Assembly: GCF_017094505.1 (NCBI RefSeq)
Contig: NZ_CP064787.1
Span: 310,001-374,000, forward strand
Direction of reading: 5' to 3'
Source of the DNA: Halapricum desulfuricans
GTDB lineage: Archaea; Halobacteriota; Halobacteria; Halobacteriales; Haloarculaceae
Length of the DNA stretch: 64,000 bases
The position numbers were made by a program, and so were the translations under genes. Shown here piece by piece: positions 1-64,000 of the stretch. Below the pieces are notes generated by a model, which was not told the DNA's origin, searched no databases, and saw only the letters and a list, made by a program, of their open reading frames with translations. The number at the start of each line of letters is the position of its first letter. Position 1 is the first letter of the stretch.

Positions 1-740
1 TCGCCGTCGAGCATCTCGGCCAGCTCCCACAGCGGCTCGAAGTCGCCCTCGACACCCATCCCGCCGGCGACGACGACGTCCGCGTCAGTGATGTCGGCGA
101 CGTCGCCGACCTCGCGGTCGAGCACCTCGGTCATCGTCTCCGACTCGTCGACGACGACTTCGACGTCCTCGATTTCTCCGTCGCGGTCCTCGTCGGGTTC
201 CGCTGCCGGGAACACGCCCGGCCTGACGGTCGACATCTGCGGGCGGTGCTCGGGACAGATGATCGTCGCCAGCGCGTCCCCGCCGAAGGCCGGCCGGCGC
301 ATCTCGTAGCGACCGTCTTCCATCTCCAGTTCGGTACAGTCGGCGGTCAGTCCGGCGTGGGTCGGCACCGCGACCCGACCGGCGAAGTCCCGCCCGGTGT
401 GGGTCCCGCCGATCAACGCGACCGCTGGCTTGCGCGTCTCGACGAGGTGACGGAACTGCTCGCCGTAGGGGTCGGATCGATACGGTTCGAACACCGGATC
501 GTCGGCGACGAGCACCCTGTCCGCACCGCGAGCGATACACTGCTGGGGAATGTCCGTCTCGTCGATGTCTTCGCCCATCACCAGCGCGACGAGGTCCTCG
601 CCGCGCTCGTCGGCCAGGTCACGGCCCTTGCTCAGCAGTTCCCAGGTAACGCTCGCAACCTCGCCGTCGTGCTGCTCGACGAACACCCAGACGTCGTCGT
701 ACTCCTCGATGTCGACGCCGCTGTCGCTCGTTGCCGCCAT
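1..740 (-). CDS. etfA: Electron transfer flavoprotein alpha subunit, 3' end outside window
   Basis: Alpha (FixB-type) subunit of the ETF heterodimer, which carries electrons from acyl-CoA and related dehydrogenases to the membrane quinone pool. The first 246 residues are present, mainly the N-terminal alpha/beta domain; the conserved C-terminal FAD-binding domain lies beyond base 1. The ATG sits directly against the etfB stop codon with no spacing, so the two are translationally coupled. The pairing with an unmistakable beta subunit is the main support for the call. Whether the system belongs to beta-oxidation or to a bifurcating FixABCX set cannot be decided, because the next genes are missing. 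Confidence 0.9.
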   Translation of the reverse strand, partial: MAATSDSGVDIEEYDDVWVFVEQHDGEVASVTWELLSKGRDLADERGEDLVALVMGEDIDETDIPQQCIARGADRVLVADDPVFEPYRSDPYGEQFRHLVETRKPAVALIGGTHTGRDFAGRVAVPTHAGLTADCTELEMEDGRYEMRRPAFGGDALATIICPEHRPQMSTVRPGVFPAAEPDEDRDGEIEDVEVVVDESETMTEVLDREVGDVADITDADVVVAGGMGVEGDFEPLWELAEMLDG

Positions 741-1520
741 CTAGACCACCTCCGCGATCTGTTCGGCGAGTTCCTCGGTGTCCTCGAGGACCTCCTGTTC
801 GCGCGGGACCGGGTCTGCCGTGTCCATCCCGCCGACCTGCGTGGGGGAGACGGCTAACCCGACCTCGTCCTCGACGCCGAGGTCCTCGGCCGTCCAGGTC
901 TCTGGCTCGAAGTCGGTCTCGGCGTAGATCTTCCGGTGCAGTCCCGCCGGGCGGGGATCGTTCTCGCCGAATCCCATCGCGACGACGACGGGGAGTTCGG
1001 CGGCGACGCGCTCGTAGCCGCCCTCGACGTCTCGCTTGGCGACCAGCCGCCCCTCGTCGGGCCGTGGCTCGAGGCCCTCGACGTAGGTGAGTTGCGCCCA
1101 GCCGTTGTGCGCGGCGATCCCCGGCGGGACCTGCCCGGTCGAGGAGTCGGTCGTCTCCTCACCACCGAAGACGACATCCGCATCAAGCTCCTCGGCCCCG
1201 CGAGCAAGCGCCAGGCTCGTCGGCCAGGTGTCGCTACCGCCGAAGGCCGGGTCCGACAGGAGGACGCCGTCGTCAGCGCCCATCCCGACGGCCACGCGCA
1301 ACACCGCGTCGGCGTTCGGCGGCCCCATCGAGAGGGCCGTCACCGTGCCACCGACCTCGTCGCGTAGTTCCAGCGCCGCCTCGACCGCGTTGTAGTCCGG
1401 CGCGTTCATCACGGCCTCGGCGTCGGAGCGATTCAACCGTCCCGTCTCCGGGTCTATCGAGACGTCGTCCGCGTCCGGTACCTGTTTGACGCAGACGACT
1501 ATGTTCCATCCATCTGTCAT
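741..1520 (-). CDS. etfB: Electron transfer flavoprotein beta subunit
   Basis: Beta (FixA-type) subunit, 259 residues, a normal length. It begins with the family hallmark IVVCVKQVPD near residue 7 and carries the motifs VGMGADDGVLLSD and GGSDTWPTSLALA, followed by FGGEETTD and a CP-less variant of the AMP-pocket region near residue 125. It acts in the cytoplasm with EtfA. First gene of the leftward operon; etfA follows with zero spacing. The ATG at 1518-1520 is the first in-frame start after the non-coding region. No fusion or damage is visible. Confidence 0.93.
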   Translation of the reverse strand: MTDGWNIVVCVKQVPDADDVSIDPETGRLNRSDAEAVMNAPDYNAVEAALELRDEVGGTVTALSMGPPNADAVLRVAVGMGADDGVLLSDPAFGGSDTWPTSLALARGAEELDADVVFGGEETTDSSTGQVPPGIAAHNGWAQLTYVEGLEPRPDEGRLVAKRDVEGGYERVAAELPVVVAMGFGENDPRPAGLHRKIYAETDFEPETWTAEDLGVEDEVGLAVSPTQVGGMDTADPVPREQEVLEDTEELAEQIAEVV

Positions 1521-1957
1521 TGTATGACCCCCATATGTCGGGTGTGGGGTAGCTCTTCACTCGAAAAGCGGAGCCATATCTTAGTAAACAAACGCCACAT
1601 TCCCAGCGCGTGGGAAGGCTCACACGCAGCGGTAGATTCAAGTATGTGAGACCGATCGCGGCCGCAAACGCTCTGTCTGCCGGTGCGGTTCGTCGGAACG
1701 CCCACCCCATATATACGGGGTTACAGAATCGCGTATATCGCGAGACTGTGCGAATTTGGTTCTGCACCTGTTACAGCGGCCGTTGCGAACTCACCCCGGG
1801 GTCAAGTGGTTCGAGACGACTCCGGCGTCTCGTCATCACGGAAATCGAAGATTTCCGTACGGCCCTGGGGCAGTCGCTTTGTATCGCCTGTGCATCTGTT
1901 CCGGGTCGACCGCATGACTGCGACGGTCGCACCGATACGTCGGTACAACGGCCACTA
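1521..1957. other. 437-base non-coding region with palindromes and a solo TnpB-element end
   Basis: No plausible gene is present; open frames here lack haloarchaeal composition. It holds the etfB promoter on the minus side, a hairpin with CCCC and GGGG arms around an AT core (1705-1720), a small palindrome with TCGCG/CGCGA arms (1729-1743), and the three-way-junction element at 1794-1870 described separately. The region is richer in A and T than its surroundings and looks like a landing zone for mobile DNA. Confidence 0.6.
1794..1870 (-). repeat. Solo end of IS1341-type (TnpB) element
   Basis: A 77-base fold with outer arms CCCCGGGGTC (1794-1803) and GGCCCTGGGG (1861-1870; two changes that still allow G-U pairs) enclosing two hairpins: CGAGACG/CGTCTCG (1812-1832) and CGGAAATC/GATTTCCG (1839-1857). 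Read on the minus strand, the joining segments TGATGACGAGA and CTCGAACCACTTGACCCC match the right end of the tnpB element at 27884-27960 closely, and the left end at 26524-26599 less so. No transposase gene accompanies it, so it is a solo scar or non-autonomous copy. Related palindrome-associated transposable elements (PATEs) are known from haloarchaea. Confidence 0.8.
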
Positions 1958-2176
1958 TCAGTCCTCGGGGCGGCCGTGATCGTTCGGGCCGGCGATGTCC
2001 AGCGGGCGGAGCCACAGTGCCCAGACGAGGAGAACGCCGGCGCCGTAGCCGCCGTACCAGATCACCGTGCCGAGCGTGCCGTAGCCGAACTGGGTCAGCG
2101 CGTACTTGGCGAGCCCGGGGACGAGGACGACCGCGGCCAGGAGCAATCCACCCGTCACGAGCTGTGATCGGTCCAT
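1958..2176 (-). CDS. Small two-helix membrane protein
   Basis: A 72-residue protein with two predicted membrane helices (about 6-30 and 35-56) and a charged C-terminus ending in GRPED. The ATG at 2174-2176 was chosen because the sequence upstream in the same frame is non-coding and antisense to glmU. It is transcribed divergently from the glmU-like gene across a 93-base shared promoter region. Family not recognised; small proteins of this kind beside housekeeping genes are common in haloarchaea. No function is proposed. Confidence 0.7.
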   Translation of the reverse strand: MDRSQLVTGGLLLAAVVLVPGLAKYALTQFGYGTLGTVIWYGGYGAGVLLVWALWLRPLDIAGPNDHGRPED

Positions 2177-2234
2177 TGACTCCCGGTCAGACCCGGAGAG
2201 ACTTGTACTTTCGTCCGGAGCGCCCCGACAGTCC

Positions 2235-2250
2235 GGAATCTTAAGGGGAC
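2235..2250 (+). promoter_or_regulatory. TATA-like box of glmU-glmS operon
   Basis: The AT-rich block AATCTTAAGG lies about 25-32 bases before the ATG at 2270, which fits a leaderless haloarchaeal transcript. No ribosome binding site precedes the start. Confidence 0.5.
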
Positions 2251-2269
2251 GCGTCGCTGTTGGACCAGT

Positions 2270-3460
2270 ATGGTCGATACCGCCGTCGTGCTGGCCGCCG
2301 GCGAAGGGACGCGATTGCGGCCGCTCACGCGCAACCGTCCCAAGCCGATGCTTCCCGCTGCGAACCGTCCGATCCTCGAACACGTGCTCGACGCGCTCGT
2401 CGACGCGGGGGCGAGACAGATCGTCATCGTCGTCGGATACAAGCGCGACCGCGTACAGGATCACTTCGGGCCGACGTATCGTGACGTCCCGATCACCTAC
2501 GCCCGACAGGACAAACAGCTCGGAACGGGCCACGCGCTGTTGCAGGCGCGCGAACACGTCGAGGGATCGATGCTCGTCGTAAACGGGGACGGCCTCGTCG
2601 ACGCGACGCTCGTCCAGGACGTCTGTACGGCCTTCGATCGCGGGGACGGCGAGCCGACGCTGGCAGTACTGGAAGGGCCGGACGCCCGCCAGTACGGAGC
2701 GGTCACCCTCCGGGGGGAGTTCATTCAGGAGATCATCGAGAAACCGCAGACCGACGAGTACCGGCTGATCAACGCCGGAATCTACGCGTTCGACGACGAC
2801 ATCTTCGAGGCGATCGACGAGACGCCCCGCACGGACGGCGAGCTCGCGCTGACGGACACGCTGGCGCGGGAACTCGAACGGCGACGAGTCCGGGGCGTCG
2901 AGACCGACGGCCTGTGGGTCGACGCCACCTATCCGTGGGACCTGCTCGTCGTCGCGTCGGAGACTCTCAGGCACGGGCTGGCCGACGAACCCGAACGCGA
3001 CGATCGCGTCTGGGTCGACGAGACGGCGACCGTCCACGAGGACGCGACGCTCCAGCCGCCGGTCGTGGTCGGGCCGGACTGTGAGATCGGTCCCGGTGCC
3101 GTCGTCGGCCCCCATAGCGCGCTCGGGCGCAACGTCACGATCGGGGCGAACGCGACGGTCTCGAAGACCGTGCTGGACGTGGACACGCGCGTCGAGGTCG
3201 GTTCGACGCTGCTGGATACGGTCGCCGGCCAGAACGTCCGACTCGGTCCGGGCTCCGTCGTCTCCGGCGGCCCGGCCGACGTCCGGGTCGGCAACGAAAT
3301 ATTCGAGGACGAGGCACTGGGGGCCGTGATCGCGGACCGGGTCAGAGCCGATGGCAACGTCGGGTTCGCGCCCGGATCGCTCGTCGGACCGAACGCCCAT
3401 CTCGACACCGGCGTGACGGTCGACGGGCAGGTGCGAGAGAACGCGGAGGTGCGTCGCTGA
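2270..3460 (+). CDS. glmU: Bifunctional sugar-1-phosphate nucleotidylyltransferase/acetyltransferase, GlmU-like
   Basis: Probably makes UDP-N-acetylglucosamine from glucosamine-1-phosphate (acetylation and uridylylation). The N-terminal 230 residues are a nucleotidyltransferase domain with the signature GEGTRLRPLT at 11-20 and the substrate-binding RPKPMLP just after. The C-terminal part (about 245-390) is a left-handed beta-helix with degenerate hexapeptide repeats such as IGPGAVVGPHS and IGANATVS. Its length of 396 residues fits archaeal two-domain enzymes. The stop overlaps the glmS ATG by one base, so it is co-translated with the enzyme that provides glucosamine-6-phosphate. Other sugar specificities (for example glucose-1-phosphate thymidylyltransferase) are possible from sequence alone. 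Confidence 0.85.
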   Translation: MVDTAVVLAAGEGTRLRPLTRNRPKPMLPAANRPILEHVLDALVDAGARQIVIVVGYKRDRVQDHFGPTYRDVPITYARQDKQLGTGHALLQAREHVEGSMLVVNGDGLVDATLVQDVCTAFDRGDGEPTLAVLEGPDARQYGAVTLRGEFIQEIIEKPQTDEYRLINAGIYAFDDDIFEAIDETPRTDGELALTDTLARELERRRVRGVETDGLWVDATYPWDLLVVASETLRHGLADEPERDDRVWVDETATVHEDATLQPPVVVGPDCEIGPGAVVGPHSALGRNVTIGANATVSKTVLDVDTRVEVGSTLLDTVAGQNVRLGPGSVVSGGPADVRVGNEIFEDEALGAVIADRVRADGNVGFAPGSLVGPNAHLDTGVTVDGQVRENAEVRR

Positions 3461-5286
3461 TGTGCGGGATCATCGGTGCCGTCGGTCGCGACGACGATAC
3501 GCTTGACGTGCTCGTCCACGGGCTCTCGAAACTCGAATACCGCGGGTACGACTCCGCGGGCGTGGCGCTGGCCGACGAGTCGGTCGACATCTGCAAGCAG
3601 GCCGGCGAGATCGACGAGCTTCGGGCTGCACTGGAGGGACGATCGATCGGCGGCAGCGTCGGGATCGGGCACACGCGCTGGAGTACGCACGGCCCGCCGA
3701 CCGACGAGAATGCCCATCCCCACCGGGACTGCTCGGGCGACGTCGCAGTCGTCCACAACGGGATCATCGAGAACTACCAGCAGCTGCGGGACGAACTGGT
3801 CTCGGCGGGCCACACGTTCCGGTCGGACACGGACACTGAAGTGGTCCCACACCTCGTCGAGGAGCAGCTTCGGGGCGGTGCCGACCCCGAGGCCGCGGTC
3901 AGAGCGGCCCTCGACCGACTCGAGGGGAGCTACGCCGTCGCGGTCGTGATCGCCGGCGTCGAGCGGATCTTCGCGGCGCGCAACGACTCGCCGCTGGTGC
4001 TCGGTCTCGACGACGAGACGGCCGCCTCGGACGGTGGCGAGCAGCGAGGCAGTGCCTACTACCTGGCCAGCGACGTGCCCGCGTTCCGCGACCACACGGA
4101 CCGGGTCGTCTACCTCGACGACGGCGAGTTCGCGGTGCTCGGGGCCGACGGCTGGCGCGTCACGACGCTTGCGGGCGAGCCGGTCGAGAAGCGGGTCGAC
4201 ACCGTCGACTGGGATCCCGAGGAGACGGGCAAGAGCGGCTACGACCACTACATGCTCAAGGAGATCCACGAACAGCCCCGATCGCTCCGCCAGAGCCTCT
4301 CCGAACGGGTCGACGAACTCGGCGGCTCGGTCGACGTCGGCGAGCTTGCGGACCTCAACCCGCGGGGCGTCCAGTTTGTCGCCTGTGGGACCTCCTACCA
4401 CGCGGCACTGTACGGTGCGGAGCTGTTCCGACAGGCCGGGATTCCCGCACAGGCGTTCAGGGCCAGCGAATTCGCCACCTCGCCGCCGCCGATCGGCGAC
4501 GCGCTCGTGATTGGCGTCACCCAGAGCGGGGAGACCGCCGACACGCTCTCGGCGCTCCGGGAGGCACAGCGACGCGGCGCGCGCACGCTGGGCGTGACGA
4601 ACGTCGTCGGCTCGACCGTGGCCCGGGAGTCAGACCACGTCTTCTACATCCGTGCCGGCCCGGAGATCGGGGTCGCCGCGACCAAGACCTTCGCCTCGCA
4701 GCTGGCCTCGCTGAACCTGCTCGCGCTTGGTATGACCAGTACCGACGGCGCTCGCGAGATCATCGGCGCGCTGCGGGACCTCCCCGGACAGGTCCAGCAA
4801 GTGCTCGACGAATCGGCCGCTCGCGAGGTCGCCGAGACCTACGTGAAATCGGACGCGTACTTCTTCATCGGCCGCGAGCTGAACTATCCGGTCGCGCTGG
4901 AGGGCGCGCTGAAACTGAAAGAGATCACGTACAAACACGCCGAGGGCTTCGCCGCGGGTGAACTCAAACACGGCCCGCTCGCGCTGGTGACCGACCAGAC
5001 GCCCGTGTTCGCGATGGTCACCGGCGGCGGCGAACTGGCCCAGAAGACCATCGGCAACGTCAAAGAGGTCGAAGCCCGCGACGCGCCGGTGGTCGCGGTC
5101 ACTGACGGCCAGAGCGACGTCGAACGATACGCCGACCACGTGCTTCAGATCCCCGAGACTCACCCGCGGACGGCGGCGGTCCTTTCGAACGTCCAGTTAC
5201 AACTTGTCGCCTATCACACCGCGGCGCTGCTGGACCGATCGATCGACAAGCCGCGAAACCTGGCAAAGAGCGTCACCGTCGAGTAG
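3460..5286 (+). CDS. glmS: Glutamine-fructose-6-phosphate aminotransferase (isomerizing)
   Basis: Forms glucosamine-6-phosphate from fructose-6-phosphate and glutamine, the first step to UDP-GlcNAc. The N-terminal nucleophile is Cys2 (MCGIIG), followed by the class-II amidotransferase motifs HTRWSTHG and HNGIIENY. Two SIS sugar-isomerase domains follow, the first with ACGTSYHAA and the second around KLKEITYKHAEG, and the protein closes with the family's C-terminal LAKSVTVE. At 608 residues it is a typical full-length enzyme. It lies in an operon with the glmU-like gene, start and stop overlapping in ATGA fashion. Confidence 0.96.
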   Translation: MCGIIGAVGRDDDTLDVLVHGLSKLEYRGYDSAGVALADESVDICKQAGEIDELRAALEGRSIGGSVGIGHTRWSTHGPPTDENAHPHRDCSGDVAVVHNGIIENYQQLRDELVSAGHTFRSDTDTEVVPHLVEEQLRGGADPEAAVRAALDRLEGSYAVAVVIAGVERIFAARNDSPLVLGLDDETAASDGGEQRGSAYYLASDVPAFRDHTDRVVYLDDGEFAVLGADGWRVTTLAGEPVEKRVDTVDWDPEETGKSGYDHYMLKEIHEQPRSLRQSLSERVDELGGSVDVGELADLNPRGVQFVACGTSYHAALYGAELFRQAGIPAQAFRASEFATSPPPIGDALVIGVTQSGETADTLSALREAQRRGARTLGVTNVVGSTVARESDHVFYIRAGPEIGVAATKTFASQLASLNLLALGMTSTDGAREIIGALRDLPGQVQQVLDESAAREVAETYVKSDAYFFIGRELNYPVALEGALKLKEITYKHAEGFAAGELKHGPLALVTDQTPVFAMVTGGGELAQKTIGNVKEVEARDAPVVAVTDGQSDVERYADHVLQIPETHPRTAAVLSNVQLQLVAYHTAALLDRSIDKPRNLAKSVTVE

Positions 5287-5306
5287 GAGATTCGTCGCCG
5301 AGGCCG

Positions 5307-6401
5307 TCACGCCTCGAACCCGTCCTCGAAGACGAACGTCCCGTTTCGCTGGACGGTCTCGCCGTCGACTTCGATCCGGGAGTCCTCGCTCATGTCGACG
5401 ATCATGTCCATGTGGATCGCCGAGTCGTTTCGCTCGCTGTCCTCGCCGACGGTCTCCTCGTACGCTCGTCCGAGCGCGAGATGGACGGTGTCGCCCATTT
5501 TCTCGTCAAACAGCATATTATACGTGAACCGATCGATGTCGCGGTTCATCCCGATTCCGAGTTCGCCCAGTCGGCGTGCGCCCGCGTCCGTTTCGAGGAC
5601 GGCAGTCAGCACGTCTTCGTTCTTCCCGGCGCTGTGCTCGACGACGTCACCGCCCTCGAAGACCAGCCGAACGTCCTCGATTTCGCGTCCCTGCGCGAGC
5701 AGCGGCTTGTCGAACAGGACCTCGCCCGCTACGGAGTCCGGGACCGGCGCAGTGAACACCTCGCCGCCGGGGAGGTTTTCGCCGACGTGATCGTTGACCG
5801 CGAGCATCCCTTCGATCGACATCGAGAGGTCGGTCGTCTCGCCCGAGACGATCCGGACGGAACTCCCGGCATCGAGGATTTCGACGAGGTTCGCCTGGAA
5901 CTCGCGCTGGGCCTCCCAGTCCTTGTTGACGGCGTCGTAGACGAACTCCTCGTAGGCGGGCGTGCTCATCTCGGCGCGCTGGGCGTTGCCCGGGGCCGGA
6001 TGCTGGGTGAGAACCCACCGACTGCTCATTATCCTCTCCTGGAACGGCTGGTTCAACTGGGCGTACGCGGTGTTCTTCTCGGGCGGCACGTCGCCGGTCT
6101 CGTTGGTATTGCGGTCCGCGCGGACGCTGATCACCGCGTCGACCGCCTCGGCCAGCGCCATCAGCGCGTCGGAGGGGCCGTCGTAATCGTCGGGGTCCAT
6201 CGCGTGCATGAACGCCCGCTGTTCGCGCCCGCTCTTGCCGAACGCGATCGGTCGCGCGCCGCGCTCGGCGATGCACTCGTGTAGCGCGACGCCGAGCGGT
6301 TCGGCCTCTCGCGGTGCGCTGATCAACACCTCGTCGCCGGGTTCGATCTCGACAGCCTGTTCGACGAGAATGCGCGCGTGTTCCTCGACTCTCGGGTCCA
6401 T
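5307..6401 (-). CDS. Aminopeptidase, M29 family
   Basis: Cytosolic metallo-aminopeptidase of the thermophilic M29 family, 364 residues. The start MDPRVEEHARILVEQ matches the usual beginning of this family; the longer frame upstream is antisense to the zinc microprotein gene and was rejected. Family features are the GGEVFTAPVPDS stretch near 216, the LAFGEAY-like segment LALGRAYEE near residue 318, and the metal-binding NDSAIHMDMI near 334, with histidine and aspartate ligands. Convergent with glmS, 20 bases apart. The metal (cobalt or zinc in relatives) cannot be read from sequence. Confidence 0.9.
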   Translation of the reverse strand: MDPRVEEHARILVEQAVEIEPGDEVLISAPREAEPLGVALHECIAERGARPIAFGKSGREQRAFMHAMDPDDYDGPSDALMALAEAVDAVISVRADRNTNETGDVPPEKNTAYAQLNQPFQERIMSSRWVLTQHPAPGNAQRAEMSTPAYEEFVYDAVNKDWEAQREFQANLVEILDAGSSVRIVSGETTDLSMSIEGMLAVNDHVGENLPGGEVFTAPVPDSVAGEVLFDKPLLAQGREIEDVRLVFEGGDVVEHSAGKNEDVLTAVLETDAGARRLGELGIGMNRDIDRFTYNMLFDEKMGDTVHLALGRAYEETVGEDSERNDSAIHMDMIVDMSEDSRIEVDGETVQRNGTFVFEDGFEA

Positions 6402-6502
6402 GAACACCGCCCACGTCGTCACCAAGTTTAATAAAATGAGTACCAAAATAGCGCTCCCCGGACCGCTGTGTTTCTTGTGTCCGGACGACCAACGACGCCG
6501 GT
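6402..6502. promoter_or_regulatory. Divergent promoter region
   Basis: The 101 bases between the aminopeptidase and the zinc microprotein contain one strong AT-rich block (AAGTTTAATAAAATGAG, about 6422-6438), about 20-35 bases upstream of the aminopeptidase start, where the TATA box of a leaderless transcript is expected. No second clear box was seen for the rightward gene. Confidence 0.4.
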
Positions 6503-6622
6503 ATGGGTGACCCAGTGATGTGTCCCGAGTGCGGGTGGACAGGCACGGAGGCCGACCTCGAGCGCTCCGACGGCGTCGAGCAGTGCCCCGTCTGTGATAC
6601 GAACATCGAGTTCGTCGACTAG
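6503..6622 (+). CDS. Zinc-ribbon microprotein
   Basis: A 39-residue protein with two cysteine pairs, CPECG (Cys7, Cys10) and CPVC (Cys28, Cys31), spaced as in a rubredoxin-like zinc ribbon. Haloarchaea code many such one-domain zinc finger proteins below 70 residues; several have been linked to swarming and biofilm phenotypes, but this one has no assigned role. The composition is acidic and coding, the ATG at 6503 is followed by an uninterrupted frame to TAG at 6620-6622, and an inverted repeat (GTCTCG/CGAGAC, about 6627-6655) follows as a possible terminator. Confidence 0.8.
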   Translation: MGDPVMCPECGWTGTEADLERSDGVEQCPVCDTNIEFVD

Positions 6623-6678
6623 CCGTTGTCTCGGCGCTCTCGGGCAACGAGACCGATCGTTCGGACCGGAGACTATGA

Positions 6679-6743
6679 GTTCGTAACGATACTCGGCACC
6701 CGTCGTGCCGAACCACTGCGAAATGGTATAGCTACCAGTATCA
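6679..6743 (-). repeat. Dispersed palindromic repeat, copy B
   Basis: About 65 bases that align with the repeat at 20895-20969: the arm GTATAGCTACCAGTAT (6726-6741) and the inner hairpin around CTCGGCAC/GTGCCGAA (6691-6711) are shared, with a similar joining sequence. The outer left arm is degraded. Read on the minus strand, the arm starts at the stop codon of the TRAM gene (TGA then TACTGG), exactly as copy A starts at the carS stop codon. Class unknown; a small non-autonomous element or a repeated 3'-end signal is most likely. Confidence 0.65.
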
Positions 6744-7136
6744 AATGTCTTCTTCGATGATCTCGCCGACCGCAAAGTTGGACTTGACTTCCGAGATTTC
6801 GACCTTGACGCGGTCACCGACCTCCGCTCCGGGCACGATGATAACGTAGCCGCGCTCGACGCGGGCGATCCCGTCGCCCTGCTTGCCGATGTCCTCGATC
6901 TCGACGTACCGGATCTCGCCGTTCTCGACCGGCGGTTGGGGCTCCGAGGGAGCGCCGCCGCCCGTCGATTCGTCCTCTTCGTCGTCTTCGCCGGCGATCA
7001 ACGCGACGCGGTAGGTCCCGTCCGGGTCGACCGAGCCGGTCTCGATCTCGCGACGCGGTACTTCGATCACGTATCGGTCGTCCTCAGCTGACACGTCCGC
7101 ACTGAACAGACACAGGAGCTTATCTGAGATCTCCAA
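6741..7136 (-). CDS. TRAM-domain protein
   Basis: 131 residues. The C-terminal 55 form a TRAM domain, a small OB-like RNA-binding fold, with the pattern IEDIGKQGDGIARVERGYVI and VKVEISEVKSNFAVGEIIE. The N-terminal half is an unrelated acidic segment with a DDEEDE linker around residue 50. Stand-alone TRAM proteins are abundant in haloarchaea and proposed to act as RNA chaperones; the role here is inferred from the domain only. Monocistronic, with its own AT-rich promoter about 7155-7185. The stop codon overlaps the repeat at 6679-6743. Confidence 0.85.
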   Translation of the reverse strand: MEISDKLLCLFSADVSAEDDRYVIEVPRREIETGSVDPDGTYRVALIAGEDDEEDESTGGGAPSEPQPPVENGEIRYVEIEDIGKQGDGIARVERGYVIIVPGAEVGDRVKVEISEVKSNFAVGEIIEEDI

Positions 7137-7199
7137 GGGTAAACCACCGTTCGAGTGATTGGCCCCCTTGATTAAGAAACTGCCGGCAGATACGAACGA

Positions 7200-7904
7200 T
7201 CAACGGCGCGTGTCCGTCGCTCGATCACCGGTTTCGTAGGCCGTCCCGTCGATCCGCTTTGGCCCCTCCGAGTCATACACGACGACTCCGTCACTGTCGA
7301 CCGGCACGTACCGGTCTCTGACGGCGATGGCTTCCTCCAGTTCCCGGACCGCCCGTTCCTTCAGTGTCTCCGCGAGCGCCTCAGCGTCCGCCCGGGAGAT
7401 GTCGCGTCCGAGCCCCTCACACTCGTGAGCCTGCACCGGTCCGCGACTGTCGACGACGTCGCCCATCGGCTGGTTCGTGCCGCCGAGCGCGACGCTGAAC
7501 GGGTAGGTCTGACAGATCAGTGGTCGGTCCTCGTGGACAGTACACGTCCCGGTCCCGTTTTCCTCCCGGTAGAAGGTGCAGTCGCCGCAGTCGTCGGTCT
7601 GTAAGGCCCACTCGAACGTTTCGCCCTCGAGGCCGTCCTCGCCGTCGGTCAGGCCGTACGGCATCGGTCGGGCGACGTCCCGGAAGTCGTACGCGCCCGC
7701 CTGCAGCCGGCGGATCTCGTCGGGGAACACCGTCGCCGTATGTGGCTCGACCGATTCGCGGTCTGTCCGTTCGCTATCGGGCACTTCCGCCGTACAGCAG
7801 CCGCCACAGCGCGTGCACTCGAAGCCGATTGACTCGATCGCGTCGGCCAGCACGTCCACGTCGAGTTCCCGTGCACGGGCCAGTTCGGCCTCGAGACTCT
7901 CCAT
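7200..7904 (-). CDS. YkgJ-type cysteine-cluster protein
   Basis: A 234-residue protein of the YkgJ family, thought to bind iron-sulfur or zinc through eight conserved cysteines. The N-terminal cluster is Cys30, Cys33, Cys36 and Cys37 (CTRCGGCC); the second lies mid-protein as DDCGDC, then TGTCTVHEDRPLICQTYPF. Start ATG at 7904 was preferred over an in-frame GTG at 7931, because the latter adds a short non-conserved leader; both remain possible. The biological role of the family is poorly known; some members are annotated as Fe-S oxidoreductases without experimental proof. Confidence 0.75.
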   Translation of the reverse strand: MESLEAELARARELDVDVLADAIESIGFECTRCGGCCTAEVPDSERTDRESVEPHTATVFPDEIRRLQAGAYDFRDVARPMPYGLTDGEDGLEGETFEWALQTDDCGDCTFYREENGTGTCTVHEDRPLICQTYPFSVALGGTNQPMGDVVDSRGPVQAHECEGLGRDISRADAEALAETLKERAVRELEEAIAVRDRYVPVDSDGVVVYDSEGPKRIDGTAYETGDRATDTRR

Positions 7905-7959
7905 GTCGAGGGCGAACGCGCCGACGCACAAAAGCGTCGCGCTGGACGCCGCTCGGGGC

Positions 7960-8238
7960 CTACCGCTTATCGGAGAGGAAGTACACCTGCTTGCGGGCGT
8001 CCCGGAAGCTGTACCGCGAGCCGACGAGGTCGGCCTCGTCGAGACGGTTCAGCGCGTATCGAACCGTCCGGTCTGGCAACAGCGACTGCTCTGCGAGTTC
8101 GCCCTGCGAGAGCGGGCGGCTCCCTTCCAGTACCTTCGCGACGAGCTTCGCGCTCGGCGGGAGTTCCTTGAGTCGGTCGCGGACGGCGCTGTCGGCGAAA
8201 CTCAGTTCGGGCTGGACCCCTTCGGTAGTCGTACTCAT
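7960..8238 (-). CDS. Winged-helix transcriptional regulator, MarR-like
   Basis: 92 residues that are essentially one winged helix-turn-helix: PPSAKLVAKVLEGSRPLSQGE leads into a recognition helix LPDRTVRYALNRLDEADLV and a beta wing YSFRDARKQVYFL. Haloarchaeal proteins of this size and pattern are annotated as MarR family. The ATG at 8238 was chosen (a second ATG lies nine bases upstream). TATA-like TCTATATG at about 8273-8280 is 35-42 bases before the start. It is divergent from the methyltransferase, but that gene has a separate promoter. Confidence 0.75.
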   Translation of the reverse strand: MSTTTEGVQPELSFADSAVRDRLKELPPSAKLVAKVLEGSRPLSQGELAEQSLLPDRTVRYALNRLDEADLVGSRYSFRDARKQVYFLSDKR

Positions 8239-8426
8239 ACCCGCCACTCGGCGACCACCGGTGGTAAAACTTGTCTATATGTATGTGGAAAGAATACTAT
8301 CTATATAAGGTATATTAGTGTCACGGCCCGGAACGGACGCGGGCTGCGCCGAGCCGGGTCGTTCGGGTGGCCGTGGCGATCCCGCGCGGCAGAGAGGAGC
8401 CGTCGACACGGCAGTCCGTATCAGTA

Positions 8427-8438
8427 TCGTTTTATTCC
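8427..8438 (+). promoter_or_regulatory. TATA box of the methyltransferase gene
   Basis: The block GTTTTATTCC ends about 27 bases before the GTG at 8463. This spacing decides for that start as a leaderless transcript and against the open frame that begins at 8367. A second AT-rich box CTATATAAGG (8301-8310) lies further upstream and may serve either strand. Confidence 0.5.
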
Positions 8439-8462
8439 TACGCCGAGGACAGTCCGGACACC

Positions 8463-9167
8463 GTGAAAGGACAGGAGTGGTACCAGGCCGACGACATCGC
8501 CGAGGAGTACGAGGAGAAGCGCTTCTCGCGCGGTGGCCGCCTGATCGACCGGCGGGAGAAACAGGCTGTGCTGGACGCGATCGGACCGGTCGAGGACAGC
8601 GAGATCCTGGAGATCGCCTGTGGGACCGGCCGGTTCACCGTCATGCTGGCCGAGCGCGGGGCGGACGTCGTCGGGCTGGACATCTCGGGGCCGATGTTGA
8701 AGCAGGGCCGCAAGAAGGCCCGGGCCGCCGGCGTCGCCGACCACCTGGAGTTCATGCGCGGCGACGCGGGTCGCCTGCCGTTCCCCGACGATCACTTCGA
8801 CGCCGTCATCGCGATGCGGTTTTTCCACCTCGCCGATACGCCTGCGGCGTTTCTGCGAGAGATGCGCCGTGTCTCGCGTGATGTGGTCTTCTTCGATACG
8901 TTCAACCGGTTCTCGACGCGGTCGATCTACAACTGGGCGCTTCCGATGGGGTCGCGGCTGTACTCGCGGTGGGAAGTCGACCGGCTGCTCGAGGAGGTCG
9001 GGCTGGAACTGGTCGGCGACGAGCACGATTTCGTCCTGCCGTATGGCTTCTACCGGCAGATCCCCAACAGCACCGCGTCGGCGTTCCGCAAGATCGACAC
9101 CACGCTGGGCTCGCTACCGTTGGGCGATCGGCTTGCCTCCGTCTCTTACTGGACGTGTGATATCTAG
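8463..9167 (+). CDS. Class I SAM-dependent methyltransferase
   Basis: 234 residues from the GTG start. Motif I is ILEIACGTGRFT near residue 45, motif II ends in VVGLDIS, and the post-motif FDAVIAMRFFHLAD follows, the arrangement of the UbiE/COQ5-like Methyltransf_11 group. The protein then has a C-terminal substrate-binding part with STRSIYNWALPMGSRLYS. The substrate is not evident; relatives include quinone, sterol and small-molecule methylases. Isolated gene, no operon partner. Confidence 0.8.
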   Translation: MKGQEWYQADDIAEEYEEKRFSRGGRLIDRREKQAVLDAIGPVEDSEILEIACGTGRFTVMLAERGADVVGLDISGPMLKQGRKKARAAGVADHLEFMRGDAGRLPFPDDHFDAVIAMRFFHLADTPAAFLREMRRVSRDVVFFDTFNRFSTRSIYNWALPMGSRLYSRWEVDRLLEEVGLELVGDEHDFVLPYGFYRQIPNSTASAFRKIDTTLGSLPLGDRLASVSYWTCDI

Positions 9168-9210
9168 GCGCGATCGTTGCTCCGCGTCGGAACGGATCCC
9201 TTTTGAGCCG

Positions 9211-9230
9211 CGGCGTGCTATATCACGCCG
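9211..9230. promoter_or_regulatory. Palindrome centred on a TATA-like core
   Basis: Perfect 7-base arms CGGCGTG (9211-9217) and CACGCCG (9224-9230) flank the core CTATAT. It lies 137 bases upstream of the gene at 9367 and 44 bases after the methyltransferase. It may be an operator overlapping a promoter or a terminator hairpin. Confidence 0.35.
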
Positions 9231-9366
9231 GTGGCGATGACGAGCAGTTACCCCCACCGAGCCCCGTGTGACGACCCCTTCTCACCGAGCCACCTTCGAT
9301 CGGTTGCCGATGTGACGCCGAACAGTGGATAGAGTTATTACCGACTCACCGAAATAGCCGTGGCAC

Positions 9367-10545
9367 ATGCCGCGACCGGATCGGAGGACTGTCGCAACGG
9401 TCGTTGTCGCCGCGCTTGTGGTGACGCTCTCGGGAACGGCCTTTCGGTTCCTCGATGCGGCCGGCGAGTTCGTCCGGGCACGGTGGCACGGGGTGCGCCT
9501 CGAAGCGCCCGAGTGGGTGCTTCTCGGGGCGGCCCTCGCGGTCTTTGCTGCCGTATCGTTGTTGCTTTTGGCCGGGCTCGTTCGCCTGCTCACCTCGGTC
9601 GGTGTCGTCGGCTCCCGGGTCGCGAGCGCGGTCGAGCGGCTCCGACCCGATTCGCCTTCGACGGCGGGGCTGGCGTTCATGATCGCGTCCGTCGCGGTGC
9701 TGTTCGTCGGACTCGCGGTCGTGCTGCCGTGGTTCGGCGCGGCACTGACCGAGGACACGGGCATGGCGGGCATCGTCGAGGATATCCGAGAAGGCGAAGT
9801 CAACACCGAGATCGAAGACCGCTTCGTGGGGGACACGGTCGAGCGTGGCAACGGAACCGAGAGTCCTCGCGGTCAGTCGCTGGCAGACACGGACGGAGAC
9901 GGACTCGCGGACGAGTGGGAACGGGCCGGACGGACACCGGACGGGGCCCCGCTCCCGGACGCCGACCCCGAACGGCTGGACCTGTACGTCCAGCTCGAGT
10001 ACGGCGACGGCGTCTTCCGGCTCAGCGACGCCGAACGGGAGCAACTCCGGACCGTCTGGGCGTCGATGCCGGTCGAGAACCCTAACGGGTCGAGCGGGAT
10101 CTCCCTTCACATCGTCGATAGCGGCGACCACGGCGGGGACCTCGATCGGTCTGTGTCGATCACCGACGACACCGACGTCGGGCAGTTCTACACGAGAGAG
10201 CGGCTGGGCGATCGCTTCTGTGTGTACCGGCAGGTCACGCTGGGAAGCGCCGGCGAGGCGGGGCCGATCGGCTACGCCGAGACGCCCGGTTACGCGTCGG
10301 TCGTCGACGGGACCGAATTCGCGGACTACGAGGGGAACGTCTCGCTGCGCGTCGCGACGATCACGCACGTCCTCTTGCACAACGTCGTCGGCGAGATAGA
10401 GGGGCGAGCCCACAGCGACGGTGGCTGGCTTGATTACCCCGCGCCGGAGCACGAACGACTTACCGACCCCGTCGCTGAGCGGCTCGAGACCGACGGGTTC
10501 GTCGTCTTGTCCGCGGACGCCAAGCGGTGCGGCGAAAAGCCGTAG
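9367..10545 (+). CDS. Membrane-anchored protein with a calcium-binding-type repeat
   Basis: 392 residues. Three membrane helices lie in the first 125 residues (about 8-29, 50-75, 98-122), then an extracellular-looking acidic part with DTDGDGLADEWE near residue 175, the DxDxDG pattern of thrombospondin type 3 or EF-hand-like calcium loops. The C-terminal 200 residues include THVLLHNVVGEIEG and AHSDGGWLDYPAPEHERL; histidines and acids there could bind a metal, but no known protease motif is complete. Haloarchaeal surface proteins often have this plan. No operon partner. Function unknown. Confidence 0.7.
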   Translation: MPRPDRRTVATVVVAALVVTLSGTAFRFLDAAGEFVRARWHGVRLEAPEWVLLGAALAVFAAVSLLLLAGLVRLLTSVGVVGSRVASAVERLRPDSPSTAGLAFMIASVAVLFVGLAVVLPWFGAALTEDTGMAGIVEDIREGEVNTEIEDRFVGDTVERGNGTESPRGQSLADTDGDGLADEWERAGRTPDGAPLPDADPERLDLYVQLEYGDGVFRLSDAEREQLRTVWASMPVENPNGSSGISLHIVDSGDHGGDLDRSVSITDDTDVGQFYTRERLGDRFCVYRQVTLGSAGEAGPIGYAETPGYASVVDGTEFADYEGNVSLRVATITHVLLHNVVGEIEGRAHSDGGWLDYPAPEHERLTDPVAERLETDGFVVLSADAKRCGEKP

Positions 10546-10616
10546 TCGAAACCGGCACGTAGCGGGCGGCATGAAGCCGCAAGCGTTTACTTCTGTCCCG
10601 CGTAACCGCAGATACG

Positions 10617-11054
10617 ATGCCGGACTGTCCACTCGCGGACGACTGCCCCGAATTCACCGAGCGTATCTCCGGGATGGGGTGTCAACACTACGGTGACCGC
10701 GGCGGCGCCGAGTGGTGCAACCACTACAACCAGCCGATCGAAGACCTGCAGTCCAAGCCGGTCACCGTCGGCGAAGAGGTCGTCGTCGACGTCGAAGACA
10801 TCCACGAGAGCGGTGCCGGCGTCGGCCGGACCGACGACGGGTTCATCGTGCTCGTCGACGGCATCCTCCCCGAAGCTCGCGCTCGCGTGAAGATCACGAA
10901 CGTCCACTCGAACCACGCGAAGGCCAGAGAACTCGAACGGCTGCCGATGGACGACGACGCCGACTCGGAGACAGACGCGGAGAGCGACAGTCCGAAGTCC
11001 GAACAGGACGAGGGGCCACGACTGGGCAGTCGAGACAACTTCTGGGGGAGCTAG
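10617..11054 (+). CDS. TRAM-domain protein with a cysteine-rich N-terminus
   Basis: 145 residues. The N-terminus carries four cysteines (4, 10, 22, 34) and two histidines (24, 36), suggesting a small metal-binding module. Residues about 47-108 are a TRAM RNA-binding domain (VVVDVEDIHESGAGVGRTDD, then VKITNVHSNHAKARELE). The tail is acidic and low complexity. The ATG at 10617 is preceded by an AT-rich block (AAGCGTTTACTT, about 10578-10590). The Tfx gene starts eight bases after the stop, so the two are likely co-transcribed. A link to RNA or translation control is inferred from TRAM only. Confidence 0.82.
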   Translation: MPDCPLADDCPEFTERISGMGCQHYGDRGGAEWCNHYNQPIEDLQSKPVTVGEEVVVDVEDIHESGAGVGRTDDGFIVLVDGILPEARARVKITNVHSNHAKARELERLPMDDDADSETDAESDSPKSEQDEGPRLGSRDNFWGS

Positions 11055-11062
11055 GCCGAACC

Positions 11063-11527
11063 GTGACCGATGCCGACGCGATTCTCGACCGTGCGGGATT
11101 CGACTCCGAGGAGTCGATTCTGACCCGCCGGCAAGCTGAGGTACTGGCGCTGCGCGAGCGGGGGCTCACCCAGTCGGAGATCGCCGACCGGTTCGGGACC
11201 TCGCGAGCGAACGTCGCGAGCATCGAGTCGAGTGCTCGCGAGAACGTCCGCAAGGCCCGGGACACGGTCGCCGTCGCGGAAGCGCTCAGGTCGCCCGTCC
11301 AGGTCGAGGTCGAAGCGGGGTCCGATCTCTACGACGTCCCCGCGGACGTGTTCGACGCCTGTGACGACGCCGACGTCAAGGTCCCCCACACGGCCCCCGA
11401 ACTGCTCAACACGATCGCGGACGCGGCCGGAGACGCCGTGGTCGGTCGACAGGTCCGGACCGACTTGCTCGTCTGTGTCGGGGCCGACGGGTCGGTTCGA
11501 GTCCGGCGTCAGACGACGGGCGAGTAA
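11063..11527 (+). CDS. Tfx family DNA-binding protein
   Basis: 154 residues beginning with GTG. The N-terminal half is a helix-turn-helix: LTRRQAEVLALRERGLTQSE followed by IADRFGTSRANVASIESSAR, the hallmark of archaeal Tfx proteins. The C-terminal half (VEVEAGSDLYDVPADVF onward) is the family's second domain. The first-described Tfx from a methanogen binds the promoter of a molybdenum formylmethanofuran dehydrogenase operon; the haloarchaeal target is unknown. It follows the TRAM gene by eight bases in the same direction. The start fits the family's usual length. Confidence 0.88.
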   Translation: MTDADAILDRAGFDSEESILTRRQAEVLALRERGLTQSEIADRFGTSRANVASIESSARENVRKARDTVAVAEALRSPVQVEVEAGSDLYDVPADVFDACDDADVKVPHTAPELLNTIADAAGDAVVGRQVRTDLLVCVGADGSVRVRRQTTGE

Positions 11528-11553
11528 CGGTCTGACTCAAGGGGAAAAAGCAG

Positions 11554-12348
11554 CTACAACTCAGCGACGGCCGCCCCGCAGTCGTCACAGGCCAGGACGG
11601 GCTGGTCCGGGCTCTCGTGGACGGACCCCGACCCGCCACAGCAGTCTCGGCACGTCGTCTCGCTCACGGGGCCGCCACAGACGGGACAGGTCCGCAGGAA
11701 GGTCCGAAGGGGCTGGGCGGCGAGCGTCCGCGTCTCCGCGGGCAAGTCCCACTCCGCAAGCGTCTCGACCGCGGCGGTTTCGGCGATCGCGACACTGCGG
11801 CGTAGCCAGACGTCTCGGCCGCCGCCCAGGAGCACGTGGTCGTTGTGGAGCTGCGCTTCGACGTCCGCAGGAGACGCGGCTTCGATCCGGGCGAGGAATT
11901 CGGCCTCGTCGGCTCGCAACGTCGCCATGCGATCGGTCCAGGCCTCGCGGAAGGCGTCGTTCAGGAACAGCTGTTCGCCGTCGCCCTCGACGACGCCCGC
12001 CGCGACGAGCGATTCGAGGACAGCCTGTGGATCCGGGTCGGCCTCGCCGCCACCGGCGTCGGAAAGCGTATCGGTTTCGCGCAGCGGATCGGTATGGCCG
12101 AAATCGAACGGGAGCGGTTCGACGAGCCGGGGAGCGAACCGCGGCGTTCCGGGCACGACATACCCACGCAGAGCGAGCACTGCGAGTCCGATAGCGACGA
12201 CGACGGCGGCCGCGAGTGCGCTCCAGACCGTGACCGCAACCCCGGTCATGGCGATGATGGCGAGATTAACGACGGTACACGGTCGACAGCGGTTCTCGCC
12301 GGTGTACTCGGGCTGCCGTAGTCTATCGAGGAGTGTGGATTGACTCAC
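11554..12348 (-). CDS. Membrane protein with C-terminal zinc ribbons
   Basis: 264 residues. An N-terminal CRPC pair (about 21-24) is followed by two membrane helices (about 26-67) and a soluble cytoplasmic part. The C-terminus has CPVCGGP and TTCRDCCGG, then a separate CDDCG, which together can hold one or two zinc ions. Family not recognised beyond being a haloarchaeal conserved type. It starts six bases after the stop of the membrane protein 12355-12780, so the two form an operon. It is convergent with Tfx. Function unknown; a zinc-ribbon membrane protein may be a scaffold or sensor. Confidence 0.7.
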   Translation of the reverse strand: MSQSTLLDRLRQPEYTGENRCRPCTVVNLAIIAMTGVAVTVWSALAAAVVVAIGLAVLALRGYVVPGTPRFAPRLVEPLPFDFGHTDPLRETDTLSDAGGGEADPDPQAVLESLVAAGVVEGDGEQLFLNDAFREAWTDRMATLRADEAEFLARIEAASPADVEAQLHNDHVLLGGGRDVWLRRSVAIAETAAVETLAEWDLPAETRTLAAQPLRTFLRTCPVCGGPVSETTCRDCCGGSGSVHESPDQPVLACDDCGAAVAEL

Positions 12349-12354
12349 GAGCGA

Positions 12355-12780
12355 TCACAGCCGTTGTGCGGGTTTATTTACTGGTTCGCCGTGCACGGCG
12401 TGGTAGACGGTGGGAAACGCCGCCAGACCGACGACCTGAACGACGCCGCCGAGGGGCGTGAGCAGGAGTGTTCCGGCGGACACGGCCACGTAGCCGACGC
12501 CCATCGACGCGAGGAAGAACACCACGCTGAAATACGCCACGCGCAGCGGTGCCGAGAACAACTCCGAGCGCCGCGGCCACTCGCCGACCGACGGCGAGCC
12601 CGCTCTGAACGCCCCGAGAGCGACGCTCCCCGCGGCGATCGCGGTCAACCCGGCAAGCGGGACCGCGTCGGGATACAGCGCCTGGGCGAAGACGACGACG
12701 GCGAAGCTCGGCGTCGAGAGGACCGAAAGCTCGGCGCCGCCGAAAAAGGCTCGTTCGAGCCACTCGCGAATACCTGCCAT
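12355..12780 (-). CDS. Multi-helix membrane protein
   Basis: 141 residues with about four membrane helices (around 20-38, 42-60, 78-98, 104-128) and short charged ends. First gene of a two-gene operon with the zinc-ribbon membrane protein; the six-base spacing suggests that they act together. No family was recognised and no catalytic motif is visible. Confidence 0.65.
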   Translation of the reverse strand: MAGIREWLERAFFGGAELSVLSTPSFAVVVFAQALYPDAVPLAGLTAIAAGSVALGAFRAGSPSVGEWPRRSELFSAPLRVAYFSVVFFLASMGVGYVAVSAGTLLLTPLGGVVQVVGLAAFPTVYHAVHGEPVNKPAQRL

Positions 12781-13092
12781 GCTACCACGCTCTCCACGGA
12801 GCGCGTACGACTGGTGTCTCTGTCACGGTTGCCAGCCCCTTGACGAGCCAGTGGTTTAACTCTTGCAGGGTCGGCCCAGACAGCGCGTGCCCGCCGCGTG
12901 CGACGCGCCGCACACGTGGCCGACACGAAATTATATGGTATTGGGTGAAAAATAGTTAGGTTAGGTAGTCGTCACAGCGACCGACCGTCCGTTCGTGGAC
13001 CACACCAGCCGCTGCTGGATCGTTATCGACCTCACATATAACTATGATTAACAAAATAACTATATACGAGGTACTCAATAACAACACCTGTA
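12781..13092. promoter_or_regulatory. 312-base intergenic region with the sugar-transporter promoter
   Basis: Divergent space between the membrane protein operon and the sugar ABC operon. A TATA box (TATATA, 13061-13066) lies 27-32 bases before the ATG at 13093, indicating a leaderless transcript. Further upstream are AT-rich blocks at about 12929-12960 with a direct repeat GTTAGGTTAGG, and ACATATAACTATGATTA near 13034. The TrmB target known from Halobacterium (TACT, 7-8 bases, GAGTA) was looked for; only a half-like GGTACTC (13070-13076) is present. Confidence 0.5.
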
Positions 13093-14547
13093 ATGAACGG
13101 TAGTTCAGACAGCGGTGAGCGATCCGGAGTATCGCGACGACGGTTCATCGAAGCGACCGGCGCGGCAGGCGTCGCAATGACGCTCGCGGGCTGTGGCGGT
13201 GGCGGCGGTGGCAGTGGAAATGAAGTCGTGATCACCGCCGATCAGGAGTACAAGGACGCCGAAGACGCGGTTACCCAGGCGCTGTACGACGCGGGCCTCA
13301 GCGAGGACATCGACGTCACGATTCGGGCGGGCGACTTCGAGTCTGGCGCGCGCCAGAGTCAGTTCGTCTCGGCGCTGGACGCCGGTCGGGGCGATCCGGA
13401 CGTGTTCATGATGGACTCGGGGTGGACGATCCCGTTCATCGTCCGCGACCAGCTGGTCAACCTGAGCGAGGAGATGTCTCAGGACACGCTGGATTACATC
13501 CAGAACGACTACCTGAGCTCGGCGGTCCAGACGGCGAGCGACCCCGAGACGGGGGACCTCTATGGCCTCCCGCTGTTCCCCGACTACCCGGTGATGCACT
13601 ACCGGAAGGACCTCGTCGAGGATGCGGGCTACGATCCCGAGGGTGAAAACTGGGCGACGGAGGCGATGACCTGGCAGCGGTTCTCGGAGATCGCCGCCGA
13701 CGTCTGGGACCAGAACGAGGACGACCTCGAGTACGGCTTCACGACCCAGGCGGACGAATACGTCGGGCTGGCCTGCTGTACGTTCAGCGAGACGATGACC
13801 TCGTGGGGCGGCGCGTACTTCGGCGATCACAGCAACCTCTTCGGCCCGGTCGGCGACCGGCCGATCACGGTCAACGAGGAACCGGTCCACAACACGATCA
13901 AAATGATGCGGTCGTTCGCTGCGGGCCCCGACGCCGAGAACGCCCTTGACGGGTACCAGCAGATCACGAACACGGACATCTTCGGGATGACCGAGGAGGA
14001 CGCACGCGGTCCGTTCACGGGCGGCGATGCCGCCTTCATGCGCAACTGGCCGTACGCGATCGCGGCAACGTTCGGTGACGATGAGTCCCCGGTCGAACCG
14101 GAAATGTACGGCACGATGCCGCTGCCCTACGCCGTCGAAGAGGGCGAGGGCAACTACGAGGGCACCGGCGGTCCGAGCCACGCGCTCGGCGGCTGGCACC
14201 TCACGATCAACCCCAACAGCGAGCAGACAGATCAGGCCGTTCAGGTCCTCGAGTCCTTCGCCAACCAGGACGTGATGCTGACAATTCTGGAGAACGTCGG
14301 CAACCTGCCGCCGGACCCGGCAGTCACCGAGAGCGCGAACCCGGACAACGTCGGCGCGATCGGGAACTACCTCGATACGCTGGCTGTCGCGGGACAGAAC
14401 ACGGTCGCGCGCCCGGTGACGGCAGTGTACCCCGATCAGGAACCGCTCATCGCCGAAGAGGTCCACGCCGGGTACCGCAACGAGAAGTCCCCCGAGAAAG
14501 CCATGTCGGACCTTCAGAGCCGTCTCGAAGACACCGAACAGAACTAA
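13093..14547 (+). CDS. Sugar ABC transporter substrate-binding lipoprotein
   Basis: 484 residues. The twin-arginine signal SRRRF (14-18) is followed by a hydrophobic stretch and the lipobox LAGC with Cys34, then a glycine-rich linker, so the folded protein is exported by Tat and anchored by lipid outside the membrane. The mature part is a family 1 extracellular solute-binding protein (MalE/UgpB type), with family segments such as DVFMMDSGWTIPF and the GGWHLTINPNS region. The three following genes complete a CUT1-type carbohydrate importer. The exact sugar (maltose, trehalose, glucose or others) is not resolvable. Confidence 0.92.
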   Translation: MNGSSDSGERSGVSRRRFIEATGAAGVAMTLAGCGGGGGGSGNEVVITADQEYKDAEDAVTQALYDAGLSEDIDVTIRAGDFESGARQSQFVSALDAGRGDPDVFMMDSGWTIPFIVRDQLVNLSEEMSQDTLDYIQNDYLSSAVQTASDPETGDLYGLPLFPDYPVMHYRKDLVEDAGYDPEGENWATEAMTWQRFSEIAADVWDQNEDDLEYGFTTQADEYVGLACCTFSETMTSWGGAYFGDHSNLFGPVGDRPITVNEEPVHNTIKMMRSFAAGPDAENALDGYQQITNTDIFGMTEEDARGPFTGGDAAFMRNWPYAIAATFGDDESPVEPEMYGTMPLPYAVEEGEGNYEGTGGPSHALGGWHLTINPNSEQTDQAVQVLESFANQDVMLTILENVGNLPPDPAVTESANPDNVGAIGNYLDTLAVAGQNTVARPVTAVYPDQEPLIAEEVHAGYRNEKSPEKAMSDLQSRLEDTEQN

Positions 14548-14563
14548 ACAGGGTGTCTGAACT

Positions 14564-15541
14564 GTGAGTTCAGAGACTGAAGAGGCGAGTACACCGCTGC
14601 TCACGCGGCCGCTCAACTGGCTCGAGACCAGGGGCGACGCGGTGTTCGCGTACGTACTGTTAGCCCCTGCGTTCCTCCTGCTGGCGGTCGTCGCGTTCTT
14701 CCCGCTGGTGCGGACGTTCCAGTTCTCGCTGCGGGCAGACGCGATTCGCTCCGCTGATCCGTTCGGGGAATTCATCGCGTTCGGTCACTACCAGGATCTG
14801 CTGACCGGCAATGCGTCGTTACCACAGCAGTTCCTGGACCTCACGATGGAGACGCCGATCCTCCAGCAGGCGCTGTTCGTCACGCTCGCGTTCGCGATCA
14901 TCAGCGTGCTGTTCGAGACGCTGATCGGGTTCGGGCAGGCGCTGATCCTTGATCAGGAGTTCCGCGGTCGACGCTGGGTTCGCGTTGCGATCATCATCCC
15001 CTACGCGATCCCGATCGTCATCCAGGCGATGATCTTCTACCTGATATTCAGCCCGCAGATCGGGTTCGGGACGGAGTTCTTGAATTCGATCGGCGTCTTT
15101 GAAGCGAATCCGCTGCAGAACACGTCCGATTCGTTCATCATCGTGCTCGTCGCGGACGTTTGGAAGACCTCGGCGTTCATGGCCCTGCTCATCCTGGCGG
15201 GGCTGCAGAGTATCGACCGCCAGCTGTACGACGTCGCGAAAGTCACGGGCGCGTCGCCGTGGCAGCGGTTCAAGTACATCACGATGCCGCTGATCGCGTC
15301 GCCGCTGCTGGTCGCAATGTTGTTCCGTACGATGGACGCGATGCGCATCTACGGGCTGATCGACGCGACAGCCGGCTGTCAGACCGTCCCATCGATGAGT
15401 TGTCTGGTCATCACGGCACTCCAGCAAACTCGGCGGTGGGGCTCCGCGTCGGCCGTCGCGTTCCTGACGGCGATCACGATCGGGCTGGTCGTGATCGTCT
15501 ATCTGATCGGCTTGCGTGACTCGGAGGCTGGTGTGACATGA
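14564..15541 (+). CDS. Sugar ABC transporter permease, MalF-type
   Basis: 325 residues from a GTG start 16 bases after the substrate-binding gene. About six membrane helices, with the cytoplasmic EAA loop around residues 220-245 (YDVAKVTGASPWQRFKYITM), where glycine is the ATPase contact. N-terminal topology and the position before a MalG-type gene mark it as the first permease of the pair. It overlaps the next permease by four bases. Confidence 0.9.
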   Translation: MSSETEEASTPLLTRPLNWLETRGDAVFAYVLLAPAFLLLAVVAFFPLVRTFQFSLRADAIRSADPFGEFIAFGHYQDLLTGNASLPQQFLDLTMETPILQQALFVTLAFAIISVLFETLIGFGQALILDQEFRGRRWVRVAIIIPYAIPIVIQAMIFYLIFSPQIGFGTEFLNSIGVFEANPLQNTSDSFIIVLVADVWKTSAFMALLILAGLQSIDRQLYDVAKVTGASPWQRFKYITMPLIASPLLVAMLFRTMDAMRIYGLIDATAGCQTVPSMSCLVITALQQTRRWGSASAVAFLTAITIGLVVIVYLIGLRDSEAGVT

Positions 15542-16527
15542 GCAACGAAGAACCCGAACATCCGGACATCGCAGCACAGGAACGGTCCGAAGAGCCCGAT
15601 CTCGACCGCGGCGTCGTCGAGGCCTGGGCCGCCAAGATGATCTCCAATCCGGATCGCGCCTACAAAGCAGCGTTCTACATAGCGACGATTTTCTTCCTCG
15701 TGACGACGCTGTACCCGTTCTTCTGGCTGCTCATGGTGGCGATCACCCCGGCCGGCAGTCTCGGCGACGTCGGCGCGTTCACGCCGGGCGGATTCGATCC
15801 GAGCGCGTTCATTGAGATCTTCGGGCCACTGTCCGATCAGTACAACATTGATTTCCACCGGTACGTCTTCAACAGCTTCCTGATCGCGTCGGTCGCGACA
15901 GTGCTCACGCTGTTCGTCGCGAGCCTGGCCGGGTACGTGTTCGGTCGGCTCCAGTTCCGCGGGAAGACGCCGCTGCTGCTGACTGTGCTGATCGTGTCGT
16001 TCTTCCCGCCGGCGGCCTTCTTCGTGCCGCTGAACCGGCTGTTCAACACGAACTTCGACGTGCTGCGCCCGCTGCTCGCGGACGGGTCACTGTTCAACAC
16101 CCCCTTCGCGATCATCATCCCGGTGTCGGCGCTGTATCTGCCGCTGTCGATTTTCATCCTGATGACGTTCTACTCCCAGATCCCGGACGGGCTCGAGGAC
16201 GCGGCCAGAGTCGAAGGGACGACCCGAGTCGGCGCGCTCTTCCGGGTGATCGTGCCCCTGTCGGCCCCAGGCGTCGCGACCGCTGGCGTGTTGACGTTCA
16301 TCACCGTCTACAACGAGTATTTCTTCTCGTCGCTGATGACGGACGGACGGGCAGAGATGTGGGCCCCGATGCTCGAAGGTGTCCTCGCATTCCGGGGACA
16401 GTACGAGATTCTGTACAACCTCATGGCGGCAGCGAGCATCGTGGCCGTGTTGCCAGTGGCGATACTGGTCATCGTCGCACAGGAAAAGATCGTCAGCGGA
16501 CTCACCCAAGGAGCACTCAAGGAGTGA
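15538..16527 (+). CDS. Sugar ABC transporter permease, MalG-type
   Basis: 329 residues with six membrane helices and a cytoplasmic N-terminal extension of about 45 charged residues. The EAA loop reads LEDAARVEGTTRVGALFRVI (near 220), with the family glycine. Terminal segments follow the MalG pattern, including the final VSGLTQGALKE, where the MalG tail contacts the ATPase. ATG overlaps the preceding stop by four bases, and six bases separate it from the ATPase gene. Confidence 0.9.
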   Translation: MSNEEPEHPDIAAQERSEEPDLDRGVVEAWAAKMISNPDRAYKAAFYIATIFFLVTTLYPFFWLLMVAITPAGSLGDVGAFTPGGFDPSAFIEIFGPLSDQYNIDFHRYVFNSFLIASVATVLTLFVASLAGYVFGRLQFRGKTPLLLTVLIVSFFPPAAFFVPLNRLFNTNFDVLRPLLADGSLFNTPFAIIIPVSALYLPLSIFILMTFYSQIPDGLEDAARVEGTTRVGALFRVIVPLSAPGVATAGVLTFITVYNEYFFSSLMTDGRAEMWAPMLEGVLAFRGQYEILYNLMAAASIVAVLPVAILVIVAQEKIVSGLTQGALKE

Positions 16528-16533
16528 TATCGA

Positions 16534-17661
16534 ATGGCATCAGTAACACTGGATAACGTGACGAAGGCGTACGGAGACGAGATTGCAGTCGAGGATATGA
16601 ATCTCGAAGTACGGGACGGCGAGTTCCTGACGCTCGTCGGCCCGTCCGGATGCGGGAAATCGACCACGATGGAGACGATCGCCGGGCTGACCCAGCCGAC
16701 GGAAGGGACAGTCTACATCGGCGATCGCGACGTGACCAATCTGCCGCCGAAAGACCGCGGGGTCGCGATGGTCTTCCAGAACATCGCGCTGTTCCCGCAC
16801 ATGGACGTCTACGACAACATCTCCTTCGGGCTCCGGCTACGCAAGTACGACCAGGACGAGATCGAACGGCGCGTCGATCGCGCAGCGGAGATCGTCCAGC
16901 TGGAGGGAATGCTTGACCGGATGCCCGAAGAGATGTCCGGTGGACAGCGCCAGCGCGTCGCGATCGCTCGCGCGATCGTTCGCGAACCGGACGTGTTCCT
17001 GATGGACGAGCCGCTGGCGAACCTGGACGCCGAACTGCGCATCCACATGCGCACCCAGCTTCAGCGGCTGCACCGCGAACTAGACACGACGGTCATCTAC
17101 GTCACCCACGATCAGGCGCAGGCGATGACGATGTCCGATCGAATCGCGGTCATCGACAACGGTCACCTCCAGCAGGTCGACCCGCCACTGACCTGTTACA
17201 ACGCGCCGGACAACCTGTTCGTCGCCAACTTCATCGGGTCGCCCTCGATGAACTTCTTCCACGGCTCGGTGACCGACGACGGGTTCGACTCGGAGTTCAT
17301 CGATGTCTTGTTCGACCCGGACGAGATCGGTGGGACTCCAGGACAGGAAACGACGCTCGGGATCCGGCCCGAAGACGTGTATCTGGAGCGCAATCGGGCA
17401 GAGGCGACCGATCCCTCGGAGACCATCAGAGCGCACATCGACGTCCTCGAGCCGATGGGTGACGAGGTGTTCACCTATCTGATCCTCGAAGAAGACGTCG
17501 AAGCCGCCGCCGAGGGGCGCGGTGAAGGACAGCTGTTGATGAGTCTCGATCCGCAGACTGACGTCGAAGAGGGACAGGCGGTCGATGTCGTCTTCGATCG
17601 TAGTGAGGCACACCTCTTTGACTCGGCGTCCGAAGAGGCGATCGCGCACAGTCTCGTCTGA
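16534..17661 (+). CDS. Sugar ABC transporter ATPase, MalK/UgpC-type
   Basis: 375 residues. Walker [10 protein letters not shown] (near 35), Q-loop in VFQNIALFPHM, signature MSGGQRQRV, Walker B VFLMDEPLANLD and the switch THDQAQAM are all intact. The C-terminal third (about 235-375) is the TOBE/OB-fold domain found in carbohydrate importers, with GIRPEDVYLE. It drives uptake with the two permeases upstream. The transporter genes are followed by a TrmB-type regulator with a 226-base spacer. Confidence 0.93.
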   Translation: MASVTLDNVTKAYGDEIAVEDMNLEVRDGEFLTLVGPSGCGKSTTMETIAGLTQPTEGTVYIGDRDVTNLPPKDRGVAMVFQNIALFPHMDVYDNISFGLRLRKYDQDEIERRVDRAAEIVQLEGMLDRMPEEMSGGQRQRVAIARAIVREPDVFLMDEPLANLDAELRIHMRTQLQRLHRELDTTVIYVTHDQAQAMTMSDRIAVIDNGHLQQVDPPLTCYNAPDNLFVANFIGSPSMNFFHGSVTDDGFDSEFIDVLFDPDEIGGTPGQETTLGIRPEDVYLERNRAEATDPSETIRAHIDVLEPMGDEVFTYLILEEDVEAAAEGRGEGQLLMSLDPQTDVEEGQAVDVVFDRSEAHLFDSASEEAIAHSLV

Positions 17662-17887
17662 TCGCCGGACCGATTTTCGGGTGCGATCGGCCGGCGTGGT
17701 CGATCGACCCGGAGCGGGCTACAGCAGCCGTCTCCGCTCCCGCCTTCCGCACGAACGCGCACGCGGAGCGAGCGGCCCGGTATCTGCCTGCTGTCACTGT
17801 AGTCTCAGGAGAGGACCGCCCCACCTGTCGTCGCTTGAGAGCCGTCGGACCGCCACATACCGATATCAAACCGAACGTGATCGACGC

Positions 17888-18934
17888 GTGAACGCATCAG
17901 AACTCGAATCGACCCTCGAGACTGCGGGATTCTCCCCCTATCAGGCCAGTGCGTACGTCGCACTGCTGGAATTGGGAGCAGCGACAGTGCCGGAAATCGC
18001 CGAAGAGAGCGGTGTTCCTGACTCCCGGCTGTACGACGTGTTGCGCTCGCTCGAGTCAGAGGGATACGTCGAGGTATACGAGCAGGAGTCGCTGCGGGCA
18101 CGGGTGTACGACCACGAGCGACTGCAAGAACGACTCCGGGAGCGAGCCGAACTGTTCTCCGACGCGCGTGACGAGATCGAACGACGCTGGGAAGCGCCGC
18201 CGATAGAGGAGACCGCCGTAAACGCCGTCAGGCGTTTCGAGACCGTCGTCGAGAGCGCGGCCGACGCCATCGCAACGGCCGACACGCAGGTCCAACTCGC
18301 AGTGGACCCCGAGCGATATCGCGAACTTCGGCCGGCCCTGCGGACTGCCCGGGAGAACGGAACGAGCGTCTATCTCGCGCTATCGACGCCCGACAGCGAG
18401 ACGCTGCCGGACCCGGAGTCGGTCGCGGCCGTCTGCACGGAGGCACGGCATCGGGCACTGCCGTCGCCGTTCGTGGCGATCGTCGATCGGTCGAAAGTGT
18501 ACTTCGCCCCGCATACCGATTCGGCAAACGAGTACGGGCTGATCGTCGACGATCGAACGCACGCCTACGTCCTCCACTGGTTTTTCCTGACGAGCCAGTG
18601 GGCAGTCTGGGATCCGATCGCCTCGAGCGAGCGGGCGAACGGGGAGTATATCGACGTCCGGTATCTCGTCGACGACCTCGAACCGCTGCTCGAGGACGGC
18701 AAAACGGTCCGCGTACACGTCGACGGAGCCGACACCGATACCGGCCAGCGACGATCCGTCGAGGGGGTCGTCCGTGATGTGGTCTATGAGAACGACAGCG
18801 ACGGCCCGACCGCGCGCGACGGCCGCGTCGCGCTCGAACTGGGCACAGACTCCGGAACGGTCGAAGTCGGCGGATGGGGGGCACTGGTCGAAGACATCGA
18901 GGCGCACCGGCTCCGGGTGGAGTCGGTCACGTGA
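17888..18934 (+). CDS. TrmB family sugar-responsive transcriptional regulator
   Basis: 348 residues from the GTG at 17888. The N-terminal 80 residues are a winged helix of the TrmB class (TLETAGFSPYQASAYVALLE, then VPDSRLYDVLRSLESEGYVE), followed by a coiled linker and a C-terminal ligand-binding domain with the pattern YGLIVDDRTHAYVLHWFF. In thermococci and Halobacterium, TrmB proteins sense sugars and control sugar transport and central metabolism. Its place right after the sugar importer suggests local control. The longer open frame upstream (from 17585) runs into the ATPase gene and is not real. TATA-like ATACCGATATCAAA lies 20-35 bases upstream. Confidence 0.88.
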   Translation: MNASELESTLETAGFSPYQASAYVALLELGAATVPEIAEESGVPDSRLYDVLRSLESEGYVEVYEQESLRARVYDHERLQERLRERAELFSDARDEIERRWEAPPIEETAVNAVRRFETVVESAADAIATADTQVQLAVDPERYRELRPALRTARENGTSVYLALSTPDSETLPDPESVAAVCTEARHRALPSPFVAIVDRSKVYFAPHTDSANEYGLIVDDRTHAYVLHWFFLTSQWAVWDPIASSERANGEYIDVRYLVDDLEPLLEDGKTVRVHVDGADTDTGQRRSVEGVVRDVVYENDSDGPTARDGRVALELGTDSGTVEVGGWGALVEDIEAHRLRVESVT

Positions 18935-19076
18935 GCACGACGCTGGCTACGGTTCGCAGACCGGTACGCGCTCGCCGCGTTTGTCGCGGACCCGGACAGT
19001 CACACGACTCGAGGCGGAACGTGGTCTCTCCGTCGAAAGATGCCCTCCGGTATCGAGCACTGCCGGAGTCGCGTCT

Positions 19077-19610
19077 CTAGTGTTCCGGCTCTTCGGCAGG
19101 GGCGAGCATGTCGTCGATCGTCAGAATGAGGCTGTTTCCCGTGTCGTCCTTTCCGTCAATCGTCCCGACAATCTGGAGTTTCGACAGCGGCGTCGGCCCG
19201 ACGGTGACCGTGTCCCCTTCATCGAACTCGCTGATCGAGCCCTGGAGCTTGATCTCCGCGCGACACTTTTCGGGGTGGTGGACGCTGGTCAGGTTGATTT
19301 CTTCGACGTTCGAGTGTTCGACTCGTTCGCCCTTGTGGAACAGGGGTACTTCGGCCGGTTGGTCCATCTCCTGGATCTGCAACGCGTCGTAGGCGTTTGC
19401 CGTCGGCTTGTACCCTCCTTTCGGTCCCGGTACCCCCTCGACCAACTGGAGCGCTTTGAGACTCTGCATCTGGTTTCGGATCGTCCCCGGGTTCCGGTCG
19501 ACCTTCTCCGCGATGTCCTCCCCTTTGACCGCGCTCTCGCGCTCGCGGTAGAGATTGACGAGCTCCTGAAGTATGTTCTTCTGACTCGGTGTCAATTCAA
19601 TTGATGACAT
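19077..19610 (-). CDS. Helix-turn-helix regulator with a C-terminal beta-rich domain
   Basis: 177 residues, a conserved haloarchaeal type. Residues 5-65 are a winged helix (LTPSQKNILQELVNLYRERE, VDRNPGTIRNQMQSLKALQL). The second half (about 90-175) is beta-rich, with VPLFHKGERVEHSNVEEINL and ISEFDEGDTVTVGPTPLSKL, and may be a small OB- or CBS-neighbour type sensing domain; the family is usually annotated only as a transcription regulator. Own promoter AT-rich at 19611-19640. No operon partner, so the targets are unknown. Confidence 0.72.
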   Translation of the reverse strand: MSSIELTPSQKNILQELVNLYRERESAVKGEDIAEKVDRNPGTIRNQMQSLKALQLVEGVPGPKGGYKPTANAYDALQIQEMDQPAEVPLFHKGERVEHSNVEEINLTSVHHPEKCRAEIKLQGSISEFDEGDTVTVGPTPLSKLQIVGTIDGKDDTGNSLILTIDDMLAPAEEPEH

Positions 19611-19743
19611 TACCGGTTTTTCGTTATAATACGACTTAAAGTCCCCGGTGGAGCGGCCGTCTCCTGGGAAATCCTGACTCTCCAGTTCGGCCGTTTGCTG
19701 GTCGCTGGACTCTCCGATGTCGCTGCCCTGCTGGGCTTCGGAT

Positions 19744-20120
19744 TCAACACCCTCTGACGATGAGACACAGGCCGGCCAGTATCGAGAACGTCCTCGGGGG
19801 GCTCACGACCGAAATGAAGCCGTCCGGCGACGCTGTCTCGCGTGCGAACGTATCGCCGTCCGCGACAACCGGCGCCGATCCGCCCGCAGAGCCGCGGTCG
19901 AACGACCAGTCCCCGGTAGCGAGTTCGGTCGCGTCGCTCAGCGATGCCTCGTTTTCCAGTGGGTGTCCCGTGTTCGCACCGTCGTGGCCGAACTGCGGCC
20001 ACGAACCGCTCTCCTCGCTCGCTGTGAGTCTCGTGGAGCGCTCTACGAGGCCCGCACCGCCGTGACCGAACCGAGCGCATGCAAGTAGCGCCGGCGCGTC
20101 GATGACACGCGCTCCGTCAT
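19744..20120 (-). pseudogene. Decayed PQQ-type beta-propeller protein gene
   Basis: The remnant of an exported beta-propeller protein of the PQQ-repeat (BamB-like) kind. An ATG at 20120 opens a twin-arginine-like signal (STRRRYLHALGSVTAV) that stops at 20043; shifting frame near 20060-20075 restores HGGAGLVERSTRLTASEESG and then the typical propeller opening SWPQFGHDGANTGH, followed by SFDRGSAGGSAPVVADGD. The frame ends at 19744 after unrelated sequence, whereas intact proteins have about 350-450 residues, so both a frameshift and a large 3' truncation have occurred. The rest of 19611-20349 holds only the promoters of the flanking genes. Confidence 0.7.
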
Positions 20121-20349
20121 CGGCCCACCACCGCACGGATGCTCTGTCGCGCTGTGTCTGTGAGTCCGTCCGCAAGCTGACCGGCCGTGTCTCCCCTCTT
20201 TTTCGACTGAGCGTATGAAACCCACTCCATCCACAACAGCGATCAGGTCAGGGTGACAGGTCCCGCGCTGGCCGGACAGATACGGGCGACTGCATGCCAT
20301 CGGTGACAATCCACACCCGTTAAGTTCGGTCGCTACGACGCCGCCGCTA

Positions 20350-20895
20350 ATGGACGTCATCGAGACAGTCGTCGTCGCGTTCTGGGCGATGCTACCCGCG
20401 TACGTGCCGAACAACGCGGCCGTCCTGTTCGGCGGCGGTCGACCGATAGACGGCGGTCGGACGTGGGGTGACAGTCGCCTGCTCGGGGACGGCAAGACCT
20501 GGCGCGGGACCGCCGGCGGGACCGCGACCGGCGTCGCGCTGGCGCTCGGACTGAACGCCGTCCGACCGACGGCGACGGACGCACTCGCCGTCTCCGTTCC
20601 CGAGTTCCCGATCGTCGCGGCCGTCACGCTCGCGGCCGGGGCGATGGTCGGCGACGTCACCGCCTCGTTCGTCAAGCGCCGCAGCGGCCGCGAACGCGGT
20701 GCGGCCTTCCCGGGGCTCGACCAGCTGGACTTCGTCGTCGGCGCGCTCGTCCCGACCGCAATCCTTGCACCCGGCTGGTTCGGAGAGACGTTCACCGTGC
20801 CCGTGCTCGCGGTCGTGCTCGTGATCACCCCGCTGTTGCACGTCGGGACGAACGTCGTCGCCTACTATCTGGGGCTGAAAGACGAGCCGTGGTGA
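20350..20895 (+). CDS. carS: CDP-archaeol synthase
   Basis: Transfers CMP from CTP to unsaturated archaetidic acid (2,3-di-geranylgeranyl-glyceryl phosphate), giving CDP-archaeol for polar lipid synthesis. 181 residues, with about five membrane helices. The family (CarS, former DUF46) is recognised by the N-terminal [20 protein letters not shown], the loop [10 protein letters not shown] and the C-terminal [21 protein letters not shown]-like TTAAG 26-30 bases before the ATG supports this start. The stop codon TGA is the first part of the palindromic repeat at 20895. Confidence 0.93.
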
Positions 20896-20971
20896 TACTG
20901 GTGGCGATACGTTCCTAAAGATATTCGGCACGTCGCCGAATGGTTTCGAGATGGTATCGCCACCAGTATGA
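20893..20971. repeat. Dispersed palindromic repeat, copy A
   Basis: Perfect 16-base arms ATACTGGTGGCGATAC (20895-20910) and GTATCGCCACCAGTAT (20954-20969) enclose a hairpin ATTCGGC/GCCGAAT (20923-20941). It begins at the carS stop codon (TGA, 20893-20895) and ends 42 bases before the hemC ATG. Copy B at 6679-6743 shares the arm, the inner hairpin and the joining sequence in the opposite direction. Probably a small mobile palindromic element or a repeated bidirectional terminator. Confidence 0.75.
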
Positions 20972-21012
20972 GACTGGAGGGCTTTTCACCCCCGACCGCC
21001 CAGAGACAGACA

Positions 21013-22116
21013 ATGAGCTCTCGCGACAGCACGCTCCGGCTTGCGACACGTGGTTCTGATCTCGCGCTTCGACAGGCGGCCACGGTGGCAGAGACACTGG
21101 AAGGGCGGCGACGGTCGGTCGAACTGGTCGAAGTCGAGACGACCGGCGACCAGATCCGCGACGAACTGATCCACCGATTGGGCAAGACGGGCGCGTTCGT
21201 CCGCGCGCTCGACGAGCGGGTGCTCGACGGTGAGGCCGACGCTGCCGTCCACTCACTGAAAGACGTCCCGACCGAGGGCGGCGAGGAGATGGTCGTCGCG
21301 GGCGTCCCCGAGCGGGGCCCCGCGGGCGACGTGCTGGTGACACCCGACGGGAAGGCCCTCGAGGAACTCCCCGAGGGCGCGACTGTCGGCACGTCCAGCC
21401 TCCGGCGCGAAGCGCAGTTGCGCGCCGAGCGGGCGGACCTGAACGTCGAACCGCTCCGCGGGAACGTCGACACCCGGATCGAGAAACTGCTGGCCCCGAC
21501 GCTCCAGCGCGAACATGCCGACCGAAGCGACGCCGAAAGCGAGCGCAAGGAGCGAGCGGACGACGAGGACTACGAACACCCCTACGACCGGACGGTCGAG
21601 GAGTGGTTCGACGACCTGGCCGAGATCGAGCGTCGCGCGCTCGAACGCGACGTGGAAATCGAGTACGACGCGATCGTGCTGGCGGCCGCGGGGCTGGAGC
21701 GACTCGGTCTGGATCACCACGTCTCGACGGTCGAACTCGATACCGACCGGTTCGTTCCCGCGCCCGGACAGGGAGCCATCGCGGTCACCGCGCCGGACGG
21801 CGAGACCGCCGATCGGATCAACGGGGCGATCGACCATCCGCCGACACGAGTCGCGACGACCGTCGAGCGGACCGTGCTGGCGACGCTGGGTGGCGGCTGT
21901 ATCGCGCCGATCGGCGTCCACGCGAGGGTCCAGGGCAGTACCGTCCGGACCACGGCGCGGGTACTGGCACGGGACGGCAGCGAGGAAGTCTCGGCCACGC
22001 GCGATCTGCCGATCCACCGCCATCCCGGCGCCGCCCGGGAGTTCGCCGAGGAGCTCCGCGAGCAGGGAGCGGCCGAACTGATCGAACAGGCCGTCGCGGA
22101 GGCAACGGACGAATGA
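21013..22116 (+). CDS. hemC: Hydroxymethylbilane synthase (porphobilinogen deaminase)
   Basis: Joins four porphobilinogen units into hydroxymethylbilane on a dipyrromethane cofactor. Start MSSRDSTLRLATRGS was chosen because LRLATRGSDLALRQA is the family's beginning. The catalytic aspartate lies in DAAVHSLKDVPT (near 80) and the cofactor cysteine is Cys296 in GGGCIAPIG. At 367 residues it is longer than the usual 300-320, because of an acidic, charged insertion around residues 165-205. It overlaps hemD by four bases, forming a heme operon. Confidence 0.95.
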   Translation: MSSRDSTLRLATRGSDLALRQAATVAETLEGRRRSVELVEVETTGDQIRDELIHRLGKTGAFVRALDERVLDGEADAAVHSLKDVPTEGGEEMVVAGVPERGPAGDVLVTPDGKALEELPEGATVGTSSLRREAQLRAERADLNVEPLRGNVDTRIEKLLAPTLQREHADRSDAESERKERADDEDYEHPYDRTVEEWFDDLAEIERRALERDVEIEYDAIVLAAAGLERLGLDHHVSTVELDTDRFVPAPGQGAIAVTAPDGETADRINGAIDHPPTRVATTVERTVLATLGGGCIAPIGVHARVQGSTVRTTARVLARDGSEEVSATRDLPIHRHPGAAREFAEELREQGAAELIEQAVAEATDE

Positions 22117-22850
22117 CGGCGAGCCCGCGCGTGGCCGTCTTCCGCCCCGACGACCAGCGCCTCGAGGCGGCCGTCGAACTGCTGGAATCGCTGGGCGCGA
22201 CGCCGGTCGCGGATCCGATGCTCGCGGTCGAGCCCGCCGGGTCGACGCCGCGCTCGGACGCCGACGCCGTCGTCTTCACGAGCACGACCGGCGTCGATCT
22301 CGTCGCCGACGCCGGCTGGACGCCCGGCGACGCGACCGTCTGTGCGATCGGCGAGACGACGGCCGGCGCGCTCCGGGACTCGGGGTTCGAGGTCGACGTC
22401 GTCCCCGAGACCTACACGTCGGCGGGCCTCGTCGAGGCGCTCGAAGGCGAGGTCGAGGGCGCGCGCGTCGAACTCGCCCGCAGCGACCACGGCAGTTCGG
22501 TGCTCGTCGAGGGGCTGTTCGGCGCCGGCGCGTACGTCCACGAGACCGTCCTCTATCGGCTGGTCCGGCCGGAGAGCGCTGGCGAGTCGGCCGAACTGGC
22601 CGCCGCGTGTGACCTCGACGCCGCGCTGTTCACCTCGTCGCTGACGGTCGAACACTTCCTGGAGGCGGCGGCCGACCGGGGCGTCCGCGGGGCAGCGACC
22701 GACGGGCTGAACGAGGCCGTCGTCGGCGCGATCGGGCCGCCGACAGCGCGGACCGCCGAATCGAACGGGATCGGCGTCGACGTCGTGCCCGAAACGGCCG
22801 ACTTCGAGCTGCTGGCTCGCGCAGTCCTCGAGCGACTCCAGTCGAACTAG
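22113..22850 (+). CDS. hemD: Uroporphyrinogen-III synthase
   Basis: Cyclises hydroxymethylbilane with inversion of ring D. 245 residues, typical length. HemD proteins diverge strongly, but the pattern is right: an N-terminal VAVFRPDDQRLEAAVELLES, the conserved turn DAVVFTSTTGVDLV, VCAIGETTAGALRDSGFEVD and the later ALFTSSLTVEHFLEA and AIGPPTARTAESNGI. The ATG overlaps the hemC stop. The pairing with hemC makes the call firm. Confidence 0.92.
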   Translation: MTASPRVAVFRPDDQRLEAAVELLESLGATPVADPMLAVEPAGSTPRSDADAVVFTSTTGVDLVADAGWTPGDATVCAIGETTAGALRDSGFEVDVVPETYTSAGLVEALEGEVEGARVELARSDHGSSVLVEGLFGAGAYVHETVLYRLVRPESAGESAELAAACDLDAALFTSSLTVEHFLEAAADRGVRGAATDGLNEAVVGAIGPPTARTAESNGIGVDVVPETADFELLARAVLERLQSN

Positions 22851-22891
22851 CTGGGGACGGTGTTTTTGTTCGGGGCGAGCCCACAACAGGT

Positions 22892-23092
22892 ATGGAACGC
22901 CTGAAGACGGTACGCGATCGGATCGCCGGTTCGCCGGTCGCACTGGCCGCGACAGTGATCGTCGTGCTGGGGGCGCTTGTGGCGCTGCTCGTCAGCCGGA
23001 TCGGCCCGCCGCCGCGAGAGGCGCTCTTCCCGACGGGAGTCGCCGTGTTCGTGCTCGTCCTGGCCGCGTACGACTGGTACGCGCGCCGGTAG
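22892..23092 (+). CDS. Small membrane protein in the heme cluster
   Basis: 66 residues with two hydrophobic stretches (about 14-33 and 42-60) separated by the loop SRIGPPPREALFPTG. It starts 41 bases after hemD and ends 77 bases before the oxidase gene, in the same direction. The block GTTTTTGTTC (22861-22870) about 25 bases before the ATG could be a weak promoter. Family not recognised. Position alone hints at a link with heme genes; no function is claimed. Confidence 0.65.
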   Translation: MERLKTVRDRIAGSPVALAATVIVVLGALVALLVSRIGPPPREALFPTGVAVFVLVLAAYDWYARR

Positions 23093-23169
23093 GATCTCGA
23101 CACACCGATATGTGTCGCCCACGCAGTGTCGGTACGAACACGGCGACCGACCACGGTCGCATCTGAACT

Positions 23170-24435
23170 ATGCATGTCGGTGTAATCGGCGCAGGGATCT
23201 CCGGTCTGGCAACGGCACACGAACTCCGCGAGCGCGGCGCGACCGTCGACGTCTTCGAGGCGGACGACGAGCCGGGCGGGATCGTCCGGTCGCGCCGAGT
23301 GGACGGACACGTCCTCGATCTCGGGCCACAGCGGTTGCGCGGCTCGAAACTGATCGAGGAGTGGCTTGCGGAGTTCGGCCTCCGCGAGCAGCGCTTTGAG
23401 GGCAACGACGACCAGCCGCTGTTCGTCCTCCGGGACGGGCGGTTGCGAGTCGCACCGCTGTCGATCCGTGAGGCGATCACGACCGATCTCATCTCCTGGC
23501 CCGGGAAGGCCCGGATCCTGGCCGAACCGCTGACCGGCCCGCCACAACCGGACGAGACCGTCGCGGACTTCTTCGCCCGGAAGTTCGGCAGCGAGGCCGA
23601 GCGGACGCTGTTCTCGCCGCTGTACACCGGGCTATACGGCGCGCACGCCGACGAGATGCTGGTCCGGCACTCGGTCGGCAAGGCGCTGCGAAAGCGCGGG
23701 ATCGACCGCTCGATCCTGCTCGCGGTCGCCCGGAAGCTCGTCGAGGGCGTCGACATTCCGCCGATCGTCTCGCTGGAGGACGGGCTCCAGGCGCTCCCGC
23801 GAGCGATCGCCGACCGCTACGCCGAGTCGATCCACCTCGAGACGCTCGTCGAAGCCGTCCACGGGGACGGCGACGGCTTCGATATCGTGACCGCCGACGG
23901 GTCGACGGCCGTCGATCGGGTCGTCGTCACCACGCCCGCACCGGTCGCGGCCGACCTGCTCGAACCGCTGGACGCGGACCTCGCAGACGTGCTCGGGAGA
24001 CTGACGTACAACCCGCTCGCCGTCGTCCACCTCGAGTCGAACTACGGCCGGGAGGGACACGGCTGTCAGATCCTCGACGGCGAGGGCTACGAGACGCTCG
24101 GGCTGACCTGGAACGCGAGCATGCTCGACCGGGACGGCGTGTACACCGCGTATCTCGGCGGGTCGCGCTCGCCCGAACTGCTCGAAGAGAGCGACGACCG
24201 GCTCGGTGAGCTGGCCGCCGAGGAGTTCGAGTCGATAACCGGCTTCTCGGCGCGGCCGTTGCACGTCGCGCGCTGGCGACCGGGGATGCCCGCCTACGAC
24301 GCGAGCTGGAACGCTCTCGATCGCGTCTCGTTCCCGGACGGTGTCCACGTCTGTGCGACCTACACCGAACGGGCCGGGATACCGGGACGGCTCCGGGACG
24401 CGAAACGGACAGCAGAAGCGATCGCCGGCGAGTGA
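23170..24435 (+). CDS. hemG: Protoporphyrinogen oxidase-like FAD enzyme
   Basis: 421 residues of the HemY-type (oxygen-dependent) protoporphyrinogen oxidase group of FAD amine oxidases. The N-terminal dinucleotide motif is VGVIGAGISGLATAHELRER, then DEPGGIVRS. Family segments include TVADFFARKFGSEAERTLFS, PLYTGLYGAHADEM and SLEDGLQALPRAIADRY, and the C-terminal flavin contact GIPGRLRDAKRTAEAI. Context with hemC and hemD supports a tetrapyrrole role. Coproporphyrinogen oxidase activity or another FAD desaturase role cannot be excluded. No membrane helices are evident. Confidence 0.82.
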   Translation: MHVGVIGAGISGLATAHELRERGATVDVFEADDEPGGIVRSRRVDGHVLDLGPQRLRGSKLIEEWLAEFGLREQRFEGNDDQPLFVLRDGRLRVAPLSIREAITTDLISWPGKARILAEPLTGPPQPDETVADFFARKFGSEAERTLFSPLYTGLYGAHADEMLVRHSVGKALRKRGIDRSILLAVARKLVEGVDIPPIVSLEDGLQALPRAIADRYAESIHLETLVEAVHGDGDGFDIVTADGSTAVDRVVVTTPAPVAADLLEPLDADLADVLGRLTYNPLAVVHLESNYGREGHGCQILDGEGYETLGLTWNASMLDRDGVYTAYLGGSRSPELLEESDDRLGELAAEEFESITGFSARPLHVARWRPGMPAYDASWNALDRVSFPDGVHVCATYTERAGIPGRLRDAKRTAEAIAGE

Positions 24436-24469
24436 TCGGCGAAAGAGGTGACGACGAGACGCGTGCCGA

Positions 24470-24943
24470 TCAGGCGTCCGGGCCGGTCCACTCCGCCAGC
24501 GTCGTGCTGCTGGTCGCGGCGGACCCTTCCCAGGTGAGTTTGATCGTCGCTTCGCTGAAGTCGATATTTTTCGAGATGTCGAGGGAGTCCGTGCTGTTCG
24601 ACACCTCGATGACGCTCCCGGCGCTCAGCTCCGATTGGGTCACGATGGTCGATACCTCGTGACGTCCGTTGACGTCTGATACATTCGCGCCGTTGACGAC
24701 GACCGTCAACTCCGAGGTATCGAGGCTGTCGCCCGACTCGTGTGTGAACGTGACCGCGTCCGAATTGCCGTCTGAGTAATCCGTCTCGAAGGCGGCCGTC
24801 GGCGGCGTAGACGTGCCCGTCTCGTCCCCGAACTGGAGGAAAAAGACAGCCGCCGTCGACGCGAGCAAAACGGTGATTGCGACCATCAGGATCACTCCGA
24901 TGACTGGTGAGACTGCTCTGTCGTCTGTCTGCAATTCGTGCAT
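24470..24943 (-). CDS. Type IV pilin-like protein
   Basis: 157 residues with the archaeal pilin N-terminal domain: MHELQTDDRAVSPVIGVILM, where a prepilin peptidase would cut in DDR-AVSP, followed by a hydrophobic helix to about residue 37 that forms the filament core. The remainder is a small acidic, threonine- and serine-rich beta domain with two N-glycosylation sequons (NVS, NST). No assembly ATPase lies next to it. It could be a subunit of adhesion pili assembled elsewhere. Start ATG at 24943 was chosen because the pilin motif begins there. Confidence 0.85.
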   Translation of the reverse strand: MHELQTDDRAVSPVIGVILMVAITVLLASTAAVFFLQFGDETGTSTPPTAAFETDYSDGNSDAVTFTHESGDSLDTSELTVVVNGANVSDVNGRHEVSTIVTQSELSAGSVIEVSNSTDSLDISKNIDFSEATIKLTWEGSAATSSTTLAEWTGPDA

Positions 24944-25098
24944 GCTTGCTCCCCCTGTGTGGGTGCACGAACCCGGTGTCGCACGGGCCCGACGGATCGC
25001 CCCACGAGCCCGTCGGCGTGCGAACCCCACCTGGTGCGTGCGCACTCGAATATTTCAAATAGTCACACTTAAATCTATCTGACTCTCCGGACACCGAG

Positions 25099-26469
25099 CT
25101 AGTATTTCGATTCCGCCCCGGTCGTCTCGTAGACCTGATCGAGGAGCGCGTCCCGGTCCTGTTGCCAGGTCTCGAACCCGTCCGGACTCGATGGATAGGA
25201 CTCGTAATGATCGAGTACGTCGTCGGCGAGGCGTTTCGTCTGATAGAGGTCGTAGATCGTGCCCCAGTGGCCCGCGCTTTTGAGCAGGGTCTTGATCTTC
25301 AGCCAGAGGCCCAGATCGGCCGATCCGGAATACAGCGCTTCGGAGAGTTTCTCCATCGGAACGGACGCGAGCAGGGCCGTGAGGTCATCGACGTCGTAGG
25401 CCGTGACGAAGATGTTGTAGACGTCCAGCGCGGCGTAGCGCCCGCCGAAGTGATCCATCACGCGCTCGTTGTACTCCCACAGCGCCGACTCGGAGACGTC
25501 ATCCGCGCCGATCGCCTCGATCGCCTGATCGGCGGCGTACTTGCCGGCGTAGGCCGCTCCGGCGATGCCGCCGCCGGTTGTCGGGTTGACGTGCCCGGCG
25601 GCGTCGCCGACGGCGATATATCCCGGTGCGACTGCCGAGTCGTACGGTCGCCGGGTCGGTAGCGCCGCGCCGAGTTTGTCCTCGACGGTCGCGTTCTCGA
25701 ACTCGGGGCGAGTGCGAATGTCCTCACGGAGTGACTCGACCAGCTTCATCGGCTCTTCGTTCATCTGGAACCCCAGACCGACGTTGATCTCCGTCGGCGT
25801 GCGCGGGAAGTACCACAGGTAGCCGGCGGCCCGCTCGGTCGGCTTGAAGACCAGCGCGTCGTCGTACTCGACGGGTTCGTCGACGTGGATGATCTCCCGA
25901 TAGGCCGAACAGAACTGCGAGTACCGGACGTTCGTGTCGAAGGTCGCGTCGCCGAAGTCGGCCTTGTCCTGCAACAGCGAGAGCGCGCCCGCGGCGTCGA
26001 CGACGACCTCGCTCTCGTAGGTGACCTCCCTGCCGTTCCGTTTCGCCTCGAGGCCGGTCACCCGACCCGTCTCGTCCTGACGGACGTCGTTGATCACCGT
26101 CTCGTAGTGGAACTCCGCCCCGGCGTGCTCGGCTCCCTCGATGATCCGCTTGCCGTACTCCAGGCGATCGATCACGGCCAGTTCGCCGGGCACGGGGATG
26201 TCGACGGCCGTGTTCTGACTCGGCAACTCGAAGCGACCGTGATCGACGGCCGTGTTCGTGAACGCGGGTTCGATCCGGGACTTCGGGATCGACTCCGGGA
26301 ACGCGCTGGCCCCTTTCAGTGCGTCACCGCAGGCGATGTGACCCGCTTCTTCCTCGTCCTTTCGCTCGACGACGACGACGTCGAGCCCCTCGTTGGCCAC
26401 CGTCGCGGCCGCGTAACAGCCGGCCGTCCCGGCACCCGCGACGACGACGTCGTACTCGTGGGTGGGCAT
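25099..26469 (-). CDS. Geranylgeranyl reductase family protein
   Basis: 456 residues, FAD-dependent. It saturates geranylgeranyl chains of archaeal lipids (digeranylgeranylglycerophospholipid reductase) or, less likely, other isoprenoids. N-terminal FAD motif VVVAGAGTAGCYAAATVAN, the family's CGDALKG segment near 43, the YLWYFPRTPTEINVGLG region and the second FAD motif YIAVGDAAGHVNPTTGGGI (near 275) are intact. Start ATG 26467-26469 precedes the FAD motif directly; the longer frame reads from inside the mobile element. The tnpB element begins only 55 bases upstream, so the native promoter region may be shortened. Confidence 0.9.
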   Translation of the reverse strand: MPTHEYDVVVAGAGTAGCYAAATVANEGLDVVVVERKDEEEAGHIACGDALKGASAFPESIPKSRIEPAFTNTAVDHGRFELPSQNTAVDIPVPGELAVIDRLEYGKRIIEGAEHAGAEFHYETVINDVRQDETGRVTGLEAKRNGREVTYESEVVVDAAGALSLLQDKADFGDATFDTNVRYSQFCSAYREIIHVDEPVEYDDALVFKPTERAAGYLWYFPRTPTEINVGLGFQMNEEPMKLVESLREDIRTRPEFENATVEDKLGAALPTRRPYDSAVAPGYIAVGDAAGHVNPTTGGGIAGAAYAGKYAADQAIEAIGADDVSESALWEYNERVMDHFGGRYAALDVYNIFVTAYDVDDLTALLASVPMEKLSEALYSGSADLGLWLKIKTLLKSAGHWGTIYDLYQTKRLADDVLDHYESYPSSPDGFETWQQDRDALLDQVYETTGAESKY

Positions 26470-26661
26470 GGGTGTCCTCACGGCCGGACGAACAAAACGC
26501 TTTACAAGCGGTCTAGGAGAATGCCCCGGGGTCGTCCGGAAATCGGAGATTTCCGTGATCACGAGAATCAAAGATTCTCGGACGACTTGACCCCCGGGGT
26601 TGAATCCGATAGACAGAAATACAAAACATTAAGTGAACATATCTCTAATCAAGAGAAAGCG

Positions 26662-27951
26662 ATGGAGTACAGTCACCGCTACCACGCCTATCCGACACAA
26701 CAGGTAGCGGCTGAACTAGAACGACACATCGACGTTCATCGCCAAGCGTACAACTACACTCGGTACGAGTACGAGAACGTGGACGCCGACAATATCGGCT
26801 CCGCGTACAAACACCACAACCGACTTCCCGACTGGAAAGATGAGTTCCCTGTCTTCTCGGAAGTCAACTCGAAGGCTCTGCAACGAACCGTCACACGGTT
26901 CTACCAGAACCTCTCGGGCCTCTCCGAGCAGAAACAGAACGGGAACAAGGTCGGGAAGCTCAAGTGGAAGTCACCGAGGGAGTTCCAGAGTATGACGTAC
27001 TCGCAGTCCGGCTTCGAACTCAAAAACACGAGTGGCCGACGTGCAACGCTCTGGCTCTCGAAAATCGGTGACATCAACATCCGCTACCACCGCGACATCC
27101 CTGACGAAGCGGACATCAAAGAAGTCACGGTCAAGAAAGAACGGACTGGCGAGTGGTTCGTCTCGTTCGGTCTCGAAACCGATGACGCTGACTTACCCGA
27201 GAAACCCGCGCTGGACGAGTTAGATTCAAGCAACAGCGTGGGTATCGACCTCGGAATCCTCAACTACGTCCACACGAGCGATGGGAAGACCGTGGATTGG
27301 CTCGACCTCGAAGACGAGTACGAGCGACTCCGCCGTGAGCAACGCAAGCTCTCACGGAAGGAGAAAGGGTCGAACAACTACGAGAAACAGCGTCGGGAAG
27401 TGGCGAAGGTCAAACGTCATATCCGCCGGAAGGTCCTGGACTACCAGCAGAAGATTACGACGTGGCTGGTCCGCGAGTACGACGCAGTGTTCGTCGAGGA
27501 CCTGGACGTGAAGAGAATGTTGGAACAGTCGCACAACGCTCGCAACAAGCAGGACGCGGCGTGGCGACAGTTTATCACCCTCCTTGATTACAAGGCCGAC
27601 CTGTACGGCTGTCACGTCGTGCAAGTCGAAGCGCGAGGCACCACCAAAGAATGTGCGTCGTGTGGTGTGGAGACAGCGAAGTCCATCTGGGTACGGGAAC
27701 ACTCCTGTCCGTCGTGCGGATTCGAGACGGACCGGGACGCGAACGCGGCGATGAACGTCCTGCAACGCGGCTTTTCTGAACTAGGGCTGGGATGGCCCGA
27801 AGATACGCCCGTGGAGACTGCGCTCCCTACGGACACACCTGACTTTCAGCGTGTGTCTGCAAAGCGCGTCGTCGAAACGGGAAGCCTCGGGGTCGTACGG
27901 AAGACGCCGTCTTCCGTGATGACGAGAGACGAAGTCCCTCGAACCACTTGA
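26662..27951 (+). CDS. tnpB: TnpB, RNA-guided nuclease of IS1341-type element
   Basis: 429 residues. TnpB proteins are RuvC-like endonucleases guided by an RNA from the element's right end and are ancestors of Cas12. All three catalytic acids are present: Asp196 in GIDLGI, Glu279 in FVEDLD, Asp359 in DRDANAAMN, and the four zinc cysteines are Cys331, Cys334, Cys349 and Cys352. The ATG at 26662 starts the usual MEYSHRYHAYPT. The last 22 residues are coded by the right-end fold itself, and the stop TGA lies in its outer stem. The enzyme looks intact. Upstream AT-rich DNA (26610-26650) can serve as promoter. Confidence 0.92.
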   Translation: MEYSHRYHAYPTQQVAAELERHIDVHRQAYNYTRYEYENVDADNIGSAYKHHNRLPDWKDEFPVFSEVNSKALQRTVTRFYQNLSGLSEQKQNGNKVGKLKWKSPREFQSMTYSQSGFELKNTSGRRATLWLSKIGDINIRYHRDIPDEADIKEVTVKKERTGEWFVSFGLETDDADLPEKPALDELDSSNSVGIDLGILNYVHTSDGKTVDWLDLEDEYERLRREQRKLSRKEKGSNNYEKQRREVAKVKRHIRRKVLDYQQKITTWLVREYDAVFVEDLDVKRMLEQSHNARNKQDAAWRQFITLLDYKADLYGCHVVQVEARGTTKECASCGVETAKSIWVREHSCPSCGFETDRDANAAMNVLQRGFSELGLGWPEDTPVETALPTDTPDFQRVSAKRVVETGSLGVVRKTPSSVMTRDEVPRTT

Positions 27952-27960
27952 CCCCGAGGC
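27884..27960 (+). ncRNA. Candidate omega RNA scaffold at the tnpB right end
   Basis: In characterised IS200/IS605 and IS1341 elements, the 3' part of tnpB and the right end are transcribed as an omega (reRNA) guide, whose spacer is the DNA just past the element. Here the 77-base fold overlaps the tnpB 3' end; the predicted guide would start at about 27961 (GGTTCACTCACC). The RNA and its boundaries are inferred from family knowledge, not seen directly. Confidence 0.55.
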
Positions 27961-28343
27961 GGTTCACTCACCGCGACAGTCTCGTGCGTTCGATACCGAT
28001 TTCGATTGTGCCGACGCTATATGCTTCTAAATAGGCCTCTTAGCGACACTTTTGACGGTTGGCTCGCGCCATCTGTATGGCGCGTGACGAACGCGCCAGA
28101 CTCTCGGCTGTCGTGATGTGCCCGCATCGAAAGCCGTCGCTGTGACTCTTTCCCCGACCCCTCTCCGCTTTTTCGAGAATCCCAGACCGCCCGTCTCATC
28201 GGTCGCGTCGCTATATAGTTGGATAGTACAATATAGATGTAATAGCAACGAATTTTATGCTTCTTCCAGTATGTACGCCTGAGCGTCGACACGCATCCGA
28301 GCCGAACACTCCACCAGAACGCTTGCGAGTCCCGAGTCAGACG
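27961..28343. other. 383-base non-coding region after the tnpB element
   Basis: No gene was recognised. It holds two mutually exclusive hairpins sharing one arm: GCGCCAT/ATGGCGC (28066-28083) and TGGCGCG/CGCGCCA (28078-28098). A TATA-like block CTATATAGTTGG (about 28210-28221) and a very AT-rich stretch with AATATAGATGTAATAG (28230-28245) precede the gene at 28344 by 100-130 bases, so that gene may have a leader or a nearer promoter (ATTTTATG, 28253-28260). Confidence 0.5.
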
Positions 28344-29162
28344 ATGACAGAGATAGCACAGCCACATATCGATCGAGCGCTCGCCGCTGTCGAGACGGAA
28401 CGGGATGTCCTGCAGGCGGAACGGGACGCGTTCCAGACCCTGCTCCGCCGGGTGAGTGCGATCGAGGTCGACACCGGCGGGCCAGTCGCCCGGCCCGGAG
28501 CCGTGACTGCGGTGTCGGTGCCACGTTCTTCCGGCGAGGCTCGCGGGCTAGAAGCCGTTCGGAGCGCGTACCGGGACACGGTCATGGCAGTTCCCCACTA
28601 CGACGAGGAGTACGACGAGTCGCTCCGGGAGAACCTTGCCGCGGAGTTCGGAGCGCAGTTGGCCGCTCGTGTCGTCGACGGGAACGCGCTGACGCGACAG
28701 GTGCGCGACGGCCTGCTCGACGCCTGCAGACAGTCCCGTGAGGAACGCAAACGAGTCCTCCAGCACGTCGAACGGGAACGCGATCGGCTTGTCGCCTTCG
28801 AGACCCGCCTTTCGGAGATCGAGCGGTCGATAATCGAAGCGGGTGCGGCGATCGCGTCGGCCTCCGGAAGCCGCGAGCTGAGCCGGATCGACAGACGGCT
28901 CGCGACACTGCAGTCGCGCTGTCTCGACCTCGCGGACGACAGGCAGGCGCAGGTACAGGCGCCGAGTCAGACGGACATCCCCGGAACTGACTTCGGCCTG
29001 CACGAGTATCTCTACGGAGAGATGGAGACCCCGGCCCCGGTACTGTCGGACGTCGCTGCCTGTCTCGAGACGATCCGACGCCACCGGATACGTGGCCTTC
29101 GAGCCGAACTGGCCGGGCGGCTGGAATCCGCGTCCGAGGGCGGCCTCCTCGCGCAGTCCTGA
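28344..29162 (+). CDS. Coiled-coil protein of a haloarchaeal conserved family (DUF7260-like)
   Basis: 272 residues, almost entirely alpha-helical, with two long coiled-coil stretches (about 5-45 and 120-215). It has no signal, membrane helix or enzyme motif. Similar uncharacterised proteins that begin with a helical HIDRALAAVETERDVLQAER-type segment are common in haloarchaea. The ATG at 28344 is preferred to the upstream in-frame start at 28257, because the coiled coil begins there. Located between the tnpB element and the phosphate island, without an operon partner. Function unknown. Confidence 0.65.
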   Translation: MTEIAQPHIDRALAAVETERDVLQAERDAFQTLLRRVSAIEVDTGGPVARPGAVTAVSVPRSSGEARGLEAVRSAYRDTVMAVPHYDEEYDESLRENLAAEFGAQLAARVVDGNALTRQVRDGLLDACRQSREERKRVLQHVERERDRLVAFETRLSEIERSIIEAGAAIASASGSRELSRIDRRLATLQSRCLDLADDRQAQVQAPSQTDIPGTDFGLHEYLYGEMETPAPVLSDVAACLETIRRHRIRGLRAELAGRLESASEGGLLAQS

Positions 29163-29201
29163 TGCCGGGATCGCGGGCCCCGGTCGGTTCGTGACCCGCG
29201 T

Positions 29202-30206
29202 CTAGCTCGGCCGTGGAGCCGCTTTCTGCAGCGCGCTCTCGGCGATGTTGGACCCGTAGTCGGCCGTCCGGGACAGCGAGTCGACGACCAGCCCGAGCAG
29301 CTGGGCGCTCTGGGGGTCGTCCTGTTCGCGAATGAGGTTGTCAACCTCGCGGCTCTGGTCGTCGATCTCCCGGACCATCGCCCTGGCCTCGTTGGCCATG
29401 CGCGTCGCCTCGTCGGGGTCGTCCTCGAACACGGCGTCCATCGCCAGTTTCGGGACCTCGATTGCCCCCTCTTTGAGATCGAGCAGTGCGTCCGCTTCCT
29501 CGTCGGTGACGTCGCCGACTTCGCCGGCGATCCGGGCGATCTTCGTCGCGTGGTCCGCGATCCGCTCGAGCTGGCGGGCCGCCGACTGGTAGTCGAAGAC
29601 CGTCTCGCGGGGGAAGCCGATATCGGAGGCTGCGGCGGGGTCGCGAAGCACCGTCCGGAACACCCGCGAGACCATGTACCACAGCCGGTCGACGTCGTCG
29701 TCGCGTTCCATCACGTCGTCGGCGAGTTCGTCGTCGTTCTCGACCAGCGCCTCGACGGCGTCGGACAGCATCGTCAGCGAGACGAGCCGCATGCGCGTGA
29801 TCGCGTTGTGCACCGACAGCTCCGAGGAGTCGAGCAGGTCCTGCAGGACGACCCGGTCGCCGGTCTCCTCGATAACCTCCAGTCCCACTAGCCCCTGCGT
29901 GGCGTCGCGGATGACGCGACGCTGTGCGGCGGTGATGCGCTGGGCCTCCAGCGTGATGATGTCGAACCCGCTGACGTACATCGTCATCACCGCGCGCGTG
30001 AGGTCGTGATCTTCCTCCAGACCGGTGATGTCGAGGGTCCCCTCTGTCCGATCGACGTCGTCTTTCGGCGAGAGCAACAGCAGGTCCTTCTCGGAGTGAA
30101 ACTCCACGATGGATCCCGCGCTGACGTCGTTGTCGGTCGCCCACTCTTTGGGGAGCGAGACGGTGTAGGTCGAACCGCCCGTCACCTGGACTTTCCGGGT
30201 CTCCAT
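29202..30206 (-). CDS. Phosphate regulator: AbrB-type DNA-binding domain fused to PhoU
   Basis: 334 residues. Residues 1-48 form a SpoVT/AbrB swapped-hairpin DNA-binding domain (METRKVQVTGGSTYTVSLPK, then VSAGSIVEFHSEKDLLLLSP). Two PhoU-type helical bundles follow, with the metal-binding pattern QLERIADHATKIARIAGEVG near 220. The fusion suggests a direct transcription regulator that senses phosphate state, and it lies divergently from the first pst operon. A CATAGTAG motif (complement at 30267-30274) in its own promoter also occurs at both pstS promoters, so it may regulate them and itself. Confidence 0.88.
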   Translation of the reverse strand: METRKVQVTGGSTYTVSLPKEWATDNDVSAGSIVEFHSEKDLLLLSPKDDVDRTEGTLDITGLEEDHDLTRAVMTMYVSGFDIITLEAQRITAAQRRVIRDATQGLVGLEVIEETGDRVVLQDLLDSSELSVHNAITRMRLVSLTMLSDAVEALVENDDELADDVMERDDDVDRLWYMVSRVFRTVLRDPAAASDIGFPRETVFDYQSAARQLERIADHATKIARIAGEVGDVTDEEADALLDLKEGAIEVPKLAMDAVFEDDPDEATRMANEARAMVREIDDQSREVDNLIREQDDPQSAQLLGLVVDSLSRTADYGSNIAESALQKAAPRPS

Positions 30207-30266
30207 ACCTCGACTGGAGACTCGCGTGGACTAATAGATTATGGAATATCTATGTAGTATCTTCGT

Positions 30267-30274
30267 CTACTATG
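30267..30274 (-). promoter_or_regulatory. Candidate Pho site in the AbrB-PhoU promoter
   Basis: CATAGTAG on the minus strand, 61 bases before the regulator start, beside TATATACATAG. The same octamer core is part of the conserved motif in front of pstS2 (CATAGTAGG), with one change in front of pstS1 (CATAGCAGG). Confidence 0.4.
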
Positions 30275-30355
30275 TATATAGTGCTAAGTTCGGATAGTTT
30301 CACATTCCTCGACTGCTATAGTGTAACATAGTACTACGTTTATATACGTAGAACG

Positions 30356-30449
30356 CGGTGGCCCGGCTATCAGGAACAGCACGGTCCGGGCTTTCGCTTT
30401 CCGTTCGCAAGCCACCGGCTGTCGCAGATCTCCGCGCGGGGAAACCCGC
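30356..30449 (+). ncRNA. Structured leader or small RNA candidate upstream of pstS1
   Basis: CGGTGGC (30356-30362) can pair with GCCACCG (30411-30417), enclosing GCCCGG/CCGGGC (30361-30391), and a separate hairpin GCGGG-GAAA-CCCGC with a GNRA-type loop sits at 30436-30449. A TATA-like TTTATATACG lies just upstream (30340-30349), at the right distance to start transcription near 30372. Could be an independent small RNA or the far leader of pstS1. Confidence 0.35.
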
Positions 30450-30530
30450 ACTGATCATACCGGTATTGCCAGGTATGTATGTTACTGTATCCCATATAGA
30501 CCCTACTATATAGAATCGAACTATCTATAT

Positions 30531-30549
30531 TACTCATAGCAGGGTATTT
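30531..30549 (+). promoter_or_regulatory. Conserved Pho promoter motif, pstS1 copy
   Basis: TACTCATAGCAGGGTATTT, starting 45 bases before the pstS1 ATG, just after a TATA-like CTATCTATAT. It matches the pstS2 copy at 36839 in 16 of 19 positions, although the surrounding sequences differ. Its placement between TATA box and transcription start suits a repressor or activator site. Confidence 0.55.
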
Positions 30550-30575
30550 CCCTATTTCAGGATTTGACTCACGTG

Positions 30576-31688
30576 ATGTCACGCAAAGACGCGGGCGACG
30601 TGACGCGACGCAAGTTCCTGATCGGTTCCGGCGCGGCCGGCGCGATCGCGCTCGCCGGGTGTTCGTCGGGCTCCGACGGCAACGGCAATGGCAACGGAAA
30701 CGGCAACGGCAATGGAAACGGCAACGGAAACGGCAACGGAAGCGGTATGGATACCTCGACGCTGAAGGCCGACGGCTCCTCGACGGTGTATCCGATCGCG
30801 AACGACGCGAGCCGGCTGTGGAACGGCAATCCGCCGGCCGACGACCAGGAGTACTGGGGCCCCGGTCAGTACGACATCGACACGGACATGCACCTTGCGG
30901 ATTACTGGGCGAGCAAGTTCGGGTACGAGCCGACCGGCGAGCGCAGCGTCCCGCCGTTCGGAACCCAGATCGCACTCAGTCACTCCGGGACCGGCGTCGA
31001 AGCGGTCATCAACGAGCGCGTCGACATCGGCGACGCCAGTTCGACCGCCGAATCGATTCTGGGCAGCGACGCCGAGGAACTCGATTCCATCGTCGATCAC
31101 GTGGTCGGCGTCGACGGCCAGCCGATCGTCGTCAGCCGGGAGATCGCCGACGCGGGCGTCGAGCAGATCACCGGCGACGAACTCCGCGCGATCTACAAAC
31201 AGGAGATCACCAACTGGAGCGAGGTCGGTGGCCCGGACAAGGAGATCTACGCCATCGGTCGCTCCGAGGACTCCGGTACCGACACCGCGTTCCGCGCGAA
31301 CCTCTACGGCGACCCCGACGCGCCGATCGATCCCGACACCCGGAAAGGGCAGAACCAGCAGGTCAAGACGCTCGTCGAGCAGAACGACAACGCGATCGCG
31401 TACATCGCGCTCGCTTTCGTCGAGCCTGACGGCGCGACACCGCCGATCGACCTCGAACTCGACGGCACCGTCTACAGTTACGGCGAGAACCTCGGTGCCA
31501 AGGGCTACCCGCTCAGCCGTGACCTGCACATGTACACCTGGGAGGGGACCTCGAAGAAAGAGGCAGCGTTCCTCAACATGATCCTCTCGGAGTTCGGCCA
31601 GACCCGGTTCGTCGAGCCGAACAACTACTTCAAGATCCCGCCCGCGCGCCGCGAAGAGGAACGCGCGAAGCTCCCGGATCAGGTCTAA
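30576..31688 (+). CDS. pstS: Phosphate-binding lipoprotein, first copy
   Basis: 370 residues. Tat signal TRRKF (10-14), hydrophobic region and lipobox LAGC with Cys29, then a linker made of ten Gly-Asn pairs (DNA 30678-30737), then the PstS fold: KADGSSTVYPIANDASRLWN near 60 and the phosphate-loop region SHSGTGVEAV, VGVDGQPIVVS, GRSEDSGTDTAF. It captures phosphate outside the membrane for the PstCAB importer. ATG at 30576 follows directly on an in-frame GTG and sits at the right distance from the promoter motif. First gene of pst operon 1. Confidence 0.95.
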   Translation: MSRKDAGDVTRRKFLIGSGAAGAIALAGCSSGSDGNGNGNGNGNGNGNGNGNGNGSGMDTSTLKADGSSTVYPIANDASRLWNGNPPADDQEYWGPGQYDIDTDMHLADYWASKFGYEPTGERSVPPFGTQIALSHSGTGVEAVINERVDIGDASSTAESILGSDAEELDSIVDHVVGVDGQPIVVSREIADAGVEQITGDELRAIYKQEITNWSEVGGPDKEIYAIGRSEDSGTDTAFRANLYGDPDAPIDPDTRKGQNQQVKTLVEQNDNAIAYIALAFVEPDGATPPIDLELDGTVYSYGENLGAKGYPLSRDLHMYTWEGTSKKEAAFLNMILSEFGQTRFVEPNNYFKIPPARREEERAKLPDQV

Positions 31689-31754
31689 GAGAGGGCATTC
31701 TTCGGGATTTATGCAGGATTCGAAATCTGAGCGCGTTGCTTCGGGCACACAACG

Positions 31755-32873
31755 ATGACAGCCGACTATCAATCGCCGAATGCAGTGGTCGCCGTCCTCC
31801 GGTGGATCGACGAGCGTGGCCGCTCGCTTCACCGGTCGTGGGAGGGCCTGGACTGGTTCAGTCGCCTGCTGGCCGTCGGACAGCTGGTGCTGGTCGTCGC
31901 TTCTTTCGTCGGGTTTCTCCTCCAGTCGGTCTGGACGCCGCTTTTCGTGGTGGCGTTTCTGCTCGCGTTCGGCCTCGGATGGGCCATCCGACAGGCACTG
32001 ACCGCCAAGATCGTGACGTTCCTGATGACGGTCTCGGCGCTGGTCACGCTTGGACTGATAGCCGTGTTTCTCGTGCTGGAGTCGATCCCGGCTTTCCGGA
32101 CGGCCGGGCTGGACCTCGTCAATCCCTTCGGTGAGAACGCGTGGGCCGCGAGCCAGAGCCAGTACTCGCTCGTCCCGATGATCTGGGGGACCGTTCTCAC
32201 GACGATCGTCGCGGTCGCGGTCGCCGGACCGCTCGGAATCGCGGGCGCACTGTTCATCAGCGAGATCGCGCCCGGATGGCTCCGCGACGTCGTCAAGCCG
32301 GCCGTCGAGATCCTCGCCGGCATCCCGTCGATCGTCTACGGGTTCATCGGGTTCACGATCATCAACCCCTACATCACGGATCGCCTCTCGGTCAATCCCG
32401 GCGCGCTGTTCGCGATCGGCGTCGTCATCGGGTTCATGGCGCTGCCGACGGTCATCTCCGTCGCGGAGGACGCGCTGGACGCAGTGCCGTCGGCGATGAA
32501 AGACGGGTCGCTCGCCGTCGGGGCGACCGACTGGCAGACGATGCAGAGCGTGACCGTTCCGGCGGCGTTCTCCGGCGTGTCCGCGGCGGTCTTGCTTGGC
32601 ATCGGTCGGGCGATGGGCGAGACGATGGCCGCGACGGTGATGATCTCACACAGCCGACGACTCCCCGAACCGACCGGCTACAACGTCTTCGACAGCACGG
32701 AGACGCTGACGACGTTCATCGCCAGCAGCTACGGCCACGTCACGCCCGGTGAGACGTTCTGGAGCGCGTTGTTCGCTGCCGGGGTCGTCCTGCTGGTCAT
32801 CGTCACCGGACTCGGTATCGCCTCACAACTGGTCGAGATGCGAATGCAACGGAAACTACAGGGCAACCAATGA
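31755..32873 (+). CDS. pstC: Phosphate ABC transporter permease PstC, first copy
   Basis: 372 residues with about seven to eight membrane helices; the N-terminus has an extra helix pair (about 35-80) before the permease core. Core motifs: the periplasmic-side region MIWGTVLTTIVAVAVAGPLG, the EILAGIPSIVYGFIGFTIIN segment and the EAA loop AMKDGSLAVGATDWQTMQSV. Its stop overlaps the pstA ATG by four bases. Confidence 0.95.
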   Translation: MTADYQSPNAVVAVLRWIDERGRSLHRSWEGLDWFSRLLAVGQLVLVVASFVGFLLQSVWTPLFVVAFLLAFGLGWAIRQALTAKIVTFLMTVSALVTLGLIAVFLVLESIPAFRTAGLDLVNPFGENAWAASQSQYSLVPMIWGTVLTTIVAVAVAGPLGIAGALFISEIAPGWLRDVVKPAVEILAGIPSIVYGFIGFTIINPYITDRLSVNPGALFAIGVVIGFMALPTVISVAEDALDAVPSAMKDGSLAVGATDWQTMQSVTVPAAFSGVSAAVLLGIGRAMGETMAATVMISHSRRLPEPTGYNVFDSTETLTTFIASSYGHVTPGETFWSALFAAGVVLLVIVTGLGIASQLVEMRMQRKLQGNQ

Positions 32874-35032
32874 GCGACGCATATCGGAGACGACTCGTCG
32901 ACACGGGTTCGACGGGATACGACCGCATCGCCGCCGGAACTGTCGGAGCCGCGTTTCTCCTCTTCGCCGCGGCCGTGGGCACGTTCTTCGGCTGGGTACC
33001 GACCGGCGAAGCGGGGCTGACGTCGTTCGGCATCGCCCTGCTCGGTCTCGGACTGGTCACCGCCGCGCTCGGGGTCGCGTCGTACCGGCTTGACGTCGCG
33101 ACGACGCCCAGCGAGTCACCGGGGCTCGTCGCCGGGGCCGTTCTCGCGCTGCTCTGGCTGGCGACGGCGGGCGCTGTGGCCGGCTGGGCGATCGGGACAG
33201 TCGGCTGGGTGCTGGCGATAGTCGTCGGCGTCGGGATCGGATACGCGACGCTCGCGTCGCCAGAGGACCTCGGCTCGACGCTTCCCGTCGGAGCCTTCCT
33301 CGTGTTGGTCGGGGCACTCGTCGCTGCCGGCGTGCTCGGTCCCGAATGGGCGTGGGAATCGTCGGCGTTCGCAGCGACGTTCCCAGCCGATGTCGTCGTC
33401 CCGCTGTTGGCGCTGCTGGGCAGTCTGCTCGCGGGCTGGACCGCCGGGAAGGCGTACGGCGGCTTCGGCGCGCGCGGCCGGCAGCACGGCGCGTTTCTGC
33501 TCGTCTCGCTGGTCGTCTTCCTCGTCATGGGCGTGCTCGCGTTCCTGCTGCTCTACGTGGCCGAACGCGGTATCGGAACCGCCGTCGAGAACCTCACAGT
33601 CAGCGCCGGAACGTTGCTTCTGTTGGTCGCGCTCCCGCTGTTCGTCTCGGTCCGGCGGGGGCGTCGTGGCCTCGGATCCGCGTCCGGAGTCACGCTCGTC
33701 GCGGTGTACCTGTGGCTCGCACTCGCGGGAACGTTCACGCTCGTGGCCGCGGCTCTCGGGTACGCCGTCGTAACTGGGGACGCGGTCACGACGGAGACGA
33801 CGACGGTCCAGCCGACGGCGGCCGTCGGCGCGCTCCCGGCCGCCCTGGTTAGCGGACTCGCGCTGCTGGCCGTCAGGCAGGCGAAGCCGTGGCGTCCGTC
33901 CGACCGGCGGGCGCGGACGCTCAAGCGCGCCGGCGTTGTTCTCGCAGTCGCGCTTGCGGCGGGCGTTCTCGTCGAGCTCTTCGTCGCGCCCGTTGCCGTG
34001 GCAGGGGTCTCAGTGTTTGGGACGTTTGCCGTCGCCGTCTCCGCTCTGAGCGGCGCGGCCATCGCCGCGAGACTGGGCACGCGGCTTCGGGACAGTCCCT
34101 CGCCGGTCTCGCTCCCACCGCTGGAAGCGAGCACGAAGCTGTTCCTCTGGGGAGTGCTGGGCGTGTCTCTACACGTGCTCGTCACCGGCACCTCGGTCGG
34201 GACCCAGACCGCGGGGCTGGTCGCCAGCGGAACCATCGACTGGCCGTTCGTCATGAACCCGACCCAGGGGCTCGGGATCCAGCGCGGGGTTATGCCGGCG
34301 CTGATCGGGACCGTCTGGATCGTCATCGGCGCGGTCGTCTTCGCCGTCCCGATCGCGGTCGGCGCCGCCGTGTTCCTGACTGAGTACGCCGAGGACAGTC
34401 TGTTCACCAAGGGCGTCGACGTGGCCACGAACGGCCTCTGGAGCACGCCGAGCATCGTCTTCGGGCTGTTCGGACTGGCGTTTATTGTCCCGCGCTTTGG
34501 CAACAGCGGGTCGATCTTCGCCTCGCAGCTCGTTCTCGGATTCATGTTGCTCCCGCTCGTGCTGGTCACGAGCCGGGAAGCGATGCAGAGCGTGCCCGAC
34601 GAGTACCGCGACGCCAGCGCCGCGCTGGGCGTCAGCAAGTGGGACACGATCAGAGAGGTCGTCATTCCCGCCTCAATGCCGGGGATCATCACCGGCGTCA
34701 TCCTGGGAGTCGGCCGAATCGCCGGCGAAACGGCACCGCTGTTGCTCGTGTTGAACGGCCCGGTCGCCCCGACGGACACGCCGGCCGTCCTCTCGAGTTT
34801 CGAGGTCGGCCTGACGGCCCAGCCACCGTTCGTGCACGTGACCAATCCCGCGCTGCTCGAGTCGGCGAGCGCGCTCCCCTATCAGCTGTACGCGATCATC
34901 ACGGCCGGCGTGCTCGACGACATGGCGTTCGGCTGGGCGACGGCGTTCGTGTTGCTCGGCGTCGTCCTGTCGTTTTTCGCCGTAGCCGTCGCGTCGCGGC
35001 GCTACTTCCGGAGGAAACTACATCATGACTGA
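32870..35032 (+). CDS. pstA: Phosphate ABC transporter permease PstA with a large N-terminal membrane extension, first copy
   Basis: 720 residues, against about 290 for bacterial PstA. The canonical permease is the C-terminal 290 residues (from about 430), with [20 protein letters not shown], the EAA loop [20 protein letters not shown] and [15 protein letters not shown]. The N-terminal 400 residues form roughly ten extra membrane helices, with a loop [13 protein letters not shown] near 200 that is also present in the second PstA. The role of the extension is unknown. It overlaps pstC by four bases and pstB by eight. Confidence 0.92.
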
Positions 35033-35930
35033 GACGACGATCGCATCCGAACGCGGCACAGACACCGAAATCGAGACGACAAAAGGCGAGAGCACCGAAC
35101 GCACGCGCGAGGAGTGGACCGATTACGAGTCCGCCGGCGAGACCGTCCTGTCAGTCTCTGACCTGAACGTCTACTACGGTGACGAACACGCGCTGAAAGA
35201 CGTCTCGATGGATATCCCCGAGAAGAGCGTCACGGCGCTGATCGGCCCCTCGGGTTGTGGGAAATCGACGTTTCTGCGGAGCCTCAACCGGATGAACGAC
35301 CGGATCAAGAGCGCTCGCGTCGAGGGGACCGTTGAGTTCGACGGGCAGGACATCTACCAGGACGGCGCGGACCTCGTCGAACTTCGTAAGCGGATCGGCA
35401 TGGTGTTTCAGTCGCCGAACCCCTTCCCCAAGTCGGTCCGCGAGAACGTCGCGTACGGCCCCCGAAAGCACGGCGATGTCAACCGCGGACTGACGGCCCG
35501 ACTGCTCGGACGCGACGAGAAAGACGCGGAAGACCGGCTCGTCGAGCGCACGCTGAAGCAGGCGGCACTGTGGGAGGAGGTCAGCGATCGGCTGGACGAC
35601 AACGCGCTCGGGCTCTCGGGCGGCCAGCAACAACGGCTCTGTATCGCCCGGTGTCTGGCCGTCGATCCCGAAGTGATCCTGATGGACGAACCGGCGAGCG
35701 CGCTTGACCCCATCGCCACCTCGAAGATCGAGGACCTCATCGAGGAACTCGCCGAGGAGTACACAGTCGTCGTCGTCACCCACAACATGCAACAGGCCGC
35801 TCGCATCTCCGATCAGACCGCCGTCTTCCTCACCGGCGGCGAACTCGTCGAGTACGACGACACCGAGAAGATCTTCGAGAGCCCCGAGAGCCAGCGCGTC
35901 GAGGACTACATCACCGGCAAGTTCGGCTAG
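35025..35930 (+). CDS. pstB: Phosphate ABC transporter ATPase PstB, first copy
   Basis: 301 residues. Walker [10 protein letters not shown] (74-82), Q-loop [12 protein letters not shown], signature LSGGQQQRL, Walker [13 protein letters not shown] and the switch histidine VVVTHNM are intact. An acidic N-terminal tail of about 40 residues precedes the ABC domain. The last 266 bases are almost identical to those of the second pstB (41280-41545), although the genes diverge clearly before that point. One base separates it from phoU. Confidence 0.96.
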
Positions 35931-35931
35931 G

Positions 35932-36612
35932 ATGTCCGAGCCGTCGCTTTCCGAGCAACCGGCGTCGCTCAGAGACGACGTCCTCGCGTTCGGGGACTCC
36001 GTCCACAACCAGCTCCGGCGAGCGCTGTCGGCGCTGGACACGCTCGATCCGGAACTCGCCCGGACGGTCGTCGACGGCGACAGGCTCGTCAACGAGCGAT
36101 ACCTCGACCTCGAACGCGACTGCATCGAGGTGCTCGCGCTGCACCAGCCCGTCGCCAGCGACCTCCGGGCGGTCGTCACCGCGTTCAAGATTCTCACCGA
36201 TCTCGAGCGGATCGCCGACCTCGCGGCGAACCTCGCGTCGCTGGTCGAGCCGCTGACGGCCGAGATCCGGGACGACGCGTTTGCCGCCGTCCGACTGATC
36301 GAGATCGGTGAACTGGCCTCCGAGATGGTCATCGACGCGCTGTACGCCTTCGAGACCGGGGACGCCGACCTCTGTCGGACCGTCGTCGACCGCGACGGAT
36401 CGCTCAACGATCGCTGTCAGGACGCGATGGACACGGTCGTTCGACAGCTGCTGGATCCGACCGAGACGGCCCCGTTCGCTAGCGTCGCGCCCGATGTCCT
36501 CCAGCGGGTGCTCGTCCTCGTGCGCGATCTCGAGCGGATCGGCGACCACGCTGCCAACGTCGCGGCGAGATCCTACTACGCCTTCAAGGCCGACGACGCG
36601 CTGCTGCGGTGA
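35932..36612 (+). CDS. phoU: PhoU family phosphate signalling protein, first copy
   Basis: 226 residues with two three-helix PhoU repeats; the metal-binding motifs are LTDLERIADLAANLA (near 88) and LVRDLERIGDHAANVA (near 200). PhoU couples transporter activity to Pho gene control and limits phosphate uptake. The ATG begins one base after the pstB stop. It closes pst operon 1; a series of hairpins follows. Confidence 0.93.
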   Translation: MSEPSLSEQPASLRDDVLAFGDSVHNQLRRALSALDTLDPELARTVVDGDRLVNERYLDLERDCIEVLALHQPVASDLRAVVTAFKILTDLERIADLAANLASLVEPLTAEIRDDAFAAVRLIEIGELASEMVIDALYAFETGDADLCRTVVDRDGSLNDRCQDAMDTVVRQLLDPTETAPFASVAPDVLQRVLVLVRDLERIGDHAANVAARSYYAFKADDALLR

Positions 36613-36632
36613 CTGCGAGAAGGCGACATCGC

Positions 36633-36808
36633 ACAGTCGGCTGCAATTTCGCGGAGATGTTCGGTACTTCGGGTTCGAAACGACGTAGCCGACTGTATGC
36701 CATTGGTCGGATATACACCTCTCCGGAGACGGGCTCTCCCGGAAGCGAGCGTTCATCTGGCGTCTCGGCGTCGCCAGCCTGAACGCTGTGATACTGCCGC
36801 TGTGGCAG
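36633..36808 (+). terminator. Hairpin series between the two pst operons
   Basis: Three inverted repeats follow phoU: perfect 10-base arms ACAGTCGGCT/AGCCGACTGT (36633-36642 and 36687-36696); a strong stem with arms AGCGTTCA/TGAACGCT plus inner CTGGCG/CGCCAG (36748-36787); and CTGCC/GGCAG (36794-36808). They end just before the TATA box of operon 2. Terminator or regulatory leader function is inferred. Confidence 0.45.
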
Positions 36809-36811
36809 GAG

Positions 36812-36838
36812 GTATATATCTCTATATAGATAACATAG
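36812..36838 (+). promoter_or_regulatory. TATA region of pst operon 2
   Basis: GTATATATCTCTATATAGATAACATAG holds two overlapping TATA-like boxes 40-67 bases before the pstS2 start, directly followed by the conserved motif at 36839. Confidence 0.5.
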
Positions 36839-36857
36839 TAATCATAGTAGGATATTT
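36839..36857 (+). promoter_or_regulatory. Conserved Pho promoter motif, pstS2 copy
   Basis: TAATCATAGTAGGATATTT, beginning 40 bases before the pstS2 ATG. It differs at three positions from the pstS1 copy (30531-30549) and lies at almost the same distance from the gene and the TATA box. Confidence 0.55.
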
Positions 36858-36878
36858 AGCCGGTGTCGGGGTTAGCAG

Positions 36879-37964
36879 ATGGTGATGTGGGATTCCTCTG
36901 TAAGCCGGCGTGCCGTACTGGCAGGCTCTGCCGGAGTCGCAGCATCGTTTGTGAGCGGTTGTATCACGACGAGTGCAACGCCCCCGGGGCAGGACCGTCA
37001 GCAGGGAGCCGGACAATCGGATACGCTCCTGAAGACCGGCGGGTCGTCGACAGTGTATCCCATCGTAAAGCTGGCGGCGTCACACTGGAACGGCAATTAT
37101 CCGGCGTCTGATCTCGAATACTGGGGCCCGACCCAGTACGATATCACGACGGACAAACGCCTCGCGAACTACTGGGCGAGCTATTATGGGCTCGACAAAG
37201 ACGATCAAAGGACGCCCCCGTTCAACGTTTCCGTCAGTCTGAGCCACTCCGGAACAGGGCTGGAAAACCTGAAAGCAGGCCGGATTTCGATCGGCAACGC
37301 AAGCGCCTCTGTTTCGGCGGAGTTCCCGGAGATGTCCCAGGAGGAGCTCGACAAGTTCGAGAACCACGTGGTCGGCGTCGACGCCCAGCCAATCGTCGTC
37401 AGCGAGGAGATCTACGAGTCCGGCGTCACCCGGCTGAGTGCCGAACAGTTGAAACAGATCTACACCGGGGAGATCGACGACTGGAGACAGATCGACGGGT
37501 ACAGCGGCGAGAGCAAATCCATTCAGGCGATCGGCCGGACGCCCGGCTCCGGGACGGACACGTCGTTCCGGAAGAACCTCTTCGGGGATCCGGATACGCC
37601 GATTCCGGGGGCCGACCAGCGGAAGGGACAGAACCAGCAGGTCAAAAACATCATCTCGAACTCCGACAACGCGATCGGCTACATGGCGCTCGGGTTCGTC
37701 GATGACTCCATCGAGACGCTCACGCTCGCGTTCGACGGGAAAGAGTTCGTCCCGGGTGAGAACCTGTCAGATCCCGACTATCCGCTGTCGCGCGACCTCC
37801 ACTGCTATACATACGACGGAACCTCGAAAACGGAGGCCGCGTTCCTCAGGATGATCATCAGCGACTTCGGTCAGGAGAAGTTCGTCAGAGCCTCGAACTA
37901 CTCGGCGCTGACCGACGAACGACAGCAAAACCAGATGGACGCGTTACCCGACCCGGTACAATGA
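36879..37964 (+). CDS. pstS: Phosphate-binding lipoprotein, second copy
   Basis: 361 residues. A signal with SRRAVL (9-14) and a lipobox-like VSGC with Cys28, then a short glutamine-rich linker in place of the Gly-Asn repeat of copy one. The PstS fold is complete: TGGSSTVYPIVKLAASHWN, SHSGTGLENL, VGVDAQPIVVS, GRTPGSGTDTSF. ATG 36879 and 36885 are both possible; the first is used. It is clearly diverged from copy one, so the duplication is old or was acquired. First gene of pst operon 2; it overlaps pstC2 by four bases. Confidence 0.94.
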   Translation: MVMWDSSVSRRAVLAGSAGVAASFVSGCITTSATPPGQDRQQGAGQSDTLLKTGGSSTVYPIVKLAASHWNGNYPASDLEYWGPTQYDITTDKRLANYWASYYGLDKDDQRTPPFNVSVSLSHSGTGLENLKAGRISIGNASASVSAEFPEMSQEELDKFENHVVGVDAQPIVVSEEIYESGVTRLSAEQLKQIYTGEIDDWRQIDGYSGESKSIQAIGRTPGSGTDTSFRKNLFGDPDTPIPGADQRKGQNQQVKNIISNSDNAIGYMALGFVDDSIETLTLAFDGKEFVPGENLSDPDYPLSRDLHCYTYDGTSKTEAAFLRMIISDFGQEKFVRASNYSALTDERQQNQMDALPDPVQ

Positions 37965-39004
37965 CATCGCTGCAGAGTTTCGACGCGGTCGACCCGGGGG
38001 AGCAAGCGATCAGCGCGGTCGCTGGGAGCCTCGTCTTTCTGGCGTTCGTATCAGTGTTCGCACTTCCACAGGCGACAATCTATCTTCTCGGCGGCTTCGT
38101 CGCCGTGACCGCGTACGGGTGGGTCACTGACCGCGAACAGACGGCGAAGTTCCTGTTTCTGTTGATGACAGTCTCGACGGTCCTCATCCTGGGACTGATC
38201 ACGATTTATCTGCTCGTCGAGTCGGTCCCCGCGTTCAGCACAGTCGGACTCGATCTCTTCGTTCAGACCCAATGGTCGCCCGGCGAACAGGTGTACACGC
38301 TCGTACCGATGATCTGGGGGACGTTCGTCACGACGATCATCGCGATGTTCGTGGCCGGGCCGCTGGGCCTCGCTGGCGCGATATTCCTCAGCGAAATCGC
38401 GCCGGGCTGGGCGCGTGAGATCACCAAGCCGGCGATCGAGGTCATGGCGGGGATCCCGTCGATCGTCTACGGCTTTCTCGGCTACATCGTCTTCAGCAAG
38501 TTTCTCACGCGTGAGGCGACCCTCCAGTTACCGCAACTGGGAAGCCTCTTCGCCGTCGGGATCGTCATCGGACTGATGGCGCTGCCGACGGTCGTCTCGG
38601 TCGCTGAAGACGCGTTGACGGCCGTTCCCGATTCGATGCGGGACGGCTCGCACGCGCTGGGCGTGACCGACTGGCAGACGACAAACTCGGTCACGCTCCC
38701 CGCGGCGTTCTCCGGCGTCTCGGCGGCTGTCATCCTCGGCGTCGGACGGGTCGTCGGGGAGACGATGGCTGCCACGGTGATTCTTGCGAACGTGACGCGG
38801 CTCCCGGATCCTCTGACTGACGTCTTCGGAAACACGATCACGCTCACCAGCCTCATCGCGAACCAGCACGGGACCGCCAGCGGACTCCAGCTGTCGGTGC
38901 TGTTCGCGGCCGGTGTCGTCCTGTTCATCACCGTCATCTCGCTGAGTATCGGCTCGCAGTATATCGAGGCGCGCATGCAGCGCAAGCTCGGAGGGAAACA
39001 ATGA
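37961..39004 (+). CDS. pstC: Phosphate ABC transporter permease PstC, second copy
   Basis: 347 residues with about seven to eight membrane helices. Core motifs MIWGTFVTTIIAMFVAGPLG, EVMAGIPSIVYGFLGYIVFS and the EAA loop SMRDGSHALGVTDWQTTNSV align with copy one. The N-terminal part is shorter and different. ATG overlaps the pstS2 stop and the stop overlaps pstA2, each by four bases, so translation of the operon is tightly coupled. Confidence 0.95.
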   Translation: MTSLQSFDAVDPGEQAISAVAGSLVFLAFVSVFALPQATIYLLGGFVAVTAYGWVTDREQTAKFLFLLMTVSTVLILGLITIYLLVESVPAFSTVGLDLFVQTQWSPGEQVYTLVPMIWGTFVTTIIAMFVAGPLGLAGAIFLSEIAPGWAREITKPAIEVMAGIPSIVYGFLGYIVFSKFLTREATLQLPQLGSLFAVGIVIGLMALPTVVSVAEDALTAVPDSMRDGSHALGVTDWQTTNSVTLPAAFSGVSAAVILGVGRVVGETMAATVILANVTRLPDPLTDVFGNTITLTSLIANQHGTASGLQLSVLFAAGVVLFITVISLSIGSQYIEARMQRKLGGKQ

Positions 39005-40629
39005 GCACGGACGTCAGAACGACCTCGCTCGTCGAAGCCGGGTCGTCCTCGCGAGAACTGATCGGTGGTGCAGTCGTCGGAGCGGCAGTGCTGACCGTTG
39101 TCGTCGGGTTTCTCAGCGCTGCGATGGTCGTCCCGGCCACGTCGTCGCTGCTCGGGCTCGAAGTCAGCACGTTGATCGGGGCGCTGCTGGTCGCGTCCGG
39201 CCTCGGACTCCTCGCGGCCGGCATCGGATCGGTTCAGGGGGCCATCGAAGCCGACCCGACGTACACGCCCGGTATCCCGACGGCTGTCACCTACGGATTC
39301 GTGTGGGCGATAGCGGCCGGAATCGTCTCGCTCGTCGTGTTCGATTTCGGCGCGCTCTGGCCGCTGGCCGCACTCTCTGTCGCCGTCGCGGTTGGGATCG
39401 GGACGGTGCTCACCCGCGAGGATCTCGGGGTCACGGTCCCGGCGAGCGCGTTCCTCCTCGCGTCCGGCGGAAGCGTTCTCCTCGGGGTGCTCACCCCCGG
39501 CGTCCAGTGGCAGCCCCCGGGCCTGTCGGCGACAGTCACCGGAACCGTGTCGATCCCGGTCGTCGCGATCGTCGGCGGACTGCTCGCGGTCTGGTCCGGT
39601 GCCAGAGCGTACGGCGGCTTCGGCGCTCGCGGCAGGCAAAACGGCGCGCACGCACTGATCGGGGCCAACGCCATCGCGATGATCTCGTTGCTCGTGGTGA
39701 TCGTGGCGTTCATCGCGGTCAAGGGGTTCGGACCGCTGACAGAGGGAATCAAGTACGGGTTCTACCCCGGGTTCTATCACTGGTTCCATTTCCATGTCCC
39801 GATTGTCGATACGTATGTCATCGTCCGCGGGCCCGAGATCTGGTTCTACTGGCCGTTCGTCATGGAGCCGTTCCATCAGCTGGGCTCGCTGCAGAGCGGC
39901 GTGCTGCCGGCGATCGTCGGGACCTTCTGGCTCGTGCTCGGGGCAGTGGTGTTCGCGGTCCCGCTCGGCATCGGTGCCGCCGTGTTCCTCACGGAGTACG
40001 CCGAGCAAGGCCGGTTCACGCAGCTCGTCGAGGTCTCTACGAACGGCCTGTGGAGCACGCCGAGTATCGTCTACGGGCTGTTCGGGCTCGCGTTCTTGGT
40101 ACCGCGCATCGGCAACGGCCGCTCGATCGTCGCCGGCCAGCTGGTTCTCGGGTTCATGCTCCTGCCGCTGGTCGTTATCACGAGCCGGGAAGCGCTACAG
40201 AGCGTCCCTGACGAGTACCGCGATGCTAGCGCCGCGCTCGGTGTCAGCAAGTGGCAGACGATCAGAAGCGTCGTCGTTCCCGCCGCGATGCCCGGCGTCA
40301 TCACCGGGGTCATCCTCGGCGTCGGCCGGATCGCCGGCGAAACGGCGCCGATCCTGCTCGTCACTTCGAGCGACCCGTTCGAAGACACCGTACCGGACGT
40401 CCTCGGCTCGTTCGAACTTACTATGGCGCCGCCCTTCGTGACGAACGAGGCGCTGATGGAAGCGTCGAGCGCGCTCCCCTACCAGCTATACGGGCTTATT
40501 TCGGCCGGCCTCGGCGACAACCTCGGCTTCGCGTGGGGGACCGCACTGGTCCTGCTGATCGTCGTTCTGGGGTTCTACGCGATCGGTATCGCATCGCGAG
40601 TGTACTTCCGACGGAAACTCAACCAATGA
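39001..40629 (+). CDS. pstA: Phosphate ABC transporter permease PstA, second copy
   Basis: 542 residues. Like copy one, it has an N-terminal membrane extension of about 230 residues (six or seven helices, with the shared loop [13 protein letters not shown] near 205), but it is about 180 residues shorter. The C-terminal permease core has [20 protein letters not shown], the EAA loop [20 protein letters not shown] and [15 protein letters not shown]. It overlaps pstB2 by four bases. Confidence 0.93.
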
Positions 40630-41546
40630 GCGATTCACAAGCCACACACGAAACAGAGAGCACAGGCATCGAGACGAGCACGTCCAGTACGACGACGGCC
40701 GGCGAAACCGACGAACGGATCGACGACAGCTGGCTCGAGTACGAGTTCGAGGGAGAGCCAAAGCTCTCGGTGCAGAACCTCGATGTCTACTACGGCGACG
40801 AGCACGCGCTGAAAGACGTCTCGATGGACATCCCCGAGCAGAGCGTGACGGCGCTGATCGGCCCCTCGGGTTGTGGGAAATCGACGTTCCTGCGGTCGCT
40901 CAACCGGATGAACGACCGCATCAAGAGCGCTCGCGTCGAGGGGACCGTCGAACTCGACGGCCGGGACATCTATCAGGACGGGACGAACCTCGTCGAATTA
41001 CGCAAGCGCGTCGGAATGGTGTTCCAGTCGCCGAATCCCTTCCCGAAGTCGATCAAGGACAACGTCTCCTACGGTCCGCGCAAACACGGGGACATCAACA
41101 CCGGGTTGCTCGCCAGTCTGCTGGGCAAAGACGAATCGGACAAGGAAGCGGAACTCGTCGAACGCTCGCTCAAGCAGGCGGCGCTGTGGGACGAAGTCAG
41201 CGACCGGCTCGACGATAACGCGCTCGGGCTCTCGGGCGGCCAGCAACAGCGGCTCTGCATCGCCCGGGCGCTGGCGACTGATCCCGAAGTGATCCTGATG
41301 GACGAACCGGCGAGCGCGCTTGACCCCATCGCCACCTCGAAGATCGAGGACCTCATCGAGGAACTCGCCGAGGAGTACACGGTCGTCGTCGTCACCCACA
41401 ACATGCAACAGGCCGCCCGCATCTCCGATCAGACCGCCGTCTTCCTCACCGGCGGCGAACTCGTCGAGTACGACGACACCGAGAAGATCTTCGAGAGTCC
41501 CGAGAGCCAGCGCGTCGAGGACTACATCACCGGCAAGTTCGGCTAA
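40626..41546 (+). CDS. pstB: Phosphate ABC transporter ATPase PstB, second copy
   Basis: 306 residues, with an acidic, threonine-rich N-terminal tail of about 45 residues and then a complete ABC domain: [49 protein letters not shown]. The 3' tract from 41280 shares 263 of 266 bases with pstB1, while the first part of the gene differs at many silent sites, a sign of gene conversion. phoU2 follows after 69 bases. Confidence 0.96.
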
Positions 41547-41615
41547 CCGTGTGCGGATGAACAGGCATCGACGACAAGACTGACATACGAGACTCTCCCA
41601 GACAAAGACGATAAC

Positions 41616-42296
41616 ATGCCACGAGAATCCTATCAGGAGAAACTCGACGCCCTCCGCGAGGACGTCCTCTACATGAGCGAGGTCGTCCTCGAACGCGTCC
41701 GGATGGGCCAGGAAGCGCTCCAGCGGAAAGACGAACAGCTCGCACAGGACGTCATCGACAACGACTACGAGGTCAACCAGCTGTATCTCGATCTCGAACA
41801 GGACTGTGTGAACCTCCTCGCGCTCCAGCAGCCGGTCGCCGGCGACCTGCGTTTCATCGCCGCCTCGTTCAAGATCATCACCGACCTCGAACGGATTGCC
41901 GATCTGGCGACGAACCTCGGCGAGTACACGCTCGAAGCCGACCGCGACGTCTTCCCCGAGGTCGACGCCCAAGAGATCGGCGACGCGGTCGTCGAGATGG
42001 TCGAAGACGCGATGGACGCCTACGCGGAAGAAGACATCGACGCCTGCTTCGAGATCGCCGAGCGCGACGACGAGATCGACGCGATGTGTGCTGACGCCTC
42101 CGATACGGTGATGCGGGATCTGATCGAGCGTGAGGCGACCACGGCGGCCGACGACGAGGATATCGAGCAACTGATGACCGACGTTTCGCGACTGCTATTG
42201 ACAATCCGCGACCTCGAACGGATCGGCGATCACGCGGTCAACATCGCCGCCCGCACGCTGTACATGGTCGAGAACGACGACGAACTCATCTACTGA
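41616..42296 (+). CDS. phoU: PhoU family phosphate signalling protein, second copy
   Basis: 226 residues, two PhoU helical repeats with metal motifs ITDLERIADLATNLG (near 88) and TIRDLERIGDHAVNIA (near 198). Same length as copy one but diverged. The spacing of 69 bases from pstB2 contains ACATACGAGACTCTCC and a weak AT block, so it may have some expression of its own. Last gene of pst operon 2. Confidence 0.93.
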   Translation: MPRESYQEKLDALREDVLYMSEVVLERVRMGQEALQRKDEQLAQDVIDNDYEVNQLYLDLEQDCVNLLALQQPVAGDLRFIAASFKIITDLERIADLATNLGEYTLEADRDVFPEVDAQEIGDAVVEMVEDAMDAYAEEDIDACFEIAERDDEIDAMCADASDTVMRDLIEREATTAADDEDIEQLMTDVSRLLLTIRDLERIGDHAVNIAARTLYMVENDDELIY

Positions 42297-42350
42297 CCTC
42301 GTCCGGTCCTCCACTCGCCCGATAACGGCCACCCGCGAGTCACGTGTCTG

Positions 42351-44177
42351 TTACTCGCGAGTCGCGCGTGTGCGTTCGTCGTCGGCGATGGCCTCGGTCT
42401 CCTCGACGGCGGTCGTCAGCGAGACGTTGAGCCAGGCCATCGAGACCAGGCCGCCGGCGAGCGTCACCAGGTTCTTGACGGCGTGATCGACGACGGCGAT
42501 GCTGATCGCGAGCGCCCCCGAGAGCGGCGTCAGGCCGACGACGATGATCGCGAAGGCCCCCTCATAGAGGCCGAGACCGGCCGGCGTCAGCGGCAGCACT
42601 TTCGCGAGGTTGCCGACGCTGACTGCGAAGAAGGCGACGCCGATCAGAAACGGCGTGAGTTCGACGCCGAAGGCCGCCAGCACGACCACCGCGGTGAGTA
42701 CGTCGATCGTCCAGACGATCAGGCTGGTCGTGCCGACCAGCGCGAACGCCCGCCGGTCGCTGGCGACCGTCTGGACGTCCCCCGCGAACCGCTCGATCAC
42801 GCCGGCGACGTAGTCGGCGTAGCTGTCGTTGCTGAGCCGCGAGACGGCCCCACGGACGTAGTTGCGGTCGCTGCGGGCGCTGAAGACGATCCCCAGCGTC
42901 ACGGCGATCGCGGCCGCGCCGACGCCCGCGGCGACGGCCATCGCCGTCCGGCCTGCCTGCTCCTGACCGCCGGCCAGTTCCGTCCCGGCGATAGCTGTCT
43001 GGAGCTCCGCCGGCGACATCGTGACGACCATCCCCAGCACGACGACGCCGGCCAGAAACGCGATCGTCAGCAGGTCGAAGACGCGCTCGATCGCCAGCGA
43101 GGCGAACCCCGACGGGTACGGCACCGACCGGCGGGCCTTCATTACATAGGCGCGGACGGCGTCGCCCAGTCTGGCGGGGAAGACCAGATTCCCGGTCTGG
43201 CTGATGAAGATCGCGCCGGTCAGAAACGCCGGGTCCGAGCGATAGCCCAGCCGTTCGAGGATGTCCCGATAGCGCGTCCCCCGAAGCGGCCAAGAGCAGA
43301 GGTACACGAGCACCGATGCGCCGACCACGAGCAGGTCGGCCTGTCGCATGTTGGCCCACACCTCGCCGGGGTCGAGATACGTCGTCATCAACACCAGCGC
43401 GAGCGCGACCAGTCCCGTCCCGACGGCGACGTTCACCCGGCGGTCGAGGCGCGGACTGACCGACACCTGCCAGAAGGTGCGGACGATCTGGCTACCCATT
43501 CCGAAGACGTCCCGGACGAGGTCGACCTTTGAATCTCCTTTCGGCGTCCACTCGACGGGGAACTCCCTGACCTCGTAGCCGGCGCGCTGGGCGTGGACCA
43601 GCACCTCGGTGTCCCAGAACCAGTGGCTGTCCTCGACGTCTTCCAGCACGTCGAACAGCGCCTCCCGGTCGAAGGCCTTGAAGCCACACTGGTGGTCTTG
43701 CAGGTCCGAGCGCAACAGCAGTTGCACGAGCACGTTGAATCCCCGGCTCGGGATCCCACGTTTGGCGGGTCGATCCGCCGTGTTTCCGGGGATCCACCGC
43801 GAGCCGGTCGCGAACTCGTAGTCGTCGCTGCGAACGCTCTCGATCAGCGCTTCGAGATGGGACATGTCCGTCGCGAGATCCGTATCGAAGTACGCTAGCG
43901 TCTCACCGCGGGCCTGCCGGAAGGCGTACTCCAGCGCGCCGCCCCGGCCGAGGCGCTGATCGCTGTGGACGTGGCGCACGCGCTCGTCTTCGTCGGCAAG
44001 CCGAGACGCGATCTCTGGCGTGCGGTCCGCACAGCCGTCCTCGGCGACGATCACCTCGAAGGCGCCGGCCGGCAGAAACTCCTCGAGCGTCGCGAGCGTG
44101 ATCTCGACAGTCCGCTCGATCGTCTCCGCCTCGTTGTAGGCGGGCAGGACGACGCTCACTTCGACCGCACGGTTCAT
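42351..44177 (-). CDS. Glycosyltransferase 2 fused to a flippase-like membrane domain, AglD-type
   Basis: 608 residues. The N-terminal 240 form a GT-A glycosyltransferase of the dolichol-phosphate mannosyltransferase type: VSVVLPAYNEAETIERTVE, VIVAEDGCADRTPEIA, YFDTDLATDMSHLE with the metal-binding DxD, and the HQCGFKAF loop. The C-terminal 340 residues carry about eight membrane helices of the UPF0104 (lysylphosphatidylglycerol synthase TM) family. This layout is that of haloarchaeal AglD, which charges dolichol phosphate with the last sugar of the S-layer N-glycan. The exact sugar and lipid are inferred. Convergent with phoU2. Confidence 0.85.
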   Translation of the reverse strand: MNRAVEVSVVLPAYNEAETIERTVEITLATLEEFLPAGAFEVIVAEDGCADRTPEIASRLADEDERVRHVHSDQRLGRGGALEYAFRQARGETLAYFDTDLATDMSHLEALIESVRSDDYEFATGSRWIPGNTADRPAKRGIPSRGFNVLVQLLLRSDLQDHQCGFKAFDREALFDVLEDVEDSHWFWDTEVLVHAQRAGYEVREFPVEWTPKGDSKVDLVRDVFGMGSQIVRTFWQVSVSPRLDRRVNVAVGTGLVALALVLMTTYLDPGEVWANMRQADLLVVGASVLVYLCSWPLRGTRYRDILERLGYRSDPAFLTGAIFISQTGNLVFPARLGDAVRAYVMKARRSVPYPSGFASLAIERVFDLLTIAFLAGVVVLGMVVTMSPAELQTAIAGTELAGGQEQAGRTAMAVAAGVGAAAIAVTLGIVFSARSDRNYVRGAVSRLSNDSYADYVAGVIERFAGDVQTVASDRRAFALVGTTSLIVWTIDVLTAVVVLAAFGVELTPFLIGVAFFAVSVGNLAKVLPLTPAGLGLYEGAFAIIVVGLTPLSGALAISIAVVDHAVKNLVTLAGGLVSMAWLNVSLTTAVEETEAIADDERTRATRE

Positions 44178-44294
44178 TGTGCGTCACTATCGGTCACGGC
44201 CGGCAAGAACTTTCTGATTGATATATGGGTTTGATACCGCAAGAGCAGCTGCCGGATGCAGCGACGGCCGTCCGCGGACAGCTCTCGGAGGTGG

Positions 44295-44681
44295 CTACAG
44301 ATCGTGGCCGTCCTCGCGTGCCAGCCCTTCGAGGACGTACTCCGCGGAGGTCCGGGTGGTCGCGAGCGGCGTGTCGTGGACGTCACAGATCCGCAGCAGC
44401 GCCGAGATGTCGGGCTCGTGGGGCTGGGCGGTCAGCGGGTCCCGCAGGAAGACGATCCCGTCGATCCGGTCGTTGGCGGCTTCGGCCCCGATCTCCATGT
44501 CGCCGCCGAGCGGGCCGGACTGCTTGCGCTCGACCTCCAGTCCCGTCGCCTCGGCGATCCGCTGGCCCGTCGTGCCGGTACAGACGATGTCGACCGTCGA
44601 GAGGTACGACTGGTAGCTCTCGACTAGATCGATCATTTCGGGCTTCTCGTCGTCGTGTGCGATCAGCGCGATGCGCGTCAT
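44295..44681 (-). CDS. mgsA: Methylglyoxal synthase
   Basis: Converts dihydroxyacetone phosphate to methylglyoxal and phosphate, a bypass of lower glycolysis. 128 residues. Family motifs are intact: ALIAHDDEKPEMIDLV at 5-20, CTGTTGQRIAEATGL with the phosphate loop, SGPLGGDMEIGA with the catalytic aspartate and DGIVFLRDPLTAQPHEPD. The last shows that the C-terminal part is complete. Single gene with 46 bases to its upstream neighbour, same direction. Its presence fits an organism with carbohydrate uptake. Confidence 0.94.
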   Translation of the reverse strand: MTRIALIAHDDEKPEMIDLVESYQSYLSTVDIVCTGTTGQRIAEATGLEVERKQSGPLGGDMEIGAEAANDRIDGIVFLRDPLTAQPHEPDISALLRICDVHDTPLATTRTSAEYVLEGLAREDGHDL

Positions 44682-44727
44682 AGTTCACCCTCTCGGCGCA
44701 CCGTGAAACAACTTTCGCGGATCGCCG

Positions 44728-45012
44728 TTACGCTTCGTCAGTGACCTCGACAGCACCGTCCCGGTCGACGGTGACGCTCCAGCCGCCGATCGAGAACGTC
44801 ACGGGCGGCTGTCGGTCGCCGGTCAGCACGGCCCGCAGCGTCTCGAAGTCGACGTGTTCTTCGAGCGGTTCGACCTCGTCGCGCTCGAGGTCGCTCTCGG
44901 CGACGATCGCGTCGGTGATCACGTCCGATGCCGGTTCCGGAGCGACCCACGCCGCTGCGTCGTCCGCGTCGCCGTCCTCCTCGCGAACGATGTACGGCTC
45001 GTCTGCGCTCAT
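44728..45012 (-). CDS. HalOD1 output domain protein
   Basis: 94 residues forming a single HalOD1 domain, a haloarchaeal family often at the output end of signalling proteins or alone. The pattern is VITDAIVAESDLERDEVEPL, then EHVDFETLRAVLTG and the beta part VTFSIGGWSVTVDRDGAVEV. The N-terminus is acidic and disordered. Molecular function unknown. A TATA-like CTCGATATATAGTG (about 45031-45044) lies 20-32 bases before the ATG. Confidence 0.82.
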   Translation of the reverse strand: MSADEPYIVREEDGDADDAAAWVAPEPASDVITDAIVAESDLERDEVEPLEEHVDFETLRAVLTGDRQPPVTFSIGGWSVTVDRDGAVEVTDEA

Positions 45013-45080
45013 ACCTGTCCCTACCCCGTGCTCGATATATAGTGTCCCCGAGCGGTTTCAGTCTCAGAAAGAGCCTGCTC

Positions 45081-45180
45081 AGAGGGATTATCGTAGCCGG
45101 TCGGAGGCATTCTCACTCCGACCGGGTGGCAGAGTTCGATTCCACGGGAGAACTCTACGGATTTCTACGATAATCCCTCT
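45081..45180. repeat. 100-base palindromic element with perfect 16-base ends
   Basis: Perfect arms AGAGGGATTATCGTAG (45081-45096) and CTACGATAATCCCTCT (45165-45180) enclose two hairpins: CCGGTCGGA/TCCGACCGG (45097-45125) and AGAGTTC/GAACTCT (45131-45156). The result is a three-way junction resembling in plan, but not sequence, the tnpB element ends. It ends three bases before the stop codon of the FeoC-like gene. Probably a non-autonomous palindromic element; a strong bidirectional terminator is the alternative. Confidence 0.8.
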
Positions 45181-45183
45181 CAA

Positions 45184-45477
45184 TTACCCGTCGCCGGTCG
45201 CTTCGGACGGCGTCTCGCCGTCGGCCGCGAGCAGCGACTGTCCCTCCCTCGAGACGACGTACTGGGCCGGTACGTCGCCGGCCATCGAACACGACCCGCC
45301 GACCGGACAGCGATCACAGGCGGTTCCCGAGCAGTCGATCCGCGTCAGGTGACCGCGCCGACGCATCTCCTCGATCATCGCCTCGATCGCGTCGGGCCGG
45401 CGGTCGACGGCGTCGGCGATCCGCTCGGGCGTCTCGCCGCTCTCGAGACGAGCGAGGACGTCCTCGTAGAGGCTCAT
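45184..45477 (-). CDS. FeoC-like winged-helix protein with a cysteine cluster
   Basis: 97 residues. A short N-terminal helix-turn-helix (LARLESGETPERIADAVD, DAIEAMIEEMRRRGHLTRID) is followed by four cysteines, Cys49, Cys54, Cys57 and Cys63 (CSGTACDRCPVGGSC), as in FeoC proteins that hold an iron-sulfur cluster and regulate FeoB. The start at 45477 overlaps the preceding gene by four bases. The longer antisense frame to 46302 is not real. Fourth gene of the feo operon. Confidence 0.82.
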   Translation of the reverse strand: MSLYEDVLARLESGETPERIADAVDRRPDAIEAMIEEMRRRGHLTRIDCSGTACDRCPVGGSCSMAGDVPAQYVVSREGQSLLAADGETPSEATGDG

Positions 45478-45968
45478 GGCTGGCCCCGGTCGCCGTCGGC
45501 GTTCGGTTCGTCGTCCTGTCCGTTGGTCGTCCGACGGTCGGCGCTCTCGTCGCCGAGATACCGCAGCGCGATCGCGGTGAACGGCACCGCGAGCAGCGAC
45601 GGTCGATAGGGAGGTTCGAACGCCGCCGCGACGTCGCCGAGGGGTGCGATCCAGACCCCCGGTCCGCCCGCGATCGCGCCGAGGAGCGTCCCCAGAAGGT
45701 CCGTCCCGGCGACGATCCACAGCATCGCGCTCGCCATGACGACGAGCGCCTGATTGGGCCGGGCCGCGAGCCCGCCGCGCGCGGCACCGAGGTAGAACCC
45801 GCCGGCCGAGAGCAACACGATCGACCGCCAGAGGACGTATGTTCCCGTCAGCGTCACGAACGGTATCGACTCGCCGATCTTGAGCCCGAACGCGCCGCCG
45901 AGTGCGCCGATGCCGGCCAGTCCGACTGCGATACCGAGGATCGCGACGTAGAATTCGTCCCGGCGCAT
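45474..45968 (-). CDS. Membrane protein in the feo operon
   Basis: 164 residues with about four membrane helices (around 7-28, 36-60, 70-100, 110-128) and an acidic hydrophilic tail. It starts directly after the feoB stop codon (zero spacing) and overlaps the FeoC-like gene by four bases, so it is translationally tied to ferrous iron uptake. Family not recognised. A role as a partner of FeoB is inferred from position only. Confidence 0.75.
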   Translation of the reverse strand: MRRDEFYVAILGIAVGLAGIGALGGAFGLKIGESIPFVTLTGTYVLWRSIVLLSAGGFYLGAARGGLAARPNQALVVMASAMLWIVAGTDLLGTLLGAIAGGPGVWIAPLGDVAAAFEPPYRPSLLAVPFTAIALRYLGDESADRRTTNGQDDEPNADGDRGQP

Positions 45969-47783
45969 TCAGGCCACCCCCAGTACGGTCCCGATCACGC
46001 GCAACAGTCCGCCCCAGACGAACAGGACGGTCACCAGCGTCGCCAGCGCGCCGCCGAGCACGCGCACGACGCCGCCGCCGGTCCGTCCCTCCTTGATCAG
46101 CATCGCGAAGGTCGCCACGCAGGGGAAGTAGATGCTCACCATCACGACCGACGTGACGAGCTGGAAGGAACTCATCGAGACGGCGCTCAGCTGTGCGACC
46201 GCTAGGTCCTTGCGCATGAACCCCGCGATCAGCGCCGGGACGGTGTCGGCTGGCACGCCGAACCACCCGACGAGCAGCGGCTCCAGCATCCCCGAGAGCC
46301 ACCCGATCGCACCGCCCAGATACAGCACGTTGACGACTGCGACGCCCAGCAACACGAACGGGATCGCGGTCGTCATGAACCCGCGCAGGCGAAGCGAGAG
46401 CTTGGTCGCGACGTTGTCCAGACGCGGCCGTCGCATCGGCGGGATGTCGATAGCGATGTCGGGCGTCTCGCCCGGGACGATCCGGTTCAGCACGGCCCCG
46501 AACACGAAGAAGCCGGCCAGCAGATACAGTAGGATGTAGCCGGTGTACTGGGGGAGCAGCGACAGCATCACGCCCAGTTGCGCCCCACAGGGGATGAACA
46601 CCGAGAGCAGCGTCATGGCGATGAACCGCTGTTTCTCCGTCTGGAGCGTTCGGGTCGCGGCGACGCCGGGGACGTTACAGCCGAAGGACAGTACCATCGG
46701 GACGATGGCGAACCCGCTGAGGCCGATCCGGTCGAACAGCGCGTCGACCAGCACCGCGAGCCGGGCCATGTAGCCCGAGTCCTCCAGTATCGCGAGCAGG
46801 AAGTACAGCGCGAGGATCGCCGGGAGGACGACCCCGACCGCGACGAACAGCCCGCTCGTGAGCATCCCCCACGAGGAGACCGCGCGCTGGGCGCCGGGAT
46901 CGCCGACCAGCAGGAAGTACACCCACGACCCTTCCATCGGGAACGCCTCCTGGATCCACGGGAGCCAGTAGCTGTCGAACAGCGGGACGAAATACCCGTC
47001 AGTGAAGAAACCGGCTACGGCAGTGAAAAACGACCACATGCCGTACAGCACCGCGACCGCGAACGGCAGTCCGGTCAGCGGCGAGACCGCCAGCCGCCCG
47101 ATGTGCTCCGAGAGCGACGGCTCGCTGTCCCGATAGGTGACCGCGCGCTCGACGATCGCGTCGACGAGGTCCCACCGGTGTGCGGACGCGTCGGTCTGTG
47201 GTCCCGTCTCCGATCGGACGTGGTCGGCCGACGAGTCAGCCTGCTGGATGCCGGTCCGCGCTCGACCGGAGACCGATTCCAGCGAGGTCTCGCGCGGCTC
47301 GGCGAGCGCGCTCCGAAGCGAGTCGAGACCGACGCCTTCGGTCGCGACCGTCGGCACGACCGGGACGCCGAGCAGCGATTCGAGCGTCTCGACGTCGATG
47401 TCGACGCCCTGACTCGCGGCCTCGTCCCACATGTTCAGCGCGACGACGGCCGGATGGCCCCGATCGAGCACCGCAAGCAGCAGGTTCAGTCCGCGCTCAA
47501 TCCGCGTCGAATCGAGCACGCAGACGACCGGCGCGTCCGGGTACTCCTCGAGCAACTCGACGGCGACGGCCTCGGCCTCGTCGGTCGGGTTCAGCGAAAA
47601 GGTCCCCGGAACGTCGAGCAAGTCGACAGTGCGGTCTCCCAAGTCGAGTTCGCTTTCGGTGTACTCGACGGTCGTTCCGGGGTAGTTCGACTCGCTGATG
47701 TTCGTCCCGGCCAGCCGATTGAACAGTGCGCTCTTGCCGACGTTCGGGTGGCCGACCAGCAGGACTGGCGACCGCTCGGTCAT
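45969..47783 (-). CDS. feoB: Ferrous iron transporter FeoB
   Basis: 604 residues. An N-terminal G domain has G1 GHPNVGKS (11-18), the FeoB-specific NYPGTTVE switch I region, G3 DVPGTF and G4 NMWDEA (a variant of NKMD). The C-terminal part has two gate domains and about ten membrane helices, with FGCNVPGVAATR and PCGAQLGVM carrying the conserved cysteines of the pore. It is shorter than E. coli FeoB (773) but usual for archaea. Overlaps feoA by four bases. Confidence 0.95.
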   Translation of the reverse strand: MTERSPVLLVGHPNVGKSALFNRLAGTNISESNYPGTTVEYTESELDLGDRTVDLLDVPGTFSLNPTDEAEAVAVELLEEYPDAPVVCVLDSTRIERGLNLLLAVLDRGHPAVVALNMWDEAASQGVDIDVETLESLLGVPVVPTVATEGVGLDSLRSALAEPRETSLESVSGRARTGIQQADSSADHVRSETGPQTDASAHRWDLVDAIVERAVTYRDSEPSLSEHIGRLAVSPLTGLPFAVAVLYGMWSFFTAVAGFFTDGYFVPLFDSYWLPWIQEAFPMEGSWVYFLLVGDPGAQRAVSSWGMLTSGLFVAVGVVLPAILALYFLLAILEDSGYMARLAVLVDALFDRIGLSGFAIVPMVLSFGCNVPGVAATRTLQTEKQRFIAMTLLSVFIPCGAQLGVMLSLLPQYTGYILLYLLAGFFVFGAVLNRIVPGETPDIAIDIPPMRRPRLDNVATKLSLRLRGFMTTAIPFVLLGVAVVNVLYLGGAIGWLSGMLEPLLVGWFGVPADTVPALIAGFMRKDLAVAQLSAVSMSSFQLVTSVVMVSIYFPCVATFAMLIKEGRTGGGVVRVLGGALATLVTVLFVWGGLLRVIGTVLGVA

Positions 47784-48082
47784 TCTTCAGTGGCGACTTC
47801 GAGGTCCCGGGCCTGGGATCGACTCAACGAGACGGTCGATCGACCGACCGAGACGACGACGGGACCACCAAAGGGGTGTTTCGTGTGGACTTCGACGGTT
47901 TTGCCCGGTCGCACGCCCATCGACCGGAGACACTCTCTGTCGACGTCCTCGATCCGGGCACACTCGCCGCATTCGAGGTCGTCCAGCCGACAGCGCTTGC
48001 ACCGTCGCTTGCGTCGACGCTTGCGCCGTCGCTTTCCCTGCCGGTTCGATCGACCGCCGCCAGCGTCCGATTGTCCCGTCAT
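47780..48082 (-). CDS. feoA: FeoA-like protein with a basic, cysteine-bearing N-terminus
   Basis: 100 residues. The C-terminal 65 form the SH3-like FeoA domain (CARIEDVDRECLRSMGVRPG, then VEVHTKHPFGGPVVVSVG). The N-terminal 35 are unusual: a run of arginine and lysine repeats (residues 17-32) coded by an imperfect tandem repeat, followed by CKRC and CGEC pairs (Cys28, 31, 38, 41) that could bind metal. The start lies only three bases from a DtxR-type operator, indicating a leaderless, iron-repressed transcript. First gene of the feo operon. Confidence 0.85.
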   Translation of the reverse strand: MTGQSDAGGGRSNRQGKRRRKRRRKRRCKRCRLDDLECGECARIEDVDRECLRSMGVRPGKTVEVHTKHPFGGPVVVSVGRSTVSLSRSQARDLEVATEE

Positions 48083-48085
48083 CAG

Positions 48086-48115
48086 TTAGGCACACCTAAT
48101 TTCGGCGTGCCAAAA
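48086..48115. promoter_or_regulatory. Tandem iron-repressor operator in front of feoA
   Basis: TTAGGCACACCTAA (48086-48099) is a perfect inverted repeat of the type bound by DtxR-family iron repressors (SirR and Idr in haloarchaea). It is followed at once by the similar half-symmetric TTTCGGCGTGCCAAAA (48100-48115). The first site lies only three bases before the feoA start codon, so bound repressor would cover the transcription start. Confidence 0.75.
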
Positions 48116-48182
48116 TCTCCGTCGCAGATACAGGTAAATGTTGCGGATTCGCCCCCGCCGCGACGGGCATGTAGAACTATAA

Positions 48183-48225
48183 GTGTATATGACTATTTAT
48201 TCTCAGATTTATTTATAGTATTGTC
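48183..48225 (+). promoter_or_regulatory. AT-rich promoter of the pilus operon
   Basis: A stretch of T and A with TATATGACTATTTATTCTC and ATTTATTTATAGTATTG ends about 17 bases before the ATG at 48242. Several TATA-like boxes are possible; the one at about 48205-48215 gives leaderless spacing. It is divergent from feoA. Confidence 0.5.
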
Positions 48226-48241
48226 ACTCGTCCTATGAGAC

Positions 48242-50056
48242 ATGCACGAGCCCGAGACAGCGACTAGTGGCGCCGAACGCGGGGCGGGGGAGAGACAGTC
48301 CCCGATGGTGTACGTTTCGAGCGACGAACTCGCGTTGCCCGAGGATCTGACAGACGATATCGTCCTGTACGACCATCCGACGATCGCCGACGTCCTGTTC
48401 GAGGTGAAATCGTATTTCGCCGCTCAGTCCGAGGACGGCCTCGACGCACCGACGGAAGCGTTCATCGAGTCGCGCTTCTTCGATTTCAGGTACCTGGATC
48501 GCTACGAGGAGGTCGAGTGGCGATGGGTCAACAAACCGTTCGCGTACGTCGCGGTCCTGTACGACGAGAGCGAAAAGCAGTACCGCTATCACGTGGTCGA
48601 ACCGCTGCTCGACGACTTCGAGCGATACGTCCGGCGCGATCTCATCGAGTTGCTCCGGAACAACCTGATGTACCGCGACTTCGAGGAGAACGACCGCGAG
48701 ACGGCGTTCCGCGAGGAGGCGCGAACGCTCATCGACGAGCAGGCCGCGACGGTCCAGTCGGGGACGATCCACAAGCTCCTGTACTATCTCATCCGGGACT
48801 TCGTGGACTTCGGGCCGATCGATCCGATCATGCGCGACGACGACATCGAGGACGTCTCCTGTGACGGCTCAGCCATCCCGGTGTTCGTCTATCACCGCCG
48901 ATATCGTGACCTCCGGACGAACGTGCGGTTCGACGCCGACCGCCTCGACGCGTTCACCTTCCGGATCGCCCAGCGCGCCGGCAAGCAGCTGACGATCTCG
49001 AACCCGCTGGTCGATGCGACCCTGCCGAACGGCTCGCGCGTCCAGCTCACGCTGGGCGGGGACGTCAGCACGCGCGGGTCGAACTTCACGATCCGGAAGT
49101 TCTCCGAGATCCCGTTCACGCCGGTCGAACTGGTCGAGTGGGGAACCTTCTCAGTCCAGCAGATGGCCTACTTCTGGCTGGCCATCGAGAACAACCGATC
49201 GCTGATCTTCGCCGGCGGGACCGGCTCCGGCAAGACCTCCAGTCTCAACGCGGTGTCGTTTTTCGTCCCACCCGCGAGCAAGGTCGTCACGATCGAGGAC
49301 ACCCGCGAGATCGATCTCCCCCACGAGAACTGGGTCCAGAGTCTCACCCGCGGTGCCGTCACCGCGGAGGGACAGGGCGAAGTGACGATGTACCAGCTCC
49401 TGCAGGCCGCGCTCCGCCAGCGTCCCGAGTACCTGCTGGTCGGCGAGATCCGAACCGAAGAGCGGGTCGCGCTGACCTTCTTTCAGGCGATGTCGACCGG
49501 GCACACATCGTATACGACGCTGCACGCCGACTCGATCGAGACGGTGCTCTCGCGGCTGCAGAACCCGCCGCTGAACGTTCCCGCCCAGATGGTGCAGGAA
49601 CTCGACGTCGTCGCCGTTCAAGAGCAGACGTTCCTCGGCGACACGCGCGTCCGCCGCACCGACTCCGTGACCGAGATCATGGCCGATCCCGACGACCCGA
49701 ACGCGCTCCGGACTCACGAGGTGTTCCGCCGCGACCCGACGAGCGACAGCCATCAGATGGTCGCCGACTCCCGGCTCCTGCAGGACATCGCCGCCCATCG
49801 GGGCTGGAGCGAGCACGATCTCACCGTCGAGTTCGACCGCCGACAGCGCGTCCTCGAGTACCTGCTGGACAACGACATCACCGGCTACGCGCCCGTCTCG
49901 AGCGCGATCCGCCGCTACGCCCGCGACCCCGACGGCCTGCTGGGCGCGATCGAGACCGGGACGCTCGACCGCGCGACCCTCCTCGAGGACGCGCCGGACC
50001 CCTCGACGATCGACCCGGGTGATCTGGGTGTCGAGAACGTTGTGGAGCGACTATGA
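48242..50056 (+). CDS. Type IV pilus/type II secretion ATPase (PilB/TadA-type)
   Basis: 604 residues. The C-terminal half is a VirB11/TadA-like hexameric ATPase: Walker A GGTGSGKT with Lys331, Walker B LLVGEIRTEERV (near 400) and the histidine box STGHTSYTTLHADS. The N-terminal 230 residues are an archaeal-specific helical and mixed domain. It powers assembly of surface filaments from pilins. The ATG overlaps no gene, and the stop overlaps the membrane platform gene by four bases, so the pair forms a pil operon, like haloarchaeal pilB-pilC loci. Confidence 0.92.
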   Translation: MHEPETATSGAERGAGERQSPMVYVSSDELALPEDLTDDIVLYDHPTIADVLFEVKSYFAAQSEDGLDAPTEAFIESRFFDFRYLDRYEEVEWRWVNKPFAYVAVLYDESEKQYRYHVVEPLLDDFERYVRRDLIELLRNNLMYRDFEENDRETAFREEARTLIDEQAATVQSGTIHKLLYYLIRDFVDFGPIDPIMRDDDIEDVSCDGSAIPVFVYHRRYRDLRTNVRFDADRLDAFTFRIAQRAGKQLTISNPLVDATLPNGSRVQLTLGGDVSTRGSNFTIRKFSEIPFTPVELVEWGTFSVQQMAYFWLAIENNRSLIFAGGTGSGKTSSLNAVSFFVPPASKVVTIEDTREIDLPHENWVQSLTRGAVTAEGQGEVTMYQLLQAALRQRPEYLLVGEIRTEERVALTFFQAMSTGHTSYTTLHADSIETVLSRLQNPPLNVPAQMVQELDVVAVQEQTFLGDTRVRRTDSVTEIMADPDDPNALRTHEVFRRDPTSDSHQMVADSRLLQDIAAHRGWSEHDLTVEFDRRQRVLEYLLDNDITGYAPVSSAIRRYARDPDGLLGAIETGTLDRATLLEDAPDPSTIDPGDLGVENVVERL

Positions 50057-52155
50057 GCCGCCCGACCGGGGACACCGAACCCAGCGAGTTCGGCTTCCAG
50101 CAGTTCCCCTACGTGCAGGAAGCGCCCGGACTGGACGAGGCGCAACTCCGGGAACACTACGGCTGGTTCCGCGGCTACTACAAGGCCCGCCCGCGCCGGT
50201 ATTTCGACCTCCAGCGGTGGCTCAACCAGGCTCGGTACGGCCAGAGCTTCGACGTCTACCTCGCCAGAAGCGCCTGGTACGCGATGGGCGGTATCGCCGC
50301 CGGGGCCGTGTTCGGGCTCGCAGTCGCCTGGCTGCTCGCCGCCAGCGGCGTCGTCGAGGGGCTGACGAACCCGCTGGCCTACGACGGCGCCGTCGTCTAC
50401 TACATCGCCGACTACAAGGCGCTGTTCGCCGGCGCGGCGCTGGCGACCGTCTTCGCCGCGGCGTTCGGGTTCGGGACCTGGTACGTCCGGTATCACTACC
50501 CGCGGCTAGTCGTCTCGTCTCGCCGCCGAAACATCGACGTCACGCTGCCCCATGCGATCGTGTTCATGTACGCGCTCTCGCGCGGCGGGATGGACCTGCT
50601 CGAGGTCTTCGGCGTGCTCGCCGACTCCGAGGAGACCTACGGCGAGGTCGCGAATGAGGCCGAGATGGTCGTCCGCGAGGTCGAGCTGTTCGGCAACGAC
50701 ATGTTCACCGCGTTGCGGAACGTCCGCAGTCTCACCCCGAGCGAGAACTTCGAGCAGTTCCTCGACGACCTGCTGAGCATGCTCGATTCCGGCGGTGACG
50801 TCACCGTCTTCTTCGAGGACGAGGCCGAATCGTACCTCGAGGAAGCGCGGGACGAACAGCAGTCGTTCCTCGAGACGCTGGGGCTGTTGAGCGAGTTCTT
50901 CGTCGTCCTGTTCGTCGCCGCGCCGCTTTTCGTCATCGTCATCCTGGTCGTGATGAGCCTGCTCGGCGCGCAGACGCTCGCGGAGCTGACGCTGCTGGTC
51001 TACGTGATGTTGCCGCTCGCGATGGTCGGCTTTCTGGTCTTGCTGGACACCCTCTCGGAGCCGTACGTCCAGCCGGAGGTCCGCTTCGGCGACGACGAGG
51101 AGGACATCGAGTCCGGCCTCGCGCTGCTGTGGGCGGTCGTCCGGGACGCGATTCCCGGTGTCAGGCCCCGCCCGTCCGCCGCGACGGCGATGTCAGCGGA
51201 GTGCCAGTCCCGTCAGGGGAGCTATCTCGCCCACCGCCGTCGCCGTGCGCTGCGGGCGACGCTCGCGGATCCGCTCGCCGCGTTCCGCGCGAAGCCGGTC
51301 TGGACGGTCGCCGTGACGGCCCCGCTGGCTGTCCTCGTCGGCTGGGGGTTCGTCGCCGCCGGCCTCGCAACGCCGACGTGGGAGGCGATGCTCGAACGGC
51401 CGATCCCGACGACGACGTGGCTGTTCGTCCTCCCGCTGCTGGTCGTGCTCGTCCCGCTATCGGCCTTCCACGAGCGCAAGCGCCGCCGCGAGCAGTACTT
51501 CGCCACGCGGTTTCCCGACACGCTCTCGATACTGGCCAGCGCCAACAAGATGGGCATCCCCATCGACGAGGCGCTCGGGCTGGCATCCCGGTGGTCCAGC
51601 GGCCCGCTGTCCGAGGAGATGGCCACGCTCCGCAACGACCTGCGCTGGAACCACGACACGCGCTCGGGGCTGCGCTCGTTCGCCGATCGAGTGGGCGTCG
51701 CCCAGCTGTCCCGGACGATGACGCTGATCGCCGAGGGGATCCGCTCGAGCACCGACGTCGCGGCCGTCCTGACCATCGCGGCCAGAGACACCAAAGAGCG
51801 GTTCAAGCTCGACCGCGAGCGCCGCCAGGAGCTGAGCCCCTACATCGCCGTCGTCGTGATCGGCTTCCTGGTGTTTCTGCTGGTCGTGGCGCTGCTCGAT
51901 GCCGCCTATCTGGCCCCGATCGCCGACGCGCAGGCCGAGGCGACCGCGCCCGCCGCGGGCGAGTCGGATCTGCCCCTGTCGATGACGGCCGTCCCCGTCG
52001 AGGCGTACAAGGCGCTGTTCCTGCACGCCGCCGTCGTCCAGGCACTCGGAAGTGGCGTCCTCGCCGGCAAGCTCGCCAGCGACGACGCCTTCAGCGGCCT
52101 GAAATACAGCATCGTCCTGCTCGTCGTCGCGATCGCGACGTTCGCGCTCATCTGA
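50053..52155 (+). CDS. Type IV pilus membrane platform protein (PilC/TadC-type)
   Basis: 700 residues with two type II secretion F domains, each followed by membrane helices. The first F domain spans about 170-290 (MYALSRGGMDLLEVFGVLAD, SGGDVTVFFEDEAES), the second about 490-610 (LSILASANKMGIPIDEALGL). About nine membrane helices in all. It anchors the ATPase and the growing filament. The overlapping start and the pilin-like gene two bases after its stop complete a three-gene module. Confidence 0.9.
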   Translation: MSRPTGDTEPSEFGFQQFPYVQEAPGLDEAQLREHYGWFRGYYKARPRRYFDLQRWLNQARYGQSFDVYLARSAWYAMGGIAAGAVFGLAVAWLLAASGVVEGLTNPLAYDGAVVYYIADYKALFAGAALATVFAAAFGFGTWYVRYHYPRLVVSSRRRNIDVTLPHAIVFMYALSRGGMDLLEVFGVLADSEETYGEVANEAEMVVREVELFGNDMFTALRNVRSLTPSENFEQFLDDLLSMLDSGGDVTVFFEDEAESYLEEARDEQQSFLETLGLLSEFFVVLFVAAPLFVIVILVVMSLLGAQTLAELTLLVYVMLPLAMVGFLVLLDTLSEPYVQPEVRFGDDEEDIESGLALLWAVVRDAIPGVRPRPSAATAMSAECQSRQGSYLAHRRRRALRATLADPLAAFRAKPVWTVAVTAPLAVLVGWGFVAAGLATPTWEAMLERPIPTTTWLFVLPLLVVLVPLSAFHERKRRREQYFATRFPDTLSILASANKMGIPIDEALGLASRWSSGPLSEEMATLRNDLRWNHDTRSGLRSFADRVGVAQLSRTMTLIAEGIRSSTDVAAVLTIAARDTKERFKLDRERRQELSPYIAVVVIGFLVFLLVVALLDAAYLAPIADAQAEATAPAAGESDLPLSMTAVPVEAYKALFLHAAVVQALGSGVLAGKLASDDAFSGLKYSIVLLVVAIATFALI

Positions 52156-52157
52156 TC

Positions 52158-53942
52158 ATGATTCCACACACCACCAAGTCCGATCGCCCGTTCCGAACCG
52201 ACAGCCGCGCCGTCTCCGAAGTGATCGGCGCGATCCTCGTGTTCGCACTGCTGTTTCTCGTCCTGGCGCTGATCCAGCTCAACGCCGTCCCGGCCGCGAA
52301 CAAGGACGTCGAGTTCGAGCACAATCAGCGCGTCAGCCAGGACTTCCAGGCGCTGCAGGACGAGCTCTATCAGGTCGGTACGACCGGGAGCAGCGCCACG
52401 ACCTCGATCGAGACAGGCGTCGTCTACCCCAACCGGTTCTTCCTGCTGAACCCCGGGCCCGCGACGGGATCGATTCAGACGACTGATACCCGACAACTCG
52501 CGATTCACAACGCGACAGCGGCCGGCAACGTCGGTGACTACTGGGACGGCACTCCCAAGACGTTCACGACGAAAGGAATCGTCTACCGGCCCGACTACAG
52601 AGAGCTCTCGAATCCGGGTACGCTGACCTGGGAGCACTCAATGTTGCACGCCCGGTACGACGACGGAGGAATGTACTTCTACGACGGGACGAGCTTCATC
52701 GACGGGCGACAGATCCAGCTGACGCTGCTGGACGGGTCACTCTCCTACGGCGGACTCTCGACGTCGGTGCAGATCACGCCAGTCAGCACTCGCACGGAGA
52801 CGGTGACCATCAGCAACGCGCCGGGTGAACAGCTCAGCATCAATATCGCGACGGATCTTACGGCTGCAGAGTTCGCGGACGCGATCGGCGTGGAGTATAA
52901 TTCGACAACCAGCCTTGTTGTGGAGGAGAATACGACAATCGAGCAGATTGACGAACGCACCGACGGCCTCAGGATCTACCTCAAGGACAATGAGTACGAA
53001 CTGAGTATCGCGAAAGTCCGCGTCGGACCAGCAGCCGTTTCGGAACCGGGTCCGCACTACATCACTGATGTCGCCGGCAACGAGACGAGCGTTCCGGAGA
53101 ACACGACCCACCGATTCACCGTCGCGGTTCGCGACAGGTATAACAATCCGGTGAGCGGCGTGCCAGTGATAACGACCCCGACCAACGCGGATTTGTTTGG
53201 TACGGTTGAACCCGTGGACACCCCTCTCACTGGTAGCGACGGTCGGACGACGTTCCGCTACACTGCACCTCTCACACAGGAAGCGGACGACGATGGCAAT
53301 CAGGATGTCTGGATCCGGACATCAATAGATGGCGGGAAAGATACAGGTAATAGCACCGATTTACTGAAGAACGCCACGTTCCATCTGACGGTTATCGACA
53401 CCGACCAGTCCGGGAGCCAGCCCGGTAATGCGAGTGACGACGGTGTGTCGAGGATTAATCCGGGGACAGACGCGATTCGACTGGTTGACGCTCAGATGGC
53501 TGTCCCAGATGATACTGACCCGGACAAGAACGAGAATACCAACATAACCGGATCGCCGAACAGTACGTTCTACCTCACGTTCGAGAGCGTGGTCGACCAG
53601 CAGAAGGAACTGGAGTTCGGTCGGTTGCTCTTCCACATGCCAAATAACAAGGATGTCGAATCGTTCAACGTCACGCAGTACACGTCGCCGTACCTGAAAG
53701 ACTCGCAGGGTAACGTCACCTGGTACAACGTTATCGATTCCAACGCTATGGAGATGTACAGAGACTACGTAAAACTCGCGCCGAACAGTACCCAGTCGAT
53801 AATCGTCCCACCAGGCGAACAAGTCACAGTCGGATTCGAATACAGCGGCTCGAGCATCCAAAAGGATCTATTCGGTATTTCTATCCTATTCGCCGACGAG
53901 ACGCGATCGAACTACTTCGTCTACGTCCCAGCGGCTGAGTAG
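52158..53942 (+). CDS. Pilin-like surface protein with an Ig-like (Big_1-type) domain
   Basis: 594 residues. The N-terminus has a class III-like signal: charged residues, then DSRAVSEVIGAILVFALLF, a hydrophobic helix of about 20 residues as in archaeal pilins. The long exposed part includes about residues 300-385 with FTVAVRDRYNNPVSGVPVIT and SDGRTTFRYTAP, the pattern of Big_1/invasin-type Ig domains, and many NxS/T glycosylation sequons. Codons and composition are less GC-rich than in the neighbours. It starts two bases after the platform gene, so it is probably assembled or exported by this module. Confidence 0.8.
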   Translation: MIPHTTKSDRPFRTDSRAVSEVIGAILVFALLFLVLALIQLNAVPAANKDVEFEHNQRVSQDFQALQDELYQVGTTGSSATTSIETGVVYPNRFFLLNPGPATGSIQTTDTRQLAIHNATAAGNVGDYWDGTPKTFTTKGIVYRPDYRELSNPGTLTWEHSMLHARYDDGGMYFYDGTSFIDGRQIQLTLLDGSLSYGGLSTSVQITPVSTRTETVTISNAPGEQLSINIATDLTAAEFADAIGVEYNSTTSLVVEENTTIEQIDERTDGLRIYLKDNEYELSIAKVRVGPAAVSEPGPHYITDVAGNETSVPENTTHRFTVAVRDRYNNPVSGVPVITTPTNADLFGTVEPVDTPLTGSDGRTTFRYTAPLTQEADDDGNQDVWIRTSIDGGKDTGNSTDLLKNATFHLTVIDTDQSGSQPGNASDDGVSRINPGTDAIRLVDAQMAVPDDTDPDKNENTNITGSPNSTFYLTFESVVDQQKELEFGRLLFHMPNNKDVESFNVTQYTSPYLKDSQGNVTWYNVIDSNAMEMYRDYVKLAPNSTQSIIVPPGEQVTVGFEYSGSSIQKDLFGISILFADETRSNYFVYVPAAE

Positions 53943-53973
53943 TGTCTGTATTGAGTGAGTTGTCTATCAGGAT

Positions 53974-54438
53974 TCACTCGATATTCTCTCGGTGATAAGA
54001 CCCCTCATAGGTCCCCTCGTGATCTGCCTCGGCGAGAACCAGTTGGGCGATGCGCGCGCCTGCTTCGAGTTCGATATCGTGATAGACCTCCAGCAGACCC
54101 TCGCCGCGGCCCTCGTAGCCCGCGTCCCAGACCGCCGTGTCCAGCATGCAGGAGTTGCGCAACAGCGACGACCGCGGGTACAGAAAGCCGATGTGATCCT
54201 CGGGAATCCGAATCAGATCGGCGTAGCGCACGACGTACCCGCCGGGCGGGAGGTAGTAGACGCCGTTGTCGGCCTCAACCGGCTCGCGATCGCCGATCTC
54301 CTTGCCGTCGGTCCCGATCCGGCCGGGCGAGACCTGCTCGAAGACCGCATCGAGCGTCAGATCGACGCCGTTGGGCTGGACCTGCTCGGGCGCGACGCTG
54401 TCGAGGTGCTCGGCCACGAAACGGCCACTCCTGAACAT
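53974..54438 (-). CDS. dUTPase/dCTP deaminase family protein
   Basis: 154 residues of the trimeric dUTPase/Dcd fold. Motifs: VQPNGVDLTLDAVFE, PPGGYVVRYADLIRIPEDH, the nucleotide-binding PRSSLLRNSCML, AVWDAGYEGRGEG and the glutamine-containing ARIAQLVLAEAD. The length is short for dCTP deaminase (about 190) and fits archaeal deoxyuridine triphosphate nucleotidohydrolases. It keeps dUTP low or supplies dUMP. ATG at 54438 was chosen over an upstream in-frame ATG at 54456. Convergent with the pilin-like gene. Confidence 0.85.
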   Translation of the reverse strand: MFRSGRFVAEHLDSVAPEQVQPNGVDLTLDAVFEQVSPGRIGTDGKEIGDREPVEADNGVYYLPPGGYVVRYADLIRIPEDHIGFLYPRSSLLRNSCMLDTAVWDAGYEGRGEGLLEVYHDIELEAGARIAQLVLAEADHEGTYEGSYHRENIE

Positions 54439-54652
54439 ACCCGGACGGGCGGCCACCGGCGACTAAACGACTCCGGTTTCCCGGCCGTCTCCGTCGATCC
54501 GCTCGGCGGTAGCTGTCACCTCACCCCCGGAGATTCCGCACGGACCTTCATCGTCGATTCGTATCAATTATCGAAACCGCAAGACGGCAAGCAGGCAGTT
54601 TTCGCGTTAACACGCGGGATTTATGTCGATCCGCGGCGGACTCTGTGACGCT

Positions 54653-56626
54653 ATGGGACAGACGCTCACGGAGAAGATCCTCTCCGATCACCTCGTCGAG
54701 GGCGAACTCGAGCCCGGCGAGGAGATCGGGATCGAGATCGATCAGGTCCTCACACAGGACACGACGGGCACGCTGGTGTGGCTGCAGTTCGAGGCGCTGG
54801 ACCTTGACGAAGTCCAGACGGAACTGGCCGCACAGTACTGCGACCACCAGACGTATCAGTTCGACTTCAAAAACACGGACGACCACCGCTTCTTGCGGTC
54901 GGCGGCCGGCAAGTTCGGCGCGCACTTCTCGCGGCCGGGCAACGGGATCTGTCACAACGTCCACAAGGAGAACTTCGCCGCGCCGGGCAAGACGATGCTC
55001 GGCAGCGACTCGCACACCCCGACGCCGGGCGGGCTGGGCGAGCTGGCGATCGGCGCCGGCGGGCTAGACGTCTCCGTCGCGATGGGTGGCGGGGCCTACT
55101 ACATCGACATGCCCGAAATCGTCAACGTCCGCCTGGAGGGCGAGTTGCCAGAGTGGGCGACCGCAAAGGACGTCATCCTCGAGCTGTTGCGCCGCCTGTC
55201 GGTCAAGGGCGGCGTCGGCAAGGTACTTGAGTACACCGGCCCCGGCGTCGAGACGCTGTCGGTCCCCGAGCGGACGACGATCACCAACATGGGGACGGAA
55301 CTCGGGGCGACGACCTCGATCTTCCCGACCGACGAGAAGACCAGAGACTACCTCGAGCGGCTGGGTCGCGGCGAGGACTACGAGGAGATCGGCCCCGATG
55401 AGGACGCCGAGTACGACGACGAGATCATCGTCGACCTCTCGGAGCTGGAGCCGCTCATCGCCGAGCCCTCGATGCCGGACAACGTCGTTCCCGTCCGGGA
55501 AGCCGCCGGACAGGACGTCGAGCAGGTCATCATCGGCTCGTGTACCAACGGCGGCTACGAGGACATCCTCCCGGCCGCGAAGATGCTCGAGGGCCGCGAG
55601 GTCAACAAGACCACGGAGATGATCGTCGCGCCCGGTTCGAAGCAGGCAAGCGAGATGCTCGCCCGCGACGGGTGGGCCTCCGAGCTGATGGCCGCCGGCG
55701 TCAACTTCTCGGAGTCGACCTGTGGAGCCTGTATCGGGATCGGTCACGTGCCGGCCTCCGACTCGGTGAGCCTGCGGACGTTCAACCGGAACTTCGAGGG
55801 CCGTTCGGGCCTGGAGGACGACAACGTCTACCTCTGCTCGCCGGAGGTCGCCGCCGCGGCCGCGATCAAAGGCGAGATCGTCGACCCCCGCGATCTGGCC
55901 GACGAACTCGGCGACCTGCAAGCGCCGGGCTTCGAGATGCCGGACGTCTACGACGGCTCGAAGGCCGACCTGATCGCGCCCGACGAGGCGGTCGACGACG
56001 AGCTCGTGAAGGGGCCGAACATCGGCGACGTGCCGCTGAAAGACCCTCTCGACGCACACCTCGAGGGGCCGGCGCTGCTGAAGATGGACGACAACATCAC
56101 GACCGACCACATCATCCCGGCCACCCAGGACATCCTGATGTACCGGTCGAACATCCCCAAGCTCTCGGAGTTCACCCTCTCGCGGGTCGACGAGAGCTTC
56201 GCCGACCGCGCCCTGGAGAGCGACGGCGGCTTCCTCGTCGCCGGCGAGAACTACGGGCAGGGCTCCTCGCGCGAACACGCGGCGCTTTGCCCGATGTACC
56301 TCGGCGTCGAGGGCGTGCTCGCACAGAGTTTCGCCCGCATCCACAAGGCGAACCTGTTCAACTTCGGGCTGCTCCCCCTGGAGATCGACGAGGACACCTA
56401 CGAGAAGATCGAGCAGGGCGACGACATCGAAATCGTCGACGACGTCGACGAGGCCGTCCGATCCGGACAGGAAGAGTTCACGGTCCGGGTCAACGACGAC
56501 TGGGAGGCGACCGGCTACCTCGATGCCTCCGAACGCGAGCGCGAGATCCTCGCCGACGGTGGTAAACTCCCCCACACCAAAAAGCAGTACGAGCAGGACG
56601 GCTCCGGCGCGCCCGCCGACGACTAG
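54653..56626 (+). CDS. acn: Aconitate hydratase
   Basis: Isomerises citrate to isocitrate in the TCA cycle with a [4Fe-4S] cluster. 657 residues. Cluster cysteines lie in GSCTNGGYED and STCGACIGIGH; the substrate region GENYGQGSSREHAALCP is in the C-terminal swivel domain. The architecture is that of the archaeal/mitochondrial-like 650-residue form. ATG 54653 was preferred over the one at 54623, because GATTTATG at 54618-54625 is a TATA box at leaderless distance. Single gene. Confidence 0.95.
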   Translation: MGQTLTEKILSDHLVEGELEPGEEIGIEIDQVLTQDTTGTLVWLQFEALDLDEVQTELAAQYCDHQTYQFDFKNTDDHRFLRSAAGKFGAHFSRPGNGICHNVHKENFAAPGKTMLGSDSHTPTPGGLGELAIGAGGLDVSVAMGGGAYYIDMPEIVNVRLEGELPEWATAKDVILELLRRLSVKGGVGKVLEYTGPGVETLSVPERTTITNMGTELGATTSIFPTDEKTRDYLERLGRGEDYEEIGPDEDAEYDDEIIVDLSELEPLIAEPSMPDNVVPVREAAGQDVEQVIIGSCTNGGYEDILPAAKMLEGREVNKTTEMIVAPGSKQASEMLARDGWASELMAAGVNFSESTCGACIGIGHVPASDSVSLRTFNRNFEGRSGLEDDNVYLCSPEVAAAAAIKGEIVDPRDLADELGDLQAPGFEMPDVYDGSKADLIAPDEAVDDELVKGPNIGDVPLKDPLDAHLEGPALLKMDDNITTDHIIPATQDILMYRSNIPKLSEFTLSRVDESFADRALESDGGFLVAGENYGQGSSREHAALCPMYLGVEGVLAQSFARIHKANLFNFGLLPLEIDEDTYEKIEQGDDIEIVDDVDEAVRSGQEEFTVRVNDDWEATGYLDASEREREILADGGKLPHTKKQYEQDGSGAPADD

Positions 56627-56828
56627 GGCGGCGTCGCCCGGTGCCGTCAGCTGTGCAGATTTTCCGCTGCAGCGTATCGGGCGCGCAAACACAGTAGGTG
56701 ACTGGTACCACGTGACATGATACCGTATTCTTCCCGGAAGGGTAGCCCATATAAGCGACGATGACCTACAGAGAGATGACTACCAGCGCGGGCGGCCGAC
56801 CGCGACCGCCGATTCCACCCCCACAACT

Positions 56829-57425
56829 ATGACCAGTCGCGTACACCGACTCCATTCGACACTCGAACTGCCACTCGAAGACGTCTATTCGTACTTCGAG
56901 GATCCGGATCTCCCCGAGGAGATCGAAGACGTAGAGATCACCAGACGAAACAACACGCTCATTCTGAGCGCTGTCGCCACCGACAGCAGCATCAGCAAGT
57001 ACACCCCGACGGCACAGCTGAAAGCAAGCGTCACCGAAAACCGGGTCTACGAGGAGGACCCCGAAGAGATGGACGGCGGCCCGCCGTCGCGGAGCAACAG
57101 CGGCCCGCAGTGGGGTGCCTTCGAAGAGGAAGAAGAGGAGATCGAGTCCGAGCTGGTCGAGTACGCCTGCTTCAAGGGGGATCGAGAGACCGTGCTACAG
57201 AACACGGCCGTCCAGTACCCGATGTTCACCGTGCTCCGCGACATCGCGGAGATCGCGGAAAAGGGGGCGCTAACGGCGATCGTCGTCAACGAAGACGACG
57301 AACTCGAAGCCGTGCGAGTCGTCGACGGGGAACCCCGACCGGCGACGATCACAGTCACGGACGATCCGTCCGAAGACCAAGACGGCAACGGCGTCGACTG
57401 GCGCAGCAACGAATTCATCAGCTAG
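56829..57425 (+). CDS. Conserved acidic haloarchaeal protein of unknown function
   Basis: 198 residues, strongly acidic, with a glutamate run near 98-104. No membrane segment, cysteine cluster or known catalytic motif. The start VHRLHSTLELPLEDVYSYFE and the later VEYACFKGDRETVLQNTAVQ look conserved and globular; the type is familiar in haloarchaeal genomes as an unnamed DUF. CCCATATAAGCG (56749-56760) is a TATA-like box about 70 bases upstream. The stop overlaps the end of the Bat-like gene by four bases on the other strand. Confidence 0.7.
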   Translation: MTSRVHRLHSTLELPLEDVYSYFEDPDLPEEIEDVEITRRNNTLILSAVATDSSISKYTPTAQLKASVTENRVYEEDPEEMDGGPPSRSNSGPQWGAFEEEEEEIESELVEYACFKGDRETVLQNTAVQYPMFTVLRDIAEIAEKGALTAIVVNEDDELEAVRVVDGEPRPATITVTDDPSEDQDGNGVDWRSNEFIS

Positions 57426-59317
57426 TTAGCCGCTGTCGATTGTGTCGCTTCCTCGTCCAGCAACAGTCCGAACGTCTTTCGCTGTGCCGTCCGGAGGTGC
57501 TGGAGGAACGTCGTCTGTGAGACGCCCATGAGTTCCGCGATGTCCTCACCCGTGTTTTCGCGTGGCCACTCGAAGAAGCCACCGAGGTAGGCAGTTCTGA
57601 GCGCCTCGAGTTGCCGGTCGGTCAGCTCGGACTCGAGCTGAGAGCGGATCTCTTGGTCGGTTCTGGCCGACCGCTCGTGCTCGCGGCGGGCGAGCAGACT
57701 GATCCCGTCGTGAGCCGCCGTCACCGACTCGACGAGCGATCGCACGTCCGTCCGCTGTGGGAACTCGACGGTCAGCCGTCCCGATCCGTCCTCGACGGTC
57801 TGGCCGGTCACGACGCCGCCGTGATCGAGGAACGTCGACTCGACGCTGTCGTCGGTCAGATCCAGCCGGAAGAGGCTCCCGCCGTCGTGATCGCAGACGA
57901 ACGCGGCGTCCGCGACCGCGGGCACGTCCTCGACGGCGGCCTCGACGTCGGTCCGGGGACACCCCGTCAGTGCGGCGTACGCGACGAGGTGGCCGTCCGG
58001 CGAGCGCGTCAGCCGCTTCAGCGTCGCGTCGGCCGCAAGCGCTCGCGCGAGCGTCTCGAGTCCACCGGACCCCGAAAGCTGGAACTCCAGTTCGACGACG
58101 CTGTCGGCCAGTAGTGCCTGCTTGCTCTCGGTCGCGTTGATCGCATAGGCGATTGTCTGTCCCAGATCGACTAGCACGCTCGTGTCGATCGCCTCGAACG
58201 CCCGCGGCTCGGTCGAGGCGACCTCCAGCCCTCCGTAGACGGTCCCGTCGTAGACCAGCGGGACGGCGGCGACCGATCGGTATCCTCTATTTGCGAGCGC
58301 CGACAGCCACTCGGCGCTCGACTCGTCATCGATCGACTGGACGACCTGCGGGGTTTCGGTCCGGATCGCCTCCCGGAGGACGTCCTCGGCGTCGCTGTCG
58401 TTGTGTGCATCGACGATCGCGCCGATCGCGTCGTCGTCCACACCGGCGTGTCGGCTGGCGCGCAGCGAGTCGTTGACCATGTTCCGCGTGCCGACCCAGG
58501 CGAGGCTGTACGGCCCGGCATCGGCGAACTCCGCACAGACCGCGCGTTCGATCTCGCCGCGGCTTTCGGCCTGGACCAGCGCCTGATTGACGTCCCTGAG
58601 GATCCTGTTGGTGGTGTTCAGGCGCTGGAGCAGCTCGTTCTGATGTTCGATGCGCTGCTGGCGCTCCTTGCGTTCGGTCACGTCGGTATCGACCGCGACG
58701 AACCGCTCAATCGCGCCGTCCTCGTCGGTGATCGGCGCGATGGTCATATCCACCCAGCACTGCTCGCCGTTCTTGCGCTCGTTGACGATCTCTCCTTCCC
58801 AGACCTCGCCGTCCCGTATCGTCTCCCACATCGACTCGTAGAACGCCTCGTCGTGTTCGTCGGACTTCCAGATCCGGGGATTGCGGCCGACCACCTCGTC
58901 GCGGTCGTACCCGGTGAGTGTCTCGACCGCCGGATTGGCGTACTCGATCGTCCCGTCGGTGTCGGTGATGAAGATGCCGTGTCCGGCGTGGCGGATCGCC
59001 TTCCGGAACCCGCGTAACTGGTCGTTTTTCGCGGTGAGCCGATCCTTCGTCCGCTGTTCCTGGTGGACGTACTGGGAGAGATAGTAGACTGTCAGTACCG
59101 CGAGTCCGCTGACGATCAGGCCGGGCAACTCCTCGATTCCGGGGCTCGCGACGGTCAGCGTCAGCGCCTGCCGGACGGCCATCAGCGTCAACATCAGCGT
59201 CAGGAAGCCGAATCGGAGGTCCCGAACCCGGTAGAGCAACAGCGCCGAGTAGCCGACGCCGGCGACCCGAAGCGAGACCGACAGCAGCGCGATCCCCACC
59301 GGGAGCCAGTCGGTCAC
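57422..59317 (-). CDS. Membrane PAS-GAF-HTH_10 regulator, Bat-like
   Basis: 631 residues from the GTG at 59317. Three or four N-terminal membrane helices (about 1-85), a PAS domain (about 100-215, GIFITDTDGTIEYANPAVET), a GAF-like domain (about 245-390), a bacterioopsin-activator output region and the C-terminal HTH_10 (LTDRQLEALRTAYLGGFFEW, TGEDIAELMGVSQTTFLQHL). Proteins of this kind sense redox or small ligands and activate haloarchaeal genes such as those for opsin and DMSO respiration (DmsR). It is divergent from the molybdoenzyme operon across 232 bases, so it probably controls it. An upstream start at 59458 was rejected for lack of coding pattern. Confidence 0.82.
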   Translation of the reverse strand: MTDWLPVGIALLSVSLRVAGVGYSALLLYRVRDLRFGFLTLMLTLMAVRQALTLTVASPGIEELPGLIVSGLAVLTVYYLSQYVHQEQRTKDRLTAKNDQLRGFRKAIRHAGHGIFITDTDGTIEYANPAVETLTGYDRDEVVGRNPRIWKSDEHDEAFYESMWETIRDGEVWEGEIVNERKNGEQCWVDMTIAPITDEDGAIERFVAVDTDVTERKERQQRIEHQNELLQRLNTTNRILRDVNQALVQAESRGEIERAVCAEFADAGPYSLAWVGTRNMVNDSLRASRHAGVDDDAIGAIVDAHNDSDAEDVLREAIRTETPQVVQSIDDESSAEWLSALANRGYRSVAAVPLVYDGTVYGGLEVASTEPRAFEAIDTSVLVDLGQTIAYAINATESKQALLADSVVELEFQLSGSGGLETLARALAADATLKRLTRSPDGHLVAYAALTGCPRTDVEAAVEDVPAVADAAFVCDHDGGSLFRLDLTDDSVESTFLDHGGVVTGQTVEDGSGRLTVEFPQRTDVRSLVESVTAAHDGISLLARREHERSARTDQEIRSQLESELTDRQLEALRTAYLGGFFEWPRENTGEDIAELMGVSQTTFLQHLRTAQRKTFGLLLDEEATQSTAAN

Positions 59318-59549
59318 GACCGACCACCCCGTCCGTACCCTCGTGCGTGCCAGTCCATACGTTACCGTTCCGGGCCGCGCCGATAAATGTCGCTCACTCG
59401 TTTTCAGTCCGCGGGACCGAGCTGTATTGGCCCGTCTGTAATAAAAGGCCGAGCCCACCCAAGCGATATTGGTGGTACGCTCTCCCCGGTGTGCGTGCTA
59501 TATCTACGTGTATGTCACAGCATCGACCGGGCTGGTCGGGTGTCGACCC
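59318..59549. promoter_or_regulatory. Divergent control region of the molybdoenzyme operon
   Basis: 232 bases between the Bat-like regulator and the Fe-S subunit. A TATA-like GTGCTATATCTACG (about 59496-59509) lies 40-55 bases before the GTG at 59550; CTGTAATAAAAGG (59438-59450) is a second AT block. No perfect inverted repeat was found. Confidence 0.4.
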
Positions 59550-60584
59550 GTGAGCCAGTCCAACACACCGGGCGTTCCGGACGTAGACGCGATGGACGTG
59601 GATCAGATGGTTGAGAACGAACGCGAGGATCCCGAGTCGGTCCTCGCCGAGACCGACCACAGCACCGACCTCGGGCTGGCGATGGCCGAGGACGCCAAAC
59701 GCGTCGGCCGCGGCGAACTCTCGAGCGAGCGGTTCTGGGCGAAATACGACGAGGCCGCCCGCGCGGAGTTCGGTGAGGCCTACGAGGCCACGCCCAACCC
59801 CGCGGTCGACAGCGACGATCAGACCATCGACGAAGCGGCCGCCGAGGCGCTGTCGTGTTCGGTCGGCTCGATGGACTCGGTCGCCGCGGAACTCGACGGA
59901 TCAGAAGCCGCCGCGGCATCGGCGCCGGAAACCGGCGTCGACGCCGATTCGGACGACCCGACCTACGGGATGGTAATCGACCTCCAGAAGTGCGTCGGCT
60001 GTGACTCCTGTACGGTCGCCTGCAAGGCCGAGAACCGCACGCCGCCGGGAGTCAGCTACAACGTCGTCATGGAGGAGGAACACGGGGAGTTCCCCAACGT
60101 CTCCCGGACGAACGTTCCCCGGCCGTGCATGCAGTGTACCAATCCCCCGTGCGTGCAGGTCTGTCCGGTCAGCGCGACCTACAAGATGGATAACGGCGTG
60201 GTCAACATCGACTACGAGCGCTGTATCGGCTGTCGGTACTGCATGATCGCCTGCCCGTACGGCGCGCGGTACTTCGACTTCGGGGAATCCTATGACGACG
60301 AGGTGATGGAGGCAGACGAGATCACCAGTCCCGAGTACGGGATCGACCGCGACGAGGACGGACGGGTCGAACCGGTCGGCAACGTCCGGAAGTGTACCTT
60401 CTGTCACCACCGCCTGAACCGCGGCGAAGAGCCGGCCTGCGTCGAGACCTGCGTCGGCGACGCGCGCAACGCCGGCGACCTCGACGACCCCGAAAGCGAG
60501 GTGGCACAGATGGCTGACTCCGATCGGGCCTTCCAACTGAAAGAAGAGGGCGGCACCGACCCCAACGTCTACTACCTCAAGTAA
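59550..60584 (+). CDS. Fe-S electron transfer subunit of molybdopterin oxidoreductase, with long N-terminal extension
   Basis: 344 residues from a GTG start. Residues 145-344 are the four-cluster ferredoxin typical of DmsB, NrfC, PsrB and TtrB: CVGCDSCTVACK (Cys148, 151, 154, 158), CMQCTNPPCVQVCP, CIGCRYCMIACPYG and CTFCHHRLNRGEEPACVETC. The first 140 residues are an acidic, helical extension without cysteine pairs except one Cys near 128, which is unusual for the family. It passes electrons between the quinol-oxidising membrane subunit and the molybdenum subunit. Two bases separate it from the NrfD-like gene. Confidence 0.9.
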   Translation: MSQSNTPGVPDVDAMDVDQMVENEREDPESVLAETDHSTDLGLAMAEDAKRVGRGELSSERFWAKYDEAARAEFGEAYEATPNPAVDSDDQTIDEAAAEALSCSVGSMDSVAAELDGSEAAAASAPETGVDADSDDPTYGMVIDLQKCVGCDSCTVACKAENRTPPGVSYNVVMEEEHGEFPNVSRTNVPRPCMQCTNPPCVQVCPVSATYKMDNGVVNIDYERCIGCRYCMIACPYGARYFDFGESYDDEVMEADEITSPEYGIDRDEDGRVEPVGNVRKCTFCHHRLNRGEEPACVETCVGDARNAGDLDDPESEVAQMADSDRAFQLKEEGGTDPNVYYLK

Positions 60585-60586
60585 CC

Positions 60587-61861
60587 ATGGCAGCAGAAAC
60601 AGACACCGGTCGCCTGGAGTTCGACACCGACTTCGGCTTCGAGAGCGACCGGATACGGTACGGCTGGTACGGACTGCTCGCGATCCTGTTACTCGTGGGC
60701 GCGTACGCCGTCTATCTCCGGATCACGCAGGGGATGGCGAGCACGAACCTGACGAGTACGACCCCGTGGGGCGCGTGGGTCGCCTTCTACATCTACTTCG
60801 TCGGCCTCTCGGCCGGCGCGTTCCTGGTGAGCACGCTCTCGAACGTCTTCGGGATGGCGGGCATGGAAAAGGTCGACCGCGACGCGCTGTTCGCGGCGGC
60901 GATCAGCATGGCCGTTGCCCTGCTTTTCGTCTGGATCGACCTCGGGCGGATGGACCGGATGTACTACCCGTTCATCTGGCGACAGGTCACGTCGCCGCTG
61001 GCGTGGGAGGTCCACGCCTACGTGGCCTACATCGCGGTGCTGGTGACCGAACTGTACTTCGCGATGCGGATCGACCTGGCTCGCCTGGCAGCCCGAGTCG
61101 AGGGCTGGCGCGGGACGCTGTATCGCGTCCTGACGCTGGGACGGACCGACACCGGCGAGCACGCACGCGAGCGCGACGAGACGTGGCTCAAACGCGTCGG
61201 GATCCTCGGGATCCCGCTGGCGATCTTCCTGGTTCACGGCGGGACGGGCGTGCTGTTCGCGGTCGCGAAGGCCCGCCCGTACTGGAACAGCGGCCTGTTC
61301 CCGATCATCTTCGTCGTCTCCGCGATCGTCAGCGGGGCGGCGCTGGTGATGGGCCTGTACGTGCTCCGGAACAAGGTCCTCGGCGGGAGCCTTGATCGGT
61401 CGCTGCTGGATCGGCTCGCGAAGCTGACGGCCGCGTTCGTGCTCGTCGATCTGGCCTTCTTCCTGATCGACATGCTGATCGCGCTCAACAGCCTCCACCC
61501 CCACGATGTCGAGACCTGGCTGCTGGTGTTGACCGGCGAGATGGCCTGGTCGTTCTGGCTCGTGATGGCCGGGCTCGGCTGGGCCGTCCCGCTCGCGCTC
61601 CTCTCGAAGCGATCCTGGCGACGGACGCCCTCGCTGATGGCGTTGGCGGCGCTCAGCGTCGTCGTCGGTATCGTCGGCGTCCGGTTCAACATCGTCGTCC
61701 CGCCGCTGATCGTCCCCGTGATGGGGGGGCTGCCGGCGGGCGAGTACTTCCCGACGCTCGTCGAGTGGGCGAGCAGCGCTGGCATCGTCGCCGTCGGGCT
61801 CGCGCTGTACACGCTCGGCGTCGAACTGCTTCCCCTCGAACCTCTCGGTGATGACCAATGA
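60587..61861 (+). CDS. NrfD/PsrC-type membrane subunit
   Basis: 424 residues with about nine or ten membrane helices. The NrfD family is recognisable by PWGAWVAFYIYFVGLSAGAF near 58, the WEVHAYVAYIAVLVTELYF helix, FLVHGGTGVLFAVAKARPYW and the late GEMAWSFWLVMAGLGWAVPL. It oxidises quinol and donates electrons to the Fe-S subunit. Its stop overlaps the catalytic subunit ATG by four bases, so subunits are made together in the order B-C-A. Confidence 0.92.
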   Translation: MAAETDTGRLEFDTDFGFESDRIRYGWYGLLAILLLVGAYAVYLRITQGMASTNLTSTTPWGAWVAFYIYFVGLSAGAFLVSTLSNVFGMAGMEKVDRDALFAAAISMAVALLFVWIDLGRMDRMYYPFIWRQVTSPLAWEVHAYVAYIAVLVTELYFAMRIDLARLAARVEGWRGTLYRVLTLGRTDTGEHARERDETWLKRVGILGIPLAIFLVHGGTGVLFAVAKARPYWNSGLFPIIFVVSAIVSGAALVMGLYVLRNKVLGGSLDRSLLDRLAKLTAAFVLVDLAFFLIDMLIALNSLHPHDVETWLLVLTGEMAWSFWLVMAGLGWAVPLALLSKRSWRRTPSLMALAALSVVVGIVGVRFNIVVPPLIVPVMGGLPAGEYFPTLVEWASSAGIVAVGLALYTLGVELLPLEPLGDDQ

Positions 61862-64000
61862 GTACTGACGACCACACGGACGACGCATCGGACACCACAG
61901 ACGACGCATCGGTCTCCAGGCGCGAGTTCGTCGCCGCCGTCGGCGGCATGGGCGCGGTCTCGCTGTCGACGAGCGCCACGATGAGCGGGCTCGATCTGGC
62001 CTCGCTGTGGGAAGACGACCCCCAGCACTACGTCGGCACCGACTACGGCGACTACGAGGCCAGCGACGTCCTCTATACGACCTGCGGGCAATGCAACACG
62101 TTCTGCCCGATCAAGGTCCGGCTGGCCGACGATAGCGGGAACGGGGGATACACCTCACTGATCCGCAAACTGGCGGGCAACCCCTACTCGTTTCTCAACA
62201 CGCAGCCGTTCTCGCAGGTTCCCTACAGCAGCGACCCCGAAGACGTTGCGACGGGCGACCTCGAGGGGACCGGCGACGTGGACGGCGACCGCTGGTCGCT
62301 GTCGGGCGGCCGGATGTGCCTGAAAGGCCAGGCCGGCATCCAGACCGCCTTCGACGCCTACCGCGTGCGCAAGCCGATGAAACGCGTCGGCGAACGCGGC
62401 AGCGAGGAGTGGCAGACCATCTCCTGGGAGCAGGCCATCGAGGAGATCGTCGAGGGCGTCGACGGCGAGCACGTCAGCCACGACGGCCTCCGGGAGATGT
62501 ACGGATACGCCCCGGAAGACGAGGTCATGGACGACTGGGAGGCCGTCCGGAACGGCGAGATGGACAAGGCGACCTTCGACGAGAGATACGAGGACGCCCT
62601 GATCGACACCGATCACCCCGACCTCGGCCCGAAGGCCAACCAGATCGTCGACGTGGGCGGGTTCCGCCGGAACTTCATCCGGACGCGGCTCTGGAAGCAG
62701 GGGCTGGGCTCGGTCAACAGCCACCACCACGCCGGGACCTGTGGGTTCTCAAGCGTGCTGGGCAACGTCCGATCGTACGGCGCGGGCAAGAAACGCCAGT
62801 ACCCCGACATCGAGAACACGGAGTACCTCATCGTCTGGGGGACCAACCCGATGGTCGCCAACAAGGGGCCGACCTGGCTCGCGCCCAAACTCACCAACGC
62901 GATCCAGGACGGCATGCGGATGGACGTGATCGACCCGCGGATGTCAAAGACCGCCGAGAAAGCCGAGAAGTGGGTCCCCGTCGATCCGGGCTCGGACGCG
63001 GCGCTGGCGCTGGGCATGGCCCGCTGGATCATCGAACACGACCGCCACGATCTTGCGTACCTCCGCAATCCCGACAGCGAGGCTGCCGAGGCCGACGACG
63101 AACCCACCTGGAGCGACGCGACGCATCTCGTGGCCGTCGACGAGGACGCCCAGCCGAAGGCCCGGGCGGGCGACCTCGGGCTGGACGGCGAGGGCTACGT
63201 CGTCGTCGACGGAGAGACCGCCGAGGTCCGGCCCGCGAGCGAGGTCGACCGCGGCGCACTCGACGTCGACATCAGGATCGACGGCGACCGCTACCGCAGC
63301 GCCTGGTCGCTGTACCGCGAGCGCGTCTTCGAGCACACCCTCGAGGAGTACGCCGACATGGCGGGCGTCACCGAAGACACGATCGCCGAACTGGCCGACG
63401 AGTTCACCAGCCACGGCAAGCGCGCGGCGATCATGGCATACCGCGGCCCGGCCAAACACAGCAACGGCTTCCAGAACACCCGCGCGATCGCCACCCTGCA
63501 GCACCTGATCGGTAACTATGACTGGCAGGGCGGCCAGATCACGCCCTACGCCGGCTACGACACCATGAGCGGCCGCTACCAGCTGGGCAACGTCCCCGGC
63601 GGGAAGTCCCCGTGGGGGCTGCCGATCCTGCGGGCCGGGACCAACTACGAGGACACGTCGCTGTTCGAGCGCGACGACGGCTACCCGGCTGAGCGGCCGT
63701 GGTTCCCGGTCGCGCCGCCACACCAGGTCCAGGAGCTGTACGCCAGCGCCGCCCACGAGTACGAGGCCGACGGCGAGCGCCGGAAAGGCTATCCCTACGA
63801 CATCGAGGCGCTCTTCATCCGGCCGTACTCGGAGAACCACGTCATGGCGGCCTCCGGGGGCGACAAGATCCCGGGGGCGATGACCGACACCGACGCCATC
63901 TCGCTTTTGGTCGCGTTCGACACGGTGATCGGTGAGACCAGCAAGTACGCCGACTACGTCCTGCCGGAGCCGACCTATCTCGGCCGCTGGGAGAACTTCG
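61858..64000 (+). CDS. Molybdopterin oxidoreductase catalytic subunit (PsrA/PhsA/TtrA-type), 3' end outside window
   Basis: The first 714 residues of a DMSO-reductase superfamily enzyme. A Tat signal SRREF (20-24) sends the folded protein across the membrane. The [4Fe-4S] ligands are Cys76, Cys79, Cys83 and Cys154 (CGQCNTFC, then GGRMCLKGQ). The likely molybdenum ligand is Cys295 in HAGTCGFSS. Later ETSKYADYVLPEPTYLGRWE is a pterin-region segment. With the NrfD subunit this points to tetrathionate, thiosulfate, polysulfide or possibly arsenate reduction; the true substrate cannot be told. The C-terminal cofactor domain is missing. Confidence 0.88.
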   Translation, partial: MSTDDHTDDASDTTDDASVSRREFVAAVGGMGAVSLSTSATMSGLDLASLWEDDPQHYVGTDYGDYEASDVLYTTCGQCNTFCPIKVRLADDSGNGGYTSLIRKLAGNPYSFLNTQPFSQVPYSSDPEDVATGDLEGTGDVDGDRWSLSGGRMCLKGQAGIQTAFDAYRVRKPMKRVGERGSEEWQTISWEQAIEEIVEGVDGEHVSHDGLREMYGYAPEDEVMDDWEAVRNGEMDKATFDERYEDALIDTDHPDLGPKANQIVDVGGFRRNFIRTRLWKQGLGSVNSHHHAGTCGFSSVLGNVRSYGAGKKRQYPDIENTEYLIVWGTNPMVANKGPTWLAPKLTNAIQDGMRMDVIDPRMSKTAEKAEKWVPVDPGSDAALALGMARWIIEHDRHDLAYLRNPDSEAAEADDEPTWSDATHLVAVDEDAQPKARAGDLGLDGEGYVVVDGETAEVRPASEVDRGALDVDIRIDGDRYRSAWSLYRERVFEHTLEEYADMAGVTEDTIAELADEFTSHGKRAAIMAYRGPAKHSNGFQNTRAIATLQHLIGNYDWQGGQITPYAGYDTMSGRYQLGNVPGGKSPWGLPILRAGTNYEDTSLFERDDGYPAERPWFPVAPPHQVQELYASAAHEYEADGERRKGYPYDIEALFIRPYSENHVMAASGGDKIPGAMTDTDAISLLVAFDTVIGETSKYADYVLPEPTYLGRWENF

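Follow-up and report, generated by a model that had tools for sequence, protein, structure and literature searches.

The window is a 64,000-nucleotide stretch of the Halapricum desulfuricans genome (contig NZ_CP064787.1, positions 310,001 to 374,000), and it contains a tnpB transposon, used here as the reference element, and, far from it, a short gene-less copy of the transposon's end structure, which we call a solo. The genome (G000) is 2.94 Mb in one contig, in which the TnpB domain PF07282 has 14 matches and the TnpA family PF01797 has one. This sole tnpA is accompanied by a tnpB, and the pair is bracketed by two copies of the same end structure, at ~460 to 462 kb. The features of the solo and of the reference element are as follows.

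1769 to 1784, minus strand: would-be guide AACGGCCGCTGTAACA, 16 nt, adjoining the right-end terminus
1785 to 1889, minus strand: complete solo (left-end terminus, hairpin with insert, right-end terminus), 105 nt, with the architecture of other solos
1785 to 1806, minus strand: right-end-type 3' arm and terminus CTTGACCCCGGGGTGAGTTCGC; the family consensus ends in TTCAC
1807 to 1862, minus strand: two-hairpin repeat within the terminal hairpin's loop, 56 nt in this copy and usually 54 nt; absent from near-identical TnpB ends and found elsewhere
1863 to 1889, minus strand: left-end-type terminus with the outer stem's 5' arm, AGGCGATACAAAGCGACTGCCCCAGGG; the sequence agrees with that of left ends and other solos and differs from that of right ends, where tnpB coding sequence comes first
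1890 to 1894, minus strand: target-like pentamer TGCAC beside the left end, from flank comparison; the family consensus is TNTAC
1958 to 2176, minus strand: 72-codon ORF with a hydrophobic product; it has the same strand as the solo and stops ~70 nt before it
26506 to 27967, plus strand: reference tnpB element, 1462 bp, after the target TTTAC
26532 to 26585, plus strand: two-hairpin insert of the left end, L type
26662 to 27951, plus strand: tnpB, 429 aa, with Pfam OrfB_IS605 and Cas12f1-like_TNB; the ORF ends inside the right-end hairpin
27806 to 27886, plus strand: covarying RNA scaffold within the final codons of tnpB, immediately 5' of the right-end hairpin; the solo is without it
27893 to 27946, plus strand: two-hairpin insert of the right end, R type

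The earlier note had claimed a three-way-junction fold at 1794 to 1870 (minus strand), and this is confirmed: the coordinates hold, and the entire fold can be aligned to the right end of the tnpB element (at 27884), with which it has both sequence and structure in common. Copies of the fold were initially found by a 15-nt pattern, before the covariance model. Nine copies from the genome have compensatory changes in all three helices, with 95.0% of cells paired, compared with 87.0% in shuffles, and with 21 double-change cells, compared with 6.1 in shuffles, a value that none of 500 shuffles reaches. In a covariance model search of its own genome, the solo scores 84.4 bits (E = 1.1e-17), which is partly circular, since the model was built from nine sequences that include the solo. 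There is no match to Rfam at the gathering threshold in the window. The tnpB-sense RNA of the solo folds at -35.3 kcal/mol (z = -2.9), compared with -45.1 kcal/mol (z = -4.6) for the intact right end, and the opposite (plus) strand of the solo folds at -44.3 kcal/mol (z = -4.9). The outer stem of the solo has two substitutions. These are A-C mismatches on the RNA strand but allow wobble pairing on the opposite one, in line with the poorer folding of the RNA strand.

Although the position given in the earlier note is right, the extent is too short. With both termini, the feature runs from 1785 to 1889; it has no gene, is too short for a transposase, and has its hairpin and termini in common with the tnpB element. 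The window copy reads TGCAC, followed directly by AGGCGATACAAAGCGACTGCCCC...GGGGTGAGTTCGC, so that both termini are present. The TGCAC pentamer is apparently one substitution away from TGTAC, and there appears to be one substitution in each of the two terminal pentamers. The same fold, in the same orientation, is also found at the left end of the reference tnpB element (~26523 to 26601), where the earlier note had missed it, and the element is thus flanked by direct repeats of ~75 nt. The left boundary of this element is between 26505 and 26506, where homology to G001, G002, and G005 stops exactly, after TTTAC; its right boundary is placed where the conserved TTCAC terminus and a short right-flank match to G001 suggest that it would be.

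The covariance model has 31 matches in G000, several of which are opposite-strand echoes of one site, and at least 1 match in 44 of the 57 genomes of the family. The 57 strong copies with flanks sort into left ends, right ends, and solos: right ends are preceded by a tnpB reading frame, left ends and solos are preceded by the terminus TNTAC/AGGCGG (the slash marks the boundary), and right ends and solos have a TTCAC-like pentamer at their end. G000 has at least eight terminal-only solos, a count read from printed sequences rather than scripted. Solos are common in related genomes, so that the window copy is not the isolated case that the earlier note had allowed for. That note had also described the feature as a right end without its gene, of which the absence of a gene stands and the right end alone does not; the left-end terminus is also present, and both ends are fused with the gene deleted.

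Sister species carry element-free alleles of three solos (G005 1334005, G000 250410, and G002 C16:2702). These solos lie 3' of TNTAC, and no target duplication is seen in the alignments, in which the G002 case is the cleanest and divergence makes the edges less sharp for G005 and G000. The empty alleles are without any end sequence, and the suggestion that such a copy is an excision scar is not supported. No full-length allele was found at any solo site. The flanks of the window solo (the left colinear to 1737 and the right from ~1957) are at separate loci in G001, G002, G003, and G005, so that deletion of the core in situ and arrival as a solo would be indistinguishable here. The interval 1737 to 1957 is a synteny breakpoint, with the genes on its two sides at separate loci in these four relatives, and the flanks of the solos at G000 1773404 and G005 1464490 are likewise apart in relatives. 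Recombination between repeat copies as the source of the rearrangement is unsupported, since the other sides of both G000 breaks (L215 and L216) have no match to 1738 to 1970. A second dispersed repeat of ~70 to 80 nt, at 1888 to 1968, abuts the solo, and similar copies recur often in G000 and G001.

In near-identical TnpB elements of other haloarchaea, the terminal structure is a simple hairpin, CCTCGGGG-CTTGA-CCCCGAGG, and the junction form is this simple hairpin with GGGG and CTTGACCCC separated by an insert of 54 nt. Simple-hairpin right ends include that of Natribaculum breve L241, whose TnpB has 95% amino acid identity over residues 1 to 411, and a simple solo without the insert is present in G000 at 45675. 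The comparison indicates that the two inner hairpins did not belong to the TnpB end originally and form a separate unit of 54 nt (56 nt in the window solo) in the loop of the simple hairpin. This unit starts with TCGT, ends with ACGA or ACCA, and has two hairpins with compensatory changes; its inverted terminal repeats are TCGT...ACGA in left-end-type copies and an imperfect TCGT...ACCA in right-end-type copies. At several sites, there is a long form of ~108 nt in place of the common 54-nt form. The insert of L193 (G005 2455852) resembles an internal deletion product between the two forms. Three near-identical gene-less elements of ~400 to 450 bp (L188, L191, and L192, at G005 1470402, 223814, and 1081252) pair a left end of the junction type with a right end of the simple-hairpin type, and these copies are a sign of recent multiplication.

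In most of the contexts that were read, the unit lies in near-terminal palindromes of IS605-type elements and PATEs, with exceptions that include a tnpA gene; it is also found in other hairpin families and in sequence overlapping tnpB. In G005, the unit interrupts a tnpA that is contiguous in G000 and G025, bringing with it an in-frame stop. No target duplication is found for the unit when interrupted tnpA is compared with uninterrupted tnpA or when simple hairpins are compared with occupied ones. The 54-nt unit interrupts tnpA at what is seemingly the same codon position in L382 (G005 727729) and L400 (G171), and this common insertion site may go back to one event.

In its described features, the unit resembles the SMR-A repeats of Haloquadratum (HqIRS42, HqIRS43, and HqIRS55), which insert into near-terminal palindromes (PMC3119063). 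Shared with these SMR-A repeats are the inverted terminal repeats, the absence of target duplication, and the location in near-terminal palindromes of IS605-type elements and PATEs; the length of SMR-A, ~110 bp, compares with ~108 nt for the long form and 54 nt for the common form of the unit (PMC3119063). Unlike SMR-A, the unit described here is found across the order and inside a tnpA gene. Its model matches 133 of the 146 sampled haloarchaeal genomes, which means that the mobilization of SMRs, called enigmatic in 2011 (PMC3119063), can now be studied order-wide.

The small repeat is widespread. We suggest tentatively, as a possibility somewhat short of an even chance, that the 54-nt unit is an independently mobile minimal repeat of nearly all haloarchaea that prefers the loops of TnpB-element hairpins (the one at the end of the guide RNA among them), sometimes enters tnpA, and, by making the ends of an element alike, promotes deletion of tnpB and so gives rise to solos. 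Identical copies within one genome (in G173, G066, and others) were rejected as proof of independent movement, since all of them are inside longer repeated elements.

The alternative to a separate unit is that the whole three-way junction is native to the ends of this TnpB family and that the simple hairpins are deletions. Many Halapricum elements do carry the inner unit at both left and right ends, in distinguishable versions that suggest a long co-evolution. However, the unit has ends of its own (TCGT...ACGA or ACCA) and is found in unrelated contexts, including a tnpA with an uninterrupted counterpart and tnpB-related sequence, and, of the named TnpB ends that were printed, more have the simple CCTCGGGG hairpin than any other form. 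We therefore consider a native junction unlikely.

Twelve positions tell the commonest left-end insert from the right-end insert, and at these positions the right ends preceded by tnpB are R wherever they can be scored, while the commonest left-end type is L throughout and a second type of left end shows RLLLLRLLLLRR or RLLLLRxxxxRR. Among mixed solos, LLLLLRRRRRRR is the most frequent pattern, and the remaining solos are all R, all L, or like the second left-end type. The mixture of left-end and right-end sequence in several solos is as would be expected for the product of recombination between the ends. The occurrence of LLLLLRRRRRRR at several sites could reflect the movement of a single recombinant lineage instead of recombination that happened many times. 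The insert of the window solo, which was left out of the coded table owing to its length and was read from the sequence, has the pattern RLLLLRxxxxRR; this pattern is also found in left ends, so that the recombination point of the window solo itself is not pinned down.

Solos would form through loss of the gene by recombination between an element's two similar ends, whose shared homology the 54-nt inserts lengthen. Some solos may afterward move in trans by means of the single TnpA of G000. Solo LTRs of retroelements are a familiar parallel: there, too, two similar ends recombine and one copy resembling an end remains. The likeness is limited to this one end-like copy after recombination; the ends of TnpB elements are IS200/IS605-type hairpins and are unrelated to LTRs by descent.

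Based on the two termini around one hairpin, the absence of a gene, and the empty alleles of sister solos, the earlier note's reading of the feature as a non-autonomous (PATE-like) copy is borne out. We consider it very probable that the solo is a terminal-only remnant (terminal-only PATE) of a haloarchaeal TnpB (IS200/IS605-type) transposon, with a two-hairpin repeat nested in its one hairpin. It is a known kind of genomic debris and very probably not a concealed guide-RNA source. In 2011, PATEs that are terminal-only and 52 bp long, formed by repeat-mediated deletion of the core, were described in Haloquadratum (PMC3119063). Those of Haloquadratum walsbyi (HqIRS46 and ISHwa23 derivatives, 52 bp), which were attributed to repeat-mediated core deletion (PMC3119063), likewise have fused termini, one near-terminal palindrome, and no gene, and their lack of target duplication is matched by the sister solos studied here. 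Unlike the H. walsbyi PATEs, the window solo is in another genus and has 49 nt without its insert (a calculated length) and 105 nt with the two-hairpin insert; the likeness is one of described architecture. Beyond the Haloquadratum paper (PMC3119063), we found nothing further in the literature on solo or MITE-like TnpB ends. The substitutions in both terminal pentamers and the two mismatches in the outer stem give the window copy the look of an old, inactive element. It is probably not a working guide RNA and is most likely without use to the host.

The synteny breakpoint found at the solo in all relatives examined would suit a right-end fragment that was left by a rearrangement and has no left end, but the 5' flank of the solo, ACAGGCGATACAAAGCGACTGCCCC, matches the flanks of left ends and other solos (e.g., TGTACAGGCGGTACAAGGCGACTGCCCC in L185) and differs from the tnpB coding sequence found ahead of right ends, and this makes a bare fragment very improbable.

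Slightly less probable again is co-option of the solo by the host as a terminator, a 3'-end stabilizer, or a regulatory RNA of the neighboring gene. The solo is intergenic, ~70 nt downstream of a same-strand ORF, and its plus-strand fold is stable, yet it is not conserved at this place in relatives and its substitutions resemble decay. The one solo that is at the same place in two species, L049 (G000 750613) and L179 (G002 C23:101672), also argues against such a use: the surrounding DNA is nearly identical between the species, yet the solo carries several differences of its own, which indicates that it is under no extra constraint. The hairpin loop reads GAA in L049 and TTC in L179, as if the loop were inverted.

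Compared with the remnant that we favor, a guide-RNA source would need features that the solo does not have. The RNA in the solved ISDra2 complex comes from the 3' end of tnpB plus the right end, with a 116-nt scaffold (PMC10097598), and in Halobacterium, tnpB loci give rise to sotRNAs (PMC12558985). The solo resembles these TnpB right-end (omega) RNAs in its right-end hairpin and terminus, and unlike them it is without the part of the scaffold that is encoded in the 3' end of tnpB. In the present family, that part is an 81-nt scaffold with 18 pairs, 98.6% of cells paired, and 42 double-change cells, compared with 13.5 in shuffles (0 of 500 as high). In the solo, this scaffold is absent and left-end sequence is in its place. 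The only exact match of the would-be guide is its own site, and the next best in the genome has 2 mismatches. The 72-codon ORF is a possible source of read-through transcripts into the solo, and no TATA-like promoter was seen upstream of the solo by eye.

Right-end-type features that run up to the terminus, the tnpB genes of G000, the possibility of read-through from the ORF, and the making of such RNAs by haloarchaeal tnpB loci (PMC12558985) would all fit a stand-alone guide-RNA gene (one of the possibilities raised in the earlier note), here with a leftward transcript whose guide, read from below 1785, would serve a TnpB elsewhere, but with the conserved, covarying scaffold of the last tnpB codons replaced by left-end sequence (the ISDra2 RNA includes both parts), substitutions in both terminal pentamers, two outer-stem mismatches on the RNA strand, no second guide match in the genome with fewer than 2 mismatches, and no promoter seen by eye, this is the least probable of the readings and is not supported.

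A right-end-like fold far from tnpB therefore need not be a hidden guide-RNA gene. Since the ends of haloarchaeal TnpB elements often hold a nested repeat, models of guide-RNA structure built from one species could take the repeat for scaffold. In L254 and L279, the scaffold region of the tnpB 3' end has an extra two-hairpin insert and is 118 nt long, compared with 72 to 87 nt; this insert is perhaps another small repeat family.
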